Shown here in pieces: positions 1 through 57,536 of a DNA stretch of 57,536 nucleotides (position 1 is the first letter of the stretch; every line of letters starts with the position of its first letter). The notes under the pieces were generated by a model. The model ran no database searches. It was not told the origin of the DNA and saw nothing but the letters and a program-made list of their open reading frames with translations. The translations under genes were made by a program, and so were the position numbers. Origin of the DNA: a virus; IMG/VR virus record IMGVR_UViG_3300035703_000110, positions 1 through 57,536 of that record; one strand, given 5' to 3'.

Positions 1-127
1 TCCTTACTTCAGCAACTCAGCCGGGTTCCGACCGCCGCTTACTTCAGCAACTCAGCCGGGTTCCGATTTTTGGATCAAAAAGAATTTCACAAAAAGATTA
101 CACCACTGAAAAATAGTGTGATACATT
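1..127. repeat. Terminal direct repeat, left copy
   Basis: Bases 1-127 are identical to 57410-57536 at the other end. The simplest reading is that a circular molecule was linearised with an assembly overlap; 127 is a common assembler k-mer length. A genuine short terminal redundancy is possible but less likely for a phage with a lambda-type terminase. The biological genome would then be about 57.4 kb. Confidence 0.93.
3..66. repeat. 29-bp tandem direct repeat, two copies
   Basis: A 29-bp unit starting CTTACTTCAGCAACTCAGCC occurs at 3-31 and 38-66 with a 35-bp period. Because of the terminal redundancy it also appears at 57412-57475. It lies in the noncoding region between divergent transcription units, so it may be a protein-binding or origin element. 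Function is not known. Confidence 0.8.
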
Positions 128-164
128 AATGGCTCACCTATTCATTGCATATACGGAGTTTTTT

Positions 165-506
165 ATGTCCTCATCCAAAGTCAAACCAATCGTCATCAAC
201 CCTGAAAAGAATGTGCCTGTGCCCAAGTCCAAACGTGCAACGGTGGGTTACTCTTTCTCAGCCGAGGTGTCGGCCCTGGAAATCGGAGAATGCTGCAGCC
301 GCGTGAAGCGCATTCAAGCTGACATGACGTTCGATGAGTTCCGTGAGTTGAACAGTGAAATGCGCAATGCGTTCCGCAACAACCTCGCACACGCTCTCAA
401 AACAGCAAAGCAAAACCTCGGCCATGAATACACCATGGAAATCACCAACGCCATGACCACACCCGGCTATGTGTACTTGGTTGCAATCGTTACACGAATC
501 GGCTAA
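165..506 (+). CDS. Hypothetical early protein, 113 aa
   Basis: First gene of the rightward early block. The ATG at 165 is chosen over the ATG at 129 because ACGGAG stands about 6 nt upstream of it, while 129 has no ribosome-binding site. The product is soluble and basic at the N-terminus, with a helical middle part and no recognised domain. It is followed by a promoter rather than another tightly packed gene, so it seems to form its own unit. Function unknown. Confidence 0.75.
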   Translation: MSSSKVKPIVINPEKNVPVPKSKRATVGYSFSAEVSALEIGECCSRVKRIQADMTFDEFRELNSEMRNAFRNNLAHALKTAKQNLGHEYTMEITNAMTTPGYVYLVAIVTRIG

Positions 507-522
507 CACTTAAAAATAGTTG

Positions 523-563
523 TTGCGATTGGCGAATTCTCAGTTATAATTCCACAAACGGTT
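523..563 (+). promoter_or_regulatory. Early promoter, copy 1 of conserved element
   Basis: A -35-like TTGCGA (523-528) is separated by 16 nt from a perfect -10 TATAAT (545-550). The -10 is fused to TCCACAAACGGTT (551-563). The 19-nt element TATAATTCCACAAACGGTT recurs at 4377 and 10006, and with one change at 7497. It drives the paralogue cluster that starts at 666. Confidence 0.75.
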
Positions 564-665
564 CCCCAACAAACCATCAAAAGTTACTCTGAATCGCAGG
601 GATTTTTCTGGACGTTGAGGGGTTTTCTACAGAGTCAACCACCCTATTTTTAAGCGAGACACCTT

Positions 666-1067
666 ATGACAACAAACCTTATCTTGGTTCCGGCACAAGC
701 TGAAGCTGTTTACAACGCAATGCAAGCGTTGATCTTTGTTGGTGGGAAACTGGATGTGAAGTTACCCAACCGTCCCGGTAACAAATCCCTGCGCGTACTC
801 GAACGCACAGACGGCCAAATAGTTGTGACGATCACAGGTAGTTTCCGTGTAAACGATGAGCACGAATCACACTTTGACCAAGCGGCTTTTGCACGCGCTT
901 ACAACATCGGCCCAAGCAGCGTTGCGCCTGCAAAAGTAACTCCGTGGCAAGAGCGGTATGACCCTGAAGGTTTTAAGCGTGGCGCACCCCGGACAAAAGA
1001 AGACGCAATGGCTTTTGAAATTGCAGAACTGCGCGAGGCTTTGAAAGTTTCGCAGGAAATTTTCTAG
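666..1067 (+). CDS. Hypothetical protein, paralogue 1 of 3
   Basis: 133 residues beginning MTTNLILVPAQAEAVYNAM. The N-terminus is clearly related to the products at 1102 and 1663 (pattern NxILxxxQAxxxY followed by a small beta-rich segment). The C-terminal half is different and ends in a helical acidic stretch. The leader holds AGCGAGACACC just before the ATG, repeated before the next gene. No known domain is recognised. It looks like an early accessory protein made by local duplication. Confidence 0.78.
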   Translation: MTTNLILVPAQAEAVYNAMQALIFVGGKLDVKLPNRPGNKSLRVLERTDGQIVVTITGSFRVNDEHESHFDQAAFARAYNIGPSSVAPAKVTPWQERYDPEGFKRGAPRTKEDAMAFEIAELREALKVSQEIF

Positions 1068-1101
1068 ACGTTTGGCCCCTTCAAAGAAAGCGAGACACCC
1101 T

Positions 1102-1644
1102 ATGACAACAAACCTTATCTTGACCCCGGCACAAGCTCAAGCTGCATACATTGCGGGCAGTGCTCTCAAATCGGTACATGCAACTATCGACATCATTTTT
1201 GCGATCAACGGAAAAAACCAGTTTTTCTCTTTGTGGGAAACCACCGCAGGCCACGTCAAAGTCGCCACGGGCGCATTCAAAGAGCAATACGATAGCTGGC
1301 AAGCCTTTGGTGAAACCTACAGCGTGCCACAGGTGAAGCCACGCTTTGACCTGGACAAACTGGTCAACGAGGCCAAAGAACGCCTTGCTGTTCAGCTTGA
1401 CCATGCTGTTGCGATTGAATCGCTCAACATCAAGTACGAGTTTGCTGTTGCAAAAGAGTTACTCAACTTTCTCTTTCCTGAGCAAAACGCTTTTGAACGA
1501 CTCTTGGCGTCCCGTGTATGGCCTGGTTATCACTCTGCTTGGAATTGGAAACAAGAGAACCCGTTTCAAAGCGGTGACCAGTTGTTAACTCCCGAGGCTT
1601 TTTGGGAGCGTTTAGAAAAAAAAGTCCGTCCAATCCGCGCTTAA
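1102..1644 (+). CDS. Hypothetical protein, paralogue 2 of 3
   Basis: 180 residues from the ATG at 1102. The leader AGCGAGACACCC and the first codons MTTNLIL match the gene at 666. The middle contains FDLDKLVNEAKERL, which matches FNLDRLVNEAKARL in the third paralogue. It therefore shares its N-terminus with both neighbours and its central helix with the third copy. An upstream start at 1072 is possible but lacks the conserved leader position. Function unknown. Confidence 0.78.
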   Translation: MTTNLILTPAQAQAAYIAGSALKSVHATIDIIFAINGKNQFFSLWETTAGHVKVATGAFKEQYDSWQAFGETYSVPQVKPRFDLDKLVNEAKERLAVQLDHAVAIESLNIKYEFAVAKELLNFLFPEQNAFERLLASRVWPGYHSAWNWKQENPFQSGDQLLTPEAFWERLEKKVRPIRA

Positions 1645-1662
1645 CTTACCAATAAAACCATC

Positions 1663-2433
1663 ATGAAAAACCCTGTACTCAACCAAGAGCAAGCCGAGTT
1701 TCTGTTTGAACATTTCTCAAATATCCTTGCTGCCGCTGACAAACCCGTCAAGGTCACCGTGAAAACCGATACATGGTTTGCCGTGATCTTTGAAGACAAG
1801 ACGATCTATGCGTCGGGTGACTGCGCCCACGAGCGCCATGACTCATTGGAAGCGTTTGCCGACTTCTACGCAAAGCACTTCGAGCTGACATCAATTCAAC
1901 CCGGATTCAACCTCGACCGATTGGTCAATGAAGCCAAAGCCCGCTTGGAAAAGCAACTCCAAGACTCGGTTGATGAGGCCTTGAGCCGCGTGCGTTTTGG
2001 CTTCATCGTGGGTGAGCAAAATTTAAAGTTGCAAAATCTGATTGCGCAGTGTGACCCTGAAAATGAGACTGAGTATCAAACTCTTTTGCGGTTGCGAATT
2101 AAAGCCAAACAGACAGGTGACAAAGCTTTGGCTCTTGCACTCAAGCTCAAAATGAACGAGGTCTATTTTGGCAAGTTCCCCCACCATGACCCCCGGCTAT
2201 ACGGGCACTTGGACCCTAGCTTGTATGGTCACCCGGTCTTGGATTACGGCGTGACGACTGAAAAACGAGTGCGCCGTGAAGCAGTCGATGACATCAACCG
2301 AGTCTTGGCCCGCCGTGAAGCAATCGACCTGTACGGCTTCATGTTCAACCCGAAAACAGAAACCATTGCCAAAGAGTTGACCCCGTGGCACAAGCGTGCT
2401 TTGAACTGGATCACCCGGCCATTTCAAAAGTAA
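1663..2433 (+). CDS. Hypothetical protein, paralogue 3 of 3
   Basis: 256 residues. The N-terminal beta-rich region and the central FNLDRLVNEAKARLEKQL segment align with paralogue 2. A longer C-terminal part rich in helices and HDPRLYGHLDP-type sequence is unique to it. The 18-nt gap to the previous gene implies co-transcription. No enzyme motif is visible. It may be the parental long form from which the shorter copies came, but that direction is inference. Confidence 0.78.
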   Translation: MKNPVLNQEQAEFLFEHFSNILAAADKPVKVTVKTDTWFAVIFEDKTIYASGDCAHERHDSLEAFADFYAKHFELTSIQPGFNLDRLVNEAKARLEKQLQDSVDEALSRVRFGFIVGEQNLKLQNLIAQCDPENETEYQTLLRLRIKAKQTGDKALALALKLKMNEVYFGKFPHHDPRLYGHLDPSLYGHPVLDYGVTTEKRVRREAVDDINRVLARREAIDLYGFMFNPKTETIAKELTPWHKRALNWITRPFQK

Positions 2434-2487
2434 CTCTGCAGCAAATTTTCTCTACGTTTACCCCTTCACAGAAAGCCTTGACACCCT

Positions 2488-2889
2488 ATGAAACTCTTTC
2501 AAAAACTTTTCTCTTGCCTGACCACTCCTACCGCTGCACAAAACGCCGTGATCGAGTTGGCTAATGCCGAGCGTGACCTGTTGGAATCGCAAACCGGCCG
2601 GGAGTTTGCCGACGCCATGGTCAAGTACAACGAAGCCCGCATTGCCCGTTTGAAGCGCTACACACAAGACGTGGCAAAAGCTGAAGTTGCACCGTTCCCA
2701 CCGATTGCCGAAAAGCCCACCCACGGCATTTTCCACGTCATGTATCAAACCGGTGATGCCGACGCGCCCGAGGTCATCAAAGACAGCAATGGTGAAGTGA
2801 TTTTGAATCTGTGCAAGGTGTGCGGACAAGCTGAGTCCGAGTTGGGTGAGTCGTGCCCTGGAAAGCGGGTGCGCAATGGAAACAGCTAA
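2488..2889 (+). CDS. Hypothetical protein with C-terminal Cys pair
   Basis: 133 residues starting MKLFQKLFSCL. The N-terminal two thirds is helical. The C-terminus has CKVCGQ followed by SCPG, which suggests a small metal-binding knuckle. The leader (ACGTTTACCCCTTCACAGAAAG) is nearly the same as the one preceding the gene at 1102, so the upstream sequence was duplicated together with that cluster. It overlaps the start of the next gene by 14 nt. Confidence 0.75.
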   Translation: MKLFQKLFSCLTTPTAAQNAVIELANAERDLLESQTGREFADAMVKYNEARIARLKRYTQDVAKAEVAPFPPIAEKPTHGIFHVMYQTGDADAPEVIKDSNGEVILNLCKVCGQAESELGESCPGKRVRNGNS

Positions 2890-3325
2890 AGCCCCGAGCA
2901 CTCCACCAAGTGACCCGTTTGTCTTGCCGGTGAAATCCCGTGAGCATTTGTCACGGAAGCGAATCGACCGCATTGTCTACCTTTGCCGAGAAGACGGCAA
3001 AGACACAACCTATGACATTGTGAACACCGCAATCGAGTTCTTTCTACACGGTAGCGGAAACAACCCTGCCCGAGTCGAACGCCTCAAAGCGTTAGAAGAC
3101 ATCGCAGCTATGGCAACCGTAGGAGCCACTTACCCCGAGCTTATGCAGTACCTGCAGTCTGAAATAGAAAAAGCCGAGGATGTTGAGGCTTACGAAAAGT
3201 GTCCGTACTGCGGCATCCGTTGTGTAGCGCCATGTGATAGCCCGCCGCCCGGACCTTGCGAACAAGCCTGCAACGTCATGTACGGCGCTGACCCAACCAA
3301 ACCACGTAAATCAACCGGAGAATAA
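2876..3325 (+). CDS. Hypothetical protein with Cys-rich C-terminus
   Basis: 149 residues from the ATG at 2876 (METAKAP), which lies inside the end of the previous gene; the in-frame codon at 2846 would give a longer overlap. The central part is helical and starts HLSRKRIDRIVYLCRED. The C-terminus carries CPYCGIRC, then further Cys residues and a PPPGPC turn, consistent with a zinc-binding module. Role unknown. Confidence 0.72.
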   Translation: METAKAPSTPPSDPFVLPVKSREHLSRKRIDRIVYLCREDGKDTTYDIVNTAIEFFLHGSGNNPARVERLKALEDIAAMATVGATYPELMQYLQSEIEKAEDVEAYEKCPYCGIRCVAPCDSPPPGPCEQACNVMYGADPTKPRKSTGE

Positions 3326-3328
3326 ACC

Positions 3329-3694
3329 ATGAACTTTTGGCCCTTCAACATCGCAGCAAAACGCCGTGCAGCCGAGCAAGCCGCTAAAGAACTCAAGGCA
3401 GAGCGTGAACGCGCCTACCGCGACTATCTTGCCCGCACCCCTACCAAGGCACGCACGATCCCGCCAGCAACCCGGCCAACGCCTGTCAACCGCACCGCAG
3501 TGCCCACAACAAGCCGCGATGACACCACGGACATCAGTAACCCGCTACACCCCTTCAATCCGCTCAATCCGATTAGCCCGGTGAGCGTGTGGGCTTCGAG
3601 CAATCATAGTGAGCCAACTAAACAGAGTTGCGACCCTAGCCCGAGCTATGAATCGAGTAGCTGCGACACAGGCTCACCTAGCTCCTATGACTGA
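3329..3694 (+). CDS. Hypothetical protein, Ser/Pro-rich tail
   Basis: 121 residues beginning three bases after the previous stop region. It has an N-terminal aromatic/hydrophobic MNFWPFNIAA segment, a basic alanine-rich helix (AKRRAAEQAAKELKAERERAY) and then a low-complexity Pro/Ser/Thr/Asp tail ending in SSYD. The composition suggests a disordered tail on a short membrane-proximal or coiled helix. No function can be assigned. Confidence 0.65.
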   Translation: MNFWPFNIAAKRRAAEQAAKELKAERERAYRDYLARTPTKARTIPPATRPTPVNRTAVPTTSRDDTTDISNPLHPFNPLNPISPVSVWASSNHSEPTKQSCDPSPSYESSSCDTGSPSSYD

Positions 3695-3703
3695 AAGCCT
3701 GTC

Positions 3704-3868
3704 ATGAACTTTCGTGAGCACTTTGAAGCGTGGCATCTTAAAAAGTACGGCTATGTGTCACAAGGCAAGGGCACAGCGCTTAACTACACCTACAGCGGAG
3801 CCTCTATGCAGGCCCGGTGGGAAGCGTGGCAGGCCTGTGCGTCATGGTGCTCATCCCAAACACTGTAG
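3704..3868 (+). CDS. Small protein, 54 aa
   Basis: An ATG at 3704 opens a 54-codon frame: MNFREHFEAWHLKKYGY at the N-terminus, Trp-rich WEAWQACASW near the C-terminus, stop TAG at 3866. Its length and aromatic pattern resemble small phage proteins I have seen with an FEAWxxxxGY start. It fits exactly between the genes at 3329 and 3879, while the longer overlapping frame from 3714 is very basic and unlikely. Function unknown. Confidence 0.6.
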   Translation: MNFREHFEAWHLKKYGYVSQGKGTALNYTYSGASMQARWEAWQACASWCSSQTL

Positions 3869-3878
3869 GAGAAACCCT

Positions 3879-4184
3879 GTGCCAAACCCTGTTGTACTTG
3901 CGGCCCTTCGGACATTGGAAGCCTCAAGATTTACTCTGTTTAAAGCCGAGCACTTCGGCAAGGTGGTGTACCTGAGTGATGAAAACGGGTGCATTTTCAA
4001 ACTGGCAACGTATCAAGGCAAGACTTACTTTATCAAGACCATGCCCGAGGTCATTGAGTCACCCTTGGACTTTGTGTGGGGCATCATTTTGAAGCTCATC
4101 CGGGTCGCTGTGATAGGTACTTTGATCCTACACGCAGCTCTGTACTTGGGTGGTTATTACGGCAACTTTTTTGCATGGAGTTAG
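3879..4184 (+). CDS. Small membrane protein
   Basis: 101 residues from a GTG at 3879, with TAGGAG about 8 nt upstream. The first half is soluble; the C-terminal half has a hydrophobic stretch (WGIILKLIRVAVIGTLILHAAL) followed by aromatic residues, predicting one membrane helix. The frame is open upstream to 3714, but that extension overlaps the previous gene and is compositionally odd. Confidence 0.68.
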   Translation: MPNPVVLAALRTLEASRFTLFKAEHFGKVVYLSDENGCIFKLATYQGKTYFIKTMPEVIESPLDFVWGIILKLIRVAVIGTLILHAALYLGGYYGNFFAWS

Positions 4185-4186
4185 TC

Positions 4187-4312
4187 ATGGATTGGCTCAC
4201 CTTGATTGGACTAGGTTTTACTGAAGTAGGGCTTGCCCTCTACCTCGGCAAATTCCTCGCATGGATCACTGCAGGCTTTGATGATGATGAAGACCTGGAT
4301 GAGTCAGAGTGA
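4187..4312 (+). CDS. Very small membrane protein, 41 aa
   Basis: The ATG at 4187 is two bases after the previous stop. The protein is almost one hydrophobic helix (LTLIGLGFTEVGLALYLGKFLAW) with an acidic DDDEDLDESE tail. It is probably co-translated with the upstream membrane protein, and the two may act together at the inner membrane. Function unknown. Confidence 0.6.
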   Translation: MDWLTLIGLGFTEVGLALYLGKFLAWITAGFDDDEDLDESE

Positions 4313-4351
4313 CTCTACGGAAATTTTTTATAGGCTTTGGGGTCAAAAAAG

Positions 4352-4395
4352 TTGCCAACCACCCTAAAGCCTGTACTATAATTCCACAAACGGTT
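4352..4395 (+). promoter_or_regulatory. Early promoter, copy 2 of conserved element
   Basis: TATAAT at 4377-4382 is followed by TCCACAAACGGTT to 4395, identical to the element at 545. The best -35 candidate is TTGCCA (4352-4357) with a long 19-nt spacer, so -35 contact is weaker than in copy 1. The next start codon is only 24 nt beyond the -10. Confidence 0.72.
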
Positions 4396-4405
4396 TTTTA
4401 ATTAA

Positions 4406-4597
4406 ATGATGCTGACACCCGAAGAAAAAGAAGCCTTGGAATCTATTAACGCTAACCGAGTCAGCCCACATAAGCATGTGATCGTTTCGTTGAAAGCCCG
4501 TAAATTGATTGTCCCGAGTAGCTCAGGCAGTTTTGTGATTACCCCAACCGGCTTGCGTGCAATGCAGGCCAAAACCTTGAAGAAAGAGAAACCCTAA
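4406..4597 (+). CDS. Small winged-helix-like protein, 63 aa
   Basis: Starts ATGATG at 4406, about 17 nt after the expected transcript start, with an A/T-only leader and no Shine-Dalgarno, so the message is nearly leaderless. The sequence (LTPEEKEALESI, VSLKARKLIVP, FVITPTGLRAM) resembles the helix-plus-wing ending common in small phage DNA-binding proteins. That is a weak match. Its stop overlaps the next ATG as TAATG. Confidence 0.68.
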   Translation: MMLTPEEKEALESINANRVSPHKHVIVSLKARKLIVPSSSGSFVITPTGLRAMQAKTLKKEKP

Positions 4598-4941
4598 TGA
4601 CTTCCTCCGCAAAAGCAATGTTGGCCGCTATCATGGCCCTCTCAAGTTCCGGCATGGCCCGCGCCACGCCCAAACCGCGCACCCGCACATTCAAAGTTCA
4701 TCCGAAGAACTACACCAAGCCCATGGTGGTTTCCTCTTTCAAGGAAATTTCCGCATGGAATAACGGCGTCATCAAAGCCAAACGTGAACGCATGGACGAC
4801 CGACTCAATCACCGTCAAGCCGTAATTAGCGCGATTGTCGGCTTAGGTGGTTCCGTGGACTTCAGCAACTCACGCGGCAAGATTTCTGCCTACTTGCTGA
4901 AGCAGTTGGATTACATCACTCGTACCACAGCTCTGCGCTAA
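4597..4941 (+). CDS. Hypothetical basic protein, 114 aa
   Basis: Begins at TAATG overlapping the previous stop. The N-terminus (MTSSAKAMLAAIMALSSSGMARA) could be read as a weak signal-like segment, but the rest is basic and soluble. The latter half (NHRQAVISAIVGLGGSVDFSN ...) looks like a small helical DNA-binding or wing fold. No family is recognised. Confidence 0.7.
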   Translation: MTSSAKAMLAAIMALSSSGMARATPKPRTRTFKVHPKNYTKPMVVSSFKEISAWNNGVIKAKRERMDDRLNHRQAVISAIVGLGGSVDFSNSRGKISAYLLKQLDYITRTTALR

Positions 4942-4947
4942 AAAGCT

Positions 4948-5289
4948 ATGCCTACAGAAGTACACGCGCATCAAGGCTCCCGGCAAAGCGGTAACACGCT
5001 CATGGCCGTGGCCTTGCTCAAGGGCTTGCTGTCTATGGGTTGCGATGCACTCTACATTGGCTATTCAAAAACTTTAGTCAGTGACGTTGCACGCCGGTAC
5101 GAGTTGTACCCAAACCAAGTATGTCATTGGTCACCGAGCGTTGCAGCTCTCCGGCCATACCGTACCTACATTTTGGATGACACGTATTTCTTTGAATCGC
5201 TCCCGTTTGTTGGGAGTAACCCGGTAGAGTTTTTGAGAAATCGCCAGCGCGTGTTTTCGGAACCCTGCCAAATTTTTGTCTTCAACTAA
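4948..5289 (+). CDS. Small P-loop-like protein with degenerate Walker A
   Basis: 113 residues. GSRQSGNT near the N-terminus (residues ~10-17) matches the GxxxxGKT pattern except that the lysine is Asn. A helix follows (LMAVALLKGLL), then DALYIGYSKT as a second strand and YRTYILDDT as a Walker-B-like strand. The order fits a truncated RecA/terminase-type P-loop core. Loss of the Lys argues against ATP hydrolysis, so it may bind nucleotide weakly or act as a partner or decoy. Assignment is tentative. Confidence 0.7.
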   Translation: MPTEVHAHQGSRQSGNTLMAVALLKGLLSMGCDALYIGYSKTLVSDVARRYELYPNQVCHWSPSVAALRPYRTYILDDTYFFESLPFVGSNPVEFLRNRQRVFSEPCQIFVFN

Positions 5290-5306
5290 AGAAAGCCCTT
5301 TCAATC

Positions 5307-6278
5307 ATGTCCAACGAACTGCTACAACTCAACCCCGGCTCTGTCAAAAAAGCAACCGTGGGTATTTCCTCCGGCGACCTGTGGAAAATGCCACGCGATC
5401 GTATCCGTGTGATCGAGGGTTTCAACGTGCGCGAGAAAGACGCGGACTACAAGGCCAACGTGCGCAAGTACGCGGACAGCATGAAGGCCAACGGCTACGA
5501 TGAAACCAAACCGATGGCCGGTTACGTCTTTGAAGAAAACGGCGAACACTACATTGGCCTGATTGACGGTCACACCCGCTTGGATGCAGTTGACTTGGCA
5601 AACAAGGAAGGTGCAGAAATCTCGATCATCCCTGTGGTGACAAAGGCCCGTGGTACATCCATGGAAGACATCACGATTGGCTTGGTCACCAGCAACAGCG
5701 GCGCAGCTCTGAAGCCTTTGGAAATTGCGAAGGTCTGCAAGCGTTTGGTGGGCTACCAAATGGATGTGAAAGACATTGCCGCCCGACTCACGCTGACCCC
5801 GGCCTACGTCAACCAGTTGCTCGATTTGTTGGCTGCACCCAAGGCAGTGCGTGAACTGGTTGCCAATGGCACTATTGCCGCCACCCTGGCAATGGACACC
5901 CTGAAGAAACACGGCAAAGACGCGGCCAAGATGCTGACTGCCGGTGTGAAAGAAGCCAAGGTTACCGGCAAGACCCGCGTAACTGCGAAGCACGTCAAAG
6001 CCGCCACAGCGCCTAAAACGAAGCTTGCCAAGGGTAAGTCCAGCACCAAGGCTCAAAAAGCTGCCCAAGAGGCTACGCCGAGCACCACAGCGCCTACCGA
6101 TACCGACAACCTGTTGGAATTGGGCCGTGTCTGGATTGAAGAACACCAAACAGGTCACGCACCTGAAATGGATCGTTGCAAAGAAATGCTGGCCTTCATT
6201 GCCGGTGTAGCCATCGAACGAGTCCAAGCGCTGTTCCCTGCCCCGGCTGCAGGCAGTGCGGACGATGAGCAACTTTGA
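5307..6278 (+). CDS. ParB/Spo0J-like DNA-binding protein
   Basis: 323 residues. The N-terminal ParB N-domain (about 20-120) shows VIEGFNVREK, YADSMKANG and IDGHTRLDAV, the usual ParB/Srx motif set. A KorB-like helix-turn-helix follows (DIAARLTLTPAYVNQLLDLL, ~150-180), then a basic linker and an acidic C-terminus. No ParA partner lies next to it, so it is more likely a phage DNA-binding or regulatory factor than a partition system. It ends DDEQL, one of the acidic EL-type tails common in this block. Confidence 0.88.
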   Translation: MSNELLQLNPGSVKKATVGISSGDLWKMPRDRIRVIEGFNVREKDADYKANVRKYADSMKANGYDETKPMAGYVFEENGEHYIGLIDGHTRLDAVDLANKEGAEISIIPVVTKARGTSMEDITIGLVTSNSGAALKPLEIAKVCKRLVGYQMDVKDIAARLTLTPAYVNQLLDLLAAPKAVRELVANGTIAATLAMDTLKKHGKDAAKMLTAGVKEAKVTGKTRVTAKHVKAATAPKTKLAKGKSSTKAQKAAQEATPSTTAPTDTDNLLELGRVWIEEHQTGHAPEMDRCKEMLAFIAGVAIERVQALFPAPAAGSADDEQL

Positions 6279-6289
6279 AAGCCCACGCC

Positions 6290-7219
6290 ATGTTTAAAGG
6301 ATTTACCGTCTACAAGCTTTTGAAGCGTATCCCTTTGGCGACTCTTGAAGACGCCTTGGCGAGTGACCCGTTTATGCCCATTGGTTTGTCGCAAGAAAAA
6401 TCAGTGGGTTGGACGCCGCCACGGGGTAACGAGCATGACGCATTTGTGGAGGCAATCGGTGACCATCACATTGCAACCTTTGTCATCGAAACGAAGTCTG
6501 TACCTGCCTCGGCCATCAAGCCGGTGCTCGATGAGCGCTTGGCTGAAATTGAAGACTCGACCGGGCGCAAACCGGGCAAACGTGAGCGCCGGGAACTCGG
6601 TGATGAAGTCCGCTTGGAGCTGCTACCTAAAGCCTTTCCCAAGAAATCTCATATCACCATGTGGATTGACAAAAAGGCCGGGTACATCGTGTTTGACAGC
6701 ACGAGCCAATCGAAAATCGATGAGGTGGTTACCTCGTTGGTGCGTAACTGCAAAGACGTGAACATTCAACTTGTGAACACCAGCACAAGCCCGGTTGCGT
6801 GGATGGCGGCGGTGCTCATCGATAGCGACCAACTCTCATCGAAATTCACCATCGACCGTGAGTGCGAACTCAAGGCGTCCGATGAAACTAAGGCAGTGGT
6901 CAAGTACAGCAAGCATCCCTTGGACATCGCAGAAGTCCGGGCGCACATTCAACAGGGCAAGATGCCTACCAAGCTGGCCTTGACTTGGAATGACCGCGTG
7001 AGCTTTGTGCTGACCGAGAGCTTGGCTGTGAAAAAGGTTGTGTTTTTGGACACGGTTTTTGAGAGCCAAAGCAGCAAAGAAAACGATGACGACTTTGATG
7101 CTGACGTGGCTATCGTGACCGGTGAACTCAGCGCCTTGATCCCTGAACTCTTTGATGAGCTTGGCGGTGAGCTGAGTGACGGCGAGGTGAAGACTGACCC
7201 CGAGGATGAAGAACTGTGA
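6290..7219 (+). CDS. rdgC: RdgC-like recombination-associated protein
   Basis: 309 residues from ATG 6290, which gives the family-like start MFKGFTVYKL. A TTG at 6275 overlapping the ParB stop is the alternative. Hallmarks are SDPFMPIGLSQEKSVGW, then the LDERLAEIE-x-GRKPGKRERREL helix and LLPKAFPKKS. Cellular RdgC is a ring-shaped dsDNA-binding protein that restrains RecA. A phage copy may protect phage ends or modulate host recombination. Length equals the normal ~300 aa. It ends EDEEL and overlaps the next GTG start by 4 nt. Confidence 0.88.
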   Translation: MFKGFTVYKLLKRIPLATLEDALASDPFMPIGLSQEKSVGWTPPRGNEHDAFVEAIGDHHIATFVIETKSVPASAIKPVLDERLAEIEDSTGRKPGKRERRELGDEVRLELLPKAFPKKSHITMWIDKKAGYIVFDSTSQSKIDEVVTSLVRNCKDVNIQLVNTSTSPVAWMAAVLIDSDQLSSKFTIDRECELKASDETKAVVKYSKHPLDIAEVRAHIQQGKMPTKLALTWNDRVSFVLTESLAVKKVVFLDTVFESQSSKENDDDFDADVAIVTGELSALIPELFDELGGELSDGEVKTDPEDEEL

Positions 7220-7467
7220 AAAAACGACCAGGGCCGAAAATCGATGAAACGAAGTACGCTCAGGTCGAAGCTTTCTTGCTTATGCAACCGGGGGAATCGT
7301 TCTTTGTTGCAGGCAAGAAAGCCGCTGACCTTGCGTACCTCCGCAGACCTGTGCAGAAGGCGGGCGCAGGTATCCAAATCATTGAAGTGCTCCGCGACAC
7401 CGTACACCAGACAAACGGGGTGCGCGTGTGGCGTCGGGCCGGTAGCATTGATGAGAGCGAACTGTAA
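7216..7467 (+). CDS. Hypothetical protein, 83 aa
   Basis: GTG start inside the RdgC stop (GTGA overlap), with the purine-rich GAGGATGAAGAAC ahead acting as a coupled ribosome-binding site. Residues VEAFLLMQPGESFFVAGKK and a later VRVWRRAG strand could form a small winged-helix-like fold. The product ends DESEL. Coupling to RdgC suggests coordinated expression. Function unknown. Confidence 0.72.
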   Translation: MKKRPGPKIDETKYAQVEAFLLMQPGESFFVAGKKAADLAYLRRPVQKAGAGIQIIEVLRDTVHQTNGVRVWRRAGSIDESEL

Positions 7468-7473
7468 AAATAG

Positions 7474-7515
7474 TTTGCACTTTTTTAAAGGGTTCGTATA
7501 ATTCCACAAATGGTT
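7474..7515 (+). promoter_or_regulatory. Early promoter, copy 3 (start codon inside element)
   Basis: TTTGCA (7474-7479), 17-nt spacer and TATAAT (7497-7502), then TCCACAAATGGTT. The single difference from the other three copies (C to T) creates an ATG at 7510. That lies at the expected transcription start, so a leaderless message is predicted. Confidence 0.75.
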
Positions 7516-7656
7516 CCAAGTAACAAAACCCGAGGTGACGCAATTGATGCACTGCTTAGGCTGTTATTGGTGATCCACCCTACCACCCGAAAACTGTTGT
7601 CCCACCAGATAGCAGAAGTCCTTTCACAGATTGTCACGGAAGAAATGAAACGATGA
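7510..7656 (+). CDS. Small helical protein, probably leaderless, 48 aa
   Basis: The ATG at 7510 sits inside the conserved promoter element. The frame encodes MVPSNKTRGDAIDALLRLLL and continues as an amphipathic helix, ending MKR. Its TGA overlaps the ATG of the next gene (ATGA), which supports it as a real coupled gene. No ribosome-binding site can exist if transcription starts 7-9 nt after the -10. Function unknown. Confidence 0.55.
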   Translation: MVPSNKTRGDAIDALLRLLLVIHPTTRKLLSHQIAEVLSQIVTEEMKR

Positions 7657-8039
7657 AAAAGCCTGATTTTGAGCCCAACCTGAGCCACCTCGAAAGCTTG
7701 TTGCGCATGAGCAAAAGCGTGGTCTTTGTGTCCGACCGCAGCACCGGCAAGCAAGTGCGCAAGGTGTGTCACTCTTTGGGCCTGCCATGTTTCTTTGCAG
7801 CAAAGGAAACCCCGCACAGCTTGTTGCCAGGGCAAGCCGCTCACTTTGAACGTGACTTGAGTAACTTTGTCACGATCATCGAAACCTACACACTCACACC
7901 CGAGTGGCGCACACTGGCAGAGCAAGTCTTTTGGATTGCCAACCCACCGATTACCCCTGAAGCCATCCGGGTGTACGAGCAAGCAATAGCGATGGCCCCC
8001 GGCTCGGTCGTCACGCACATTGAAAATTGGGGGCTCTAG
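7653..8039 (+). CDS. Hypothetical protein, 128 aa
   Basis: ATG overlaps the preceding TGA. The N-terminal strand/helix SVVFVSDRSTGKQVRKVCHSLGLPCFFA looks like a small alpha/beta fold, possibly Rossmann-like. The C-terminal part is helical. No catalytic motif is evident. It is followed directly by a GTG start sharing its TAG stop (TAGTG). Confidence 0.72.
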   Translation: MKKPDFEPNLSHLESLLRMSKSVVFVSDRSTGKQVRKVCHSLGLPCFFAAKETPHSLLPGQAAHFERDLSNFVTIIETYTLTPEWRTLAEQVFWIANPPITPEAIRVYEQAIAMAPGSVVTHIENWGL

Positions 8040-8284
8040 TGCCTATCAAAACGATCAACCTGCGCGTGTCACTCGATGACATCAAGAAACTCAAACACGA
8101 GGTGTTGGAGAACATCAAACTGGTTGAAAAAATGCGTGCAGCGGGCATCCCGGTGGTGGGTAAGCTCGTGCTCTCCGGCATCACCCATGGCACGCTGACA
8201 CATCACGTTGAGGAAGACCTTGACGGTGACACGTTGGTCTACACATGGACCGGCGAAGTCGCCATTGTGGAGGATGAACTTTGA
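8039..8284 (+). CDS. Hypothetical protein, 81 aa
   Basis: GTG start at 8039 shares a G with the previous TAG. An in-frame ATG at 8027 lies inside the upstream gene and is less likely. The product starts PIKTINLRVSLDDIKKLKHEVL, a strand then a long helix, as in small ribbon-helix-helix or coiled proteins. It ends with the acidic VEDEL tail, whose codons (GGAGGATGAACT) form a good Shine-Dalgarno for the next gene. Confidence 0.7.
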   Translation: MPIKTINLRVSLDDIKKLKHEVLENIKLVEKMRAAGIPVVGKLVLSGITHGTLTHHVEEDLDGDTLVYTWTGEVAIVEDEL

Positions 8285-8634
8285 ACTTAGAGCAACACCG
8301 GGCCAAGCTGATTAAGGCCATCGACCACTATCAACGCGCATGGGGCGCTAAAGAAGTGGCTATGCGTTACAAACCGGTGTTCGATGCCGTCAACGAGTTG
8401 TATGGGTTACTCGGGTTGACTACCGGTGAACAACCCGCCGAGCCCACCTTTCGACTCAACACGGAAAAAACGGTTGCAGTAAGCGCCAACGTCTACTTGG
8501 AAAAATGTGACGCCAGCACCCCGCGTGGCGTGAAGCTGCAGCTACTCACAGCCGGGGGCATCCTGGTGTATGGTTGCTACCACGGCGAAAGTTGGGTAAC
8601 ACATTGGGCTCCCTGCCCTCGACGGAGAGACTGA
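8281..8634 (+). CDS. Hypothetical protein, 117 aa, TTG start
   Basis: TTG start in a TTGA overlap with the previous stop, with GGAGGA 6 nt upstream, so translation is coupled. The N-terminus is helical (EQHRAKLIKAIDHYQRAWGAK). The C-terminus is beta-rich (VKLQLLTAGGILVYGCYHG). No family is recognised. Confidence 0.7.
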   Translation: MNLEQHRAKLIKAIDHYQRAWGAKEVAMRYKPVFDAVNELYGLLGLTTGEQPAEPTFRLNTEKTVAVSANVYLEKCDASTPRGVKLQLLTAGGILVYGCYHGESWVTHWAPCPRRRD

Positions 8635-8636
8635 CC

Positions 8637-8807
8637 ATGAGCACATCAAACGAATTGCAAAAACTCAACAACCAGTTGGCCGAGTTGGAGAGTCGTTTGG
8701 TGGTGCTGCAACAAAGCAAGTTGTTTGCGTCCGCTGAGAAAATCGAACGCAAAATCAGTGAAGTAAAAAAGCTAATCAACCGAGCTAAAAAGGAACCCTC
8801 CAAATGA
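8637..8807 (+). CDS. Small coiled-coil protein, 56 aa
   Basis: From the ATG at 8637, two bases after the previous stop. Heptad-rich sequence (LQKLNNQLAELESRLVVLQQS) continues as a charged helix to the end. It overlaps the next ATG by 4 nt (ATGA). It probably oligomerises or binds a partner. A start at 8574 would overlap the previous gene extensively and is disfavoured. Confidence 0.68.
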   Translation: MSTSNELQKLNNQLAELESRLVVLQQSKLFASAEKIERKISEVKKLINRAKKEPSK

Positions 8808-9445
8808 AAGAAGACGACATCAGCATTGACTTGGAAACCACCTCCAATAAATTCAATGCGGCCATCCTGTCTATCGGTGCGTGTCGCTTTGACCGGGCAA
8901 CCGGCAAGACCATGCAAACCTATTACGCCGAGGTGCAGATTGATGACGCCTTGCGGTACGGCAAGGTCAACGCGGACACGATGAAGTGGTGGATGCGCCA
9001 ATCCCCACAAGCGCAAGCTATCTGGCAGCGCCCCGAGGATAAGAAGTTGCCCTTGTTCGATGCCTTGCGTGGGCTGAGTGACTTTGTGCGCTCGTGCAAT
9101 GCAGGCGTGAAGGTGTGGGGTAACGGTGCATCTTTTGACCTTACGATCCTTGAGCACGCCTACGAGCGGGCGGGTAATGGATTGGTGGGTGGTTGGGAAT
9201 TTTGGGACATCCGTGACATGCGCACCATTTTGGATGCGACCAAAGTGCGGATGCAAGATTTCAAGCGCAACGGTGTCCACCACAACGCGTTGGCTGACGC
9301 CGTTTTCCAAGCCGAGGTGATGTGTGCAGCTTGGCAAAAGCAACACGAGTTGCTCAAGGTTTGGGACAAATACAAAGCTCCCAAATCGAAGCCCGTAAAC
9401 GCGCCTGCAGTGGCTCCCGCAACCGATGACGATGAAGAACTATGA
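8804..9445 (+). CDS. DEDDh 3'-5' exonuclease
   Basis: 213 residues. Motif Exo I is IDLETTS near residue 8, Exo II is WGNGASFDLTIL near 105, and Exo III is HHNALADAVFQAE with the H-x4-D pair near 160. The RNase-T-like superfamily fold with this short length matches the phage/mycobacterial Rv2179c-type exoribonuclease group. Substrate (RNA or DNA) is uncertain. The C-terminal PVNAPAVAP linker ends in DDDEEL. It is translationally coupled on both sides. Confidence 0.88.
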   Translation: MKEDDISIDLETTSNKFNAAILSIGACRFDRATGKTMQTYYAEVQIDDALRYGKVNADTMKWWMRQSPQAQAIWQRPEDKKLPLFDALRGLSDFVRSCNAGVKVWGNGASFDLTILEHAYERAGNGLVGGWEFWDIRDMRTILDATKVRMQDFKRNGVHHNALADAVFQAEVMCAAWQKQHELLKVWDKYKAPKSKPVNAPAVAPATDDDEEL

Positions 9446-9705
9446 GCAACAAAAAACCACCCCGACAACTCACCGGCTTAGTCCGCACAGTCGTCCAAGA
9501 GTCGCATCAAGTAGCGCCCGTTTACATGGGCCTCGCAAGTGGCTTTGTGACTGACGGTGTGCATTTCATCCTGGTAGCAAACACCATGGGTGACATTAAA
9601 AAATTGGCCGAGAAACTTGAATACTCGGAATTCGCACCAGAACTCGTGCAACCAGTTGCTGTCATGCACGAAAGTTTTGTCACGCTGCAGGACGATGAAC
9701 TGTGA
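9442..9705 (+). CDS. Hypothetical protein, 87 aa
   Basis: ATGA overlap with the exonuclease stop. Compact alpha/beta sequence (VYMGLASGFVTDGVHFILVA, then a KKLAEKLEY helix) ending LQDDEL. It belongs to the coupled chain between 8039 and 10010. No known domain. Confidence 0.7.
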   Translation: MSNKKPPRQLTGLVRTVVQESHQVAPVYMGLASGFVTDGVHFILVANTMGDIKKLAEKLEYSEFAPELVQPVAVMHESFVTLQDDEL

Positions 9706-10010
9706 CTGACGTAGTTACGCCGGGTGAAATCAAAGCAGCGGCGTTGCACTTGCTACGGCTGTGGATCAGTAAGGCTATCGCAAAGGATAAGCGCCCTCAT
9801 GAGGTGCTTTTGAGCTTGGCCGAGGTGTCCCACCGCATCGAGCAAGAAATCATGCTTGAGCACGACATTCCAGGTGTCCGGTACTGGTATCACGCCGAGT
9901 CGGACAGCCACTTTGCAACCAAGCCCTATGAAGACCTCGGCAACAGTTTTGACGCGGGTTTATGCGTTGAAATAAATCGTGCCGAGTACCTCAAAGAAAT
10001 GAGCTTATAA
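9702..10010 (+). CDS. Hypothetical helical protein, 102 aa
   Basis: GTG start in a GTGA overlap. The protein is mostly helical (IKAAALHLLRLWISKAIAK, LSLAEVSHRIEQEIMLE). Its last codons, GAGCTTATAA, contain the -10 of the next promoter, so the stop codon is embedded in a promoter element. Function unknown. Confidence 0.7.
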   Translation: MTDVVTPGEIKAAALHLLRLWISKAIAKDKRPHEVLLSLAEVSHRIEQEIMLEHDIPGVRYWYHAESDSHFATKPYEDLGNSFDAGLCVEINRAEYLKEMSL

Positions 10011-10024
10011 TTCCACAAACGGTT
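10006..10024 (+). promoter_or_regulatory. Early promoter, copy 4 of conserved element
   Basis: TATAATTCCACAAACGGTT is identical to copies 1 and 2. The stop codon TAA of the previous gene is part of the TATAAT. No good -35 is present at 16-18 nt, so conservation of the downstream TCCACAAACGG half probably matters more, either for an activator or as an operator. Confidence 0.65.
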
Positions 10025-10045
10025 CATTTATAAACGGAGAAACGA

Positions 10046-10450
10046 ATGACGGAAAAAATCTGTGACACTTGTGCTCACTTCAATACCGAACCAACTTTAG
10101 AGCCGTGTGTCGGTTGCGGTCGGGGTAATGTTGCGCACAACAATTGGCAAGCTGTGATTGTGAAACAGGCTGCAAATCCAACAGCACCCGACATTCTGAG
10201 CGCCGCTGAGAAACACATGCGTGAGCGTGCAGGCACGTATGACAAGCCTGAGGGTGAACGGTCTATGGCGCAAACCGTGACCGTGTTCAATGCCTTTCAC
10301 GGTACATCGTTGACCGAGGCACAGGGTTGGCATTTCATGCAAATTTTGAAAGATGTTCGCTTGTTTACCCGACCGGGTTATCACGCAGACAGCGCGGAAG
10401 ACGGTGTTGCCTACGCCGGTTTGAAGGCAGAAGCCAAGGCAAAAGAGTAA
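10046..10450 (+). CDS. DUF6378-like protein with N-terminal zinc ribbon
   Basis: 134 residues with ACGGAGAAA 6 nt before the ATG. The first 25 residues hold CDTCAHFN and CVGCGRGN, a CxxC...CxxC zinc knuckle. The rest (RAGTYDKPEGERSMAQTV, FMQILKDVRLF) matches phage proteins carrying DUF6378, which I recall next to nucleotide-pool genes. It precedes a MazG-like protein, so a role in nucleotide metabolism is plausible but not shown. Confidence 0.75.
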   Translation: MTEKICDTCAHFNTEPTLEPCVGCGRGNVAHNNWQAVIVKQAANPTAPDILSAAEKHMRERAGTYDKPEGERSMAQTVTVFNAFHGTSLTEAQGWHFMQILKDVRLFTRPGYHADSAEDGVAYAGLKAEAKAKE

Positions 10451-10479
10451 CCCTGAAATTCATTAAATTGGAGATACCC

Positions 10480-10989
10480 ATGAGCATTCTTAATGAGATA
10501 CAACTTGCACAACGTGACGCAGGCGAAAACGCTGTGATCCGTAGTCTAGAAGCGCAAGGTTTGATTGAGCCTCGACCTCCCACCAGTGCTGAAATTGATG
10601 CAGCCGGGGCAATACTCGTTGCGGCTAGTCACGGGGCATCGGTTCAAGCCGGTTGGTGGAATGACCTCAAAAACGGTTACGACTTGATTGAAGAATGCCG
10701 CACAGGCACGCGCTTTGGTAAGGCTGTGGTTGCTGAAAAGCTGTGCTTGACTCACAGCGAAATCAGTGAAGCCATGGAAGGTCATCGCAAAGGGCTCATG
10801 GATGACAAGTTGCCGCATCGCCCGATGATTGAAGTGGAATTGGCAGACGCAGTGATCCGCATTGCGGACCTTGCGGGGGCATTGGGTCTTGACCTGGGTG
10901 GTGCGATTGCTGAAAAGATGGCGTTTAACGCCGTCCGACCAGACCATAAGCCCGAGAACCGTTTGGCCGATGGCGGCAAGGCTTACTAA
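10480..10989 (+). CDS. MazG-like nucleotide pyrophosphohydrolase
   Basis: 169 residues from ATG 10480, with GGAGAT just upstream. The core (EKLCLTHSEISEAMEGHRKG, then EVELADAVIRIADLAGALG) has the ExxE and ExxD acidic pairs of all-alpha NTP pyrophosphatases. Such enzymes hydrolyse (d)NTPs to monophosphates and may adjust nucleotide pools or alarmones during infection. The N-terminal ~60 residues are a helical extension. A longer frame from 10327 overlaps the previous gene and is rejected. Confidence 0.82.
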   Translation: MSILNEIQLAQRDAGENAVIRSLEAQGLIEPRPPTSAEIDAAGAILVAASHGASVQAGWWNDLKNGYDLIEECRTGTRFGKAVVAEKLCLTHSEISEAMEGHRKGLMDDKLPHRPMIEVELADAVIRIADLAGALGLDLGGAIAEKMAFNAVRPDHKPENRLADGGKAY

Positions 10990-10991
10990 AA

Positions 10992-11186
10992 ATGAAAGTA
11001 GGCAAGCTCGATGACATCCGTTTTGTGAGCTTGTGCGCCCGCAACCAGTTCAAACGTGAACTCGGGCGCACCTTGACAAAGCCTGAGCCCAAGCCCGGTA
11101 AAACCAAGCCTTCTAAAATCCAGACCGAAGCAAACCCGCTTTGGACAACTCAACTTCGATCCAGCAATGACAGACATAAAGAGTAA
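10992..11186 (+). CDS. Small basic protein, 64 aa
   Basis: ATG two bases after the MazG-like stop. The product is basic and Pro/Lys-rich (TLTKPEPKPGKTKPSKIQ), probably disordered and possibly nucleic-acid binding. It overlaps the next gene by 20 nt. A fairly weak call based on position and spacing. Confidence 0.55.
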   Translation: MKVGKLDDIRFVSLCARNQFKRELGRTLTKPEPKPGKTKPSKIQTEANPLWTTQLRSSNDRHKE

Positions 11187-11445
11187 AACCGTCACCAGCA
11201 TTGAGAAACTCATTCACTATGAGGTACACCGGCAAACGGTTTTGATGGCTCGGCGGTTGTCGAAAATGAAGGCCCAACGCGATAACTGGAAAGCCCGTGC
11301 GATTGACTACCGCGAGAAACTGCAGAACCTCAAAAAGTCAACGGCGCTCACCAAAGACACAGAGACTGTGCAGCCCCGTAACCCGGTTGCAGCGGGCGCA
11401 CCTCGCACGACATGGGCGGGGGTTAAAATCAAACAAAACTCCTAA
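11167..11445 (+). CDS. Hypothetical coiled-coil protein, 92 aa
   Basis: Last gene of the plus-strand early block. An amphipathic basic helix (VLMARRLSKMKAQRDNWKARA) is followed by a low-complexity tail. Its stop codon lies inside the first hairpin (CCTAA-GCAA-TTAGG) of the structured RNA element downstream. Function unknown. Confidence 0.62.
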   Translation: MTDIKSKTVTSIEKLIHYEVHRQTVLMARRLSKMKAQRDNWKARAIDYREKLQNLKKSTALTKDTETVQPRNPVAAGAPRTTWAGVKIKQNS

Positions 11446-11623
11446 GCAATTAGGCGCGTGGTCCCTGCGTATGGGACGCCATCATTAAAGCGGCGGCGTG
11501 GTGAGACACGCGTTTGCTGAGAGTCACCCCTATGAGGCAACAGCACGCGGTTGGGGTAAGCCGGTATCGAGCCCGGCCCGCTTTAATGATGGTGATTGTG
11601 TAAAACTGTGGCAAGAAATTGCC
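11441..11623 (+). ncRNA. Candidate structured noncoding RNA of unknown class
   Basis: The convergent gap between early and late genes folds into many helices on the plus strand. They are: CCTAA/TTAGG with a GCAA loop (11441-11454); GTCCC/GGGAC (11461-11477); a perfect 15-bp stem CCATCATTAAAGCGG (11479-11493) with 11578-11592; a GCCGG/CCGGC hairpin (11560-11577) abutting that stem; TGCTG/CAGCA (11515-11519/11541-11545); ACCCC/GGGGT (11526-11530/11553-11557), which would make a pseudoknot; and GGCAA-GAAA-TTGCC (11610-11623). GNRA loops appear only on this strand. It is not a canonical tRNA or a simple terminator. Confidence 0.6.
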
Positions 11624-11663
11624 AGGACGTTAGCAAGGTTAGATGCCGTGCCACCATCGCAGC

Positions 11664-11924
11664 TCATTTAGGCCAAGCCTGTACCAAGCGCCTGTGTCGG
11701 CTTTGACACTCAGCGTAGGCTTTTACGGTAGCCGTGCCCCAAGCTAAGACCGTGGCCGCATCCCCGCTATCGAGCGGACTCAGAGCTACGCAATCCGTTT
11801 TCAGGTTCGCCGGGATTTCCGGTAAGTCGTATGGCGTCGTTGAGGATGCGCACCCCGTCAGGATCAAAGCAAGCACGATCCCGGTACTCAATCTTGTTGA
11901 TAACACGCTCAACCTCCTTTTCAA
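11664..11924 (-). CDS. Rz1: Rz1-like outer-membrane spanin lipoprotein
   Basis: 86 residues with a lipoprotein signal (LSTGIVLALILTGCASS; lipobox LTGC). The mature part is short and contains prolines. It overlaps the 3' end of the Rz-like gene in another frame, the classic Rz/Rz1 architecture. The pair bridges inner and outer membranes and fuses them in the last step of lysis. This is the last gene of the late operon. Confidence 0.85.
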   Translation of the reverse strand: MKRRLSVLSTRLSTGIVLALILTGCASSTTPYDLPEIPANLKTDCVALSPLDSGDAATVLAWGTATVKAYAECQSRHRRLVQAWPK

Positions 11925-12159
11925 TGGTCACAAACTCGGTCTTGAGTGTCACCTTGTCATTCTCATGACCCGTGGACGCGCTATTTGCCGCTTGCCTGAG
12001 CATTTTGGAGGTTTCCCGTGCCTGCTCTAGCTCGGCAGCTTTTATCGCCCCAAAACGCCAATTTTGCACTTGCCATGCGCCTACCGCACCCCCGATCCCG
12101 GCTGCAAGTACAGAACCGACCACGAGGTACGTCTTTAAAGTGCCCAACGCGGGGATCAT
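11767..12159 (-). CDS. Rz: Rz-like inner-membrane spanin
   Basis: 130 residues with an N-terminal membrane anchor (TYLVVGSVLAAGIGGAVGAW) and a periplasmic helical domain (AAELEQARETSKMLRQ, then EKEVERVINKI). It ends with the YRDRACFDPDGVRILNDAI segment typical of phage i-spanins. Its ATG overlaps the endolysin stop (ATGA), and Rz1 is embedded out of frame at its 3' end. Confidence 0.87.
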   Translation of the reverse strand: MIPALGTLKTYLVVGSVLAAGIGGAVGAWQVQNWRFGAIKAAELEQARETSKMLRQAANSASTGHENDKVTLKTEFVTIEKEVERVINKIEYRDRACFDPDGVRILNDAIRLTGNPGEPENGLRSSESAR

Positions 12160-12773
12160 TTCAGCGCCCCGGCAACCTTGGCGTCAAGCTCTGTAGTGTG
12201 GGTCAGCCCGGTGGAGCCACCATTGACAACCTTGCGCACGCGTTTCAGGTCACCCATGATCGAGTCGGGTACGTTACCCTCCCACCATGCAATTGCCACC
12301 TTCAAAGCAATGACAGGCTGTGCAAGTAGGTCAGGACTATTCACAAGGTCAATGCCCATGATTTTGGAAAGCGCCGTGTAGTTCGCACGGCCCGTGACCA
12401 TTATCACGCCCCTGCCACGGTATTTGAAGCCGTCACCGGGCTCCACGTTGCCCATACGACCGTCATAGACCTTGTTTGCCAAGACTCGCCCGTTGCGGGC
12501 ATAAGGCAAAGCGCTTTCAAGCGTAGGGAAGCGCGTAGGCCAAACCTGCATCAGCCGTTCGGCTGAGTAGTTCAAACCTTCCTCCAGGCGTGACAGCATC
12601 GCACTTTCGTGCAAGATTTCACGTAGGAAATCGTCTAGCTCGGATTCGCCTGCGCTGAAGGTCGATTCTTTAATGGTGCTGGCAAAGTGGATAGACCACA
12701 TCGCAGCGGTGATAGGTTTTACTCCGCACTGGATTAGAACCCGATTCCATGTGGTTTCGTCACGTTTTACCAT
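12156..12773 (-). CDS. Endolysin, glycoside hydrolase family 19 type
   Basis: 205 residues from ATG 12773. The GH19/chitinase-like lysozyme signature is clear: FLREILHESAMLSRLEEGLNYSA with catalytic-region Glu residues, YARNGRVLANKVYDGRMGN, and GDGFKYRGRGVIMVTGRANY. No signal peptide is seen, so export depends on the upstream holins. It cleaves cell-wall glycan at lysis. The frame extends to 12815, but the 12773 ATG has AGAGGG upstream and a small overlap with the preceding gene. Confidence 0.9.
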   Translation of the reverse strand: MVKRDETTWNRVLIQCGVKPITAAMWSIHFASTIKESTFSAGESELDDFLREILHESAMLSRLEEGLNYSAERLMQVWPTRFPTLESALPYARNGRVLANKVYDGRMGNVEPGDGFKYRGRGVIMVTGRANYTALSKIMGIDLVNSPDLLAQPVIALKVAIAWWEGNVPDSIMGDLKRVRKVVNGGSTGLTHTTELDAKVAGALK

Positions 12774-13020
12774 GTCCAACAGCCCTCTTGAGTTTGATGA
12801 TCGTGCCGATAGCATACGTCATCAGGCCGTAAACCAATATCAAACAGGTGGTGTCGGATGAGGTGTCTTTGAAAAGTGAGAAGACCCGCAGGGTAGCACC
12901 AAAGCAAATCAAACTGAGCCCGACACGTTGAATCAACGTGTCGTCAAACTTTGGATTCAATACGGCAATCAGGGCAATGAGCGCAATCGCCCCGAAGCCA
13001 ACGATTTGAAGGGTGAGCAT
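12760..13020 (-). CDS. Holin-like protein with three membrane helices
   Basis: 86 residues from ATG 13020, which follows the previous stop as TAAAATG. Hydrophobic segments LQIVGFGAIALIALIAVL, LSLICFGATLRVFSLF and CLILVYGLMTYAIGTII predict three transmembrane helices, the class I holin layout, with a basic C-terminus. It is directly upstream of the endolysin. Either it or the neighbouring membrane protein could be the antiholin. Confidence 0.75.
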   Translation of the reverse strand: MLTLQIVGFGAIALIALIAVLNPKFDDTLIQRVGLSLICFGATLRVFSLFKDTSSDTTCLILVYGLMTYAIGTIIKLKRAVGHGKT

Positions 13021-13021
13021 T

Positions 13022-13342
13022 TTAGGCACTCCATTTACGCTTGACCCGTTCCCAAAGCTCAAGAGCGATTTGCTGTGCGTCAGCCATTTGGATTACCTCG
13101 TACACCTTGGACATAATTGCCATTCCAAAAAGGCCAATCATGAAGCCAATCAGGCCCTCAGTGTCAGGTACGCCGATCCAATTGGAAGCCGGGGTTGTTC
13201 CGAAATAGGAAAGGGCAGCACCCCCGATGCCCATGGAAAGGCGCTCGAAGTAACTGCCCTTGACATAGCCAAGTGAGACAAAAGACCCGGCAACACCAGC
13301 TACCAGTTTTGCTACTGAAAAATCAGGTGTTGCGTCGGCCAT
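13022..13342 (-). CDS. Putative holin or antiholin membrane protein
   Basis: 106 residues. Glycine-rich hydrophobic regions (VAKLVAGVAGSFVSLGY, GGAALSYFGTTPASNWIGV, GLIGFMIGLFGMAIMSKVY) predict two to three membrane helices and a charged C-terminal tail (WERVKRKWSA). It opens the lysis cassette (two membrane proteins, endolysin, Rz, Rz1). Family assignment is by context. Confidence 0.72.
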   Translation of the reverse strand: MADATPDFSVAKLVAGVAGSFVSLGYVKGSYFERLSMGIGGAALSYFGTTPASNWIGVPDTEGLIGFMIGLFGMAIMSKVYEVIQMADAQQIALELWERVKRKWSA

Positions 13343-13396
13343 GTCGTCCTCTAGTGCTATTTGGATGAAGTCTAGCGCCGGATTGTACGTCAGGTT

Positions 13397-14866
13397 TTAT
13401 GCGTCTTGGTGCGGTGTGGTCGGAGGTGTGAAAGGTGCGTTATACCGGGCCACCCCTTTGGTGATCCGCACGTCATCAATGTAGCCAGGGAAACAGTTTG
13501 TATTGCTGTAACCCTCTTGATAACCGATTAGCAACGGTCGGCCACCTTCTGTCATTGGCACGGTGATGCTGTCCCACTGCAGTACCCCGTTCAAATAAGC
13601 ACGGCACGCCCCGCCCGATACAACCATTGCCACATGATGCCACTCGTTCAAAGTGATTTGGTTTGCACCAATGAAGGTAATGCCGTCATAGGTAGCCCCT
13701 GTGCCGTCACCCAAGAAACCGAGCAAATAGTTACTCGGATTGATGGCAAGCATGTACTGTGGGTCACTCACGCCAAACTGACCATCTTTGTTGAAAATCT
13801 GCTTGTTGGCGCTCTTGTAGGCTGTTTGGTAAATCCATGCTTCGAGCGTGAAATCGCCTGTGCTCAGGTCTAAATCAGGAGTCGCTTGAATCGACAAATA
13901 GGCATCCGTGCCGTCGCTGAAAGCTGAAGACCCGCCAAACTTACTCTGCGCAGTCTTGAGGATGATGTCACCGTAAGGTATGACCACCTTTGGACGTGGG
14001 CTACTGTCAATAAATTCGCCGCTGTCATCCGGGCCATCCATGTGAAGCAACAGGCTCACATTGGCAAAGTTTTCATCTGTATTCCAGTTGATGTCTGTCC
14101 GGTAGGAATACAGTGATTCCAGACCATCCCGCACACTGCAAATCACCACGTAACCCCGACCGCTTGGCAAATCGGTCATTGCCGTGGTGCGGGCGTAGCT
14201 CCATGTTTTACCGGTGATGCCTGTTTCGGTGCGAACAAGTACACTGGCAACGGTGTAAACGCGGGCCGTGTAGGTCGTACCCACTTCAGGTCCAATATCG
14301 CCGTCATTGTGGTCAATGAGCTTGTCAGCCTGCAACAAGCGGTCACGATGATTCCATGTCCAAACTAACTCTGTAGTTCCGACCGGCATTGTTTTGACGC
14401 CTGTAAACCAGTAGTCATTCTTGCATTTGAACTCGGCGGGTGGGTACGGGCGGCTGAAGCGTTGATTAAAAGTCACTTGACGTGGAGGTGTCAAACTCAC
14501 AGCCATTGGGATGCTGTTTGGCGTATGCACGAGGGGTTTGACAGACACTGTTTCACCGGCCAAGTATTCTCGGCGGTCAGTGCCCATTTCCATGTCAAAA
14601 AACCACACAGGGGCTCCCGCAAGGTGAGCTGCGGGGATCGTGTCAGCGCAACCCCGAGATATGGTCACAACATTACCGTTGACCTCATCGACCCGGACAA
14701 TCTCATTGTCGATCATCGCAGGACGGCCCGCCGCCGTAGCTGTGGGGTCTGTCACCTTCAGCCCGGTGATGGTGATGGTGCTATCCATGTGTGCAATGTT
14801 GTTCACCAAAAATGCTACGGTTGTCAATGCACCTTCACCACGAATGGTGTAATCGCTATCTGCCAT
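13397..14866 (-). CDS. Tail protein with C-terminal LamG/concanavalin-like domain
   Basis: 489 residues. The N-terminal half has beta-rich, tail-tip type sequence. From about residue 270 a laminin-G-like jelly roll appears: SLLLHMDGPDDSGEFIDSS, FTLEAWIYQ, NEWHHVAMVVSGGACRAYLNG and GYIDDVRITKGVARY. Such modules bind carbohydrates, so this is a good candidate for a receptor-binding or accessory tip protein. It follows the tail-tip protein with only 3 nt between them. Confidence 0.82.
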   Translation of the reverse strand: MADSDYTIRGEGALTTVAFLVNNIAHMDSTITITGLKVTDPTATAAGRPAMIDNEIVRVDEVNGNVVTISRGCADTIPAAHLAGAPVWFFDMEMGTDRREYLAGETVSVKPLVHTPNSIPMAVSLTPPRQVTFNQRFSRPYPPAEFKCKNDYWFTGVKTMPVGTTELVWTWNHRDRLLQADKLIDHNDGDIGPEVGTTYTARVYTVASVLVRTETGITGKTWSYARTTAMTDLPSGRGYVVICSVRDGLESLYSYRTDINWNTDENFANVSLLLHMDGPDDSGEFIDSSPRPKVVIPYGDIILKTAQSKFGGSSAFSDGTDAYLSIQATPDLDLSTGDFTLEAWIYQTAYKSANKQIFNKDGQFGVSDPQYMLAINPSNYLLGFLGDGTGATYDGITFIGANQITLNEWHHVAMVVSGGACRAYLNGVLQWDSITVPMTEGGRPLLIGYQEGYSNTNCFPGYIDDVRITKGVARYNAPFTPPTTPHQDA

Positions 14867-14869
14867 TTT

Positions 14870-17038
14870 TTAATTCCAGTCAGGGGTAAATCCACAATAT
14901 TGGTTTGTGGTGTTTGGGTAGTCTTCAGGTGTCGCGGCTCCATCGCGCACTGCAATTTTGTAGCCCACGTTAATGTTTTTGCCACGGCCAACCATCGTAC
15001 CGATAAAACCGGCTGCGGGATCGATGGTTGCAAGGTCAGCCGTGCTAGTCGTGTGATTGACCAAAAAGTAAGGCATTTCAATCACACGATTAACGTCCAA
15101 GCACGGTGTCAAGTCAGGCGGTTCCCATGTGTTCGGAACCGGGATAGCGTAGGACGAGGCAGGCAATGCAAACACGTCTTGCACACCCGTAAAGGTCATT
15201 TCACCACTCGTGTTTGTACCGTCTTCTACGGTCACGATGCGCACGACTGTTTCAGGAATGCCCCGAGCCTCGTCCCGCAACCGAATCACCGATCCAGGGG
15301 CCAGCATACGCCCCCTGCGGTCCATGTTGAAAGAGAACCGGCGCAACACTGAAGACGCGGCCCGCAAATCACGCTGTGCGATCCGTTGGGCAAGTGCCGC
15401 AGTCGGGATGCCGGGGTAACTCTTTTGCAGCAAATTGACGTTACCATTGGCCGTTTGAATCGCCGCGATGTTGTCTACCTTGACAACCATGTCTTCGTCA
15501 CTGATTGGATCGTGGTAAGTGACCTCGATTTGGTTCACACCGTTGATTGGTGAAGAAATAGAAGACTCGTTGATCCGGGTGATACCCGAGTCAGTGTCGT
15601 ACAAGGGTAAGTCTTCAATCGCGTAGTCATCACGGATCAATTTCAGAGTCATCAGGCCTGTAGTGCGGCTTTGATAGTACGACGCACCAATGTGATCGAT
15701 GACGCCTTGAATGAACGAGTCAATGCTGTCACTGCGTGACCACTTGAGGCACAAACCAAAGCGCTCTCCAAACAGTGTTTGGGCGCAGCTTGCAAACGAG
15801 GTAACGTCGATTATGGATGTCGGAAAACCACGACCCCATTCCCGATTTGTCAGGCACTCATAGATGATGTGCGCGGGGTTCATTGAGTTGATCCCGTTCA
15901 TGTCTGCCGGAACCACTGTGCCTGTAAATGGTGTATCTTGTTTTCTAAATATTGCGTAAGCAGAAAAGCCGGGAAATTCACCCGTGTAGTTATAACTAGC
16001 TCGGAAATTAGAAAGCCGTGCAGAGCGAATTGATTTGCTATCACAATAAAAAACGCTGCCGTAGCAATACATCGCACCATCTGGAAAAAATATGGTTTCA
16101 GAACCTCCCAAAAGAATGTTGCCTTTAGAAGTAAGCGAAGCCAATGACGGCCCAACCAATCGGTTGGAGGCTGTTCGCCAATAAACAGTGCCATCAATAA
16201 TTTGGAAAACTTCGTTGGGTTCTATGCGCAACGCGGCTACTACAGCACCACTTTGGTTAAGAAACTCAATGTCCATCCATGCCTTATCCGAGGACGTGCC
16301 AGGAGTCCGGTAAAGCATGATGTAGGCTTTATCTGGATCAATGGGAACGATGCTCATTGGAGCCACACCTGTATCCAAATTGTTGGGTCCAAGAGTGGTC
16401 ACACACCGTGCAGTCTGAGGCACGCCTAATTCACCAAACAAACTCAAATCAGGTGAGCCTGTGTTGTACGTGGCATACGCTGCCGTTTCAGAGTTGCCCG
16501 AGTCTTGGGCTACAGCAAAGCCAAGCACGCCTTTGCTTATGTACTCAGGACCAACTAGAACCGTGCCGTCTTTGTCGATAGGGATAAGTGCTGTTGATGG
16601 CTGAAAAACCTCACCGTCCCAACCTTTAAAAATCCTTCGCATCCGAAACTTCCATGGTTTCGGATAGGGGTTATTCATGGCGACAATGCCTTTGAAAAAA
16701 GCTGTGACGGTGCGCCGGAAACCAGGCAAGGTTTCACCTAGCATCGAACGCAAACCCGAAGCCGCAACTTGGTCAGGTTCACCCATCATGATTTGCAAGT
16801 TGCCTTGGATACCGCCCTCTTTACCTTCACCACCAAACAAGTTGTATTGGTCGATGTAGACATCCTTGGTTTCTTTGATGTAAGAGCCTGTTGTCACAGG
16901 GCTCCACGCGGTCTTGTCACCCACGCGGACTTCCACAATCTCATCGACCGGGCCACGACCCAAGCCCATGTGAATGCCAAACGAATACCGGTAGCCGGTG
17001 ACTTGTGATCCACCGCCCTTACCACCACCGCCGCTCAT
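14870..17038 (-). CDS. Tail tip / baseplate hub protein
   Basis: 722 residues with a glycine-rich start (MSGGGGKGGGSQVTGYRYS) followed by a large beta-rich protein of the gpJ-like tail-tip kind (FGIHMGLGRGPVDEIVEVRVG, HIIYECLTNREWGRGFP, GVNQIEVTYHDP). It is expected to sit at the distal end of the tail and contact the host. Position after the small tail-assembly genes and before the LamG protein fits siphovirus tail order. Confidence 0.83.
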   Translation of the reverse strand: MSGGGGKGGGSQVTGYRYSFGIHMGLGRGPVDEIVEVRVGDKTAWSPVTTGSYIKETKDVYIDQYNLFGGEGKEGGIQGNLQIMMGEPDQVAASGLRSMLGETLPGFRRTVTAFFKGIVAMNNPYPKPWKFRMRRIFKGWDGEVFQPSTALIPIDKDGTVLVGPEYISKGVLGFAVAQDSGNSETAAYATYNTGSPDLSLFGELGVPQTARCVTTLGPNNLDTGVAPMSIVPIDPDKAYIMLYRTPGTSSDKAWMDIEFLNQSGAVVAALRIEPNEVFQIIDGTVYWRTASNRLVGPSLASLTSKGNILLGGSETIFFPDGAMYCYGSVFYCDSKSIRSARLSNFRASYNYTGEFPGFSAYAIFRKQDTPFTGTVVPADMNGINSMNPAHIIYECLTNREWGRGFPTSIIDVTSFASCAQTLFGERFGLCLKWSRSDSIDSFIQGVIDHIGASYYQSRTTGLMTLKLIRDDYAIEDLPLYDTDSGITRINESSISSPINGVNQIEVTYHDPISDEDMVVKVDNIAAIQTANGNVNLLQKSYPGIPTAALAQRIAQRDLRAASSVLRRFSFNMDRRGRMLAPGSVIRLRDEARGIPETVVRIVTVEDGTNTSGEMTFTGVQDVFALPASSYAIPVPNTWEPPDLTPCLDVNRVIEMPYFLVNHTTSTADLATIDPAAGFIGTMVGRGKNINVGYKIAVRDGAATPEDYPNTTNQYCGFTPDWN

Positions 17039-17235
17039 TGCAACACCTCTTTACGGGCAAACGCCGCGACTTTGATGCCGAGTGCGTCTTGTGTAGCTTC
17101 AATCTCACTCGCACGGTATTCACCCCGCAAGAATCGCATGTAATCCAAGTTGTAGCGTTTCAGCCATTCACGCAAGCCGCGTGCGCAAAGTTGGGATGCG
17201 CGGACGTGTGCGATGGTGACAAAAGGGTCATTCAT
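17035..17235 (-). CDS. Small tail assembly protein, 66 aa
   Basis: Overlaps the tail-tip start by 4 nt. The sequence (VRASQLCARGLREWLKRYNLDY then FLRGEYRASEIEATQD) resembles the small helical proteins that sit between DUF2163-type and tip genes in siphovirus tail modules. Exact role unknown; placed by context. Confidence 0.68.
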   Translation of the reverse strand: MNDPFVTIAHVRASQLCARGLREWLKRYNLDYMRFLRGEYRASEIEATQDALGIKVAAFARKEVLQ

Positions 17236-17465
17236 TATTTTTTACCTCCAGAAGTGCGGATTGCGCTGTACTCGTAGTTGCCCACCGCCAGGACACACCA
17301 ATCACTTGTCCAGCAATCGCCAAAAATGACAGCTTGGGGTGTGCCTTCATCCGCTTGAGGGAAATCGAATTCCCCAAACGCAGCGGGCTCAGGTGCTTGC
17401 TGTTTAGGTGCAAGAGCTGCACTGATTACAAAGGACGCAATGAGTGCGTAAATTGCCCATTCCAT
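17235..17465 (-). CDS. Tail assembly protein with N-terminal hydrophobic segment
   Basis: 76 residues from ATG 17465. The hydrophobic start (WAIYALIASFVISAALAP) is followed by a proline-rich stretch and a short domain (FGEFDFPQADEGTPQAVIFG, then DWCVLAVGNYEYSAIRTSGGKK). The same layout is common for the small protein upstream of the tail-tip gene in such phages. Its stop overlaps the next ATG. Confidence 0.7.
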   Translation of the reverse strand: MEWAIYALIASFVISAALAPKQQAPEPAAFGEFDFPQADEGTPQAVIFGDCWTSDWCVLAVGNYEYSAIRTSGGKK

Positions 17466-17480
17466 ACGTGTCTCCAATTT

Positions 17481-18305
17481 TCAATAGAAAGGATTATTAC
17501 CGTCAAACGGTGATGAACCCGGCATGTTTGGCGCACCGCCGTAATTCAGATAATTGTCAAACTGCTTGCACGCAGCCGGAGTGCGGGCGCAACCTCGATA
17601 CAAACTAACCTGTTGACCGACGTATAGGTCATTGGGTGTGCCAAAAATGAATACCGTGTCAAGGCTTTGGTCTTCGATCCCGAGGTACTCCACACCCTTG
17701 ACCGGGTGGATGTATTTTAAAAAACCTCCGGGATACGTCGATCCGTACTCAGAAGACAAATTTGCGGCTACTGTAATCGCGGCCCCTGTCATGCTGACAA
17801 TCGTTGTTGGGACTTCATACAGCTTTTTGTCCACCTTACAGGTAATCGGGTCATAGATGGCGTATGGACAAGCCCGTTGCCACGCGTAACGCAGCCCCTG
17901 GCGGCGCAAAGACACGCTGGCAGTCTCGCACATCAACGAGACAACTCCGGGCTCCTGTGGGGCCACCTGTGCAATCCCACCGGCATAGATTGCGAAAACG
18001 TCTGTGTCGTCCACGTCTTTTTGGAAAATCCGTACAAATACCTCGGACCCAGGCGGTGAAACCAAGAAAATTTGAGCGGGTGCAATCGTGATCGATGCGG
18101 TGATGGTCAACGTATCGCTTGTAGCTTCCCCGGACTGCTTAACGCTGTCATGGCTGATTTGGGTAGCAGCCCACACATTGCCGTCTATCGTGAGCACATC
18201 GCTAGGTGCAGCCGCGTAACGCCATGTCCGCTCACCCAAGGTGAAGGCGTAGAGAAACAAAGGCTTGGCGCTGTCAATAGATAATTCTTGTTCGGCAAGG
18301 GACAT
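17481..18305 (-). CDS. DUF2163/BR0599-family tail protein
   Basis: 274 residues. The N-terminus resembles DUF2163 (LFLYAFTLGERTWRYA...). The C-terminal part has the Cys cluster ACPYAIYDPITCKVDK, then YRGCARTPAACKQFDNYLNYGG, which matches the phage BR0599 pattern. It is a tail-tip component between the distal tail protein and the hub. Possibly disulphide- or metal-stabilised. Confidence 0.85.
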   Translation of the reverse strand: MSLAEQELSIDSAKPLFLYAFTLGERTWRYAAAPSDVLTIDGNVWAATQISHDSVKQSGEATSDTLTITASITIAPAQIFLVSPPGSEVFVRIFQKDVDDTDVFAIYAGGIAQVAPQEPGVVSLMCETASVSLRRQGLRYAWQRACPYAIYDPITCKVDKKLYEVPTTIVSMTGAAITVAANLSSEYGSTYPGGFLKYIHPVKGVEYLGIEDQSLDTVFIFGTPNDLYVGQQVSLYRGCARTPAACKQFDNYLNYGGAPNMPGSSPFDGNNPFY

Positions 18306-18317
18306 GGGCTACTCGAT

Positions 18318-19964
18318 TCATGTTGGCGTCACCATCCCCGAGCTGTCCACGGATCGGGTGACAAAGCTAGACTTTACCGCAGCCGCTTCGTCAACCAAAT
18401 GGGTAAATTCAAAAGAGTCTTGGTCAAAGCGACTTGCGACAATAAATTGCACCCGGCTTACCATGTTTTTAGCAATGACCGGGAGCGCTTCATTTACCGT
18501 AAAGCGTTCGACTTGGGACTCACCCGAGCCCACACGCGCCACGTTCAAAACTCGGCGGTAGATGGTCGGTGAGCCGTCATCAAAGTAAAAGGCCAAAGTC
18601 TTACGGGAGTCTTGAGATACACCCACGTTTTCAGCAAATCCGGTCACACGCGCATCGAACAAAAAGCCACCTAAGCCACTTTCCAAAAACACGTCACGGG
18701 TAAACGAGGGGGCGTAAAAGCGAACGGCCCTGCCACGAGCTGCAGCAATGAACTGACGCAAGGCGTATAGGGCTTCCCGGCCACGGGTGAGCATGGCAAA
18801 ACGGCTGTTGACGATAGCCCTGTTGCCAGGGTTGCTCACTTCCACGGGACTCAGTTGATTGTCAAGCGTGTAGTCTTCACGGTCATAGTCAATGGTCAAC
18901 GCTGTGCCCCGGTCAATCTTGAATGTCCACAGGGGTGTCGGGTAGCCCCACGATCCGGCAAATCGACGGTCAGGCTCTTTGAAGTCAAAGCGCAGGGTCA
19001 TGCTACCAACCCGGTCAATTGGGTTGCTCATGCTCACCTTGTCGGAAATGAAGGCCACCTTGAGCGGGATCAACCGCGTGCCCGCAGGCCAAAGCTTTGA
19101 CGGGCGTTTGCGCCAAGTTATCTCATCTGTGCCGGTATCTACCGTTTCAATCTGCAGCACCTCATGGTTTGCCGGATCACCATTGGTAGCAAGCACTATT
19201 TCACCGGCTGCAAACTCACGGTAAACCAAGCTGTCACCGGTAATCAAATGCGAGGCCGCGTTGGCGGACATATCCACGACCGTGCGGTATTGCTCTTGCC
19301 ACACAGGTACAAGCATGTCCGATGAGCCTACGCCCACGGCAAAGGCATCCAATCGAGCCCGGTGAGCATCTTGGCGCAAGAAAGAGGCTTCAAGCGAACG
19401 GCGAGGGTGCGCACGCAGGGCACGGCGTTGTTCGGCGGCGGTTTCGCTGACCATGATGTCGGTCAGGTAGCTAATGCGCTCAGTCACCCCGTTTTGCCAG
19501 TTCGGCAACAACCCAAACACCGGCAAGTTCAATCGGGGGTCTTGTGCAGCCGGGATGTCTTCATCCAGAACTTCAGACGTACTAAAAACCCAACCGTCAG
19601 CGTCCGAGGTGTAACTTACCGTCGCTGTGCGGTAAATCAACAAGGCGGCGTAGGTTTTTTCTGACATCGAGCTTTTCACCAAAGTGATGTCGATTCGCCG
19701 TTCACCGGGGCCAATGCTGACCTGTGTGATAAACGAGCCCGAGCCGTTTAGAGTAACTCCGTCAAAAGTCACCGAACCACCCGGCGAAAGAAGAATTTTG
19801 ACGGAGTACACCCCCGCTTGAAGGCTCAGTTTTTTTGCGAGGTAGTACGTCCCCACCGCTTCGCTTCCGAGCACCGCGTTAACCCCAAGCCCCTTTTCAC
19901 CGTTTGTGAATTTGTCATCGTCAGGAGCTTGGATTGGGTGGTTAAAAACAGGGGTAGCGCTCAT
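18318..19964 (-). CDS. Tail protein, distal tail/DUF2460-like region
   Basis: 548 residues directly after the tape measure. The N-terminus is beta-rich, and from about residue 145 it reads LNLPVFGLLPNWQNGVTERISYLTDI and SETAAEQRRALRAHPRRSLEAS, a pattern of phage distal tail proteins. It ends in a segment where the C-terminus (GMVTPT) is 13 nt from the next gene. Likely forms the ring at the tail end. Confidence 0.78.
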   Translation of the reverse strand: MSATPVFNHPIQAPDDDKFTNGEKGLGVNAVLGSEAVGTYYLAKKLSLQAGVYSVKILLSPGGSVTFDGVTLNGSGSFITQVSIGPGERRIDITLVKSSMSEKTYAALLIYRTATVSYTSDADGWVFSTSEVLDEDIPAAQDPRLNLPVFGLLPNWQNGVTERISYLTDIMVSETAAEQRRALRAHPRRSLEASFLRQDAHRARLDAFAVGVGSSDMLVPVWQEQYRTVVDMSANAASHLITGDSLVYREFAAGEIVLATNGDPANHEVLQIETVDTGTDEITWRKRPSKLWPAGTRLIPLKVAFISDKVSMSNPIDRVGSMTLRFDFKEPDRRFAGSWGYPTPLWTFKIDRGTALTIDYDREDYTLDNQLSPVEVSNPGNRAIVNSRFAMLTRGREALYALRQFIAAARGRAVRFYAPSFTRDVFLESGLGGFLFDARVTGFAENVGVSQDSRKTLAFYFDDGSPTIYRRVLNVARVGSGESQVERFTVNEALPVIAKNMVSRVQFIVASRFDQDSFEFTHLVDEAAAVKSSFVTRSVDSSGMVTPT

Positions 19965-19966
19965 GG

Positions 19967-22900
19967 TCAGCTTTTCAGTAGTTGCTTTATTGTCGGCAAG
20001 TTGCGGCGAACGGATTGGACGATAACACGGTCACCCTCCGAACTAGCCATTGCTTCGGCAACCTTTGTACGGTCGTCAACCAAGACCACGCGCATACCTT
20101 CACCAGAAGCACCGCCTGCACCGCCAGGAGCCGCACCACCGTTAAGAATGTGGCGAGGGCTGTCCGCTGTCAGGACTTCCTCACCTTTCTCAAGGATGGT
20201 TGCATACTCGTTGCTTGCAAGACCGGGAATGCCGCCTGTGTGGTAGCGAGGTGCATTGGCAAACCATGAGGTGTCCACGCTACGGGAGCGCTTGCCCGAG
20301 CTGTAACTACCAACCACGCCGCCTGTGTGCTGCACTGTTGCCGAGCCTGCCACACCGACCGCCGCCAGTACGGGGTTGCCGGAGTTTTTCAGAGCATTAA
20401 AAATTTGCTGCTTGATAATCATGATTGCGATTTCTCGCAAAAACTGAGCGGCAAATTGACCAAAGGCTTGGGCAATGTTGTTAAACCCATCCATCACAGA
20501 CATTTGACCAAGGGCCACTTGCTGAAGGCTATCAACCATCGAGCCAAGGCCCACGTCAACACCTTTCACAACACCCTGAATAAGCTTCGCTTCGATGGCT
20601 GTAAATTCAGTCTTTACCTGCGAGGCCTTCAGTCGCACGGCTTCAAGCTGCGCCAAGAAAATAGCCTTGTCCTCGGGTGTGGCAAACACGGCTGCGTTTT
20701 GCTCGGCCCACTTGCGTGTGGCTTCCGCTGCAGCGTTGATCCCCGGCAAAGATGCGGCGTTGATTTTGTTAATTTCAGCGGCGGCTTCTACGTCAGTCAT
20801 GTTGCCCGCTTCTTTGGAAGCGTTGACGGCTGCAATGGCTGTGTCACGATTTTTGATGAGGCCTGTAATCCGAGCTTCACCGCGTGCGAGTTCCTCTTGG
20901 GCAAACTTCACCCGGTCCATGGCCTGCAGTTGCTTGATGTACTCATCCAATTGGACTTTGGCGTCATCCGCACCCGCAGTAGACCGACCGTTAGATTCCA
21001 GCTTTTCACGCATTGCTGCAATCTTTTGGTAAAGACCGATGTAGCTGTTTTCGATAGCCTTTTGACGGGCATCCAAATCCAAGGTTTCTTTGCGGCCCGC
21101 CGCTGCAGCCACGTTGCCAAGTTCGGCAACCAAGCTATCGAAGTCGTCCCGAATGCCTTTGTAAAACTTGTCAGTGACGTTGCTTTTCAATTCAGAAATT
21201 GCGGCATCAAGTTGACGCATGTACTCCACACCGGTAGCCCCGCCGAGCTTGCCGATTTTTTGGCGCAAGCCTTCATACTGACTGTCAATCGCATCAATCT
21301 GAGATTGCAGGGACTCAGTTTGTGACCGGTCAATTTTGGTATCGATGGCCCGCAGTGCGTTTTCAATTTCACCCTTGAGCGATTCGAGCTTTTTGGCTGC
21401 GCTCTCTGCAGTCTTGTCGGCACTGTCTTTGCCCTTGCCTTTACCGTTGCCGGTCACTCCAGGCGTAGGCGTAGCGCTTGCAGTAGCACGGGCTGCAGCA
21501 ACACCACCGTTTGCCGCTTGCGCAGAGTCCCGCAGCATGTCAGCCCGGATGTCACGAATGCGCTTCAGTTCGGTTTCAGCTTTGGCCCGAGCTGCACTGA
21601 CGGCCTTGCCTACGTCCGCATAACTAACCGTTGCCGTTTTTGCAGCGTTGCGCAACTCGGCCGCAAAGTTGTCCATACCCACAGCGCTTGCCAACTCGGC
21701 CATCCAACCGATGATTGCTTTGACACCGTTCGCCACTTTGTCGATGGCAAAACGAAACGCGTTGCCGATGACCATTGGCAGAGCTTCAAACGCAGCGGTG
21801 TACGAGTATTTGACTTGCACCCACAGTTCGTCCAAGCCGGTGACAAACCAAATCGTTGCGTCACGGAAGCCCTGAAATTCTTTGTAGGCCCACTCGGAAA
21901 GCTGTTTTGCGGCAAATACTGCAGCCACAGCAAGCAGTAGTCCGTTTACTGCAGCCGTCAGCACCCCCACAACGCCCGCAAAACCGCCTACAGCAGCCGT
22001 GGCCGGGGCGACTGCAGCGGGCATAGCCGCAAACGCGATTGCAGCCGCTCCAAGCGATGTGACAAGCCCACGCAGATAGTTGATACCCAAGGTTGCAACA
22101 AAGGTCGTAATCAGGGGAATGATGATGTCTAAGTTTTTGGCCACGAGCGTGAAGCCGTCAGCCATAAACACCAGTGCATTGCCAAATTGCTTTGCCGCGT
22201 TTTCACCCTCGGCGCTTTTCATGAAGTCAACGATGACCACCAAAGCCCGCTTGTACGCGTCAACCCAACCGGAGTCGGCCACGGCCAATTGAAAATCGTA
22301 AACCGCGTTGTTAACGCGCATTTGCTCTGCAGCAAGTGACTTCTGTGCAGCGGGCAACTCTTTTGAAACGATGTCCCGGTACTTGCCTGCAATCAACACG
22401 AGTTGGTCTGACGTAATCAGGCCATTCTTCATCGCCTTTTCAAGATCAGGGAATTGGTCTTTGAGTGCGGATGCCGCAATCTCAAAAGCTCCGAAAAGTC
22501 GATCCCCGAGCTGGCCCCTGAGTTCTTCGGCCTGGATAGTTCCTTTGCTGTAGATTTGTTCTAACGCACGAAACACGCCGTCCAAATCGTCAGCGGTCAA
22601 GTTGGCAACGCGGCTGACTTCAGAAAACGATTCAAAGACTGCCCGGACCTCTTGGCGTCCGCGACCGGCCAACGTGGCGGCTGCAGAAAACTTTGCATAC
22701 CCCTTAATGGTGCGCTCGAATTCCAAGCCGATGCGATCCGACTGCGCTTTCACGTAGGCATATTCAGCATCAATGGCTGCTTTGTCGCTACCCACGGAAA
22801 TAGAAAGCTGGTTCTTTGCACCTTCACGGGAGCTGAATGCGTCAAGCGCACCTTTGGCCGTGTTGATGACGCCGTACAAGCCGGTGTACGCTGCCACCAA

Positions 22901-24598
22901 GGACAACACTTCACCGCGTAGGCGCTGCATCAGGGACAGGGTTGTACGGCCACCGTCCGCATCAAAGAAGCCACTACCTTTGGTCGGTGAGCTGGCTTTC
23001 TCTTGGGCCAAGCCGTAGTCTTTAACGGCCAAGGTCAATGCCTGCACGGTCCCCACACTCTTACGAGCTGCGTTGGTCAAACGCTCTTGAGTCGCAGCCA
23101 AGTTTTCAGTGGCAAGCCCTGCAGCCTGCAACGCGCCGTAAGCTTCACGGCGGGCCTGCAAATCGGCCTGCAGGGCTTTGGTAGCTGCACTTTGACGGGC
23201 TTGGGCTTGGGCCAAGTTTGCGATCATCGCTTTTGAGTCAGCGCCACCTTGACGAACTGCAGCCGCGTACCGGAGTACCTCGGCGTTAGCGTTGACAAAC
23301 TCCGCACGAGTGGCCTTGACGGCTTGCCCTTGCCGTTTGAATTCGTCTACCAAACCGGATTGCCGAGCCAAAGCTTTTTGTGTGGCTTCGAGCGATTGCA
23401 TCGTGTCCCGGTAACCCTCAATCGGCCCACGGGTAGCCGCGATGGTCGTTGCTAGTTGATCCAACTCAGCTTCCACACCACTCAGGGTAGTGCGCATGGC
23501 TTTTGCCGGGTCAAGAATCTCATCCACTGCAGAGCGCAATGACACGACACTTGGGCGCAGGTTGTTCGATGCGGTTGCCAGGGTGCTAAACGAGCGGGCC
23601 GATGCCTCGGCATCCGTCGCCAACTTTTCCAGATTTTTGGAAGCCTTTGCTTCATCCGCCGCAGCCGCAGCCTTTTGAGCCGCTGCCTTGTTGGCGGCTG
23701 CAATCTGGGCATTGAGCACAGAAATCCGGTTGCTGTACTCTTGAGCTTCCGCAGCTTCACCGGACTTGCGTGCAGCCGCAGCCGAGGCTTCACGGGCCGC
23801 TGCAGCCTTGTTGGCGGCTGCAATCTGTGCATTGATGACCGACACACGGTTGGCGTACTCTGTGAGCGCCTGAGTACGGGCATTTGCCGCCTGTGCTGCC
23901 GCCGCTGCCTCTTGGGCCGCTGCAGCCTTGTTAGACGCGGCAATCTGTGCATTGATGACCGACACACGGTTGGCGTGTTCGGTGAGCAACCGGGCACGTT
24001 CTTCAGCCAAGGCCCGTTCTGCCGCTTGTCCTGCGCTGACGTTGGCTGAGTATTCTTTTAGCTCTTTGTTGAGCTTCGCACGGGTCTGTGACTCTTGCAA
24101 TCCAAGTTCGATGAGCTTGGCCTGCGAAGCGGCATAGTCGGCTGCATCTAATCCGGCTTTGGACAGCTCATCATTCAGGGCGGCTTGTTCGGATCGGCGG
24201 GCCTTGAGTCGGGCTGTGGCATTGTCTTCAGCCTTGGTCAGCTTATCCCGTTTTGCAATCTGCGCGTCAGTGAGCGCGTCTTGCTTGCTGAGTTCCGATT
24301 GGTACTTGGTGAGTGCAGTGGTTGCACGATTGACGGCTTTTTCAGCGTCATCAACTTTTTTGTTGTAGGCCTGAAAAGCGTTGAGTTGCTTCAGTGCTGT
24401 TGCTACGGCATCCGCTTCAACCGCAAGCGCTGCTTGGGTAGCCAAGAGTTGATCGTTAACCCGTTGGCCCTTTTTTGCGGCATCACTTTGCTTGTCGATT
24501 GCATCACTGATTTCAGCAATCGACTTGGCTACTCCCGCTAAGTCTTTCTTGCCTTCAATGATAGCGCGGATGCGTAGATCAACATTTTGGTCAGTCAC
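19967..24598 (-). CDS. Tail tape measure protein
   Basis: 1543 residues, the largest gene. Long coiled-coil regions dominate, with a hydrophobic membrane-penetrating stretch near 870-920 (LRGLVTSLGAAAIAFAAMPA ... VGVLTAAVNGLLLAVAAVF). The N-terminal third includes three copies of a ~40-residue repeat built on NRVSVINAQIAAANKAAA. The C-terminus has a glycine-rich tail. It sets tail length and helps DNA entry. By the usual rule (~0.15 nm per residue) the tail would be roughly 230 nm. Confidence 0.95.
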   Translation of the reverse strand: MTDQNVDLRIRAIIEGKKDLAGVAKSIAEISDAIDKQSDAAKKGQRVNDQLLATQAALAVEADAVATALKQLNAFQAYNKKVDDAEKAVNRATTALTKYQSELSKQDALTDAQIAKRDKLTKAEDNATARLKARRSEQAALNDELSKAGLDAADYAASQAKLIELGLQESQTRAKLNKELKEYSANVSAGQAAERALAEERARLLTEHANRVSVINAQIAASNKAAAAQEAAAAAQAANARTQALTEYANRVSVINAQIAAANKAAAAREASAAAARKSGEAAEAQEYSNRISVLNAQIAAANKAAAQKAAAAADEAKASKNLEKLATDAEASARSFSTLATASNNLRPSVVSLRSAVDEILDPAKAMRTTLSGVEAELDQLATTIAATRGPIEGYRDTMQSLEATQKALARQSGLVDEFKRQGQAVKATRAEFVNANAEVLRYAAAVRQGGADSKAMIANLAQAQARQSAATKALQADLQARREAYGALQAAGLATENLAATQERLTNAARKSVGTVQALTLAVKDYGLAQEKASSPTKGSGFFDADGGRTTLSLMQRLRGEVLSLVAAYTGLYGVINTAKGALDAFSSREGAKNQLSISVGSDKAAIDAEYAYVKAQSDRIGLEFERTIKGYAKFSAAATLAGRGRQEVRAVFESFSEVSRVANLTADDLDGVFRALEQIYSKGTIQAEELRGQLGDRLFGAFEIAASALKDQFPDLEKAMKNGLITSDQLVLIAGKYRDIVSKELPAAQKSLAAEQMRVNNAVYDFQLAVADSGWVDAYKRALVVIVDFMKSAEGENAAKQFGNALVFMADGFTLVAKNLDIIIPLITTFVATLGINYLRGLVTSLGAAAIAFAAMPAAVAPATAAVGGFAGVVGVLTAAVNGLLLAVAAVFAAKQLSEWAYKEFQGFRDATIWFVTGLDELWVQVKYSYTAAFEALPMVIGNAFRFAIDKVANGVKAIIGWMAELASAVGMDNFAAELRNAAKTATVSYADVGKAVSAARAKAETELKRIRDIRADMLRDSAQAANGGVAAARATASATPTPGVTGNGKGKGKDSADKTAESAAKKLESLKGEIENALRAIDTKIDRSQTESLQSQIDAIDSQYEGLRQKIGKLGGATGVEYMRQLDAAISELKSNVTDKFYKGIRDDFDSLVAELGNVAAAAGRKETLDLDARQKAIENSYIGLYQKIAAMREKLESNGRSTAGADDAKVQLDEYIKQLQAMDRVKFAQEELARGEARITGLIKNRDTAIAAVNASKEAGNMTDVEAAAEINKINAASLPGINAAAEATRKWAEQNAAVFATPEDKAIFLAQLEAVRLKASQVKTEFTAIEAKLIQGVVKGVDVGLGSMVDSLQQVALGQMSVMDGFNNIAQAFGQFAAQFLREIAIMIIKQQIFNALKNSGNPVLAAVGVAGSATVQHTGGVVGSYSSGKRSRSVDTSWFANAPRYHTGGIPGLASNEYATILEKGEEVLTADSPRHILNGGAAPGGAGGASGEGMRVVLVDDRTKVAEAMASSEGDRVIVQSVRRNLPTIKQLLKS

Positions 24599-24905
24599 TT
24601 TCAGCCACCTTGTCTAAGAGCTTTTGTAATTCCTTGCTCCCTTTTTTAGAGAACATGGTAGAAAGCACTAATTGTGTCACAGCAGCGTCCCGTGACCGGC
24701 GAAAGTGATGACGTTGGCGAACTATGAGAGCTTCTGACCACACCACCGCTACGGGATAGCGGCGGGCGTCAGTGTGACCCTCAGAAAGTAAAAGGCTCAC
24801 ATCGCGGCGAAGCCCTTGGTAAAAACGGATTACTCCACTTTCGCCATCATCTGCGCTATCCGAGGACGGTTCGCCTTCAGGAGCCCCGCGATTAGCTCCC
24901 ACGAT
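24591..24905 (-). CDS. T extension of tail assembly chaperone (made by -1 frameshift)
   Basis: This frame continues from the 25261-24830 gene by a -1 shift at seven A residues. After slippage it reads IVGANRGAPEGEPSSDSADD and ends VAESD. Read alone it has only a GTG start without a ribosome site. The fused G-T product would be about 223 aa: 119 from G and 104 from here. In lambda, gpGT bridges the tape measure to tail tube subunits during assembly. Confidence 0.8.
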   Translation of the reverse strand: MVGANRGAPEGEPSSDSADDGESGVIRFYQGLRRDVSLLLSEGHTDARRYPVAVVWSEALIVRQRHHFRRSRDAAVTQLVLSTMFSKKGSKELQKLLDKVAESD

Positions 24906-25261
24906 TTTTTTATACCGCCGACCTCCGTAAACGTCATATCACCAATGGTCATGATGATTTCAATTTGCTTCGGTGCAGGTATGCGCGAGGCTTGGGCTGC
25001 GCTGTCAGGCTCACGACTTGCAATGGCAATCAAGTTTGCGGCAAAGCCGGGTGCTTGACTGACAATAGATTTGACTACCGGCAACAATTCGTCACTGGTT
25101 TTGATGTTGGCGTTTTGGAAAATTTCAAAGAGTGCGTCCAAGTCGGGAAGGTGCTCACGCACCAACACCGACACGTCCTCAATGGACAGCCCTTCCACGT
25201 TGAAAGAGCCGCCCTTGAGTTCGATCAGACGACTCTCAGGTTTATAGTTTGAGAGTCCCAT
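24830..25261 (-). CDS. Tail assembly chaperone G-like
   Basis: 143 residues (MGLSNYKPESRLIELKGGSF ...), lying between the tail tube and tape measure genes as lambda gpG does. The mainly helical protein with a conserved-looking DVSVLVREHLPDLDALFE segment ends MMAKVE. Most ribosomes stop here; a minority shift into the -1 frame at 24905-24911. Confidence 0.85.
   Translation of the reverse strand: MGLSNYKPESRLIELKGGSFNVEGLSIEDVSVLVREHLPDLDALFEIFQNANIKTSDELLPVVKSIVSQAPGFAANLIAIASREPDSAAQASRIPAPKQIEIIMTIGDMTFTEVGGIKKSWELIAGLLKANRPRIAQMMAKVE
24905..24911 (-). promoter_or_regulatory. Programmed -1 ribosomal frameshift site A_AAA_AAA
   Basis: On the minus strand the zero-frame codons ATA AAA AAA TCG contain the slippery heptamer A AAA AAA. 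The upstream ORF sits in the zero frame, and the downstream ORF is exactly in the -1 frame with 75 nt of overlap. The downstream sequence is GC-rich and can pair, but I did not define a specific stimulator. Confidence 0.82.
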
Positions 25262-25271
25262 GGTTCAACCT

Positions 25272-26087
25272 TTAGGCGGGTTGGCCGTCGATGTAGAGAG
25301 CGTCAATGTTGGAAGCCTTTTTCAAGATTTCCATAGTGAAGCCCATGGTCTGCCATTCGTCGCCCTTGAGGTTGTAGTCACCGTCCGGTGCCAACTTGAC
25401 ATAGGGTAAGTAGAAGTCGCGGTTTGCACCCTTGGGGTTGTCCGCAACAAAGCGAATCGAGCCATAGATCGAAGTGGACTTGGACACGATTTGCTCACGG
25501 GTGTTTGCCAGGTAATCGCAAGTCACACGGATGGCAGTCGCGTCCGGGATGTCGGGCGCATTGTCTTCGATGTAGATGCGTCCGCGCACTTCGTCAACTT
25601 GATAGTTGCCTGCAGCGGTAACGGGAGTGGAGAAACCTGCACCCTTGCTCACAACCACGTTGGCAACGCCACGCACGCCAGCGGGGCGGGCTTGACTCAC
25701 GCCGAGCTGATAGAAGCGACCTTGGATCACGCCGTCAGTGAAGGTTTCGATAACACCGGTTGCACTTGCTTGAGTCAGTGTGGAAGCTTCACCCAAGAAA
25801 TACAGCGCAATGTTGTCGGCGCTCACGTTGTCGCAAGTGAAACTGCCCGAGCGGTCCAAGCTCAATTGCACCGAATCATCCTTGGTACGGATACCGGAGT
25901 CGGAGTCAAAGTGGTCCAAGTCTTCAGACTCAGAGGTGGTAGAAAACTCGGGGGTGTTACCCAAGTAGCGTTCACCGCTGCCACGGGTAGCGGCGGTCAC
26001 GGTGACACCTGTTGCAAAGCGGTCAAAGAACACGCGGCCACGACCGAGTGTGTAATTCTTGCCACCAAGATCAGCGGTTACTGGCAT
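25272..26087 (-). CDS. Major tail tube protein
   Basis: 271 residues. Beta-rich throughout, with a typical tube N-terminus (LGGKNYTLGRGRVFFDRF) and a GSFTCDNVSADNIALYFLGE segment found in this family. Position between tail terminator and G/GT chaperone genes matches siphovirus order. It polymerises around the tape measure to form the tail tube. Confidence 0.87.
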   Translation of the reverse strand: MPVTADLGGKNYTLGRGRVFFDRFATGVTVTAATRGSGERYLGNTPEFSTTSESEDLDHFDSDSGIRTKDDSVQLSLDRSGSFTCDNVSADNIALYFLGEASTLTQASATGVIETFTDGVIQGRFYQLGVSQARPAGVRGVANVVVSKGAGFSTPVTAAGNYQVDEVRGRIYIEDNAPDIPDATAIRVTCDYLANTREQIVSKSTSIYGSIRFVADNPKGANRDFYLPYVKLAPDGDYNLKGDEWQTMGFTMEILKKASNIDALYIDGQPA

Positions 26088-26155
26088 TTTAAGCTCCTAG
26101 AAAAATGAATGAAAAAGAAAACTGACAATCGGATTATCACCGAAGTATCTGCGAA

Positions 26156-26671
26156 TTAAGAATCAGCTTCTTTGACTAAACCGACACGCACTGGCAAATA
26201 GAAAAACGACTTAGAGGAAATGCCTTCAGTCGGTGGGCGCACAACGCCAGGGCCAAACTGAAACGAGGTAACGAGTGCGCCCAACATAAACATATCGGGG
26301 TACTTTGGTGCGCCTGTGTGAGAGTGACTTGCAATGAGCTTTTGCATTTGCATTTCAACAACTTGCATCAATTGATACACAGCGTCAGTCGGGTTTTCTG
26401 GATCGTCTTGACACCATCCCTGCACGAGTAGATTCCAGTTTTCCCAACGACCCTCGCCGTTAGCACCCACAAGCTGCGCAGAATCCGGGCGGGGAGCTTC
26501 CAGAATCGACACCATTGTTTTGGGATCAGATTCACCATAGACGTTGCGCCCACGAAAGACGGCATTGGACAAATCAAAACCCGCATAGTCCGCAACACCC
26601 GGCTCATCTTTAATCAGCTTGAGGTGAGCGGTCAGCGCTTTGAGCACCTTGAGTCGGTATGAATCATCCAC
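26156..26671 (-). CDS. Tail terminator-like protein
   Basis: 171 residues (YRLKVLKALTAHLKLIKDE ... FFYLPVRVGLVKEADS), lying upstream of the tube gene. The position and size fit the lambda gpU tail-terminator role, which caps the tail tube and joins it to the head. No specific motif; call is mainly by context. Overlaps the previous gene by 8 nt. Confidence 0.75.
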   Translation of the reverse strand: MDDSYRLKVLKALTAHLKLIKDEPGVADYAGFDLSNAVFRGRNVYGESDPKTMVSILEAPRPDSAQLVGANGEGRWENWNLLVQGWCQDDPENPTDAVYQLMQVVEMQMQKLIASHSHTGAPKYPDMFMLGALVTSFQFGPGVVRPPTEGISSKSFFYLPVRVGLVKEADS

Positions 26672-27254
26672 GGTTTGACATCCTTGAAAATTGACGTAGA
26701 AATTGTTTGGTCACAAGTTGCCCGATGGCTGCAGAGTTGTCTTTTGCCACACCCCGAAACACTTGGTCAACAGAAGGACCGTACAACAGGTACAGATTGT
26801 TGGCAAGCTTCACCGCAGAGCCTGAGTTGCGCAAGCTTTCGCCTTCTTTGATCCGCACAGCAAGGCCCGTATTGCCGTTGCGCAGGTTGACTAGAAAGGC
26901 TTTCTTGAGCTTTTCGGTCTTGCTGCCACGGACGGTAACCCTCACCCCTGTTCGGCGCGTACTGGCGGGCGTTTGGCCGCGTGCAAAGCGTGCGAGGGAA
27001 GTAGGGCGGTCCCTACCCCGAATCACAGCCTCCAAGCTGCTACGGGACGCACGGCGCACAACACGCAAGTGACCGTCCACATAGTCTTTGGTGAAGTTGA
27101 CTTGATCCCGCATATCGCTTTTCAGCAAGGCCAAACCGTCCCGGTCAGCGACTTGATTGATAGCCATGCTCATGGCTTTCTGTGCGATGTCCGGTAATGC
27201 CTCGAAAAAGCCCTGTAGCTTGTCAAGAGCTACCGCGTTGATCGAAACACTCAT
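26664..27254 (-). CDS. Minor tail protein Z-like / head-tail joining protein
   Basis: 196 residues from ATG 27254, in an ATGA overlap with the previous stop. An N-terminal helical part (LQGFFEALPDIAQKAMSMAINQ) is followed by a basic region (RRASRSSLEAVIRGRDRPTS) as in prophage minor tail protein Z. It is placed between the attachment protein and tail terminator, as in lambda (FII-Z-U). Role: tail completion and stability. Confidence 0.78.
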   Translation of the reverse strand: MSVSINAVALDKLQGFFEALPDIAQKAMSMAINQVADRDGLALLKSDMRDQVNFTKDYVDGHLRVVRRASRSSLEAVIRGRDRPTSLARFARGQTPASTRRTGVRVTVRGSKTEKLKKAFLVNLRNGNTGLAVRIKEGESLRNSGSAVKLANNLYLLYGPSVDQVFRGVAKDNSAAIGQLVTKQFLRQFSRMSNRG

Positions 27255-27601
27255 GACCGGACCACCTGCCAAATTTCCTCAAGTTGATTCTTGATTGGGT
27301 CACGGACAGTCAGCAAGAATTCGACACCCGGTAAGTCGTCCAAGGTCACACGCCCATTGCGGACAAATGTGATGCCAGGGGTTGCGGCGGGCTCAAAGAC
27401 AATTCGCTCAACGCTCACCATCGTTTCTGCGTAACCTGCTTCCACAAGATCACCGATTTGATCCAACTTTTTGTGGTGGTAGCGGGCTATCACAGGCGTG
27501 GGAGCGCTCAGGGAAGAATCCTGATAGAACGCACCAACGCCGAACGTGTCATGCACGCTGCGGCGTAGTGCGGCTTTCGCGGCTGCGAAATTGAAGGCCA
27601 T
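27251..27601 (-). CDS. Head-tail attachment protein, gpFII-like
   Basis: 116 residues. The N-terminal helix FAAAKAALRRSVHDTFGVGA and the following beta strands are typical of phage tail-attachment proteins. Order (capsid, two small proteins, this, Z-like, terminator) supports the FII-like assignment. Confidence 0.78.
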   Translation of the reverse strand: MAFNFAAAKAALRRSVHDTFGVGAFYQDSSLSAPTPVIARYHHKKLDQIGDLVEAGYAETMVSVERIVFEPAATPGITFVRNGRVTLDDLPGVEFLLTVRDPIKNQLEEIWQVVRS

Positions 27602-27795
27602 TACTTCTTTTCAGAAACAGCGGCTTCAGCGGGAGCTTTTGCAGCAACCACCGGCTTGGACAGAGCCACGGGATTGAGGCGTTCGATTTCCTCAACTTCG
27701 TGCATTTCAAAGTCGAAAGCTTTGCCAATAGGCGGTTCAACTTGCGTACCGTTGCGGACCACGAGGACCGGCTTATTCACAATGCGTGAAATCAT
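27601..27795 (-). CDS. Small head protein, paralogue A, 64 aa
   Basis: The N-terminal ~45 residues (ISRIVNKPVLVVRNGTQVEP ... LNPVALS) are similar to those of the gene at 27822 (LTKSVTLVRNSKRVTLQPG ... APDALS). An Ala/Lys-rich tail follows. GGAGT lies 8 nt upstream of the ATG. It may be a connector or accessory head protein. The stop overlaps the next start region. Confidence 0.68.
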   Translation of the reverse strand: MISRIVNKPVLVVRNGTQVEPPIGKAFDFEMHEVEEIERLNPVALSKPVVAAKAPAEAAVSEKK

Positions 27796-27821
27796 CAGAG
27801 TTACTCCAAGAGTTGCGGGAA

Positions 27822-28091
27822 TTACAGTGTTTCGCTAGTAGCGGGACCGGCTGTTGCACGAGCAGCGTCACGAGCGGCTTTGGCGGCGGCTTTGACTTCA
27901 GCGGGCGTCTTTTCAACAGATTGCGACTCATCCAAGTCGATGGTAGCCGTGGTGCTCAGGGCATCCGGGGCAACCGCCAAAATGTCATCGATTTCTTGTT
28001 GGGTCAGGTCGTGGGTTTGACCGGGTTGCAGGGTGACACGCTTGCTGTTGCGAACCAATGTCACAGATTTGGTCAGAGTGCGTTTAGGCAT
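27822..28091 (-). CDS. Small head protein, paralogue B, 89 aa
   Basis: First gene after the capsid gene terminator. It shares a ~45-residue N-terminal domain with its neighbour at 27601 (xVTLVRN, then hydrophobic positions and PxALS). The C-terminal part is an Ala/Lys/Glu helix (AEVKAAAKAARDAARATAG). Possibly a duplicated small connector. Function unknown. Confidence 0.7.
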   Translation of the reverse strand: MPKRTLTKSVTLVRNSKRVTLQPGQTHDLTQQEIDDILAVAPDALSTTATIDLDESQSVEKTPAEVKAAAKAARDAARATAGPATSETL

Positions 28092-28127
28092 TTTAAGAAT
28101 CTCCAGGGTGAAAAAAAATGAGCGGTG

Positions 28128-28160
28128 AAAAAGGGTGCTCAGTTACGAGACACCCTTTTT
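28128..28160 (-). terminator. Intrinsic terminator after the capsid gene
   Basis: A stem AAAAAGGGTG / CACCCTTTTT with a 13-nt loop and U-run on the minus strand, lying between the capsid stop and the next gene. It probably lowers downstream tail expression relative to capsid unless antitermination is acting. Confidence 0.8.
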
Positions 28161-28177
28161 ATCACAAACCAACTTGA

Positions 28178-29227
28178 TTAGTCAGTAACGACAATCTTGA
28201 AGCTGGCATTTGGGTTCTTGGGAACCATCAGTGGGGAAGACTGAGACATGATGTACTCAACGCTCGGGTCTTCGTTTTCCCACATTTTTGTGAAGACTTC
28301 CAAGGCTTTCAGGCCTGCACGGAAATCCTTGATAGCGCCAAAGCAACGCACACCGGCAACGCTGTCAGGCACGCCGACACAGGTTTTTTGATCCAAGAAG
28401 AATTGCTCATTGCCGGTGCTGTCCACGTACTTGGAAGTGTCAACCCAAGCTTCAATGCGACCTGCGCCGTCCAAGCCTTGAATCACGCCCATGTACTCTT
28501 GACCTTCGTAGCCGTCAGTCATGCGAGTGACGCGAGTTTCCAAGCCGCCATAGTTGACGTTCATCAGCTCTTTCAGGTCAACGCGATCCGCAAAGTGGTC
28601 CCAAGCGGTTTGACCAAAGACGACTTTCTTGATGCGTGCGCCCGAACGGTTGTTGGCGTTCACACGAGCTGCTTTCAAGTCAGCCAATGGGTCAGCGCCG
28701 ACTTGGCTCCAACGAGCTGCACCGGCCAGCACGTAGCTCAGGGACGGGTCACGGCGGAAGTTCACCGTAACGGTGGGGTAGTCTTCACCAGTGATCGTCA
28801 CTTGACCGTCAATCAGCGCACGAGAAGCAAGCCACTCATTGCGGTTGACCAACATGGTGCGCTGTTGCTTCAAGATTTCAGCGATGACCGCCAAGCGGCG
28901 TTGCTCCAAAGACATGGAGCCTGTACCCAAGGCTTCACCGGCACGGCGAGGGATCACCATGTTGGGGTCAACAACGTGCTTGGGTTTGACGTAGGCGGGC
29001 TTGAAGCTCACCGAGTCGTAACCGCTCAGGCTGTGGACGCGACCTTGCACGTTGGGGGCCACGAAAGGTGCCAACTTGCGATAGTCGGTGTTCACGCGGT
29101 CGAACAAAATGTCTTCAGTCTCGAAGTTGATTTGTTCGGGGAACATGGTCAACCAAAAAGGGGTGATTACCTTTTGTTGTCCCATCACACCCAAGAGGGT
29201 GGTTGTGTCATAAATTTGACCGGCCAT
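28178..29227 (-). CDS. Major capsid protein, lambda gpE family
   Basis: 349 residues. E-family features include the N-terminus ...MFPEQINFETEDILFDRV, LAPFVAPNVQGRVHS and RRLAVIAEILKQQR. The gene sits right after a gpD-like decoration gene. A good ribosome site (AGGAGT) precedes the ATG. It forms the icosahedral shell. Confidence 0.93.
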   Translation of the reverse strand: MAGQIYDTTTLLGVMGQQKVITPFWLTMFPEQINFETEDILFDRVNTDYRKLAPFVAPNVQGRVHSLSGYDSVSFKPAYVKPKHVVDPNMVIPRRAGEALGTGSMSLEQRRLAVIAEILKQQRTMLVNRNEWLASRALIDGQVTITGEDYPTVTVNFRRDPSLSYVLAGAARWSQVGADPLADLKAARVNANNRSGARIKKVVFGQTAWDHFADRVDLKELMNVNYGGLETRVTRMTDGYEGQEYMGVIQGLDGAGRIEAWVDTSKYVDSTGNEQFFLDQKTCVGVPDSVAGVRCFGAIKDFRAGLKALEVFTKMWENEDPSVEYIMSQSSPLMVPKNPNASFKIVVTD

Positions 29228-29264
29228 TTTGATTTACTCCTGAAATGATTGTTGTGAGTGGCGA

Positions 29265-29648
29265 TTAAGCCATAGGCGTGTATTCGCCGCCAAAGGCCAA
29301 GTCGCCAATGGTAATCGGAGTGCCCATGAAAAACAGCTTGCGTTTTGCCAAGGTGTCTTGAGCTGCAGGCCAAGTCAAAGCTTGGTGGTTAAATGCGCCG
29401 CCTGTATAGAACGGGACATTTTGACCGGCTTCAGCGGCTTGTGCAGCAATCACGCACTTGTCACCTGTGGTCACACCTGTGAAATTGGTGCTCAGGCCAG
29501 TTGCAGTCAAGACGCAAACTTGGTACTTGGTAACAGCAACAGTGGCAACAGAGTTACCCGTAGTGATAGGGGCTTCACCCGCAAAAAGCTGTTCGACTTC
29601 TTGGGGGCCGTGGATCACACCGCCAGCGGCGAGGTCAGAAATAGGCAT
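29265..29648 (-). CDS. Head decoration protein, gpD-like
   Basis: 127 residues. Small beta-rich protein immediately upstream of the capsid gene, with the gpD-like glycine/alanine pattern (GDKCVIAAQAAEAGQNVPFYTGGAFNHQALTWP). It probably trimerises on the expanded capsid and stabilises it. AAGGAG precedes the ATG. Confidence 0.88.
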   Translation of the reverse strand: MPISDLAAGGVIHGPQEVEQLFAGEAPITTGNSVATVAVTKYQVCVLTATGLSTNFTGVTTGDKCVIAAQAAEAGQNVPFYTGGAFNHQALTWPAAQDTLAKRKLFFMGTPITIGDLAFGGEYTPMA

Positions 29649-29684
29649 TTGGATTCTCCTTGAAAAGTTTTGCTGGATTGCCGA

Positions 29685-30092
29685 TTACTTGCTGCCAACC
29701 TTCACGCCGGTAGCTTGCGCTTGGGCACTCAGGATTTTTGCAACCATGTCACCGCCCGCTTGTTCGCCGCCGCCTTGTTCGGTTTCAGCGCCGACTTGCG
29801 GGTGCTGAGAAGCGTCCATGACTGCTTTGAAAGCGTTGGGTGCTGCGGATGCGCTTTGTGCGGTTTCTGCAGCGGCTGCAGCCAACACGCCCTTGGCTTG
29901 ATCGACGGTCATATCCGTGTTCATTGCCAAGTGATTTGCCAAGGCTGTACGGCCTTTGGCTTCCTCACAAGAGGTGATGCCCGACACGCGGGCACGTTCG
30001 GCCACGCGGGCATCGTTTGCCGCTTGTTGAACGGCGTTTTGCTGGTCGGCTGCTTGTTGGTCAGCTCCCGGCTCTTTAGTTGCGGTAGTCAT
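29685..30092 (-). CDS. Nested scaffolding protein, Nu3-like
   Basis: An in-frame ATG at 30092 (MTTATKEPGADQQ) has AAGGGG 6-7 nt upstream and opens the Ala/Gln-rich helical C-terminal domain of the protease gene. A separate 135-residue scaffold made from an internal start is the lambda Nu3 arrangement. Internal initiation is inferred from the ribosome site, not proved. Confidence 0.65.
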   Translation of the reverse strand: MTTATKEPGADQQAADQQNAVQQAANDARVAERARVSGITSCEEAKGRTALANHLAMNTDMTVDQAKGVLAAAAAETAQSASAAPNAFKAVMDASQHPQVGAETEQGGGEQAGGDMVAKILSAQAQATGVKVGSK

Positions 30093-30992
30093 GTGGACCC
30101 CTTCAGTGCGCAGTTGAAAAGTCGAGCCGGATAGCTCGTCGAAAAATGCCTGCACCGCCTGGTTAGGCGTTGCAATGGCATGGATAAGGCCGAGGGATAA
30201 GGCTTCCTCGGCCCGGTAGATACGTGACTTTGTATCACGCACTCGCTGTTCATCAATTCCAAGGTTTTCAGCAACCAAGGAAGTAAACATGCCATATGCA
30301 GTGCTAATACTTGCCTGCATGTTGGCTTTGACCGGCTCAGGTAACGGACCATACGGGTTACCGTCAGCCTTGTGCTCGGACTCATAAATCAGAGTTACTT
30401 TGTACCCGGCTTCATTGAGCATTTGGCTCATGTCAACGTGCATTGCAATCACGCCGATAGAGCCCACGCCGCCGCTTGGGGTCAAGGCAATCTTAGAGCA
30501 CGCGGACGCGATGGCATAACCTGCGCTGTAAGCGTTCGAGTCGATTGATCCCAAAATTGGTTTGATGGCACGAGCTGCCCGGATGTCGGCTGCGAGTTCA
30601 AACACGCCCGCCGCTTCACCACCGTAGCTGTTGATGTCCAGGACAATACCTTTTACGTCTTCATCAGCCAACGCGGCACTGAGCTGCGCCCGGATGAAGT
30701 TGTAACCGGTGACTGAGCTGTACGCCCAATTGAAACGGTTTACCAAAGTACCGCTGACGGGGATGATTGCCATGCCGTTTGCAAAAGCGAAGGGCTTGCG
30801 TTGCTCAGGTGCGTTGAAACCAAAAGCCGAGCACATTTCAGCACGGCGGTTCATGAAAGCCGCAACGGCTTCTTCAGGTTTAGTCTGAGCCATGTGCTGA
30901 ATGTCCGCACCAATCGCAGCGTAATGCGGGGCAACGGCCACCTCTCGCAAGTTCATGCGGGTTAAGGCTGCGCGGGCTGCAAAGTCACTCAT
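29685..30992 (-). CDS. S49 peptidase-type prohead protease with scaffold domain
   Basis: 435 residues. The N-terminal ~300 residues are a SppA/S49 protease, as in lambda gpC: NGMAIIPVSGTLVNRF, IVLDINSYGGEAAG, ILGSIDSNAYSAGYAIASAC (the nucleophile Ser region), then GGVGSIGVIAMHVDMS. The C-terminal third is Ala/Gln-rich and helical, serving as the scaffold. It cleaves the scaffold and itself during prohead maturation. Ribosome site GAAGGA. Confidence 0.92.
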   Translation of the reverse strand: MSDFAARAALTRMNLREVAVAPHYAAIGADIQHMAQTKPEEAVAAFMNRRAEMCSAFGFNAPEQRKPFAFANGMAIIPVSGTLVNRFNWAYSSVTGYNFIRAQLSAALADEDVKGIVLDINSYGGEAAGVFELAADIRAARAIKPILGSIDSNAYSAGYAIASACSKIALTPSGGVGSIGVIAMHVDMSQMLNEAGYKVTLIYESEHKADGNPYGPLPEPVKANMQASISTAYGMFTSLVAENLGIDEQRVRDTKSRIYRAEEALSLGLIHAIATPNQAVQAFFDELSGSTFQLRTEGVHMTTATKEPGADQQAADQQNAVQQAANDARVAERARVSGITSCEEAKGRTALANHLAMNTDMTVDQAKGVLAAAAAETAQSASAAPNAFKAVMDASQHPQVGAETEQGGGEQAGGDMVAKILSAQAQATGVKVGSK

Positions 30993-31030
30993 GGTAGGTA
31001 TCCTTCATTCTTGGCATTGTATGCGCGGTT

Positions 31031-31059
31031 ATTGTATCTACTTTCTATCGATAGCCGAA
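31031..31059 (-). promoter_or_regulatory. Candidate internal late promoter
   Basis: On the minus strand TTCGGC (31054-31059), 17-nt spacer and TACAAT (31031-31036), downstream of the integrase terminator and upstream of the protease gene. The -10 is good and the -35 weak. It could restart transcription of protease and capsid genes after the terminator. Confidence 0.4.
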
Positions 31060-31073
31060 AGAAGCAAAAAAGA

Positions 31074-31098
31074 CAAAAGAAAACCCGCCGAAGCGGGT
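31074..31098 (-). terminator. Intrinsic terminator after the integrase gene
   Basis: ACCCGC-TTCG-GCGGGT on the minus strand, followed by TTTCTTTTG, starting 4 nt after the integrase stop. The stem-loop sequence is the same as that following the primase gene at 53438. It separates the integrase from the protease-capsid genes. Confidence 0.85.
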
Positions 31099-31101
31099 TT
31101 G

Positions 31102-32025
31102 TCAAGGGTTGGCTTTTTCTTTAGTCGGGGTTAAAACATTCCAAGTACCTTTACTTAAACCTCGATCATCATTGTAAATATCGGTCATAGCTTGGTGTTT
31201 ATGGCCCAATAAAACACGCGTGTCCACGCCTTGTGCTCGATAAAGCCGTTCCGATAGAGAACGACACTCATGCAGGGATGCCGGGATGCCGTCTGCGCAC
31301 GGGATCACTACTTTTCGGCATTCTTCAAACCTTGCTGAAAGTGACGCATCCGCAAGTCGTTGACCGGTGCTCTTGTGAAGCAAATACGCACTAGCGATGC
31401 CGGATGATTTACAGCGCTTAATTACTTGCTCAAGCGTGCAATCAAGCACCTCTAACTTTAAGCTCAGGGGTAACGCCACGCGTGTGCCGGTTTTAGCTTG
31501 TTCGATGTGTAGGTGACCGTCCCAAACGTCAGCAAATTTCATTTTGACTAAATCGGATCGGCGTTGTGCAGTGACAAGTGCCAAAACGATCATGTTTGAA
31601 ACCCATGGCGGCATTTGCGCATCCGCGTGGTTTTTAATTTTTAGCCATTGCTCTAAAGTTAACCTCTTGCGTTGAACACGCACGAGTGGAGCTTTTACGC
31701 TGATTGCGGGGTTCCTGTCAATCCAACCGTAGTTCATGCACTCGTTGAACAGGTCTGCAACCTCGTGCAGCACTCGCTTGGCCGTTTGCGGGTGAGTTTT
31801 TGAAATGTCCAGGATCATTGCGGACACTTCATGCGGCCTAACCGACCCAACAGTACGCTCGGCCAAATAGCTTAAAACATGATTCAAAGCGCCGTGACGA
31901 TTTGCTTTTGTTTTTTGACTAATTGGCCGAGCGTCAATCAGCTTACGGTAGACGACTGCCCACTCTCCTACGGTTCGGAACTTTGGAGTAAACCGACCCA
32001 AAACGTAGGAAAAAATTGACATCAT
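31102..32025 (-). CDS. int: Tyrosine recombinase / phage integrase
   Basis: About 307 residues from ATG 32025 (or 32022). The catalytic set is visible: Arg in ALVTAQRRSDL, Lys in QAKTGTRV, HxxR in LHECRSLSERLY, His in LLGHKHQAMT, and the nucleophile Tyr in TDIYND. The N-terminal SAM-like core-binding region includes KTKANRHGALNHVLSYL. It would integrate the phage at an attP not yet identified. It is unusually placed inside the structural operon, in late orientation, directly after a tailspike gene. Confidence 0.9.
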   Translation of the reverse strand: MMSIFSYVLGRFTPKFRTVGEWAVVYRKLIDARPISQKTKANRHGALNHVLSYLAERTVGSVRPHEVSAMILDISKTHPQTAKRVLHEVADLFNECMNYGWIDRNPAISVKAPLVRVQRKRLTLEQWLKIKNHADAQMPPWVSNMIVLALVTAQRRSDLVKMKFADVWDGHLHIEQAKTGTRVALPLSLKLEVLDCTLEQVIKRCKSSGIASAYLLHKSTGQRLADASLSARFEECRKVVIPCADGIPASLHECRSLSERLYRAQGVDTRVLLGHKHQAMTDIYNDDRGLSKGTWNVLTPTKEKANP

Positions 32026-32044
32026 CACCACCGTGCTGAGGGGA

Positions 32045-34003
32045 TTAGAAGTTGTTAGCCGTGTTGCTGATCTGCTTCCAGCTTCCGGCCGCGCCAGTTG
32101 CATCGCAAACCACGGCGTTGAAGTCCGCAATGGTGCCCCGCGTAGTGGCCGACTTCTGAACCGTCATCGCGCCAGGCGTGCGAGCAATGCCGGTACCGCC
32201 AATGTCAATGCCGATGCCCATGCAGTTGCGGATTGTTTTCGACGTTGCCGCACCGCCAAACGCATCATTTGCATACAGACCCTTGCCCGATGGAATGGTC
32301 AACTCGAAGCCGCCAGTCGTGGCCTCGATGTGATTGCCGACTTGATACCCGTTGCGCTCCGCATAACCAATGTAGAGGGCGTGCGAGTTAGAAGCCGACT
32401 TGTAGCCCTGTCCGCAGTTGATAGAGATATAACTATCAATGGAGGTCGAGCAAGGTGAGCTGCTGGCCGTGTGGTTGACGCCATAGCGCACGTTCTTAGT
32501 CATCAGCTTGCCGATTTGCAGTGTGTCGATGCGGCCGGCGTTGTTGATGCAGATGGACACGTTTTGGTAAGCAGGTGCGGAATAGCTAATGCTTTCAATT
32601 TGCACGTTGTTGACCGCTGCGCCACTTGTGACCAACAGCACGTTTGCCGTTGCCGTGTTGGCAGGCGTCATAGCCAGTTTGCCAGTTTGTAAAGAGTCCA
32701 CTGTCATACCGCTGGTGACGTTAATCATGGGCTTCGCTGACACTTGGCTCCAAGAAATATCACCGATAACGACTTTGCCAGCGGTGGAGGCCGTAGCGCT
32801 CACGCAGCCGGGGTCGTTAATCAGGTTAATCAGACCTTGACCGCCAGAAATGCGGCCACCCACTTTGCCAACAAACAAATCACGAATGGTGCCCAGCGCA
32901 GAGCCAAAGTATTTGAACGCAGTGAGCGAGCCGGATGGGTACAAGCCATCTGCTACCACTACGCCATAGTCACCTTGCTTGTAATTGGTGGGCAAATATT
33001 GGGGATAGTCGCTGTTACCCACCGCCACCATGTCATCACCGGTGTATCCGCGCACGTTGCGCACTGAAATATCGTCTCCGTGGCCTTGGAAGTGGACGCC
33101 ATCAGAATCGGTTTCAAAGTCAAGATTGGCAATATCTGCGTCATAAGCACCATACAGCGCATAGACGTACTTCTGGGTATTCACCCCCGCCTGCTCTTGA
33201 ATCTTGAGGCCCTTGACGTTCCAGAGAAAAACGGCGTGGCAGTTGAAGTTATCGGAGCCGGTCAGCGCGGTGCGGTTGTAGTCAAACGCTCCGCCCCTGA
33301 GCGAAATGTTTTTGTTTGCAAGGGCAAAGGTGATCGTGCCGGTTGCGGGACTTGTCAGGCCTTCGGCTGGTGCATCGTCCGCAGTCAGCTTGTACTTGAA
33401 TGTGAGGCCGCTTACCTCGGTCACGATGTGAGCGCCGTTATAGGCGTAAGGCGTAGCACCCAACACCACGACAGCTTTGCCAACTTGAGGCAGGTTTACA
33501 GCGTCGGCAAGAGTCGCCACAACAGTAATGCCGTCAGCACTGGTAAGGCTGGAAATTGCCTTGTTTTCGGCGTTCCACTCGCTGTTGCGCAGGATATTGC
33601 GCCGTGCGCCCGCTGCGTTTTTAATCGCAGTGCGAGGGCCGAGAACCAGCGATGTGTCGTCATAAATCGTTAGCGGAGCATCCACATACACATCACCCGC
33701 CACATCAGCCAGCACTTCGCCTTGACCATCGAGCCACGCCTGAATCAATGCCCTGTTTACGCTTGCCAGCGCGGGAACGTTTGGAGTCAGGCCAAGGACT
33801 GGAAGCCGCACAACGCCATCACCCACACCCAATGCTCTCTCTCCGGTGAGCTGATTGGTTTTTACCGCAGCGTAATGTGTCTCTTTGCGGTCTTGATCGG
33901 CAACAACCAAACCACCGTCCAAGCCAACCATGACACGGGAATATCCCTCGGGTGCATCTGGCAACTTGTCTGGATTGACGTGTTTCAAGAGTAAGTCTTG
34001 CAT
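32045..34003 (-). CDS. Tailspike-like right-handed beta-helix protein
   Basis: 652 residues. The N-terminal ~120 residues form an attachment domain. Then beta-helix rungs appear: KNISLRGGAFDYN, FETDSDGVHFQGHGDDISVRNVRGYTGDDMVAVG, which is the Asp-rich pattern of GH28/pectate-lyase-like tailspikes. It probably recognises or cleaves a host surface polysaccharide. Catalytic activity is inferred from the acidic cluster only. Confidence 0.83.
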   Translation of the reverse strand: MQDLLLKHVNPDKLPDAPEGYSRVMVGLDGGLVVADQDRKETHYAAVKTNQLTGERALGVGDGVVRLPVLGLTPNVPALASVNRALIQAWLDGQGEVLADVAGDVYVDAPLTIYDDTSLVLGPRTAIKNAAGARRNILRNSEWNAENKAISSLTSADGITVVATLADAVNLPQVGKAVVVLGATPYAYNGAHIVTEVSGLTFKYKLTADDAPAEGLTSPATGTITFALANKNISLRGGAFDYNRTALTGSDNFNCHAVFLWNVKGLKIQEQAGVNTQKYVYALYGAYDADIANLDFETDSDGVHFQGHGDDISVRNVRGYTGDDMVAVGNSDYPQYLPTNYKQGDYGVVVADGLYPSGSLTAFKYFGSALGTIRDLFVGKVGGRISGGQGLINLINDPGCVSATASTAGKVVIGDISWSQVSAKPMINVTSGMTVDSLQTGKLAMTPANTATANVLLVTSGAAVNNVQIESISYSAPAYQNVSICINNAGRIDTLQIGKLMTKNVRYGVNHTASSSPCSTSIDSYISINCGQGYKSASNSHALYIGYAERNGYQVGNHIEATTGGFELTIPSGKGLYANDAFGGAATSKTIRNCMGIGIDIGGTGIARTPGAMTVQKSATTRGTIADFNAVVCDATGAAGSWKQISNTANNF

Positions 34004-34052
34004 TTGAGTAGCTCCTTTAAAAGACTTGATTATGCCTAGACTCAGCTTGAAG

Positions 34053-35873
34053 TTACAACCAATCTACGCCATCCCAACGCTTCAGTGACGCATTTACCCA
34101 ATCCAGACCATCCCAACGCTTGAGCGAGGCGTCTACCCAACCACCGGCTGTATAGACTTTCACGTAAAACGCGGGGTCGGTCAGACTAACTCCAATGAGT
34201 GCAGCGGTGTCCGAGTCGGGGGATTCACTAACAACGAGTAGACCTTGCGCAAAGGCTTCCCCTGTGGCCGTCATTGTGTCAAAAAGCTCTACCTCGGCAC
34301 ACGACACAGCGCCAACCGCGTAGACCTTACCTGTGGCTGTAGCGCTATCCGAACCTACTTCGACCGCAGCAAACATGCCGAGGATCAAAGCTTGCCCGGT
34401 CATCACCACACTGTCAGCGCCACTTTCTACAGCACTCAGGAAACCCGTGCGAGGATCACTTGTGGTTGCGCCGGTTCCTGCAAAGGTATCAACGCCTGTC
34501 TCAGTGGCAGCGATTGCACCTTGGACCCGGACAGCACCTGCGCCCGTGAGCGTGTCTGCCCCGGCTTCAGTGGCGATCAGTGATCCCTGAGTGCGGACAG
34601 TGCCCGAGGCTGTGATTGTGTCAGCGCCTAGCTCGGCAACCGACATTACGCCTTGGACCCGGCTGACCCCTAAGCCTGCAAACGTGTCACTACCGCTTTC
34701 GGCAACAGTGGTTGCACCTTGGACCCGAGCAACGCCAGTAGCGGTCACCGTGTCAGCGCCTGTCTCAGTGACAAGCAGTGAACCGGTACGCGTATTTTCT
34801 ACAGCTTGACCCGAGCCCCCGAAAGTGTCCGTGCCTGTTTCAGCAACAGACAGAGCGCCTCGGGCAAGGGTAGAGCCTGTGCCGGTGAGCGTGTCCGCGC
34901 CTGCCTCGGCAACGGTCAACGAGCCCTGTGTAAAGGTGAGGCCCGCACCCGTGAATACGTCACTGCCTGTCTCGGCTGCAAGCAAGGAGCCCTGCACACG
35001 GATCACGCCTGTGCCGGTGAGCGTGTCAGCGCCTGTCTCGGCAACGGTCACCGAGCCCTGCACACGGCTTGCACCAGTGGCTGTGAAGCTGTCAGCTCCG
35101 ACTTCAGTGGCAGTCAGTGCGCCCTGGACAAAAGCAAGGCCGGTAGAGGTGAGCGTGTCAGCGCCTGTCTCGCCAACGGTCAACGAGCCCTGTGCCAACA
35201 TGCCACCCGCAGCGGTCAACGTGTCAGCCCCAGCTTCAGTGGTGGTCAGCGTGCCTCGGGCAAGGGTAGCGCCTGTACTGGTGAGCGTGTCGCTACCTGC
35301 CTCGGCAATGGTGATTGCACCTTGGACCCGAGCTGTGCCCGAGGCTGTGATTGTGTCAGCGCCCACCTCGGCAACCGACATTGCGCCTTGGACCCGTACA
35401 GAGCCCGAGGCTACCGCGCTATCCGTACCTGTTTCAACAACGGAAAACGAGCCTTGCGCCAATGTACCACCGGCAGCGGTGAGCGTGTCAACGCCTGTTT
35501 CAGTGGCGCTCAGTGACCCGGTACGCGTGACAGCGGCTACCGTGCCCGAGGATGCAAAGGTATCGCTACCTGCCTCGGCAACGGTCAACGAGCCTTGGGA
35601 AAGGGTATCGCCTGTACTGGTGAGCGTGTCGCTGCCTGTCTCGGCAACGGTAAGTGACCCGGTAACAGAGGCAGCGGCTACAGTGCCCGAGGCTGCAAAT
35701 GTGTCAACCCCGGCTTCAGTGGCGGTCAGATTGCCGGTAACCCCGGTTTGTGCAGCCGAGGCTTCCCAAAACTCTTGAGCTATTAAGTGGGAGTTGGTGT
35801 ACGCGTTGCGCTTGACTAGATCACTTCCCTTCAAGCGGCCTACGTTGCCACGCCGGAAAATGCTAGTCGGCAT
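34053..35873 (-). CDS. Repeat-rich tail fibre-like protein, 606 aa
   Basis: After a 46-residue N-terminus, 22 copies of a 22-25 residue repeat follow, consensus GSLTVAETGADTLTxTG then a hydrophobic-Q end. The C-terminus has a duplicated 13-residue unit, WVDASLKRWDGLD and WVNASLKRWDGVD. The regular small/acidic/Thr-rich repeats suggest a fibrous beta-solenoid or stacked beta-sandwiches. It is grouped with adsorption genes. No match to a characterised fibre is claimed. Confidence 0.8.
   Translation of the reverse strand: MPTSIFRRGNVGRLKGSDLVKRNAYTNSHLIAQEFWEASAAQTGVTGNLTATEAGVDTFAASGTVAAASVTGSLTVAETGSDTLTSTGDTLSQGSLTVAEAGSDTFASSGTVAAVTRTGSLSATETGVDTLTAAGGTLAQGSFSVVETGTDSAVASGSVRVQGAMSVAEVGADTITASGTARVQGAITIAEAGSDTLTSTGATLARGTLTTTEAGADTLTAAGGMLAQGSLTVGETGADTLTSTGLAFVQGALTATEVGADSFTATGASRVQGSVTVAETGADTLTGTGVIRVQGSLLAAETGSDVFTGAGLTFTQGSLTVAEAGADTLTGTGSTLARGALSVAETGTDTFGGSGQAVENTRTGSLLVTETGADTVTATGVARVQGATTVAESGSDTFAGLGVSRVQGVMSVAELGADTITASGTVRTQGSLIATEAGADTLTGAGAVRVQGAIAATETGVDTFAGTGATTSDPRTGFLSAVESGADSVVMTGQALILGMFAAVEVGSDSATATGKVYAVGAVSCAEVELFDTMTATGEAFAQGLLVVSESPDSDTAALIGVSLTDPAFYVKVYTAGGWVDASLKRWDGLDWVNASLKRWDGVDWL
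34245..35735. repeat. 22 degenerate 66-75 bp coding repeats
   Basis: The region encodes 22 successive units of 22 residues (66 bp), with a few 25-residue versions. Homologous units make the antisense strand open as well, which explains long spurious plus-strand frames there. Such an array can change copy number by recombination. Confidence 0.85.
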
Positions 35874-35876
35874 GGG

Positions 35877-36671
35877 TTAGCCCGCTACGATAGTCAGGTC
35901 AAGCTCGGGGATACCCGTGTTGGTACTGTCCGGTGCAACAACAATCCGCAAAGCCGAGTTTTGAAAAATCTCAGGCAATTCTGTTTTCAGAAAATCGTGA
36001 GTGTCGCCGTCATTGTTGATGCGGACCCGACCGGACCACAAACGGCGCATGACCAAAATGTTGAACGTGCCCGCTGTGGCAACGGAGCCCGCCACACCCG
36101 TGACACCCCGCAAACCGCGATCACCTGAAGCCAAGGGCACTTGCATCATGCGTCCGACTGTGCCCGCTGTACCCAAAGAAACGCCACCTGTAGAGCGCCC
36201 GGTAACACCGGCTTCATTGGTGTAGGTCACGCTAAACGATTGGACGCCTGTGCCCGAGGTGACTTGCTCATACCACAGCTCAAGGCCGGTGAAGTCCGTA
36301 CCACCTAAGACGCGTGAAGCGTATGACGTAGGCGTTTGCCCGGTGACAGCCGCGTTGAACGCATACGCGCCACCTTTCCACAGGATGTCAAACAGGTGAA
36401 TGCGACAAGCCAAAGAACTACCAAACGCAACCCGACTGAGATAGCCCTTGAGCCCGCCAAAACTAGCCAACGTAGGGTAACCCACGTCACCCGCAACAGG
36501 CACAACGCCGGTCGTGGTGCTAGTTCCCGCCAGTACACCCGCCCCCGGACTACCCGCCTGAGCAAACGGCGAAAATGGTGTGGCCGCAATCGCAGACATA
36601 CCCGCCGTTTTAATCATATAGATATTCTGCGAGGGTGCAGCTAGCAATCCGTCAAGGGTTGTGATAGGCAT
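35877..36671 (-). CDS. Phage structural protein, 264 aa
   Basis: 264 residues, rich in small and beta-forming residues (AGVLAGTSTTTGVVPVAGDVG; VTGRSTGGVSLGTAGTVG). It resembles hypothetical virion proteins that I recall beside repeat-rich fibre genes. It is separated by 3 nt from the fibre gene. Likely part of the adsorption apparatus. Confidence 0.72.
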   Translation of the reverse strand: MPITTLDGLLAAPSQNIYMIKTAGMSAIAATPFSPFAQAGSPGAGVLAGTSTTTGVVPVAGDVGYPTLASFGGLKGYLSRVAFGSSLACRIHLFDILWKGGAYAFNAAVTGQTPTSYASRVLGGTDFTGLELWYEQVTSGTGVQSFSVTYTNEAGVTGRSTGGVSLGTAGTVGRMMQVPLASGDRGLRGVTGVAGSVATAGTFNILVMRRLWSGRVRINNDGDTHDFLKTELPEIFQNSALRIVVAPDSTNTGIPELDLTIVAG

Positions 36672-36674
36672 AGC

Positions 36675-37058
36675 TTATGCGTGCGTAATAACAGCGCTGT
36701 TGATGGTAACAGCTTGGTTCACGGCCAAGTTGTTGTTGTCCAAAATCAAATCAGTGCCGCTTGTGCCCACGGTCAGGCCCGTGATGACATCCACGTCAGC
36801 ACTGGTGGTCAGAGTTGCTTTGGTAGCAACGCCCGCAGCGGTTGCCGTCGAATTCAAAATACCTGCAGTTCCGCCGTTGGCATCCGAAAAAGTCAAGACG
36901 CCAGCGCCACCCACTGTACCTGCCGGGTTGGCAAGAGTAAACGTCGCCAACAACGCGTCAGCCGCAGTGAACAACTTGAGCTTGCCCGCTGTACCGAGTG
37001 CAGTGACAACCGCGTTCATACGGGCTACTTTGGTAGCGTTGGGGTAAATGACGGCCAT
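36675..37058 (-). CDS. Hypothetical virion protein, 127 aa
   Basis: 127 residues of Ala/Thr/Gly-rich beta sequence (LGTAGKLKLFTAADALLATFTLANPAG ...). It lies directly upstream of the 264-residue protein and probably belongs with it in the same particle component. No known domain. Confidence 0.72.
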   Translation of the reverse strand: MAVIYPNATKVARMNAVVTALGTAGKLKLFTAADALLATFTLANPAGTVGGAGVLTFSDANGGTAGILNSTATAAGVATKATLTTSADVDVITGLTVGTSGTDLILDNNNLAVNQAVTINSAVITHA

Positions 37059-37114
37059 GGTGATTTCCTCTTACGGGTGGACAAGTTAATGGTGCGGATT
37101 ATAAGCACAGCCCA

Positions 37115-37333
37115 CTACGGCGGAAGCTGCAACCACAAATCATTGATAGCCGGGTTGCTTGGTGCAGTGGCCGACACGGTAAGCGCCGAGCCCCCTGCAG
37201 GCGGGCCAGGTGGTCCCGCTGGACCCTGTTGAACCTCGATGATGGTTGCTGTGAGTTCCTGAGCAACTTCCGTCAAAGTCACTTCAAAGTGATCGACGGT
37301 TTCAACTAGCTCGACGGCGATGACTTCAGACAC
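37115..37333 (-). CDS. Small protein with collagen-like GPAGPPGPP motif
   Basis: 72 residues: a short beta/helical N-terminus, then QQGPAGPPGPPAGG, three Gly-X-Y units, then a C-terminal segment (APSNPAINDLWLQLPP) seen at the ends of many phage fibre proteins. It is probably a small trimeric fibre or linker protein. Confidence 0.7.
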   Translation of the reverse strand: MSEVIAVELVETVDHFEVTLTEVAQELTATIIEVQQGPAGPPGPPAGGSALTVSATAPSNPAINDLWLQLPP

Positions 37334-37670
37334 GGGTTACATCCTGAATCATGGGCAAAATGCCGCTGACAACCGTGCGCACGTCACCCAAGGCGTCAGT
37401 GACTTGAATATCGAAGGCCACGTTACCCACACCGGTAATGATCCGTTTCAAGATGCTCACCGTACCCGCTAAAGGATCGGTAATGTAAATCTGTGGATCA
37501 GCACCATCCGAGCGCCAAGTGTAGAGTGGCTGTGCCGATGCGGGCAATGCACGCATTTGCATCGCAATCACAGCGCCGGTCAAGTTCATGGGTACACCAT
37601 TCAAGGTGATCGTCATGCTCAGGCCACGCCACGTATCACCCGACACATGGGGTTTCAATGTAATTGCCAT
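37326..37670 (-). CDS. Hypothetical virion protein, BppU-like N-terminus
   Basis: 114 residues from ATG 37670. The pattern (GDTWRGLSMTITLNGVPMNLTGAVIAMQMR ... VSGILPMIQDVTRV) is like the N-terminal domains of upper-baseplate/fibre attachment proteins, a weak resemblance. It begins the cassette that follows the portal gene and overlaps the next gene by 8 nt. Confidence 0.7.
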   Translation of the reverse strand: MAITLKPHVSGDTWRGLSMTITLNGVPMNLTGAVIAMQMRALPASAQPLYTWRSDGADPQIYITDPLAGTVSILKRIITGVGNVAFDIQVTDALGDVRTVVSGILPMIQDVTRV

Positions 37671-37672
37671 GG

Positions 37673-39307
37673 TCAAGCCTCATCCTCAGTTTCAACGACT
37701 TTCTTGTCTTCGTCCATCGTTTGCTGCGCGGTGTTTGAACCGGGCTTTTTAGCATCCGAGGTGAAGCTTAGATTGAGTTCACTCATGAGTTTGTTTTCAC
37801 GGCTTCGCTGACGGAAAATCTTGCGGAAGTCTTCACCCAAACGAGCGCACTCTTTTTCGTAGGTGCTCAGGCCCGAGTTGATCCGCATGACTGCAGCCTG
37901 AGTCTCTTTCAACTCATCAATCTGACCGCGTGACGCACCAATCCACTCACACGCGCACAATGCCTCGCGCATGACCGGATCATAGAAAATCTCAGCGCCC
38001 TTGCCGGGTGGAAGCGGGATGTTGCCCGCGTTAATTTCTTCTTCAAGCCACAGGATGTAGATTGAAGTTGCCATGCGGTCGGCCACACTCTTTTTGCGAC
38101 CTTGCATGAACTTCCACACCTCGGCCATAGATGCCCGAGCGGATGAGTAATTCGTCTTGGTGTAGTCCCGGCTAAATTGCTCATAGGACAAACCCAAAGG
38201 TGCTGCGGTGTGGCGCAAGAGTGATTCTTCAAACTCACTGCCAACGCCGCCCGGTGTGCCCATGGGCTTGAGGGAAAGCTTTGTGCCAGGAAACAGGTGC
38301 GGCATTTTCACGCCGTCGATAGCAATGTTGCTGGACCCGCTTGTGTACTCACTCAGGGCACTCATGTACTGACCGAGCATGTCCGCAAAACCGGGCTGAC
38401 CCGCACCCATTGCACCAAAGACCATTTCTTTGGGTAACTCTGACTCCACAGCCGCAGCGTATGTCGCGTTGACCACCGCATTCTGTAACACCACGTCACT
38501 GAATTTCTTGGTCATGCGCATCTGTTTCAACACGCTCACCATGTCGGCAACGCCACGGGTTTGATCCGGCTGCAATTGCTCAATGATGTGGATGACCTGT
38601 TTACGGCCCCATGGCTTTGTCGCAGGCACGTACTTCCATGTCACCTCATCAGAAAACTCAAACATATCTGACGGGTAAGACATGCGAATGTGGTAGCCCA
38701 AATGTCGTCCGAAGTTGTCACGGGAGATACCCCGGCGCAACAGCTTTGAGTCCATTTCCCCGTTGGGGTTGCTCAAGCGTGTGGGGGACACCATTTGAAT
38801 AGCGGTGTTGAATGGTCGGGACGTGTCCTTGTTCAACCACTCGGCGGTTGCCAACACTTCACCGGTCATCAGGAAGCCGCCCACGCCCAAACGTACCAAA
38901 CCTGTCAGGGTGTTGGACCGGGCCGCGTCAAACCAGCACTCTTGACTATCGGCCATCATGTTAAACCGGGTTTCAACGACACGTTGAAACTCAGTAGCCC
39001 ATTCCTCAGTTGCCCCGAGGACTTCAAACTCAGGCTGCGCGTTCACACGGAACTGTGTGCCAACGATGCTGTCACGGTGCGTGTGTACCGCACCCATGGC
39101 GTAACCGTTGTTTTGAACCATGTCCCGCGTGCGGGCATCTGCCATGTCTTTGACAGGGTTCAATTGCCGGTCAGGTGAAACGATAGCCGGATTCCACGAA
39201 AAGGTTTCACGACTTGTGCGCTCTGCACCCTCTAGCCCGCCACCGATGGCTTTTTCAGTGATGCCGAAAATCGACGCCTGTTCGGTTTGTATGTTGGGAT
39301 GTGTCAT
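37673..39307 (-). CDS. Portal protein, lambda gpB family
   Basis: 544 residues from ATG 39307. Lambda-type portal features: RDMVQNNGYAMGAVHTHRDSIVGTQFRVNA, then GGFLMTGEVLATAEWL and the later LGLSYEQFSRDYTKTNYSSARASM. It forms the 12-fold ring for DNA passage. Its gene lies next to gpW- and gpA-like genes, but the expected protease gene has been pushed about 6.7 kb downstream by an inserted cassette. Confidence 0.93.
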   Translation of the reverse strand: MTHPNIQTEQASIFGITEKAIGGGLEGAERTSRETFSWNPAIVSPDRQLNPVKDMADARTRDMVQNNGYAMGAVHTHRDSIVGTQFRVNAQPEFEVLGATEEWATEFQRVVETRFNMMADSQECWFDAARSNTLTGLVRLGVGGFLMTGEVLATAEWLNKDTSRPFNTAIQMVSPTRLSNPNGEMDSKLLRRGISRDNFGRHLGYHIRMSYPSDMFEFSDEVTWKYVPATKPWGRKQVIHIIEQLQPDQTRGVADMVSVLKQMRMTKKFSDVVLQNAVVNATYAAAVESELPKEMVFGAMGAGQPGFADMLGQYMSALSEYTSGSSNIAIDGVKMPHLFPGTKLSLKPMGTPGGVGSEFEESLLRHTAAPLGLSYEQFSRDYTKTNYSSARASMAEVWKFMQGRKKSVADRMATSIYILWLEEEINAGNIPLPPGKGAEIFYDPVMREALCACEWIGASRGQIDELKETQAAVMRINSGLSTYEKECARLGEDFRKIFRQRSRENKLMSELNLSFTSDAKKPGSNTAQQTMDEDKKVVETEDEA

Positions 39308-39309
39308 GG

Positions 39310-39537
39310 TCAAAATACGAATCCAGCAGGACCGTTATTGAATCGAGTTGGTGTGGGGCTTTCCAAGTTGACCTTAGTTTGCAACTCCAGAATGTAGTTA
39401 TACAAGGCTTGCCGGTTGGCAGCGGTGTACTCGATACGGCTTCCGTCAGCCCCATCCACAACCACACGGGCAGACCGTCCGGTCAGCAACTCGTGATAAG
39501 CCTTTTGTGCGTCTTTTAATTGCTCTTGAAGGGTCAT
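39310..39537 (-). CDS. gpW-like head-tail joining protein
   Basis: 75 residues from ATG 39537 (MTLQEQLKDAQKAYHELLTG), close to the 68 residues of lambda gpW. The helix-strand-helix pattern and position between terminase and portal match. The frame extends to 39648, but that extension overlaps the terminase gene. Confidence 0.85.
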   Translation of the reverse strand: MTLQEQLKDAQKAYHELLTGRSARVVVDGADGSRIEYTAANRQALYNYILELQTKVNLESPTPTRFNNGPAGFVF

Positions 39538-39613
39538 GGCCCACCTCATAAGTTCACTGGATCGAGCCCGCACAATTGACCGAGGGGCGTAGTTAGCGGC
39601 AATTCTAGTCCAT

Positions 39614-41701
39614 TTAGGCCAAAGCCTTGCCAAGTTGGCTGAAGTCAAACGCTTTACCTTGCGCTAGAAAACGGGGTGCAGCTTCCACAGTTCGCACCAT
39701 GTCATTTTTATCCCATTCAGCGGCCCACAGCGGCGGGTTGGCCCAATCAAGCTGTTCAACCCGGATGAATTCGCTAATCACACAGCCCATCGCCATGTAA
39801 AGCAAGTCCCATGCCTCGTTGCGTTCTTTGTTGAGGTTTTCCCACCCCTTTGCTGTCCGCGTTTCTGCGCAAAGCTCATTGTAGAAATTGTCAGACAGCC
39901 AATTTGGGAAGCGAATCATGCCTTTACCCGGCTCTACGCAATCCAAACGACCATTGAGCGTGTCCTTGATGACGTTGGCATGTAGGAAAAGGACCGGCAC
40001 GTCACCACGAGCTGCAGTCATTTTGTCTTTCTTGCCGCTGTCAGGATAGCCCAAGCGCGTGCGCGGAGCCTCGGGGGTGCCCGTACCCTTGCTCAAGCAG
40101 AAACGGCGGTGTAGGTTTTGCTCACGCAGCTCCCGGTAGTACCCGTAAGCCATGCCGGTAACACCCTCCAAACCGCCCGAGTCGCAAACGGTGAAACGTA
40201 TGCCCATCATGCGCCCGCTGTCATCAGACAAGGGGTACTCTTTTTTAATGACTAACTCTGTAATCTTGTGCCAATCTGCAGAATACGTGGCAGGTTTGAC
40301 CCACAGCAATTCGCCGTCATCGTCTTCCCGGTCAGACTTGACAATATTGAAGCGATCCACAACCACAAGGTCGTAAGGTGCGCCTGGAATAACGCCGTGG
40401 ATTTGCACCACAAACATATTCTTTTGCACGTCCACGGTTGCAATCAAAAAGCGGACGTTTTCAGGGACAACGCGCTCCCCCAATTCTTCAGCGCGTGACT
40501 TGATAACTTCAGGGGAACGGATGTCGTAGAGTGACTTTGGCAGGTACGGTACACCGATGTCCGTGTTAAAGAATTTCACCAAGGCGTCTTCAGACCCGGT
40601 TCGTTCAAAGTGGTCGTTGGCGTCCATGAACATGGCGTATAACTTACTCCACGATGTGAAGGCCGCAGCTACGCCGTTCATCCAAAAGCTTGCAATGCTT
40701 GTGCGAGGTTCGGGGCCAAACACATGCCCTTTTTTGTCGATACCTTGGCCGTCTTTCAACCAGATTCCCCACGACTGCATAGTGTCCCGCTCATCCGGGT
40801 GGATTAACTCACGGCAATGGGGGCAACGCATACGCACAGTCTGTGCCCGCTCGTAGTTTGTACCCGTGGCTTTTTCGTCAATCTCAAGTAAGTCAAACGT
40901 ACCTTCAAAAAACGCGTCACAGTGCGGGCAAGGCCAATACCAACGGCGGCGGTCCCCACGGTTGTATAGCGCCATGATTCCCTTTGTGGGTGGAGCTTCA
41001 TGCGGGGTCTTGGGTAACCAGCGTGGGTTTTCCACGGGCCGGGACGGCGATGACTCGGCAACAGTCATGGCGTATGAGCCAAACGTGGTTGTCCGTTTTG
41101 ATGCCAAGTCAAAAGGCTCACCGTCACCGTCCACGTCATCCGGCATACGGTCACGGTCAGTCAGGATCACGCGTCCGATGGGCTTGCCCGCCAGCTCGGT
41201 AGGCGTAGGCCACGACAAGGTAAACAAGAGTCCATTGCGGTAACTCTTGTCAAACTTGTTGTCGCTATCCGCACCGGGCAACATCATGGCCCCGACTTCT
41301 GCGCTGTGCCGGTGCAAACGATCAATACGGCGAATAGAAAAGTCGCGGGCGGCGGTCATCGTTGGGCAAACCAACATCAAGTCCAAGGGCTCCACGAGCA
41401 CGCTGTAAACGAGGGCGTTGACAACCAATGAATCCGTCTTGCCTGTCTGCGCGGGGCCGACAAACACCATGCCGTTGTACCGCCGACTTGCAAACGTGTC
41501 CATGGGTTCAATCATGTACTGCGTAGTGTCATTCTTCCAGGGGCCAACATAAGCGCCCGGTGAGTTGACGTACCGGTACTTTTCAGCCGCTGCAGAAACA
41601 GACAACCGCTCAGGGGGCCGCAGCATTTCCGCGAGTTGGCAAAAAATGCCTCCTACGGATTTAAAGCGTTTGGTCGTCAATTGACTCTGTGTGCGGCTCA
41701 T
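39614..41701 (-). CDS. Terminase large subunit, lambda gpA family
   Basis: 695 residues. The N-terminal ATPase has Walker A VGPAQTGKTDSL and LDLMLVCPTMTAARDF. A zinc-like CPHCDAFFEG / CPHCRELIHPDE pair and the later IATVDVQKNMFVVQIHG (nuclease first Asp region) complete the gpA layout. It cuts and pumps DNA into proheads. This family normally acts at cos sites. Confidence 0.93.
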   Translation of the reverse strand: MSRTQSQLTTKRFKSVGGIFCQLAEMLRPPERLSVSAAAEKYRYVNSPGAYVGPWKNDTTQYMIEPMDTFASRRYNGMVFVGPAQTGKTDSLVVNALVYSVLVEPLDLMLVCPTMTAARDFSIRRIDRLHRHSAEVGAMMLPGADSDNKFDKSYRNGLLFTLSWPTPTELAGKPIGRVILTDRDRMPDDVDGDGEPFDLASKRTTTFGSYAMTVAESSPSRPVENPRWLPKTPHEAPPTKGIMALYNRGDRRRWYWPCPHCDAFFEGTFDLLEIDEKATGTNYERAQTVRMRCPHCRELIHPDERDTMQSWGIWLKDGQGIDKKGHVFGPEPRTSIASFWMNGVAAAFTSWSKLYAMFMDANDHFERTGSEDALVKFFNTDIGVPYLPKSLYDIRSPEVIKSRAEELGERVVPENVRFLIATVDVQKNMFVVQIHGVIPGAPYDLVVVDRFNIVKSDREDDDGELLWVKPATYSADWHKITELVIKKEYPLSDDSGRMMGIRFTVCDSGGLEGVTGMAYGYYRELREQNLHRRFCLSKGTGTPEAPRTRLGYPDSGKKDKMTAARGDVPVLFLHANVIKDTLNGRLDCVEPGKGMIRFPNWLSDNFYNELCAETRTAKGWENLNKERNEAWDLLYMAMGCVISEFIRVEQLDWANPPLWAAEWDKNDMVRTVEAAPRFLAQGKAFDFSQLGKALA

Positions 41702-42242
41702 CAGGGGTGTCCTTAAATTTTTCTTGTACGGCCAAGTAAAGGTCGTTGAGCATTGAATCCATCAAATTCTTGACAATGTTGCGCTGCTTTTCGGTCAACT
41801 CCACTTGACGTTCGAGGGTGTCAGTGGTCAACAGCGCCGACATGCGCACCAGCTTCACCAGCTCACCCACCGACTCTACGACCTTTGCAGTAGGCCACAG
41901 GTCACCCGCCCGTAATTCGTAGTCTTGTTTGGCCTTCAAGCCATTCCAAAATTCCTTTGTGAGTTGCTTTGGCAAGTCGGCGTGGTTCATGCGTTTTATC
42001 GCGGCTTCCACGTCATAGATCGGACGCACGAGGTGGGGCGCAGCTTCATGGATCGTCCACGTAGAAACGCCGTTGCGCGTACCGCTTGGTGAGCAATCTT
42101 TCAGCTTTTCAACCAAAACCCGGTGATCCATGCGAAACGCAACGCCTAGCTGAGACAGATTTAGTCCGTCAAAAAGCATAGCCTTGGTTTCAGGGTCCAT
42201 CGACACAGGCCGAGCGGGTTGTTTATTTAGGCTTGTTACCAT
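41661..42242 (-). CDS. Terminase small subunit-like (DUF1441)
   Basis: 193 residues. The N-terminal helix-turn-helix-like part (LNLSQLGVAFRMDHRVLVEKL) and helical C-terminus match the DUF1441 group found ahead of gpA-like terminases. It presumably binds the packaging site. It overlaps the large subunit gene by 41 nt. Confidence 0.8.
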   Translation of the reverse strand: MVTSLNKQPARPVSMDPETKAMLFDGLNLSQLGVAFRMDHRVLVEKLKDCSPSGTRNGVSTWTIHEAAPHLVRPIYDVEAAIKRMNHADLPKQLTKEFWNGLKAKQDYELRAGDLWPTAKVVESVGELVKLVRMSALLTTDTLERQVELTEKQRNIVKNLMDSMLNDLYLAVQEKFKDTPDEPHTESIDDQTL

Positions 42243-42456
42243 TTGTGTGATCCTGAATGAGTGCTCTCAATACCTTGGGCTCAAGCCTCAAGAGTGCCTC
42301 TATGTGACGGGCGTGGTAGAGCTTCAATGGCCGACTGCCACAACGGCATTGGGCATACGTCACATAGGCTAACCCCATCAACCGGGCGGCGTAGGTTGGC
42401 CCGAGTGCCGTATGGCTCTCAAGCTCAAGCAGTAGCGGGTTATGTGGGGTGGTCAT
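42223..42456 (-). CDS. Small helical/HTH-like protein, 77 aa
   Basis: From ATG 42456. Helical sequence (GPTYAARLMGLAYVTYAQCRCGSRPLKLYH) resembling a short DNA-binding domain. It is the first gene after the late promoter and terminator, and overlaps the terminase small subunit by 20 nt. Could be a DNA-packaging or regulatory factor. Confidence 0.68.
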   Translation of the reverse strand: MTTPHNPLLLELESHTALGPTYAARLMGLAYVTYAQCRCGSRPLKLYHARHIEALLRLEPKVLRALIQDHTNGNKPK

Positions 42457-42512
42457 GCTGCAGGCATTGTATATGCAATGCACACATGACAAAAAGAGAG
42501 GCGGAAACGAAA

Positions 42513-42538
42513 AAGCCGCTTGGGGTAAAGCGGCTTTT
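42513..42538 (-). terminator. Intrinsic terminator in the late leader
   Basis: On the minus strand AAAGCCGCTT-TACCCC-AAGCGGCTTT followed by TTC. A perfect 10-bp stem. It is downstream of the promoter at 42619-42648 and upstream of the first late gene, so late genes require read-through. Confidence 0.85.
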
Positions 42539-42618
42539 AAGGATTTGCGTTCAACAGCGTTTATTACAAATCGGGGTCACTGGCCTAGAAATTTCTTTCA
42601 GTGCTGTAGCGAACTTGC

Positions 42619-42648
42619 AGTATAGCATCAAAAAGAACCGGCACACAA
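42619..42648 (-). promoter_or_regulatory. Candidate late promoter
   Basis: Minus strand: TTGTGT (42643-42648), 18-nt spacer and TATACT (42619-42624) with a TG extension (TGCTATACT). Transcription would start near 42612 and meet the terminator about 75-100 nt later, like lambda pR'-tR'. Confidence 0.65.
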
Positions 42649-42688
42649 GGCTTGTTGGGTCGGAGACATGACCACCTGTGTGCCGGTT
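42630..42688 (-). terminator. Terminator of the replication operon
   Basis: A perfect 12-bp inverted repeat, AACCGGCACACA at 42636-42647 and its complement at 42677-42688, with a 29-nt loop and CTTTTT on the minus strand. It follows the helicase gene. The -35 of the late promoter lies within its second arm. Confidence 0.7.
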
Positions 42689-42743
42689 GGCGTGAGCCAA
42701 AGTGCCAGCGTAAAACCCTAACGAAAACGCTGACCCACTGATT

Positions 42744-44366
42744 CTAAACCTCGGCTTCAGCGTTTCGCTTGTGCAGCCTACGAATGAGCTGTTTGAGAAT
42801 TGAGAAAAGGTTGTCTTGGTTCAGCTCTTTTTTCACTAACCCCTCGCAGATTAACTCATCAATCGTGCCAATCGCTGTGATGAGTTGCACCACCACCGGG
42901 TGTTTCTGACCCTGGCGGGCCAAGCGCCCGACAAGTTGTAGGTACAACTCCAATGACCATGTGAGGTCAAAAAAGACAAGGTTGTGCCCACCGTGTTGCA
43001 AGTTCAAACCGTGCCCACCAGATTTAGGGTGAATTAACAACATGGGTATCTTACCCGCATTCCAATCCTTGACGCATTTACCTTCGGTATCCATTACTAC
43101 CGCTTTTGGAAATGCCTTTTTCAAACGAGCCAATGACGACTTGAAATGGTAGGCAACGAGTATTGTTTTGCCGGGTAGCGAATCTCGAATTTCTTTCAGT
43201 GTCTCAATCTTGTGGTCGTGGATATGGTGAACCTTTGTCACCTTCGTCAAGTCTTCGAATTCAATATCCCCTTCCATGGTTGTCTCATACAAAACGCCCG
43301 AGGCTATTTGAGTCAACTTTCCAGTCAGGCCCGCCGCTGTTTCGGCTTCAATAACTGAGTCACCTACTTTTACGACCAACTCAGTTTCGAGTTGCCGGTA
43401 AATCGCCATTTCATGTTCGGCTAAGACCACAGGTTTTCGGATCACCAATGGCTCATCCATTTTTAGGTAATCCTTGGCCTTCATCACCAAACACAAGTCA
43501 CTGATTTTTTCTAGTATCTCGTTTTCTGCGTTTGGTCGGGGTTCGTACTTCCGGGTCCACTTGTTGTGATTGAACCATTGATTGCGAAAGGCGGTGATGT
43601 TCTTTCCAAGGCGCTCACCCAAGTCCAACAGATAAATCAGGGTCCACACATGCTCAATAGACTCCGCAGCAAACGTGGCTGTGAGCCCGTGGAGCCGCGT
43701 AATTAGGCCGGGTGTACGTCTGACCTTGGCGAGTGATTTAAAGACGTGTGTGCTCGAATCTTTGAACAAGCTGATTTCATCAATGATGACTGTCCGGTAA
43801 GGCCATTTGCCTTTGTGGAAATTCACGAGCCATTCAAGTTGCTCTTTGTTGATGAAATGAATGTTTGTTGGGCTGCGTGCGAGGTCCGCACGGATTGCAT
43901 GGCGTTCGCGGGTTTCATGCGTTGGGCCAAGGGCTTGCTGTATCTCCGCTTCAGTTTTGCCGTTGGACAACATCATGTCCCGGTTGAATGAACGCTCTGC
44001 AGCTTCTTTACGGTCACGCGCACGCGCCGGAGTTAGTCTAGGGTCGTTGTCACTCTCACGAATCAACGTGTAATTCATGTGAGCAAGGTGTTGCCACAAA
44101 CCAATCTCGGTAGGCCATGTGTCGGTCATCACACGCACAGGCCCAATGACCAAGATTTGCTCTTTGGTTATCTCACGCAAAAGCCACGCAATCAAAGTCA
44201 AAGAGGTGACCGTCTTACCCAAACCTAAGTCGATAAAAAGGTGCGAGAAAGGGTTGTCACGCAAAAACTCGAAGCCTTCGTTTTGGTAGACGTGCATATC
44301 GCTACGCCCACGTATCACGTTGGCTAACTTAGTTTTCACGTAATCATCTAAAGAGAATTTTTGCAT
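42744..44366 (-). CDS. SNF2-like superfamily 2 helicase
   Basis: About 540 residues from ATG 44366 (or TTG 44381). SF2 motifs: Q-like VYQNEGFEFL, Walker A LFIDLGLGKTVTS, DEAH-type TVIIDEISLFKD, and C-terminal GGHGLNLQHGGHNLVFFDLTWSLELYLQLVGRLARQGQ (motifs V-VI). It is typical of phage replication modules, next to VRR-NUC and polymerase. Likely remodels DNA or forks. Confidence 0.9.
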   Translation of the reverse strand: MQKFSLDDYVKTKLANVIRGRSDMHVYQNEGFEFLRDNPFSHLFIDLGLGKTVTSLTLIAWLLREITKEQILVIGPVRVMTDTWPTEIGLWQHLAHMNYTLIRESDNDPRLTPARARDRKEAAERSFNRDMMLSNGKTEAEIQQALGPTHETRERHAIRADLARSPTNIHFINKEQLEWLVNFHKGKWPYRTVIIDEISLFKDSSTHVFKSLAKVRRTPGLITRLHGLTATFAAESIEHVWTLIYLLDLGERLGKNITAFRNQWFNHNKWTRKYEPRPNAENEILEKISDLCLVMKAKDYLKMDEPLVIRKPVVLAEHEMAIYRQLETELVVKVGDSVIEAETAAGLTGKLTQIASGVLYETTMEGDIEFEDLTKVTKVHHIHDHKIETLKEIRDSLPGKTILVAYHFKSSLARLKKAFPKAVVMDTEGKCVKDWNAGKIPMLLIHPKSGGHGLNLQHGGHNLVFFDLTWSLELYLQLVGRLARQGQKHPVVVQLITAIGTIDELICEGLVKKELNQDNLFSILKQLIRRLHKRNAEAEV

Positions 44367-44640
44367 TTTCGAGGCTGTCAATAACGTGAACTTCTACGCC
44401 TTGTTTTTGTAAATCCGCGTGTCGAAGTATTTGCTGTGACTTGGGTTCTTTGTTGGGGGCTTTGAATTCAACCAACATGATTCGTCCATTGCGTGCGCAG
44501 AAGCGATCAGGAAAACCCCGGCGCGATTGGCTCACAACTTTTTCAATGAACCAACCCCGTGTCTTTGCGTATTCTGTGGCCGGTCCTTCGATGTCGTCTA
44601 TTTCCTTGACAGTGCGTTGATAGAAAGCTTTAGTGGTCAT
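44344..44640 (-). CDS. VRR-NUC domain nuclease
   Basis: 98 residues, a complete stand-alone VRR-NUC: GFPDRFCARNGRIMLVEFK carries the PD...ExK metal-binding core, followed by the SQQILRHADLQKQGVEV helix and strand. Stand-alone phage versions act as Holliday junction-type nucleases. Overlaps the helicase by 23 nt. Confidence 0.9.
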   Translation of the reverse strand: MTTKAFYQRTVKEIDDIEGPATEYAKTRGWFIEKVVSQSRRGFPDRFCARNGRIMLVEFKAPNKEPKSQQILRHADLQKQGVEVHVIDSLENAKILFR

Positions 44641-45476
44641 AGATCGTCTTCACAATTCGTCTGCGCCGTCTTCCATGTAGGCACTGATAAAAGTTTTTGC
44701 GACTTCCGAGTTGATTGCGTTTCCATAGGCACGCAGGCGTCCCACGCGTCCGGGAGCCCCATGAGCCAACGGGAATGTGCCGGGTTCAACTGCCCTCCAC
44801 TTTCCATCTTGGCAGTAGAGCCAGTCAACATCACGCCATCTACCGTTAGTCGGGCCGGACCTTGCACCATCTTTACCATTTGAGTCAAGCTGCGCCCCGT
44901 CATTCCCGCTGTAATTCCCGTCCCGCCCCGTGTCCCGTCCGTGGCTGCAGGTGTCGGCCAACCCGCTAACTGAGCTACCACGTCCAACGTGTCCGTGCTT
45001 ATTTTGCCGTTCCGTATCCGACCACCGATGTAACCGCCCTTGTAATCCCTCGTGCTCGGAGTCGGCCACGAACCATAGTCGTTGTCGGATGTTCGGTGAG
45101 CCGACGCCCGCAGCGCAAAGATCAACAGCCCCGAAGGCGTACCTCGATGCTTCCATGTCAGCGTGTACAAGGTCGAGCCACTCAAGACCATCTTTGCTTG
45201 CAACCTGTTCGCCAAAAACCGTTGGAGGACGGCACTGTTCGATGAGGTAATGCCAGGTCGGCCAAAGATGCCGCTCGTCAGCAAATCCAGCTCCTTTGCC
45301 TGCCGCGCTGAAAGGTTGGCAAGGGCATGAACCTGTCCATACGGGGCGGTCGTCGGCCTAACCTGCTTGTCGCAAGGCTCGGCTCCAAACTCCGATTCCT
45401 GCAAAGAAATGGCATTGGGTATATTTTTTGAGGTCGTTGGGTGTGACATCTTCAATACTTCTTTCGTCAACATCAC
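44637..45476 (-). CDS. Alternate-frame protein overlapping the methyltransferase gene
   Basis: An uninterrupted 279-codon frame within the C5-methyltransferase locus. It has repeated WPTP motifs (SWPTPSTRDYKGG; GWPTPAATDGTRGG) and a GGQLNPAHSRWLMGLPDAW segment. From memory, these resemble a phage protein family with WPTP...D and LNPxxVEWLMGxP motifs found near dcm-type genes. Its TGA overlaps the ATG of VRR-NUC, the same junction style as its neighbours. Initiation site uncertain; function unknown. The same DNA encodes conserved methyltransferase residues in another frame. Confidence 0.6.
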   Translation of the reverse strand: MMLTKEVLKMSHPTTSKNIPNAISLQESEFGAEPCDKQVRPTTAPYGQVHALANLSARQAKELDLLTSGIFGRPGITSSNSAVLQRFLANRLQAKMVLSGSTLYTLTWKHRGTPSGLLIFALRASAHRTSDNDYGSWPTPSTRDYKGGYIGGRIRNGKISTDTLDVVAQLAGWPTPAATDGTRGGTGITAGMTGRSLTQMVKMVQGPARLTVDGVMLTGSTAKMESGGQLNPAHSRWLMGLPDAWDACVPMETQSTRKSQKLLSVPTWKTAQTNCEDDL

Positions 45477-45603
45477 CGGGTGAAATAAAACCGGCTTTTA
45501 TTAAATTACGCAACCACTTTGCTGCAAAGGGATCAATTTCGTTGTAGTAAGTTGGTTTTATATTTTTTGAAACGTAAGTCACAAGGTACTCTCTTTCCGA
45601 CAC
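44650..45603 (-). pseudogene. C5-cytosine DNA methyltransferase with internal amber codon
   Basis: The frame has motif I (FAGIGVWSRALRQAG), motif IV (GSCPCQPFSAAGKG with the catalytic Cys), motif VI-like FGEQV, motif VIII NIRQRLWFV and motif X RVGRLRAYGNAI, over 317 codons. Where the family has Trp after AG, there is a TAG at 45358-45360; one G-to-A change explains it. No frameshift is needed, and both sides are in the same frame. TAG is used as a true stop in other genes here. The 81-residue fragment before the stop lacks the catalytic Cys. Confidence 0.85.
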
Positions 45604-47609
45604 TTGGCGCAGAGCTTGTAATTTAATGGCACAGCGTCATCCTCAATCCACTTTTCACGCATATTTTTTGGAGTCTTGCCACACCGGGCAATACCCACGG
45701 GCAAAAGAACCTCGTGGTAAGTCTTCTGGTCAGCCAAACGGCCCAAAAACACGCCTGTGCGGCCCGCCAATGAAGGGTCAAGGGTAGGTAGGCCAATGTC
45801 TTGAAGAATGGCCGTAGCTTCACGCAAATACCACGAATAGTTGATGTCTTTTGGAAACTCTTTCGGCAAGGTCATCAAGGCCATTGCACCGTCACTCTTA
45901 GGGACCGCGTTACCACTCAATTTGTAGACTAACCCTGTCTTGTGTTTGGTTCCGTAAGCCCACCGAACGGCCTTGCCGAGTAGCTTGCCGTCTTGATCCA
46001 ACGCGCCGCCTTTTACGGTGCGTATCGTGACAAATTTGCGGATGTCGCGGCAAGCCATAATGGTTTGTTCGAGTGGGGTATTGAACTTCAGCAATGCAAT
46101 CACTGCGTCAATAGTGATTTCGCAGTTCGGGTTTTTTTTCATCCCGTCAGCACCGCGCAACCCTGGACCCGCAGGCGCAAACGCACCCTTGGATTTGACT
46201 TTGCCGTCCATACCGATTGCAAGAAAGTTGTTGACATCACGGGAGTGCAAAGAGCGGAGGTAAGTCTTTTCCAGTTCCAACAACGTGTCGAATTCCCAAT
46301 CCATCAAAATGACAGAATAGTCCTCTCTACGGCCACGGGGCACGCGGGTGATAAAACCGTCAGTGTTGGCAGATATGACTTCAAATCCGGCCAACCACAA
46401 ACGCTCAATCAGCATCAGCAAACTCAATTGCCCGGTGATCGTTGTTTGAATCATCATGTCCGGTGAGTAGACTACGGAGAAAGCCGATCCAAGCTTTCCA
46501 TACAAGCCGTTCAGGGTCAGCTTCAATGACTCCGCAGTACCCTTGTCACCGGCTTTCTTGGCAGCCAATCGGCGCTTGTAGATGCTGCGGTAAACGGTCA
46601 TGAACACATCACCGATATGCTTTGGTGAGTACCCACCATTCAAAATCAAACTCGGGTAGTAACTCGCCACGTCAGCATCAATTAACTCAAAGTCGTCATC
46701 CGTCACATAGGTAGTTTTGCTTTCAGAAGAATGCAACCCACCAATACCCATGCGAAAGACGTTGTTGCCAAATTTAATTGTCAGATCATCAAGCGCCGGG
46801 GGTGTTTCTACGATGAGTTTTCCATTCACAACGAATGGGGATGTCGTCACAATTTCAAAGGCTCGTTGGAGTTGCTCTGTATGAAATTCAAGGTACAGCG
46901 GAGCCACGTATTTGAATGTCTTGGGGCGGGCTTCAGGTCGGTAAAGTTTTTTGCGTGTGACGCGCTCCACTTCCTTTTTAAGCACGGCTTCTGCTACCTG
47001 TGGACCGGATTTACTGCGCAAATCAATCTCGTATTCATTACTCATTGAAGCACGTAGATCAATGCCTTCTTTTAGCTCAAAGTATTTGGCACGAGTAAGG
47101 CCGAGGTCGTTACGCAGGTAGGTAATCATTGTTTCCCGTTTAGCTTCCGTGATGCGGTCATCCGGGCTAAAGGGTAAGTCCATCATTGTCTCGTAATGCA
47201 AGCGCCCGCCGTACATTTTGAGGCTTGGGCGTTGAGGTGATCCAGGTGATACCTCCATCAAGTCAATGTGGTCAATCCACGCGGGTAAGCTGACGTTGTA
47301 TTGCTCGTAAAACTGCCACGGCTTGATGTCAGAATGAATGATCGTGTCACTCGCTTGCTTCAGCTCACCGTTGGTTGCGCCGCTCATTGCAAGGGCAATC
47401 ATAGGCAAGTCATAGTTGATACCGTTAAAGCTAATCACACGGTACTTTTTAAAGGCACGAGCGATGCCTTTCAAATCCAAAACTGAGTCATTCCATTTCT
47501 CAAAATGCAAGATTTCTTGAGTGTCAACGTCCATGAAACCAATTGACCAATAGTTGACGTAGCACTCGGTATCGTGAACCGCTGTTGGTCGTTTTTCGGT
47601 GTAATCCAT
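45579..47609 (-). CDS. Family B DNA polymerase with exonuclease domain
   Basis: 676 residues. Exo I HDTECY (residue ~12) and Exo II ISFNGINYDLP. Polymerase motif A DADVASYYPSLIL (~315), motif B LKLTLNGLYGKLGS (~370), motif C ISANTDGF (~415), where the usual DTD reads NTD. It is shorter than cellular B polymerases, and no obvious protein-priming TPR motif was identified. It copies phage DNA with the Prim-Pol/helicase. Confidence 0.88.
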   Translation of the reverse strand: MDYTEKRPTAVHDTECYVNYWSIGFMDVDTQEILHFEKWNDSVLDLKGIARAFKKYRVISFNGINYDLPMIALAMSGATNGELKQASDTIIHSDIKPWQFYEQYNVSLPAWIDHIDLMEVSPGSPQRPSLKMYGGRLHYETMMDLPFSPDDRITEAKRETMITYLRNDLGLTRAKYFELKEGIDLRASMSNEYEIDLRSKSGPQVAEAVLKKEVERVTRKKLYRPEARPKTFKYVAPLYLEFHTEQLQRAFEIVTTSPFVVNGKLIVETPPALDDLTIKFGNNVFRMGIGGLHSSESKTTYVTDDDFELIDADVASYYPSLILNGGYSPKHIGDVFMTVYRSIYKRRLAAKKAGDKGTAESLKLTLNGLYGKLGSAFSVVYSPDMMIQTTITGQLSLLMLIERLWLAGFEVISANTDGFITRVPRGRREDYSVILMDWEFDTLLELEKTYLRSLHSRDVNNFLAIGMDGKVKSKGAFAPAGPGLRGADGMKKNPNCEITIDAVIALLKFNTPLEQTIMACRDIRKFVTIRTVKGGALDQDGKLLGKAVRWAYGTKHKTGLVYKLSGNAVPKSDGAMALMTLPKEFPKDINYSWYLREATAILQDIGLPTLDPSLAGRTGVFLGRLADQKTYHEVLLPVGIARCGKTPKNMREKWIEDDAVPLNYKLCAKCRKESTL

Positions 47610-47631
47610 GCTTTCACTTTCAAAATTGAGT

Positions 47632-47674
47632 TGCCAAAAGCAAAATAACCGGCTGTCATAGGAAGCCGGTTATT
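47632..47674 (-). terminator. Intrinsic terminator before the polymerase gene
   Basis: Minus strand AATAACCGGCT/AGCCGGTTATT, 11 bp with a 9-nt loop, followed by TTGCTTTTGG. It lies between the DUF2815 gene and the polymerase gene, so it may reduce polymerase expression relative to the ssDNA-binding protein. Confidence 0.72.
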
Positions 47675-47696
47675 CGCTGCATAACGCTAGGTCAGA

Positions 47697-48308
47697 TTAC
47701 AGACCGTCATCACCTTCGTCGTCGTCACCTTCAACTTGGTCCCACACGTCGTTGTCATCGACTTCGCCGTTGCCGAAAGGTGTGTCTTTCTTCACGTACT
47801 GAATGCCAATGAAACCGGCGTTGACTTTCTTGCCATAGTCGTTGTCCTGAAACCATGGCTTGATGAGGATGTTGAACCAAAAGCCGCTTTGAAACATGGA
47901 GCGGACTTTCTCGCTGTCAGTCACCAATTCGCCTTCACGATCCCGGCATTTCGGTTTCTTCAGCTCAGAAGCGTTGACGGTCCAAGCAGACTCGTATTCT
48001 TCCTTGGCAGCGTCATCGCCGTCACGGATGAACCAATCTTTTTTACCGACCTTTGCGTCTTTGTTGTCCTTCAAAACTTTCTTGATGAATTCTTCACAAG
48101 CGGCCCGTGCAGCCTCATGTGTTTCCTTCGGCAAGATAGCTACGAGGCTGTACTTTGCAGGTGCTTCGCCGCCGTCATCACGCTTGGCTTTGCCCTTGTA
48201 AGGTTTGTCCGCGTGGACGTAGGAGCCACGCACGTTATCCAGACGCATAGTACCGTCGCTATACACAACAAAGTTCTTACCTTTTTTCACAATTTCGCGT
48301 GTTGCCAT
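47697..48308 (-). CDS. DUF2815-type ssDNA-binding protein
   Basis: 203 residues from ATG 48308. DUF2815 members are replication proteins of the gp2.5-like OB-fold type. Here DNVRGSYVHADKPYKGKAK, KYSLVAILPKETHEAAR and VKKDTPFGNG are matching segments. The acidic C-terminus (EGDDDEGDDGL) is like the partner-docking tail of SSBs. It is next to DUF2800, as is usual. Confidence 0.85.
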   Translation of the reverse strand: MATREIVKKGKNFVVYSDGTMRLDNVRGSYVHADKPYKGKAKRDDGGEAPAKYSLVAILPKETHEAARAACEEFIKKVLKDNKDAKVGKKDWFIRDGDDAAKEEYESAWTVNASELKKPKCRDREGELVTDSEKVRSMFQSGFWFNILIKPWFQDNDYGKKVNAGFIGIQYVKKDTPFGNGEVDDNDVWDQVEGDDDEGDDGL

Positions 48309-48309
48309 T

Positions 48310-49641
48310 TCACATTTCCTCATCTTCGTTTACAGGGTCGAGGTTCTCAAAAGAGGCCTCGGTTAAATCAACCAGTGCAGGCCGTTTGTCTTTCAACGGT
48401 GCAAGGGTTGGTCGGCCAGGTGGTTTGTAGGTCAAACCCTCCAGCAAACTCGGGATGTCTCTGCTTTTGTGACCCGCGATCCGCAACAGCTTTTCACACT
48501 GCGCAGGACTCGCTACCTTTTGGGTCACGAGGCTGTCATAGGGCACGCCTAAAGAGACAATATTACTTACGGCTTCGGTATCGTCAATGAAGACCCTGCG
48601 GCTGCGGCCTTCGACAAATTTCCATCCGTACTGTTCGATGTTTTCACCATCGTTTGCGCGGCGGGCCAACTCTGCATCGAGTGACTCCCACCAACGATTC
48701 GCCATGGTCCGATAGGTCAACATGCTTGTTATCTGCGAAGTGGTCAAAGTGAACACATCAACCGGTGCAATACCAAAGTCAAGATCGTCCACGCGGTCTT
48801 GAAACGCTTTAATCACGGGTACTGGTGTGGGAGTGTCCAAATTCTCAAAAACGCCTTCTGTAAGCTCTGCTTGAAGCTTTGCATTGGCTGCGCAAGACGC
48901 CATGACTCGGCAAAACTGGCATTGCTTGACGCCGGGTTTGCGGGGCGCATCCAAGCTCCACGCCAAATCCATTTGTTGCTGTGCCCAATAGGAAAAGCGG
49001 AGTAACTCTGCGCGGCTGATTACCCATGAGTCGAAGTGATCGAGTCGGGGTTGTGCAATACGAATTTCAATCTCTTGAATGTCGTGCTCACCGTCAAACT
49101 CTTTGTCAAACTCATACAGCGCACCAAGGGCGTACAACATGCCTTGGGTGTTGAGTTCCGCGTAAATGATGTGGTTTGTACCGAACTTCCAATCAGCAAC
49201 CACCATACGGCGGCGGTCAATCGCAATGAAGTCTGCAGTACCCCGCTGACGGGGGATCGGTGTGATGCGTGAAAAGTCAACCCGGCGCTCGAAGTAATGA
49301 GTCCCTGGTAACAGAGCCACCCAATCAACGCACATTTGGCAGTAATTGAGCATCTTGTCATCAATCTCAATCATGTACCCCCACTCACCCGACTCCACAA
49401 ACTCAAGTGTGTCAACTAAATGGTCCGGGCGTTTGCCGGTTTTGAGCCATGTTTCAGTCACGCCATGGGCAACAGTGCCATAGGCTGCATCTGGACCCGA
49501 TACGTCTTTTGCAAGCAGGTTTGGCACAAGGCTCCCGCTGCATTCAAGCCACATAGATGAGCTTGACGGTGAGAAGACACTATGCCCCGATCCATCACGG
49601 ATCATGGCGAGTTCTTCCAGATTTACGGGTTTCAGTTTCAT
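48310..49641 (-). CDS. DUF2800 PD-(D/E)XK exonuclease-like protein
   Basis: 443 residues. N-terminal FSPSSSSMWLECSGS and RGTADFIAIDRRRMVVADWKFG contain the D...ExK-type core, and the C-terminal Cys cluster CQFCRVMASC resembles a Fe-S or zinc site of Cas4/RecB-type nucleases. DUF2800 usually travels with DUF2815 and phage polymerases, probably for recombination. It ends NEDEEM and a structured leader lies upstream. Confidence 0.87.
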   Translation of the reverse strand: MKLKPVNLEELAMIRDGSGHSVFSPSSSSMWLECSGSLVPNLLAKDVSGPDAAYGTVAHGVTETWLKTGKRPDHLVDTLEFVESGEWGYMIEIDDKMLNYCQMCVDWVALLPGTHYFERRVDFSRITPIPRQRGTADFIAIDRRRMVVADWKFGTNHIIYAELNTQGMLYALGALYEFDKEFDGEHDIQEIEIRIAQPRLDHFDSWVISRAELLRFSYWAQQQMDLAWSLDAPRKPGVKQCQFCRVMASCAANAKLQAELTEGVFENLDTPTPVPVIKAFQDRVDDLDFGIAPVDVFTLTTSQITSMLTYRTMANRWWESLDAELARRANDGENIEQYGWKFVEGRSRRVFIDDTEAVSNIVSLGVPYDSLVTQKVASPAQCEKLLRIAGHKSRDIPSLLEGLTYKPPGRPTLAPLKDKRPALVDLTEASFENLDPVNEDEEM

Positions 49642-49665
49642 CGTTTACGCGTGTACTTTTTGAAG

Positions 49666-49724
49666 AACCCCTAAGTCAGCCTTCAGCTACATCAGCGGTT
49701 AAACGATGTACTGACATAGGGGTT
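49666..49724 (-). promoter_or_regulatory. Structured mRNA leader ahead of DUF2800 gene
   Basis: Minus strand arms AACCCCTA/TAGGGGTT, GTCAG/CTGAC and TACATC/GATGTA nest perfectly with a one-sided 8-nt bulge and an 11-nt apical loop. It ends about 25 nt before the ATG at 49641. It could bind a protein or regulate translation of the nuclease. No known riboswitch class is recognised. Confidence 0.55.
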
Positions 49725-49728
49725 CATC

Positions 49729-49754
49729 AAAAAGCCCCACCGGAGTGGGACTTT
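49729..49754 (-). terminator. Intrinsic terminator after the 58-aa gene
   Basis: On the minus strand AAAGTCCCAC-TCCG-GTGGGGCTTTTT, where the single mismatch is a G-U pair on this strand only. It sits just after the stop at 49769 and before the DUF2800 leader. Confidence 0.72.
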
Positions 49755-49768
49755 CGGGAAGCTGCAGA

Positions 49769-49945
49769 TTAAGCAGGCTTCACAGCGCCGATGCGGAAAG
49801 TTTTGATAACCGCTTCTTTCGGCTTGCCTTCGGGGTTAATGTTGACTTCAACCCATTCGCCGTTTGGCTTCTTGTTGACAGCCACCACTTTACCGGTGAC
49901 TTCTGCGCCCTTGATGAGCACTTTAACTGCAAGACCTTTTTTCAT
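49769..49945 (-). CDS. Small SH3-like/KOW-type protein, 58 aa
   Basis: ATG at 49945, stop at 49769. It reads MKKGLAVKVLIKGAEVTGKV then VAVNKKPNGEWVEVNINPEG, a compact basic beta sheet of SH3/KOW-like look, ending RIGAVKPA. It occupies an otherwise empty gap and is followed by a terminator. It could bind RNA or DNA, but no family assignment is made. Confidence 0.65.
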   Translation of the reverse strand: MKKGLAVKVLIKGAEVTGKVVAVNKKPNGEWVEVNINPEGKPKEAVIKTFRIGAVKPA

Positions 49946-49968
49946 CGTGTACTTTCAGAGTTGCACAA

Positions 49969-50310
49969 TTACATATCTTCTTCAGCCAAGGCTTGTTCGC
50001 AGCCGTCATACAGCTTGTCCCAACCTTCGGCAGTCTTGATGTCCGCCAGCTTGTCGAAACCGGCTGCTTTGATGATGGCTTTGGCAGCGGGCACGCCCTT
50101 GTCAGCCTTCACCTTTTCGATGGCAGCTTTGGCTTCGGTTTCGGTGTGCTTGGCAACGTATTCGTCAGCCTTGGGAGCTTTCTCAGCCTTCGTGGTTTTT
50201 TCAGCCTTGGTGGTTGTGGCTGCAGGAGCTGCAGCGCCACCGGCCAGCAGGGCAGCGGTGTTTGCGTTCACGGCTGCAATCAGGTCTTCAATTTTTTGTT
50301 CCAAGCTCAT
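49969..50310 (-). CDS. Hypothetical helical protein, 113 aa
   Basis: From ATG 50310, with GGAG 6 nt upstream. An N-terminal coiled-coil helix (SLEQKIEDLIAAVNANTAALL) is followed by a Thr/Lys/Ala-rich linker and a C-terminal helical domain (AKAIIKAAGFDKLADIKTAEGW) that resembles the small C-terminal domains of several phage DNA proteins. First gene of the replication operon. Ends AEEDM. Confidence 0.72.
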   Translation of the reverse strand: MSLEQKIEDLIAAVNANTAALLAGGAAAPAATTTKAEKTTKAEKAPKADEYVAKHTETEAKAAIEKVKADKGVPAAKAIIKAAGFDKLADIKTAEGWDKLYDGCEQALAEEDM

Positions 50311-50407
50311 TTCAATCTCCATTGATACGCCCAAAATTTAAAGATGCAAGCAACGTGGGCTATCGCTACTCACAACAAACGATTGATTCGTCAGTGGTGC
50401 AAGTATA

Positions 50408-50441
50408 TCCACAATTTTTAGAAAATTAGAACAAATGTGGA
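50408..50441. promoter_or_regulatory. Palindromic operator candidate between divergent units
   Basis: TCCACA (50408-50413) and TGTGGA (50436-50441) are inverted, 22 nt apart, within an A/T-rich intergenic region between the replication operon and the HTH gene. The core ATTCCACA also appears in all four early promoter elements. A TAAAAT at 50443-50448 could be the rightward -10. Confidence 0.5.
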
Positions 50442-50473
50442 ATAAAATTTGTGCCATGACAAACGGAGCCTCT

Positions 50474-50770
50474 ATGCAATTCCCTAAATGGGCTGACAGT
50501 TCGGAACTGTCCAAACAACAAAGAGCCAGTGGACGACTAAAGTTCATCACATCCACCCTAGCTACTGAGCTGAGTCCCCGTGCGAGTATGCGGGCCTTGG
50601 CAGAGCAAGTGGGTCTTGAGCACTCGACTATAACCAAGTCGATCAAGCAGGGCTTTTTTTCCGAAAAATCAGCTATCACCATGACGTACCATCTAAAAAC
50701 TCAGTCGCCATGGCTGACCGTGGAAATGCTGACATCCCCCATGAGCATTCGTAAGACCCGCCGACCTTGA
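50474..50770 (+). CDS. Small HTH regulator
   Basis: 98 residues from ATG 50474, with ACGGAG 6 nt upstream. RASMRALAEQVGLEHSTITK is a helix-turn-helix segment of Cro/YdaS-like size. It faces the replication operon across an operator-like palindrome, so it is a candidate lifecycle or early/replication switch. It is too short for a CI repressor with a dimerisation or cleavage domain. A start at 50435 is possible but lacks the ribosome site. Confidence 0.75.
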   Translation: MQFPKWADSSELSKQQRASGRLKFITSTLATELSPRASMRALAEQVGLEHSTITKSIKQGFFSEKSAITMTYHLKTQSPWLTVEMLTSPMSIRKTRRP

Positions 50771-50786
50771 CAGCGTTCATGTGCGA

Positions 50787-50803
50787 GGTGGTGTTTGACC
50801 ACC
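50787..50803. promoter_or_regulatory. Hairpin or operator ahead of the primase gene
   Basis: GGTGGT-GTTTG-ACCACC is a perfect 6-bp inverted repeat followed by AAAAAAC, in the 108-nt gap before the primase-helicase. It might be a weak attenuator or operator. A nearby TTGACC could act as a -35. Evidence is limited to symmetry. Confidence 0.4.
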
Positions 50804-50878
50804 AAAAAACTTGAAAAACTGTAAATACAAGGGCGGTTAGATGACTTATTTTCAATTTAGAGCCATGGGGTCGGGCTC

Positions 50879-53431
50879 ATGAGCGGTCCATTTCAAACAA
50901 AAGGTCTTGCCTATATTGAGCAAGGCTATGCAATTGTGCCCATCCCACGCGGTAGCAAGGGTCCAACGCTGGATGACTGGCAAAGCGAGTACGCAAGCAC
51001 AGCCGAACGCCACGCAGAGTTAGTCGAAGACTACGGTAATTGCGGTATCGGCATCATTGCGAAGTTCAACCCGGCAATCGACATCGACACGCTTGATGAA
51101 GCGATGTCAGAGCACATGATTGAGTGGGTGCGTGACAACATCGCGGATGCACCGCTACGCTACGGCCAAGCACCCAAGGCTTTGATGCTGTTTACCTGCG
51201 CAACACCGTTTCGCAAAATCACGTCAGCCAAGTACATCCGTCCAGGTGGGTCGAAGAAAGGTGAGCGCGTTGAAATCTTGGGTAATGGTCAACAGTTTGT
51301 GGCTGACCACATCCACCCGGATACCAACAAGCCGTACTTCTGGCAGGATGATGAGGCAAGCCCGCTGACTGTCAACGCTATCGACCTGCACATGCTCACG
51401 CTGGATGAAGCGTTGGCCGTTTGCCGTGAGTTTGAACGTGTGGCCGAGCTGCGCGGGTGGGAGAAGGTAGCTAACGCCACAAATGCTCAGGGTGATGATG
51501 AAGACACACCCACGGCTGAAGACGCTTTGGGGCAGCTCGACCTACCCGAAGAAACCGAGGAAGAAATTGCACGCGTCAAATCCGCTCTTGAGGCCATGGA
51601 CCCCGAGGTGGAAGACTACTCGTATGAAGAATGGCGCAATGTCCTCTTTGCTCTCAAGTGGACCCAATGGTCATGTGCCGAGGAACTTGCACGCGAGTGG
51701 TCCGAGCGATCCGACAAATACGATGCAAAGAATTTCCGCACCGTTTGGAAAGGCGCACAGAAACGGCAACGTGGTCGTGAGCACACTCTTGCTACCGTCT
51801 TCCACATGGCAAAGTCTCGTGGTTGGGATGCCTCGCGCAAGCCTACCGAGGAAGACAAAACCGAGCTGCTTTACACCCTGTTGTCCGAAGCGGATGCGCT
51901 GTCCCAAATCGTGCGCCCTGGTCGTGCCCTGAAAGAGCTGTTGAAAAAGCTTGCCACGGCTGACCTTGACAACTTGGATGAGGCCGAGGTGCTGAAGGCC
52001 ATCAAGGCGTCTACCAAAGACTCCATTGCCGACCTGAAAAAAGCAGTCGGTCAGTTCAAAAAAGGTGGTGACGCGATCAGCCCGACACACGCCGGGTACG
52101 CCAAATCATTTTTAGCCAAGCTCGAAGAACGCAGCGATGTGGACCCGGTAGGCGTAGAGGGCATGATTTTTCACTACGTCAAGCGCAAAGGGGTGTGGGA
52201 CGGCCTGCAAGCCCCGGACGCGGCAAGTGTGAAGGTAGCCGATGAATTCGACGGTATGGAGCACTGTGAGCGCCGTAGTGACTACACGGCCATTGCAAAC
52301 CACGCCTACTCGATAGCTGCACAAGAGAATGAAGACTTTTTCAATGACGCACCCGTGGGCTTGGCTTGCCAAGGTCGCTTCTACTCGGTCAACGCCGAGG
52401 GTGAAATTGAACGTGAGCCCATTGGACCGCAGCACCGGCAACGCGTCTTGTCGCCAGTTCGTCCCATTGCTGGTGATAAGCCTCTTTTTGAGAAATTCTT
52501 GCACTCCACATTTGAGGGTGAAGGCGAACAAGACCAAATTGACTTGCTGCAAGAGGTCATTGGGGCCACGCTGGTAGGCACGATGGCCAAATATGAAAAG
52601 GTGGTGCTGTTTAAGGGTCCAGGCCGTGCAGGTAAGGGCACGCTCATGAAAATCATCGAAGCCATGATGCCCCCTGAATGGCGTAGCGCGATCAGCCCCT
52701 TCAAATGGGATAACGAATACTACTTGGCGAGTCTTGCCGGTAAGCGCTTGAACTTGGTGGGTGAGTTGACCGATGAGATTCCAATTCCTGCAGCCAACTT
52801 CAAGACCGTCACGGGCCGGGACATTCTGCAAGGTCGTCACCCTGCGGGCCGGCCGTTCAACTTCCGCAATCAAGCTGCGCACATTTTTAACTCAAACTAC
52901 TTTGTGCATACCAAGGATCACAGTGACGCGTTTTTCAGTCGCTGGATTCTCATGGAGTTCCGCAACAGCCGGATCGGATCAAATGAAATTGAAACCGACT
53001 TGGCAAAAAGGATCATCGACGGCGAGTTGTCGCAAATTATGGCGTGGGCGCTTCAAGGGGCCAAACGGCTGCAGGCCCGTGACCGCTTCCTAGATAACAG
53101 CGTGCAGGCCCGCATGTTGGCTCAGTGGTCACGTCGCACAAGCTCACTGACAGAATTTGTGTTGGACCCTGATTTCTGCATTTTGACCCGCGATAAAAAC
53201 GATCACGTCTTGCGTTCGGATTTTTACAAGAGCTACGCGCAGTGGTGCAAAGAGTCCAATCGTCACCCCATGGGCAAAATCAAGGCGTTCGATGAGCTGG
53301 AAAGTTCGACGTTCCGCCGCCTGGATATAACCGTTGGGACGGTAATTGGTAAAAACTTTGTTGTGCGTGGGATGCGTTTGAAGACAAGCGAATGGGACCA
53401 TTTAAGCCGAGAAGACGACCAAGAATTATGA
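50879..53431 (+). CDS. Bifunctional Prim-Pol / SF3 helicase (D5/P4-like)
   Basis: 850 residues. N-terminal Prim-Pol domain (1-~180): PRGSKGPTLDDWQ, AIDIDT with the acidic DxD pair, and VADHIHPDT. Middle part: primase C-terminal/D5-type helical regions. C-terminal SF3 helicase: Walker A FKGPGRAGKGTLMKI (~585), RLNLVGELTDEIPIP as Walker B-like, and AAHIFNSNYFVHTKDHSDAFFSRW (motif C/Arg finger). It should synthesise primers and unwind DNA at the origin. Ends EDDQEL. Iterons lie just downstream. Confidence 0.92.
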   Translation: MSGPFQTKGLAYIEQGYAIVPIPRGSKGPTLDDWQSEYASTAERHAELVEDYGNCGIGIIAKFNPAIDIDTLDEAMSEHMIEWVRDNIADAPLRYGQAPKALMLFTCATPFRKITSAKYIRPGGSKKGERVEILGNGQQFVADHIHPDTNKPYFWQDDEASPLTVNAIDLHMLTLDEALAVCREFERVAELRGWEKVANATNAQGDDEDTPTAEDALGQLDLPEETEEEIARVKSALEAMDPEVEDYSYEEWRNVLFALKWTQWSCAEELAREWSERSDKYDAKNFRTVWKGAQKRQRGREHTLATVFHMAKSRGWDASRKPTEEDKTELLYTLLSEADALSQIVRPGRALKELLKKLATADLDNLDEAEVLKAIKASTKDSIADLKKAVGQFKKGGDAISPTHAGYAKSFLAKLEERSDVDPVGVEGMIFHYVKRKGVWDGLQAPDAASVKVADEFDGMEHCERRSDYTAIANHAYSIAAQENEDFFNDAPVGLACQGRFYSVNAEGEIEREPIGPQHRQRVLSPVRPIAGDKPLFEKFLHSTFEGEGEQDQIDLLQEVIGATLVGTMAKYEKVVLFKGPGRAGKGTLMKIIEAMMPPEWRSAISPFKWDNEYYLASLAGKRLNLVGELTDEIPIPAANFKTVTGRDILQGRHPAGRPFNFRNQAAHIFNSNYFVHTKDHSDAFFSRWILMEFRNSRIGSNEIETDLAKRIIDGELSQIMAWALQGAKRLQARDRFLDNSVQARMLAQWSRRTSSLTEFVLDPDFCILTRDKNDHVLRSDFYKSYAQWCKESNRHPMGKIKAFDELESSTFRRLDITVGTVIGKNFVVRGMRLKTSEWDHLSREDDQEL

Positions 53432-53437
53432 AAAATG

Positions 53438-53458
53438 ACCCGCTTCGGCGGGTTTTTT
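53438..53458 (+). terminator. Intrinsic terminator after the primase-helicase
   Basis: ACCCGC-TTCG-GCGGGT followed by TTTTTAA, beginning 7 nt after the stop. A UUCG-capped stem; the same stem sequence follows the integrase. Confidence 0.9.
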
Positions 53459-53500
53459 AATGTCCGAGGGCTGTGGTGGTCACCCAAAAAAAATTGGGCT

Positions 53501-53890
53501 AGAGGTAAAGTTGGGGTCTGAGAGGTAAAGTTGCGCGGGGGGTGGGTCTATGGAAAATTTCAAGTTTCACAATTTCCATTTTGCATTTTTTCCCATAAGG
53601 GTATGCCCAGACAAGATTACCTCTCAGACCCCAACTTTACCTCTCAAGAGCCAAAATCGATCAAAAAAATTCATTTTTGGACACTTTTTGCCTGTTTTTG
53701 CCCATTTCTAGAGGTATTCCTAGAGGTAAAGTTGAAAAAAAATATACCCAACTCTGCCCTACATCGAGCACTTCTGGTGTCCATGGGTCCAAAACCAGAA
53801 AAATTTGCACACATAGAGGCATAGTTTGCCCGCGATGGTCGGTTTTCCCTGTTTTTCCGTCGCAACTTTACCTCTAAGAATACCTCTAGA
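53501..53890. repeat. Inverted iteron array, candidate replication origin
   Basis: AGAGGTAAAGTTG occurs at 53501, 53521 and 53722 on plus, and at 53632-53644 and 53863-53875 on minus. Variants are at 53612-53624 and 53879-53887 (minus) and 53710 (plus). They form two large inverted repeats: 53501-53528 with 53617-53644 (28/28) and 53707-53734 with 53863-53890 (27/28). Loops are A/T-rich. Iterons next to an SF3 Prim-Pol/helicase gene suggest an origin, as for P4. No convincing gene is seen in this stretch. Confidence 0.7.
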
Positions 53891-54095
53891 AACAGCCTTG
53901 GTGCCCTAAGTGGTTTGGAAAACTCGTTTTCGCCGGGGCTCTGCGCCCCCGCACACGTAAAAAGAGCCACAGAGGGACCCGACCACACTAGGCCCACCAT
54001 TAAAAAGTATCCTGAGCCCCCGCCACACCCCCGCCCATGGATCAAACAAAGCAAGGGTTACACATAAAACAATGTGCGCTTAGTCTATTAGATAG

Positions 54096-54168
54096 CCCCA
54101 CACCCCCACACCCCCACACCCCCACACCCCCACACCCCCACACCCCCACACCCCCACACCCCCACACC
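54096..54168. repeat. (CCCCACAC)n microsatellite, ~9 units
   Basis: A 73-bp run of an 8-bp C-rich unit in a noncoding gap. The minus strand is GGGG/GGGGG-TGTG repeated, able to form G-quadruplexes. The rest of 53432-54318 contains the iterons and terminators; no gene is seen. Confidence 0.95.
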
Positions 54169-54175
54169 TGGACGC

Positions 54176-54200
54176 AAAAAAGCCCGCACAGTGGCGGGCC
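54176..54200 (-). terminator. Distal terminator of leftward operon (second of two)
   Basis: Minus strand GCCCGC-CACTGT-GCGGGC followed by TTTTTT. It duplicates the hairpin at 54274 with a slightly different loop and acts as a backup terminator for the 56911-54319 genes, pointing toward the microsatellite and iterons. Confidence 0.82.
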
Positions 54201-54273
54201 ATGGGTAAGAGCGGATAACGCTTAGACTAAATAAGGCGCTGCAGAGTCAACCGCCTACAAATCGGGCACACGT

Positions 54274-54298
54274 AAAAAAGCCCGCACACTGGCGGGCC
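54274..54298 (-). terminator. Proximal terminator of leftward operon
   Basis: Minus strand GCCCGC-CAGTGT-GCGGGC with TTTTTT, about 20 nt after the stop at 54319. Strong Rho-independent signal. Confidence 0.85.
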
Positions 54299-54318
54299 GG
54301 GTTTCCTGGGTTGCGGGG

Positions 54319-54483
54319 TTACCCCTCATTGATGACAATGGACGCGATAAGCATAGCCCCCGCCACACAAGCAACAGCCCCGCCCGTGTCCCCCTTGGTG
54401 TAAATCCATGCCCCGTATATCAAGCCCGCCAAAAGCAGAGCAAGGGCAAACAGTCTCCGAATGATCCATTGCAAGGGCTTCAT
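54319..54483 (-). CDS. Small membrane protein, 54 aa
   Basis: ATG at 54483 overlaps the previous stop region; stop TAA at 54319. The product MKPLQWIIRRLFALALLLAG continues as two hydrophobic helices (LFALALLLAGLIYGAW; AVACVAGAMLIASIVI). It is a likely inner-membrane protein of unknown function at the end of its operon. The frame in the other register (to 54508) is His/Cys-rich and not protein-like. Confidence 0.62.
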   Translation of the reverse strand: MKPLQWIIRRLFALALLLAGLIYGAWIYTKGDTGGAVACVAGAMLIASIVINEG

Positions 54484-54782
54484 TTTTTACCCCCGAATTC
54501 CTGGACAATCAAGCGTTCACCCACGGCGGGCAATTTCCCGATATAGCACGTTCCCGAATTGGAATAGATGCGGCAATACACGCGCCGCCATTTGCCATTA
54601 AATTTAATCATGTGACGTGTGGGGATGCGCGATCCGTAACCGGTAGCGGTAAACGTGAGCCCTTGCAAATGGTGGGCCATGGGTGCATCTTTAACTTGGA
54701 CCGCCTGCGTCCAGCATGTATCAATTGCACCATTTGCGCGATGGTGCGAACCGTGAATAAAGAATTGTGTTTTTTCGGACAT
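54480..54782 (-). CDS. Conserved phage hypothetical protein, 100 aa
   Basis: The sequence MAHHLQGLTFTATGYGSRIP then TRHMIKFNGKWRRVYCRIYSNSGTCYIG matches a small protein I recall from many proteobacterial phages and prophages. Function is not established. It overlaps the membrane protein gene by 4 nt (ATGA). Confidence 0.8.
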   Translation of the reverse strand: MSEKTQFFIHGSHHRANGAIDTCWTQAVQVKDAPMAHHLQGLTFTATGYGSRIPTRHMIKFNGKWRRVYCRIYSNSGTCYIGKLPAVGERLIVQEFGGKK

Positions 54783-54784
54783 GA

Positions 54785-55300
54785 TTAAACCCCCGCGTTA
54801 GTTAAGAGTGACTCTACCGAATGCAAATTTAAATAAAACCATCCCCGATAAAATTCAGGGTTCAATTTGTATTTGTAGGGCTCACATGCGGCGGTTAGTT
54901 TGTCGCCTAGTGTCTCCCCTGTATCTTCGGGATCAAGGTTTTCTAATTCCTTTCGATCCCAAAAGCCTACCCCGTGCCCTTGAATGGTCAACCATAAATC
55001 ATGCCCAAAAGCGGCGGCGGGGCTTCCTGCGTCCTGGTGCGATCCGTAACCCTCAGAACCGCGCCCCATTGCCTCATCGAATAGCGCCCGATTGGTTTTA
55101 ATGAAGGCTTTACAGATGCGGCGGGCGTTTCGCTCTGTTTTCAGTGTCGCCCGTGGGTTTGTCCCTTCAGGCTTATCGGCCCACAGTGCGGCGGTTATGA
55201 AGTGAGCGGTAACCGTGTTTATTTGAGCCTCTAACCCGCACGGTTTGCCCGCTATGTCATAACCGCGAGCATCAAAAAAGGCTTGATTAAATTCAGTCAT
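54785..55300 (-). CDS. Conserved phage hypothetical protein, 171 aa
   Basis: Contains FIKTNRALFDEAMGRGSEGYGSHQDAGSPAAAFGHDLWLTIQGHGVGFWDR, a pattern common in accessory regions of phages. No enzyme motif identified. The stop is 2 nt before the next gene and its ATG overlaps the 55297 stop. Confidence 0.78.
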   Translation of the reverse strand: MTEFNQAFFDARGYDIAGKPCGLEAQINTVTAHFITAALWADKPEGTNPRATLKTERNARRICKAFIKTNRALFDEAMGRGSEGYGSHQDAGSPAAAFGHDLWLTIQGHGVGFWDRKELENLDPEDTGETLGDKLTAACEPYKYKLNPEFYRGWFYLNLHSVESLLTNAGV

Positions 55301-55875
55301 AGAACCCCCGCAAATTCACCGGCCAATTGTTCGCGGGCTTCACGGATAGCCGAAACTAACCCCGCAACCTCTCCGCGTAAAGCTTTAAAACATGGGTTAT
55401 GGCGCAGGGCTAAACATTCGCGCAATCGCTGCAGATTGGATTGTTCTTTGTCTTCAATGCGGCGGGCTTCGTTAAATTTAATATCATGCTCCCGCTGATC
55501 CTCTGCGAAGCTTTGCGCGTATCCATCCGCATAGCGTGCGCACTCATCCGCATCACTGAAGCAATCGGGCCACAATACACGCTCATCATTGTCGCCCCAA
55601 TAGTAACCGGCTAAAAATACACCCTCGGCAAATCCGGGGCGGGCGGGCAATTCGACCACAATGCCCCGTGCCTTTCCGCTGCCGTCCCGATAGGTTTCCC
55701 CGTCTTCATTAGTAAACCATCCAGTGTGCCCGATATTGCGGTTTATCTCATCGCAAAAGGTTTCGGGCAATAGCTGTCCGAAGTAATAAAACACGGGGTC
55801 ATTCCCATTTTTACCCGTATCGATGGTTGCACCGTTGCGGGCATGTTTGCGGATGGTCTGGATTGTGGTTTTCAT
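55297..55875 (-). CDS. Conserved phage hypothetical protein, 192 aa
   Basis: From ATG 55875 (MKTTIQTIRKHARNG). Segments PVFYYFGQLLPETFCDEI and GYYWGDNDERVLWPDCFSDADECARYADGYAQSFAE are recognisable as a phage family of unknown role. An acidic helical C-terminus follows. The longer frame to 55950 overlaps the upstream gene. Confidence 0.75.
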   Translation of the reverse strand: MKTTIQTIRKHARNGATIDTGKNGNDPVFYYFGQLLPETFCDEINRNIGHTGWFTNEDGETYRDGSGKARGIVVELPARPGFAEGVFLAGYYWGDNDERVLWPDCFSDADECARYADGYAQSFAEDQREHDIKFNEARRIEDKEQSNLQRLRECLALRHNPCFKALRGEVAGLVSAIREAREQLAGEFAGVL

Positions 55876-55894
55876 GTTTATTGGCTCCAAGTGT

Positions 55895-56230
55895 CTAGCG
55901 TGCAAAAAGGCGTTCGCGTTTTGCCCGAATGCGCATAGGGCAGGGGGCATTTTTTCGGTAATCTTCGCGGTTAGCTTTAACCTCTTTTAGAGTAACTCCC
56001 GCACAGAGACATTCCCACCCGTGCCCATAGTCCCCCTGCAGTTCCCAATAATCCGAGGTCAACCGCTGCCCACGGGGCCACGTCACCACGATGGCGGGCG
56101 CATAACCATCGTGATTTACTAGGGAACTTTTAACGCTCTCTAGTTGCTCTTGTAACGTGTTTGTATTCGTTATCGAGTAGAAAACAGTATCAATCAACTT
56201 GCCATCAAGGTGAACATTAAAGGCGTGCAT
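55895..56230 (-). CDS. Hypothetical protein, 111 aa
   Basis: 111 residues: an N-terminal beta strand (AFNVHLDGKLIDTVFYSI), a helix (LQEQLESVKSSLVNHDGY) and a WELQGDYGHGWECLCAGV segment. Co-transcribed with its neighbours. No function assigned. Confidence 0.72.
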   Translation of the reverse strand: MHAFNVHLDGKLIDTVFYSITNTNTLQEQLESVKSSLVNHDGYAPAIVVTWPRGQRLTSDYWELQGDYGHGWECLCAGVTLKEVKANREDYRKNAPCPMRIRAKRERLFAR

Positions 56231-56232
56231 TT

Positions 56233-56778
56233 TTAGTAATCCTGCAAAGCTGTTGAGAGTTGCAATTGAATTGCATGGGGGATAACGCGGTTCAATTTAT
56301 CGGCGTTTTTTTGGCACGCTGTATAAGTATCAAAAGCCTTGCGCGAGTCCGTGTCATATCCGAGGTCGTTACACCAAGACTCGAAAGACTGACCCACGGC
56401 AGACGCATCTAAAAGCAACGAATGCAAAACATTAGCAGCGCATGGCGCAACGGGTTTGCGCATTTCCTCAACCCGTGCCAAATATCGCTTACCCCACGAA
56501 GTAAGGCCTTTTTTATCGTTTTCGCTTAACCCTTGGAATTCGTAAGACGCGCGGATTTTTTGATCCTTTGTTGCGGGCGCACGGTGTCCAAAGCCTGTAT
56601 AAAAATCGAATTCTTCGGGTTTGTTTGGGCTGCGTGCGTTCGTAAATTCGCAACACCATTGATCCATGGAATGTGTGCCCCCGAATGCGTTTTTTTTGAC
56701 GCCACGGTTTACCGCGTTGTATGCAATTCCGGCATTCTTCAAAATTTCGGATACTGCGTTTTCAATTTCGATCGACAT
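56233..56778 (-). CDS. Conserved phage hypothetical protein, 181 aa
   Basis: 181 residues with FGGTHSMDQWCCEFTNARSPN and EEFDFYTGFGHRAPA, a pattern I associate with hypothetical proteins in proteobacterial phages. Mixed alpha/beta, no motif. It follows a 31-residue gene and precedes the 111-residue gene by 2 nt. Confidence 0.75.
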   Translation of the reverse strand: MSIEIENAVSEILKNAGIAYNAVNRGVKKNAFGGTHSMDQWCCEFTNARSPNKPEEFDFYTGFGHRAPATKDQKIRASYEFQGLSENDKKGLTSWGKRYLARVEEMRKPVAPCAANVLHSLLLDASAVGQSFESWCNDLGYDTDSRKAFDTYTACQKNADKLNRVIPHAIQLQLSTALQDY

Positions 56779-56815
56779 TTTTTAAATCCTTTGGAGTTAG
56801 TCTAAAAAAACCGGC

Positions 56816-56911
56816 TTACTTAAAAGCCTTTGCCCATGCACGGGCGGGGCCGTAACCGATAGCGCGCAAAGCGTTATAGAGTGCCAAGTTTTGAGCGGTA
56901 GAGTTTTTCAT
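56816..56911 (-). CDS. Very small protein, 31 aa
   Basis: ATG 56911, stop TAA at 56816: MKNSTAQNLALYNALRAIGY then GPARAWAKAFK. An amphipathic helix resembling tiny proteins found at this point in related accessory cassettes. It opens the leftward operon. Detection is by frame, position and composition only. Confidence 0.5.
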   Translation of the reverse strand: MKNSTAQNLALYNALRAIGYGPARAWAKAFK

Positions 56912-57409
56912 GGTGCGGGTTCTTTCGTTGCGTGTTGTTTCGTGATGGTTTGGATTCTCTCACACGTTTTTGCAGTGCGTGCAACTTTTTTTAGTTCTTT
57001 GCTAAAAATTGCTGTTTGCTATTAAAACTGTAGCAACAAACCGCGCACTGTAGCGGGCCAACGGCCACCCATGCAAATTTTTGCTATCAATTCTATAGCG
57101 CCTACACTGAATTTCAATTCTTTTTACGGGACGCGGGCCGCTACACACCTCTACCTCTTGTTACCAGGTGATCCAGCACCAGGTTGACCCCACCCACCAG
57201 GGCACGCCACCCCCTCATTTCAATAGCCCGTTTCCTTACTTCACCACTTTGGCCCGTTTCAAATTTTTTGAGAAAAACGTACCTCGGAAAAGTTGCAAAC
57301 AAAGCAACCCGACCACAGCTTGCCAGGTCAACAATCTCAGACTAACTCTAGCCAGGTCAGAAATCCATTCAAACGTACCTTCGCTGCCAGGTCTACACAA
57401 CAACCCGGT
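56912..57409. other. Noncoding divergent control region
   Basis: About 500 bp (660 with 1-164) between leftward and rightward genes. It holds A/T-rich DNA (56970-57110), five CCAGGT boxes (57164, 57179, 57323, 57352, 57387), TTGCTAT-type repeats and, at its right end, the 29-bp tandem repeats. A leftward promoter may include TTGCAC near 56980. The single open frame at 57168-57518 is a chance one. Likely early promoter and/or a second origin. Confidence 0.55.
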
Positions 57410-57536
57410 TCCTTACTTCAGCAACTCAGCCGGGTTCCGACCGCCGCTTACTTCAGCAACTCAGCCGGGTTCCGATTTTTGGATCAAAAAGAATTTCACA
57501 AAAAGATTACACCACTGAAAAATAGTGTGATACATT
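57410..57536. repeat. Terminal direct repeat, right copy
   Basis: Identical to bases 1-127; see the left copy. Indicates a circular molecule or terminal redundancy. Confidence 0.93.

Follow-up and report, generated by a model that had tools for sequence, protein, structure and literature searches.

The stretch of viral DNA analysed here, hereafter the window, is 57,536 nucleotides long (positions 1 to 57,536 of IMG/VR record IMGVR_UViG_3300035703_000110), and its DNA polymerase is 47% identical to that of phage AH2. Early-type plus-strand genes converge on lysis genes, and the gap between them contains a structured RNA at 11479-11592 on the plus strand (Table 1). The first-pass annotation had placed this structure at an early/late convergence, a description that fits the lysis genes and is otherwise loose, with the DNA polymerase and helicase also encoded on the minus strand. 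All of the internal elements it had reported were found, namely the perfect 15-bp closing stem (P1), the GCCGG/CCGGC hairpin directly abutting that stem, and the two crossing helices TGCTG/CAGCA and ACCCC/GGGGT. The GCAA and GAAA hairpins that it had described as flanking the structure on the plus strand are also present, but they lie outside the core conserved in the family described below; the GCAA hairpin overlaps the stop codon of a coding sequence that ends at 11445. A 92-aa protein adjoins the RNA, and our search for relatives of this protein found none.

Table 1. Elements of the structured RNA and its flanks in the window.
Element	Position	Strand	Basis or comment
Upstream hairpin CCTAA-GCAA-TTAGG	11441-11454	+	Outside the conserved core; not conserved in relatives
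Hairpin GTCCC-TGCGTAT-GGGAC	11461-11477	+	Abuts the 5' side of P1; recurs there in long-P1 members
P1 5' strand, CCATCATTAAAGCGG	11479-11493	+	Half of a perfect 15-bp inverted repeat
Two-nucleotide linker CG	11494-11495	+	At the place of tRNA positions 8-9; C then G/A in the family
P2 hairpin GCGTG [GTGAGA] CACGC, D-arm-like	11496-11511	+	Family loop GANGGA; stem covaries
Pseudoknot helix S1, 5' strand TGCTG	11515-11519	+	Partner 11541-11545; two compensatory changes
Pseudoknot helix S2, 5' strand ACCCC	11526-11530	+	Partner 11553-11557; invariant in close relatives
S1 3' strand CAGCA	11541-11545	+	Same alignment as S1 5' strand
S2 3' strand GGGGT	11553-11557	+	Same alignment as S2 5' strand
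Near-invariant A before the T-arm-like hairpin	11559	+	A in 152 of 163 members
T-arm-like hairpin GCCGG [TATCGAGC] CCGGC	11560-11577	+	Family loop U-N(1-2)-UCRANY
P1 3' strand, CCGCTTTAATGATGG	11578-11592	+	Inverted repeat, as for the 5' strand, and covariance-model match
Downstream hairpin GGCAA-GAAA-TTGCC	11610-11623	+	Outside the conserved core

A search of the whole window for perfect inverted repeats of at least 14 nt within 300 nt gave only the arms of P1 and an iteron-like cluster at 53.5-53.9 kb. Situated beside the primase gene (50879-53431), this cluster (53501-53892) is built of repeats of the AGAGGTAAAGTTG type and includes two long inverted repeats, one of 33 nt (94%) and one of 30 nt (97%); it resembles an origin or operator array of the iteron type. 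We found no U-run downstream of the RNA in the window when testing for an intrinsic terminator, in agreement with the annotation, though the copy in Pseudomonas phage Persinger does have an intrinsic terminator after it. Compared with shuffled sequence, folding energy gave z = -2.5 for the plus strand and z = -4.2 for the minus strand; because the minus strand folds well too, folding energy cannot decide the strand, and both strand and reality of the fold were taken from relatives.

We identified these relatives by a blastn search of GenBank phages, which returned two unannotated places, one in Persinger and one in Alcaligenes phage vB_Af_QDWS595. In Persinger the core is kept (direct match to the window core, E 1e-10) and the closing stem is different in sequence yet still paired, while in vB_Af_QDWS595 the closing stem and T-arm-like hairpin are kept and the middle is different. 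A short search pattern for the T-arm-like hairpin, defined from these two phages together, produced at least 120 matches in IMG/VR where a handful is expected by chance, and nearly all of the matches listed share one architecture. A second IMG/VR scan was anchored on P2 instead, and a third, gapped scan yielded 49 contigs, 13 of which were already among the first-scan matches listed. This overlap implies that the first scan covered about 27% of the collection, and the scan overlaps suggest a family of the order of a thousand members in IMG/VR, a figure that is an estimate rather than a count. Exact patterns of the window's own core were less productive, with Persinger the only genuine match in IMG/VR and all others coding or chance.

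A pattern scan of bacterial contigs produced a Ralstonia site that proved to be a chance match and that served as an anchor for genome searches. Of 299 Burkholderiaceae genomes, 2 carried the family RNA, as did 2 of 398 Pseudomonadota genomes. For at least one bacterial copy the setting is a prophage, some 3 kb upstream of the terminase genes, and a terminase gene also follows another copy; both positions fit a phage-borne element.

We then built a covariance model (R2) from 24 members, leaving the window, Persinger, the Alcaligenes phage and a further member, L240, out of training. The model gave one strong match in the window, at 11486-11585 on the plus strand (64.1 bits, E about 1e-10 to 2e-10), and it also matched Komagataeibacter phages phiKX1 and phiKX2, Caulobacter phage DMCA, Pseudanabaena phage Pan3 and four places in bacterial genomes, additional members that were not used in finding the family. 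Persinger scored 16.9 bits and is too diverged for the model. The RNA is absent from the Casjensviridae relatives AH2 and ACF1, indicating that it is not a lineage-wide trait and that it passes between unrelated phages as a cassette. A search of the whole window against Rfam 15 returned no match at gathering thresholds, the best sub-threshold score being for the c-di-GMP-II-GCG riboswitch RF03170 (20.5 bits against a cut-off of 47.9). We found neither a description of the family nor its consensus letters in the open-access journals and the few preprints covered. From sequence comparison, the membership of 11479-11592 (+) in a large family of phage RNAs is close to certain; this family is apparently undescribed, missing from Rfam 15 and unannotated in GenBank phage records. 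The earlier proposal of a compact pseudoknotted RNA, exceeding what a terminator needs and belonging to no known class, is supported by these results.

Family members share a fixed order of parts: P1, whose sequence is free, a linker of C then G or A, P2, a variable domain, a single A, the T-arm-like hairpin and the 3' strand of P1. P1 ends in GG/CC and ranges from 7 to over 20 bp, and the linker reads CG in 140 and CA in 17 of 163 members. P2 is a 5-bp hairpin with a GANGGA loop (GAAGGA, GATGGA or similar) whose stem covaries at all five pairs, and the middle domain measures about 40-176 nt and is highly variable between phages. The T-arm-like hairpin has 5 bp and abuts the 3' strand of P1 without a gap. 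Its loop has 8 nt in the first-scan matches listed, and variants from the P2-anchored scan include TATCAAGC, AATCAAGC, TGTCGAGT, TATCAATC, TATTAAGC and TACTCAAGC among others, giving a consensus of U, one or two free nucleotides, and then U-C-R-A-N-Y. Given this family-wide loop, the first pass was apt in likening the GCCGG hairpin to a T-arm.

Covariation among homologues was strong. In an alignment of 27 members, 98.1% of cells were paired compared to 78.7% after shuffling (0 of 500 shuffles reaching the observed value), controls with slid partners paired at 25-42%, and 12 of 18 pairs, P1 included, showed changes on both sides. This covariation is decisive sequence-level evidence that the predicted family fold is real. 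The window carries the covarying P1, P2 and T-arm-like hairpin, the C-G/A linker and the A in the fixed order. The GG of the P2 loop is lacking in the window, which has AG where the family usually has GG, and likewise in L070 and Persinger; because GG is common but not universal, it was not used as a defining feature. Persinger departs from the family consensus in both the P2 and the T-like loop. GNRA loops occur inside the variable domain, with CGAAAG enriched, G-U pairs occur in the T-stem of variants, and some family copies lie head to tail, 1-28 nt apart.

Hairpins abutting P1, varied in sequence, are found in the long-P1 subgroup alone. This subgroup includes, for example, L055, L043, L096, L175, L194 and the window; its members with a P1 of 16-18 bp often have the P1 sequence CACCATCATYGAAGCGG in common along with an additional hairpin against the 5' side of P1, and several carry GCGC-type hairpins just after P1; it is possible that a longer RNA is recognised in this subgroup. 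Bordetella phage PHB04 holds an element (L141:3979-4036) with closing stem ACCATCATCGAAGCGG and hairpin GCCGG-GGATAAGC-CCGGC, separated by only CATTCGA and without P2 or a middle domain, which is possibly a miniature of the family.

To examine the crossing helices we aligned the window with Persinger and L240, a third-scan member that combines the window's core with the usual P2 and T-like loops (P2 loop GATGGA). Helix S1 was paired at 100% in all three, with compensatory changes in two of its five pairs, while 6 of 14 P1 pairs and one T-stem pair were changed on both sides. In this alignment, the predicted S1 helix is supported by covariation, whereas S2 is invariant and is supported by its presence in all three sequences, not by covariation. 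The middle domain of the window's subgroup is an H-type pseudoknot, as the crossing of the two helices had been read in the first pass. Crossing helices are enriched but not universal across the family, reaching p<=0.05 in 15% of middle domains compared to the 5% expected. Other members differ in this region: L087, L176 and L217 show compensatory changes in a long-range middle-domain helix, in place of which L112 and L244 have a plain hairpin.

We then investigated the genomic context of 203 RNAs in 200 contigs, a few of which are near-duplicates. Within 500 nt of the RNAs we counted 26 tRNA genes on the same strand, a number that includes a few near-duplicate contigs, and 3 on the opposite strand, all 3 of them in one contig. 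Such a neighbour accompanied 10.3% of RNAs compared to 2.6% of positions drawn at random from those contigs, making it four times commoner. L148 and L168 each lie between two tRNA genes, L209 carries an intact tRNA-Gly(gcc) in the middle domain, immediately ahead of its T-like hairpin, and the variable domain of L074 encloses a tRNA-like sequence whose anticodon loop is unusual. No tRNA lies near most members, among them the window, and part of the proximity may be explained by a preference of both tRNAs and the family RNA for non-coding gaps. Two further RNAs were observed in the contigs of family members: an ARAGORN permuted-type tmRNA candidate with the tag ANDNVYAAAA in Alcaligenes phage QDWS595 (L006:571-947), in a region rich in tRNA-like genes, and a Burkholderiales-2 RNA (RF02917, 93.5 bits) at L037:1542-1615.

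By crude ORF calls, the RNA has no constant neighbouring gene and the nearest protein genes share no family, and among the 92 loci where a gene could be called to either side all four gene orientations were common (31, 24, 19 and 18). The lack of a constant neighbour suggests that the RNA probably acts in trans, and together with the mixture of orientations it argues against a cis-regulatory role. Upstream promoter scores were barely above those of shuffled sequence.

The reading we favour, at a probability of roughly 45%, is that the RNA may be a tRNA-mimic scaffold, bound or handled by a tRNA-directed host factor, in which the variable domain would be phage-specific. It would be a free-standing non-coding RNA transcribed from the plus strand, alone or together with phage tRNAs, in which P2 and the T-arm-like hairpin would dock as the D- and T-arms of tRNA do, forming a tRNA-like elbow on the P1/T-arm stack. 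Such an elbow could present the RNA as a tRNA to RNase P, a tRNA-modifying enzyme, EF-Tu or the ribosome. The activity particular to each phage would come from the variable domain, its likeliest role being that of a decoy or a regulator acting on the tRNA or translation machinery in the course of infection. The D-loop and T-loop letters (GG and UC) fit docking in most members, in sets each selected on one of the two loops. Since the P2 loop of the window lacks GG and Persinger is off consensus in both loops, docking is either not universal or takes another form, and the combination of no CCA with a P1 of such varied length makes aminoacylation or a strict RNase P ruler unlikely for many members. 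With the mechanism offered as a hypothesis, we hold slightly more tentatively that the family may be a new, widespread class of phage non-coding RNA, joining an elbow mimic to a fast-evolving pseudoknotted domain, at times an entire tRNA, that replaces the anticodon arm, and subverting host tRNA handling or translation or evading a tRNA-directed defence.

Alternatively, the outer scaffold could give stability only, as a closed, exonuclease-resistant frame, around a variable domain that pairs with targets or binds a protein such as CsrA via a GGA loop, making the RNA a trans-acting regulator or sponge. We regard this as unlikely but worth weighing: the variability of the middle domain and the lack of a constant neighbour agree with it, and ANGGA in a hairpin loop resembles the CsrA/RsmA binding motif, whereas the P2 loops of the window and Persinger lack GGA, and the conserved T-loop letters and same-strand tRNA proximity would be left unexplained. 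Some members also come from phages that infect a cyanobacterium, Caulobacter or Komagataeibacter, and in these groups CsrA is for the most part not known to occur. For the window itself a CsrA sponge was set aside for want of a GGA, as were a retron, there being no reverse-transcriptase neighbours, and a CRISPR-repeat mimic (anti-CRISPR RNA), for which we saw no resemblance.

Less probable still is a role in processing, in which the fold would protect the 3' end of the early operon in the window, or of the integrase mRNA in Persinger, as a retroregulator- or terminator-like stabiliser. In both phages the RNA directly follows a plus-strand gene at a convergent gap, with the intrinsic terminator coming after it in Persinger, and an upstream gene on the same strand with a downstream gene on the opposite strand is the commonest arrangement (31/92). 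However, the other three orientations are common as well, upstream genes have no function in common, and a simple test found a terminator-like site after only 4 of 104 members.

It is highly improbable that the RNA is riboswitch-like or otherwise regulates the next gene in cis: compact, pseudoknotted structures whose loops are conserved do typify aptamers and the weak c-di-GMP-II-GCG score is in keeping with one, but the gene that follows lies on the opposite strand in the window, as it does in 49 of the 92 loci, neighbours have no common function, and that score comes from outer stems only. We consider it equally improbable that a DNA-level element (a packaging, origin or attachment site) merely resembles an RNA, for while inverted repeats form in DNA too and the element adjoins an integrase in some of its named carriers, integrases are not constant neighbours, and the T-loop consensus, the GNRA loops, the T-stem G-U pairs and the same-strand tRNA linkage point to RNA.

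If the family holds, it represents one structured RNA class distributed across unrelated phages (Casjensviridae-like, Schitoviridae, Harrisonburgvirus, prophages and a cyanophage), and among phage RNAs linked to tRNA genes it would be the third, following GOLLD and ROOL, yet small enough for routine biochemistry. The fold is precise and can be tested, and cultured phages carry members, which makes the role of the RNA during infection directly testable.

Among known RNAs, the c-di-GMP-II-GCG riboswitch shares a closing stem and a CGAGCCCG-like stretch on the 3' side, but its interior is unmatched in the window, and 14 short member-carrying contigs gave no c-di-GMP-II match at E<=1. The tmRNA, like the family, has tRNA-like ends that close a pseudoknotted interior; in contrast to it, family members have a true D-stem-like hairpin, lack a tag reading frame and CCA, and measure 100-200 nt rather than 350, and neither ARAGORN in the window nor Rfam or ARAGORN on family members called a tmRNA. 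GOLLD and ROOL are structured phage and prophage RNAs often found near tRNA islands, the linker region of GOLLD sometimes carries tRNAs, and GOLLD is reported to bind ribosomes in pull-downs (PMC12286853). These two are the nearest known parallels in context, as phage RNAs near tRNA islands, but they are several times larger with other sequences and folds, and neither has an Rfam match in the window or in 14 member loci at gathering thresholds. The family differs from tRNA (RF00005) in having the variable domain in place of an anticodon arm, one or two extra nucleotides in the T-like loop, a P1 of variable length and, in the members looked at, no encoded CCA after P1. ARAGORN called no tRNA in the window and did not take family members for tRNAs, nor did Rfam match a tRNA on the window RNA (E<=10) or on member contigs (E<=1), so that a trivial known element such as a degraded tRNA does not account for the structure. 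The likeness to tRNA lies instead in the order and size of the outer parts (closing stem, two-nucleotide linker, D-like hairpin and T-like hairpin), in the GG of the family D-like loop, in a 5-bp T-like hairpin that abuts the closing stem and carries a U-N-UCRANY loop, and in the occurrence of family members in and beside phage tRNA clusters.

Follow-up and report, generated by a model that had tools for sequence, protein, structure and literature searches.

The locus examined here raises the question of how two long protein-like frames can share one strand of a viral genome when one of them, a C5-methyltransferase, is interrupted by an amber codon. It lies in the window, i.e., the whole 57,536-nucleotide stretch of IMG/VR virus record IMGVR_UViG_3300035703_000110 that was analysed. 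An earlier note on this DNA had proposed that the phage has lost DNA methylation and kept an independent second product, or that amber suppression makes both. The reading preferred here, with a probability of roughly 80%, is that the locus encodes a C5-cytosine DNA methyltransferase of the M.EcoHK31I type, composed of two polypeptides whose genes overlap in frames 0 (alpha) and +1 (beta).

Alpha (44650–45582, minus strand, as are all features of the locus; 310 codons if read through) is the catalytic polypeptide and matches PF00145 (E 3e-9) and PHROG 363 (E 1e-84). Its likeliest start is the GTG at 45582, which overlaps the stop of the preceding DNA polymerase gene (45579–47609, PHROG 1252) as GTGA. 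As the earlier note had read from the sequence, the alpha frame contains motif I (CHFFAGIG, 45391–45414), motif IV with the catalytic Cys (GSCPCQPFS, 45307–45333), motif VI (GEQVASK, 45193–45213), the motif VIII region (RQRLWFVAD, 45061–45102), and motif X (GRLRAYGNAI, 44713–44742), all located by sequence and alignments. In an AF2 model with TAG read as Trp, the catalytic core is mostly predicted at pLDDT 75–97 and could be aligned with M.HhaI over 202 residues (Z 13.7, rmsd 4.6). Residues 185–233 are disordered in the model, at the place where the recognition domain should be. The motif order of PHROG 363-type alphas is seemingly permuted, with II/III (YYNEIDPxAAxWLRNL...GDVDERSIEDV) before motif I (CHFFAGIG), in the window at 45582–45250. 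For such an alpha, hhalign keeps motif I as an insert, and the AF2 model matches M.HhaI only from its residue 32–34 onward.

The next gene encodes a VRR-NUC-like endonuclease/resolvase (44344–44640, PHROG 93 and 5702). The order of polymerase, methyltransferase pair, VRR-NUC resolvase, and helicase (42744–47609) is that of Xanthomonas phage FoX4. Elsewhere in the window, a plus-strand ORF of 323 aa (5307–6278) is almost wholly antisense to a minus-strand ORF of 316 aa (5322–6272), and two big minus-strand ORFs of 606 and 652 aa (32045–35873) beside the head genes have no PHROG match at 1e-5.

Beta (44637–45449) lies within alpha, is read in the +1 frame, and is 270 aa long. The earlier note had described this frame as open for 279 codons from 45476 to 44637 and joined to the next gene by an ATGA overlap. 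Both features are present, but the product is probably shorter than that extent, the likeliest start being the ATG at 45449 and not the GTG at 45476. The WPTP and LNPxxxxWLMGLP motifs, which the earlier note had associated with a phage family, are also present, and the families matched are PHROG 31772 (4e-35) and PHROG 1008 (4e-31). The beta frame has matches in 228 phage records, all but two of them at less than 60% identity.

The openness of this frame was assessed in 76 distinct loci sampled via the alpha frame alone, and the expectation was obtained by shuffling synonymous codons within each gene. No stop interrupts the beta frame anywhere in the overlap in 73 of the 76 loci, with 4.2 such loci expected, although these loci share common ancestry and the figure is therefore not a count of independent events. 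Altogether, the beta frame contains 3 stops against 214 expected, while frame +2 contains 935. Relatives with a freely interrupted alternate frame, which would have spoken against the earlier note, are thus not what was found. A Shine-Dalgarno-like AGAAG (45458–45462) lies 8 nt before the beta ATG and is formed by alpha Arg-Ser codons. Among the 67 homologues whose beta ATG lies inside the alpha sequence RSIEDV, 30 have a match of 5 bases or more (3.5 expected) and 52 have one of 4 bases or more (13.9 expected). The sites of the homologues are composed of alpha Arg and Ser codons, e.g., AGG AGC, and the window copy is weaker than theirs. The open frames, together with the embedded Shine-Dalgarno sites, indicate that beta is a real gene.

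Selection acts on both frames, as the earlier note had supposed, and passes from one to the other along the gene. In the non-overlapping N-terminus, the rates at codon positions 1, 2, and 3 are 0.020, 0.028, and 0.202, so that the alpha wobble position evolves fastest. In the module region behind motif VIII, they are 0.169, 0.056, and 0.046, and the beta wobble position is the fastest. Overlap-aware dN/dS values, estimated from 46 disjoint pairs with bootstrap, are 0.22 for alpha and 0.51 for beta in the catalytic part, 1.04 (0.88–1.19) and 0.37 (0.24–0.51) in the module region, and 0.38 and 0.18 in the C-terminal part. The same pattern was observed in the PHROG 363 type and in other alpha types. 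Beta is therefore under purifying selection in all regions (dN/dS < 1). Both frames are coding, and the module region is constrained in beta only; there, behind motif VIII and at the usual site of the target-recognition domain, alpha is neutral. Chance or G+C-rich codon bias is an extremely improbable reason for the openness of the second frame. The region is indeed fairly G+C-rich in relatives (0.55–0.68), but the stop counts and the dN/dS of the beta modules refute a chance open frame, and the embedded Shine-Dalgarno sites also stand against it.

The relationship between the two products is indicated by motif IX. Ordinary single-chain C5-methyltransferases carry this motif in frame (LTxREYARIQTFP, LSPREAARLQGFP), and their +1 frame has no long ORF, whereas alpha-type enzymes have no in-frame motif IX and are accompanied by a beta with an LNPxxxxWLMGLP-like sequence. 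In the window, the motif-IX-like sequence of beta (LNPAHSRWLMGLPDAW, 44742–44789) is spaced as is motif IX of the ordinary enzymes. Among 170 fetched methyltransferases, the in-frame motif IX pattern is absent from 161; the +1 frame is open in 155 of these, as judged over the measured stretch, the overlap being measured short in a few of the 170 enzymes. The remaining nine have the in-frame motif and a broken +1 frame, and both motifs together occur in 0/170. Within the sampled set, motif IX is thus carried in frame or by beta, and in no case by both. When beta was aligned with ordinary enzymes by hhalign, LNPxxxxWLMGLPxxW fell onto motif IX in all three runs, with weak scores (E 0.02–0.2, probability <3%). 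The PADLOC model PDLC03718 corresponds to alpha in its first 163 positions and to beta in positions 280–354, and its C-terminus matches beta with E-values of 0.017 and 5.7e-4. Since the partner methyltransferases are without motif IX and beta has a motif-IX-like sequence, beta is best regarded as the other subunit of the same enzyme. No in-frame fusion of the beta WVEWLMG motif to a methyltransferase was found among the best 80 of 352 genome loci. PDB sequence searches with beta gave nothing useful. The AF2 model of beta alone has a pLDDT of 59, with only a helix (70–90) and a hairpin (95–117) predicted confidently, and its comparison by VIA-align returned no informative fold match, a result that excludes nothing.

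Overlapping pairs of this sort are widespread among phages and bacteria, occurring in viral contigs as well as in the genomes of bacteria from many phyla. With few exceptions, the fetched betas are read in the +1 frame of an ORF for a C5-methyltransferase, and these partners comprise at least five alpha subtypes. The exceptions are a single genome locus that was scored as +2 and a few betas that are situated at contig ends or are unclassifiable. Most phage records looked at annotate one frame only, as 'DNA methyltransferase' or 'hypothetical protein'. Intact alpha/beta loci are unannotated in the deposited records of Salmonella phage SAP012 (L041, 2377–3181) and Pseudomonas phage Riah (L313, 1116–2003). 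One contig (L011) contains tandem methyltransferase copies, with three alpha matches in succession.

Beta of the window carries two WPTP modules, one at 44961–45068 (WPTPSTRDYKGGYIGGRIRNGKISTDTLDVVAQLAG) and one at 44859–44960 (WPTPAATDGTRGG...). By regular expression, betas contain 0 to 5 modules, mostly 1 to 3, and those of phages 5399 and Haboob differ by one module. The module WPTPxxRDYKGGYxGGRxRNGKxSxDTLDV is 70–90% identical beside alphas that share just 29–40% identity in an 85-aa catalytic segment. Many of the loci with RDYKGGY were fetched by that very pattern, which biases the frequency of the module but does not affect the finding that it occurs beside distant alphas. A second module family (WPTPMAHEARLGYQ) is common to a virus and a Sphingobacteriales genome.

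The amber codon (TAG, 45358–45360) is codon 75 of alpha, at a position occupied by Trp (TGG) in 87 of 90 homologues, the residue that the earlier note had expected there. It is a single G-to-A change from the Trp codon. The same base makes residue 31 of beta Arg, where at least 90% of homologues have Gly, so beta has not been left untouched. The window is the only stop-bearing sequence among 91 aligned alphas. Of the 97 near-invariant columns, 60 of which fall after the stop, its alpha retains 92, and all motifs downstream are conserved. A stop that strikes a nearly invariant beta Gly in an otherwise intact alpha is taken to be recent, erroneous, or suppressed. Neither version of the 27-base stretch over the amber site was found in viral_contigs by an exact-pattern scan, and megablast returned no phage record covering 80% of the locus. 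Wholesale recoding of TAG found no support and is unlikely, in line with the earlier note: TAG terminates 6 of the 69 tiled ORFs, one of them the helicase gene that lies two genes downstream, long standard ORFs are present, and no tRNA gene was detected within the window.

Three accounts of the stop were weighed. The methyltransferase may have been lost recently through a real amber, leaving beta a bystander bound to decay. This account, which we hold tentatively and at somewhat below even odds, is favored by the single step from Trp and by a second natural alpha break, that of Pseudomonas phage PMG1, in which beta is intact; the loss must, however, be recent, since beta remains open throughout and alpha is otherwise intact. 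In PMG1 (L318, about 1164–1180), (CGAT)3 stands in place of (CGAT)2, and this 4-nt duplication causes a frameshift in alpha immediately ahead of the beta ATG; the annotation given to beta there is 'Mte8-like', and the repeat could allow slippage-based switching. Alternatively, TAG may have arisen through faulty sequencing or assembly, or may represent a minority variant, in which case the phage would make an ordinary intact enzyme. The retained alpha columns, the damage to the beta Gly, and the absence of stops from the other aligned alphas fit such an error, but natural breaks do occur, as in PMG1, and we regard it as possible but somewhat unlikely. Readthrough in the natural host, with the amber tuning the dosage of the two subunits, would explain why all motifs past the stop are conserved; it is nevertheless unlikely, as the window has no detected tRNA and uses TAG as a normal stop, and no other aligned homologue has a TAG. 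Unless the stop is erroneous or suppressed, the truncation of alpha at codon 75 has probably left the enzyme of this contig without activity.

The two remaining proposals concern beta itself. According to one, it is a separate protein with its own function, overprinted on a methyltransferase gene and kept after the loss of alpha, much as the earlier note had suggested. Beta is indeed open where alpha is broken, in the window and in PMG1, and lone 77-aa beta C-termini occur at four loci (L016, 2120–2350; L020, 3041–3271; L021; L023) where the alpha frame has many stops. Each of these copies, which consist of one module and LNPDWVEWLMG, nonetheless lies directly behind an intact alpha/beta pair. 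Moreover, nearly every fetched beta is inside an alpha and carries the very motif that these alphas are without. As beta looks like the other half of the enzyme, its retention as an independent product is improbable. The other proposal, a hidden HNH element of the ShiLan type, was rejected: neither HNH nor any other significant Pfam domain was detected in 56 betas, and the overlap lies on the catalytic motifs, with no insertion.

The preferred reading, a split methyltransferase, suggests the following division of labor. Alpha would hold the catalytic core, with motifs I–VIII and X, and beta would be translated from an ATG of its own, with a ribosome site embedded among the alpha codons. Beta would contribute the motif-IX-like segment along with, in most cases, one to four WPTP modules. 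Both polypeptides would then assemble, alpha performing the methylation and beta completing the small domain and probably picking the target site. Given where selection acts, the odds are about even that the beta modules choose the methylation target. It is equally a balanced question whether these loci represent an overlooked large class of C5-methyltransferases, with specificity in an overprinted beta, WPTP cassettes traded between phages and bacteria, and alpha-frame DNA that encodes a passive disordered linker in that region. Should beta be the subunit that recognizes the target, the annotated gene would not by itself suffice for understanding, cloning, or assaying the specificity of hundreds of orphan methyltransferases of phages and bacteria. 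As a natural example of extended dual coding on one strand, the locus is also unusually clean, and it includes a ribosome site concealed in the codons of the outer gene. Among the open-licence papers searched, we found no report of the spread of this layout, the module cassettes, the neutral alpha region, the hidden ribosome site, or the division of labor between beta and alpha.

The overlapping kind of split methyltransferase is itself already known from one or two enzymes. The small polypeptide of M.EcoHK31I is reportedly located in another frame inside the large one, as is beta in the present locus, and M.EaeI, like M.EcoHK31I, is a two-polypeptide m5C methyltransferase (YGGCCR). Multispecific C5-methyltransferases of Bacillus phages (SPbeta, phi3T) possess exchangeable recognition modules between motifs VIII and IX; their modules are in one chain and one frame, whereas here they are in beta. 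In phage annotation, PHROG 363 (alpha) and PHROG 1008 and 31772 (beta) appear as separate proteins under the single label 'DNA methyltransferase', with no statement that two frames form one locus. An out-of-frame ORF in a phage methylase gene is also known from ShiLan, where the hidden HNH endonuclease is a homing insertion (PMC11855218), but beta spans nearly the whole methyltransferase and has no significant Pfam match. M.AquI is likewise a C5-methyltransferase in two polypeptides, the second of which holds part of the variable region and motifs IX–X according to PMC3404938; in the present locus, motif X remains in alpha and the genes overlap almost entirely. For M.EcoHK31I, the same paper assigns motifs I–VIII and X to the large polypeptide and motif IX to the small one (PMC3404938), and, compared by this description, alpha agrees in having motifs I–VIII and X and no in-frame motif IX. 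It also locates the TRD predicted for M.EcoHK31I within the large polypeptide, which disagrees with a choice of target by beta modules. Yet several differences are present: alpha has an apparently permuted motif order and an amber and belongs to an orphan phage enzyme, while beta, at 270 aa, is the constrained frame in the recognition region and carries exchangeable WPTP modules, usually one to four in relatives and two in the window.

Follow-up and report, generated by a model that had tools for sequence, protein, structure and literature searches.

The viral genome IMGVR_UViG_3300035703_000110, a single virus record of 57,536 bp analysed over its whole length (the window), encodes, in this order, the portal protein, TerL, TerS, an SNF2 helicase, a VRR-NUC protein, a polymerase, an ssDNA-binding protein of the Gp2.5/Enc34 type, a DUF2800 exonuclease, an HTH protein and a primase. 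The order from TerL/TerS to the primase, followed by a chi-like cos, is that of chi-like Casjensviridae, and the best matches of TerL are mostly to Casjensviridae-type phages. Judged by its genes, the window is a complete genome of a Casjensviridae-type (chi/BcepNazgul-like) phage of bacteria. The record begins and ends (1–127 and 57410–57536) with an exact 127-bp repeat containing a tandem CTTACTTCAGCAACTCAGCCGGGTTCCGA repeat. The assembly thus probably closes into a circle, from a molecule that is circular or permuted. Rfam families and tRNAs were looked for in the window and none was found. A DNA methyltransferase gene (44637–45476) has 73–82% nucleotide identity, in short stretches, to Xanthomonas, Aeromonas and Escherichia phage genes and differs in this respect from the rest of the 45–57.5 kb region; it was probably acquired recently.

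The primase, the proposed initiator (Table 1), matches the DNA primase family phrog_1156 with an E value of 8.7e-83 and is a mosaic protein: its Prim-Pol half is Casjensviridae-like (~37%), and its helicase half comes from another branch. Full-length relatives of the helicase half in IMG/VR are limited to two loci, L008 and L009 (45–48% identity), with distant relatives in Caulobacter phage Seuss and Xylophilus phage Lumi. A viral scan with the window primase as a single protein gave no matches. A helicase profile built from the window, L008 and L009 has a match to 7ola_A (E 8e-6), recorded only as 'DNA primase' and presumably the SaPI5 primase-helicase, and the Casjensviridae primase profile matches 6k9e/6k9c ('Primase') and 3m1m ('ORF904'). 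The primase C-termini of the window, L008 and L009 resemble Pox_D5 (PF03288), the D5/P4-type C-terminal family, with weak matches (E 0.003–0.02) under the gathering score. The AlphaFold model of the window helicase half, built from three sequences, has a pLDDT of 43. For the primase of the related phage SP-030, a model from a 29-sequence alignment predicts a C-terminal winged helix (H-E-H-H-E-E), with a pLDDT of 82.5 overall and about 86–96 over residues 71–170. A fold search with the C-terminal model (Foldseek/VIA) returned weak matches to various winged-helix proteins (best Z 4.6); P4 alpha was not among them, which excludes nothing. Of 29 loci examined, the window included, 28 have a homologue of the HTH gene ahead of the primase.

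Behind an intrinsic terminator, about 69–70 bp past the primase stop codon, lies an array consisting of five exact copies of AGAGGTAAAGTTG and variants at 53612, 53710 and 53876. The heptamer AGAGGTA occurs nine times in the 57,536 bp, and eight of these copies are inside the array (53501+, 53521+, 53618-, 53638-, 53710+, 53722+, 53869- and 53881-), in the order ++ -- ++ --, the ninth being at 57152. With up to two mismatches, the 13-mer has eight matches in the window, six of them in the array; shuffled controls gave a mean of 0.97 matches, and none of 100 shuffles reached eight. The sites build two long inverted repeats, matching at 28/28 (53501/53617) and 27/28 (53705–53707/53863–53865) positions, and a scan of the whole window for inverted repeats with at least 25/28 matches at distances up to 260 bp gave only these two. 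A first-pass annotation had described eight full or variant iterons forming two long inverted repeats, which is confirmed; the 20-bp spacing that it gave for the first pair and the 70-bp distance from the primase gene (stop at 53431, first iteron at 53501) were also confirmed, the spacing in the second pair being 12 bp. Its description of the interiors as A/T-rich holds for the first interior and for the inter-module stretch, where the 60-mers starting at 53541–53561 and 53621–53721 are locally the least stable (z +2.0 to +2.7 relative to the genome), but not for the second interior (53741–53860), which is of ordinary stability (z 0.5–1.0).

Table 1. Features of the primase–cos region of the window.
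Feature	Position	Strand	Remarks
HTH protein gene, Cro-like regulator in relatives	50435..50770	+	weak HTH matches, phrog_7401
Prim-Pol + PriCT_2 + SF3-type helicase (DUF5906), 850 aa, proposed initiator	50879..53431	+	PF09250, PF08707, PF19263; phrog_1156
Primase C-terminal part, proposed iteron-binding winged helix, approximate boundary	53156..53431	+	weak Pox_D5
Intrinsic terminator, primase/array	53437..53454	+	
Iteron 1 AGAGGTAAAGTTG	53501..53513	+	
Iteron 2 AGAGGTAAAGTTG	53521..53533	+	
Module 1 core, 78 bp, locally easily melted	53534..53611	.	60-mer 53541–53600, z +2.36
Iteron 3, variant AGAGGTAATCTTG	53612..53624	-	
Iteron 4 AGAGGTAAAGTTG	53632..53644	-	
Inter-module spacer, A+T-rich	53645..53709	.	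60-mers starting 53641–53701, z +2.2 to +2.7
Iteron 5, half site AGAGGTA (AGAGGTATTCCTA)	53710..53716	+	
Iteron 6 AGAGGTAAAGTTG	53722..53734	+	
Iteron 7 AGAGGTAAAGTTG	53863..53875	-	
Iteron 8, half site AGAGGTA (+ strand TACCTCT)	53881..53887	-	
cos 12-mer GCTCTGCGCCCC (phage chi: GCTCTGCGCACC)	53938..53949	.	one mismatch to chi overhang

To find relatives, a profile was made from seven primases, which yielded 80 IMG/VR loci. Arrays are present in their primase-to-cos gaps too, with a repeat dialect peculiar to each phage or group of close relatives: AGGTCCGAAT in AH2, Nazgul and L047, CATACCGAAT in L021, TCCGGGACA in L022, AACTAGGATAA in AXY1, AGGTTACAA in Chi, YSD1 and Seifer, AGGTAACAGA in SP-030 (the counterpart in YSD1 being AGGTTACAAG), AGGTAACAAA in PibeRecoleta, PIN2 and SAP012, AGTAAGAAGT in Redjac and PSTCR9, and TATTACAAGT in Soft, with further dialects beyond these. 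The SP-030 repeat is close to the presumed iteron of P4, GGTGAACAGA. A strong array was detected in 26 of 39 non-redundant gaps downstream of the primase, compared with 2/39 primase-gene segments and 0/39 shuffled gaps; by the same test it was absent from the other 13 gaps, some of them of Casjensviridae. The motif search in related phages that had been suggested as a check gave arrays at the same place; a scan of IMG/VR for the window iteron pair gave no match, so that the exact dialect was not found elsewhere. In L008, which is closest to the window in its helicase half, no clear array is seen (best log10 p -3.5); L009 has short repeated sites and a single inverted repeat of 39 nt enclosing a 72-nt loop. 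In both loci, genes appear by eye only to be inserted between the primase and the cos/array region (a methyltransferase-like gene at L008:10604–11521 and an HNH-like gene at L009:10636–10952). In the distantly related Caulobacter phage Seuss, a mostly direct ACCCGAGAGC array (L139:4283–4714) lies 400–800 bp past the primase; in Lumi and 9NA, which like Seuss are more distant helicase relatives, no array was found.

The geometry of the arrays is conserved. In 29 arrays, adjacent sites 6–14 bp apart have the same orientation in 70 cases and the opposite orientation in none, while sites 86–125 bp apart have the same orientation in none and the opposite in 32; these counts include related phages and are not independent trials, but the rule holds across many repeat sequences that are unrelated. 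It is improbable that the origin is recognised not through double-stranded iterons but through extruded hairpins, as proposed for pRN1. The two long inverted repeats of the window have strong predicted single-strand folding (z -8.75), inverted repeats are also present in L009 and in AXY1 (32-nt arms, 55 nt apart), and in pRN1, which has the same operon plan, a 100-nt stem-loop is located just downstream (PMC4234260). AH2, Nazgul, Chi and SP-030, however, contain no long perfect palindrome and have unequal numbers of irregularly spaced plus and minus sites, so hairpins are not general in the family. The conserved features are a short site and an orientation rule, with the site letters following the predicted DNA-binding domain of the primase.

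The cos 12-mer of the window starts ~45 bp past the end of the array and corresponds to the experimentally determined overhang of chi, 5'-GGTGCGCAGAGC (PMC4342425). It is conserved past the primase in relatives, many of whose records end at cos. Because the array abuts cos, which the first-pass annotation does not mention, terminase binding is a serious rival explanation and was tested: the repeats would then be cosB sites, from which the small terminase starts packaging at the adjacent cos. In favour of such a role, the arrays of the whole family are situated between primase and cos, and in lambda the repeated cosB sites likewise lie beside cosN. The other candidate ligand is the Cro-like HTH protein, for which the repeats could serve as operators in early transcription. 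Its gene lies ahead of that of the primase and is found with it in almost all loci, and operators are typically inverted repeats.

Natural recombinants among the relatives separate these proteins from each other. SP-030 and YSD1 share TerS (100%), the exonuclease (98%) and the HTH protein (98%), and their primases are mostly 96–100% identical to about residue 735, while the last ~135 residues are 50–74% identical. Their iterons differ (CAGGTAACAGA in SP-030, AGGTTACAAGA in YSD1) and occupy nearly the same positions, and in its right half the array can still be aligned (79%), with sites co-located and letters changed; the primase C-terminal domain and the repeats are the main differences between the two early regions. 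PIN2 and Soft, with different iterons, are 98% identical in TerS and the exonuclease and 96–97% in the primase N-terminus and helicase, compared with 62% in the C-terminus and 68% in the HTH protein. Redjac and PibeRecoleta also differ in iterons, at 98% identity of TerS, 97% of HTH and 39% of the primase C-terminus. The reciprocal case is given by YSD1 and Seifer, which have the same iteron with TerS at 81% and a primase that is almost identical (C-terminus 94%).

It is thus very unlikely that the repeats are terminase-binding sites, and the natural recombinants largely refute this possibility: the iterons differ between phages with 98–100% identical TerS (Seifer/PIN2/Soft, SP-030/YSD1 and Redjac/PibeRecoleta), and YSD1 and Seifer have the same iteron at a TerS identity of 81%, so that the site letters do not follow TerS. 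The cos-proximal ~180 bp behaves oppositely to the iterons and goes with TerS, being 92–98% identical between SP-030 and YSD1 (TerS 100%) and 50–74% between YSD1 and Seifer. This segment (GTAATACAATCAACCGATTGCGGGGCTAAAG..., in L118 and L129–L131, ~740–920 bp past the primase stop) is a better candidate for cosB in chi-like phages. Operators for the HTH protein are just as unlikely, and the recombinants reject them, the iterons being different where HTH proteins are near-identical (PibeRecoleta/Redjac, 97%; SP-030/YSD1, 98%). Moreover, the window array is behind a terminator, no sigma-70-like promoter was found at the array, and there is no AGAGGTA site near the HTH/primase promoter, the sole copy outside the array being that at 57152.

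Co-variation with the iterons is seen for the primase C-terminal domain but not for TerS or HTH. In a fixed-TerS subset of 21 pairs of enteric relatives (TerS at least 94%; the pairs are not independent), iteron similarity correlates with that of the C-terminus at rho 0.90, compared with 0.60 for the helicase, 0.52 for Prim-Pol, 0.46 for HTH and 0.42 for TerS, and all nine listed pairs with C-termini above 80% identity have an iteron similarity of at least 0.91. When all pairs are used (29 and 40 genomes), every gene correlates with the iterons, and the partial rank correlations over all 40 genomes are 0.39 for the C-terminus given TerS and 0.36 for TerS given the C-terminus. Such all-pair correlations are too blunt because they are confounded by phylogeny, and the separation is seen only in the fixed-TerS subset. 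Since the C-terminal domain adjoins the array, a single crossover can move both, and in the SP-030/YSD1 and PIN2/Soft swaps a contiguous block with both the domain and the array has moved. A function beyond mere linkage is argued for by the right half of the SP-030/YSD1 array and by Chi and BP12C, whose sequences at +36 to +586 past the primase show no detectable homology and which yet share the same dialect there, with C-termini 99% identical. As read from these alignments, it is the primase C-terminal domain, rather than TerS or HTH, with which the repeat dialect evolves or is exchanged; the helicase half of the swap-bearing relatives differs from that of the window, to which the relationship is transferred by homology of plan.

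The array is therefore considered to be the DNA replication origin of the phage, with a probability of roughly 0.8. The proposal of an origin beside the Prim-Pol helicase is supported by the array plan conserved in the family and by the iterons tracking the primase C-terminal domain in recombinants. The estimate takes into account the GC skew, a check suggested in the first-pass annotation, which shows no turn at the array and is confounded by changes in gene direction, as well as the window dialect lacking a sibling, the absence of a clear array in L008 and the gaps without a strong array. At such an origin, the predicted winged helix of the primase would bind the AGAGGTAAAGTTG iterons to either side of a core. 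The oppositely oriented clusters flank cores of ~80–130 bp, an arrangement in which SF3 helicase rings would probably be loaded face to face over the core. The rings could then melt the core and the Prim-Pol domain prime synthesis, presumably bidirectionally, with the replisome completed by the phage polymerase (45579–47609), the ssDNA-binding protein and the SNF2-like helicase.

The closest analogue is the pri-rep-ori arrangement of SaPI/PICI elements, in which ori is located directly 3' of the primase-helicase gene, two sets of iterons flank a putative melting site, and, in Gram-negative PICI, a cloned rep-ori segment replicates (PMC6092414). The C-terminal domains of SaPI Rep and SCCmec Cch2 bind the downstream repeats (PMC7581432). 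That the C-terminal domain of Rep sets iteron specificity has its parallel in the sequence comparison of the relatives (rho 0.90). The window array likewise lies immediately 3' of the primase (70 bp, with arrays in the same gap in relatives), and in module 1 its sites are ordered ++ 78 bp -- around a core that melts easily (the core of module 2 is not A+T-rich). The helicase may be homologous to SaPI Rep as well, if 7ola_A, which its profile matches, is the SaPI5 protein. The differences are that the window is a virulent-type tailed phage and not a satellite, its primase is an archaeo-eukaryotic Prim-Pol with PriCT-2, and it has two modules, an array abutting its own cos, and its own DNA polymerase. 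In 2018 the SaPI/PICI plan was reported as unknown in other bacterial replicons. SCCmec Cch2 is likewise an initiator helicase, and its C-terminal domain in isolation binds direct repeats located just 3' of the gene (PMC7581432), but the repeats are three and short, the primase (CCPol-MP) is separate and the element is a staphylococcal cassette, not a phage. P4 alpha, the model for the initiator in the first-pass annotation, is a primase-helicase that binds iterons (ori, crr) by a winged helix but has a bacterial-type (Toprim) primase (PMC4234260); the window C-terminus weakly resembles Pox_D5, and the overall plan is nearer to SaPI/PICI than to P4 alone. The pRN1 ORF56/ORF904 pair, an HTH repressor and a Prim-Pol/SF3/winged-helix protein, shares an operon, and the origin follows it closely, but this origin is a stem-loop without iterons (PMC4234260).

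No replication origin of chi-like phages was found in the literature searched, in which cos and the gene content are published (PMC4342425). If the array is the origin, it provides a located and sharply testable one for the whole family, and the origin and the packaging site are told apart within one short intergenic region. The rules of winged-helix/iteron recognition could be read from SP-030/YSD1 and PIN2/Soft, which are natural domain-swap pairs. A more speculative idea, held here with considerable doubt, is that virulent-type Casjensviridae carry a SaPI/PICI-type origin as a swappable cassette of primase winged helix and iterons beside cos, and that selection may keep the dialects mutually foreign, for example against co-infecting phages or satellites using another phage's initiator; the family would then be a ready-made set of orthogonal initiator–origin pairs.

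Beyond cos, the window contains a tandem CACACCCC-type repeat (54094–54167, ~150 bp past cos), and L008 has a different tandem repeat, GCCAGCCC, in a similar place (12374–12486). Two near-identical minus-strand terminator-like hairpins (54181–54200 and 54279–54298) share a GGCCCGCCA-TGTGCGGGCT stem.
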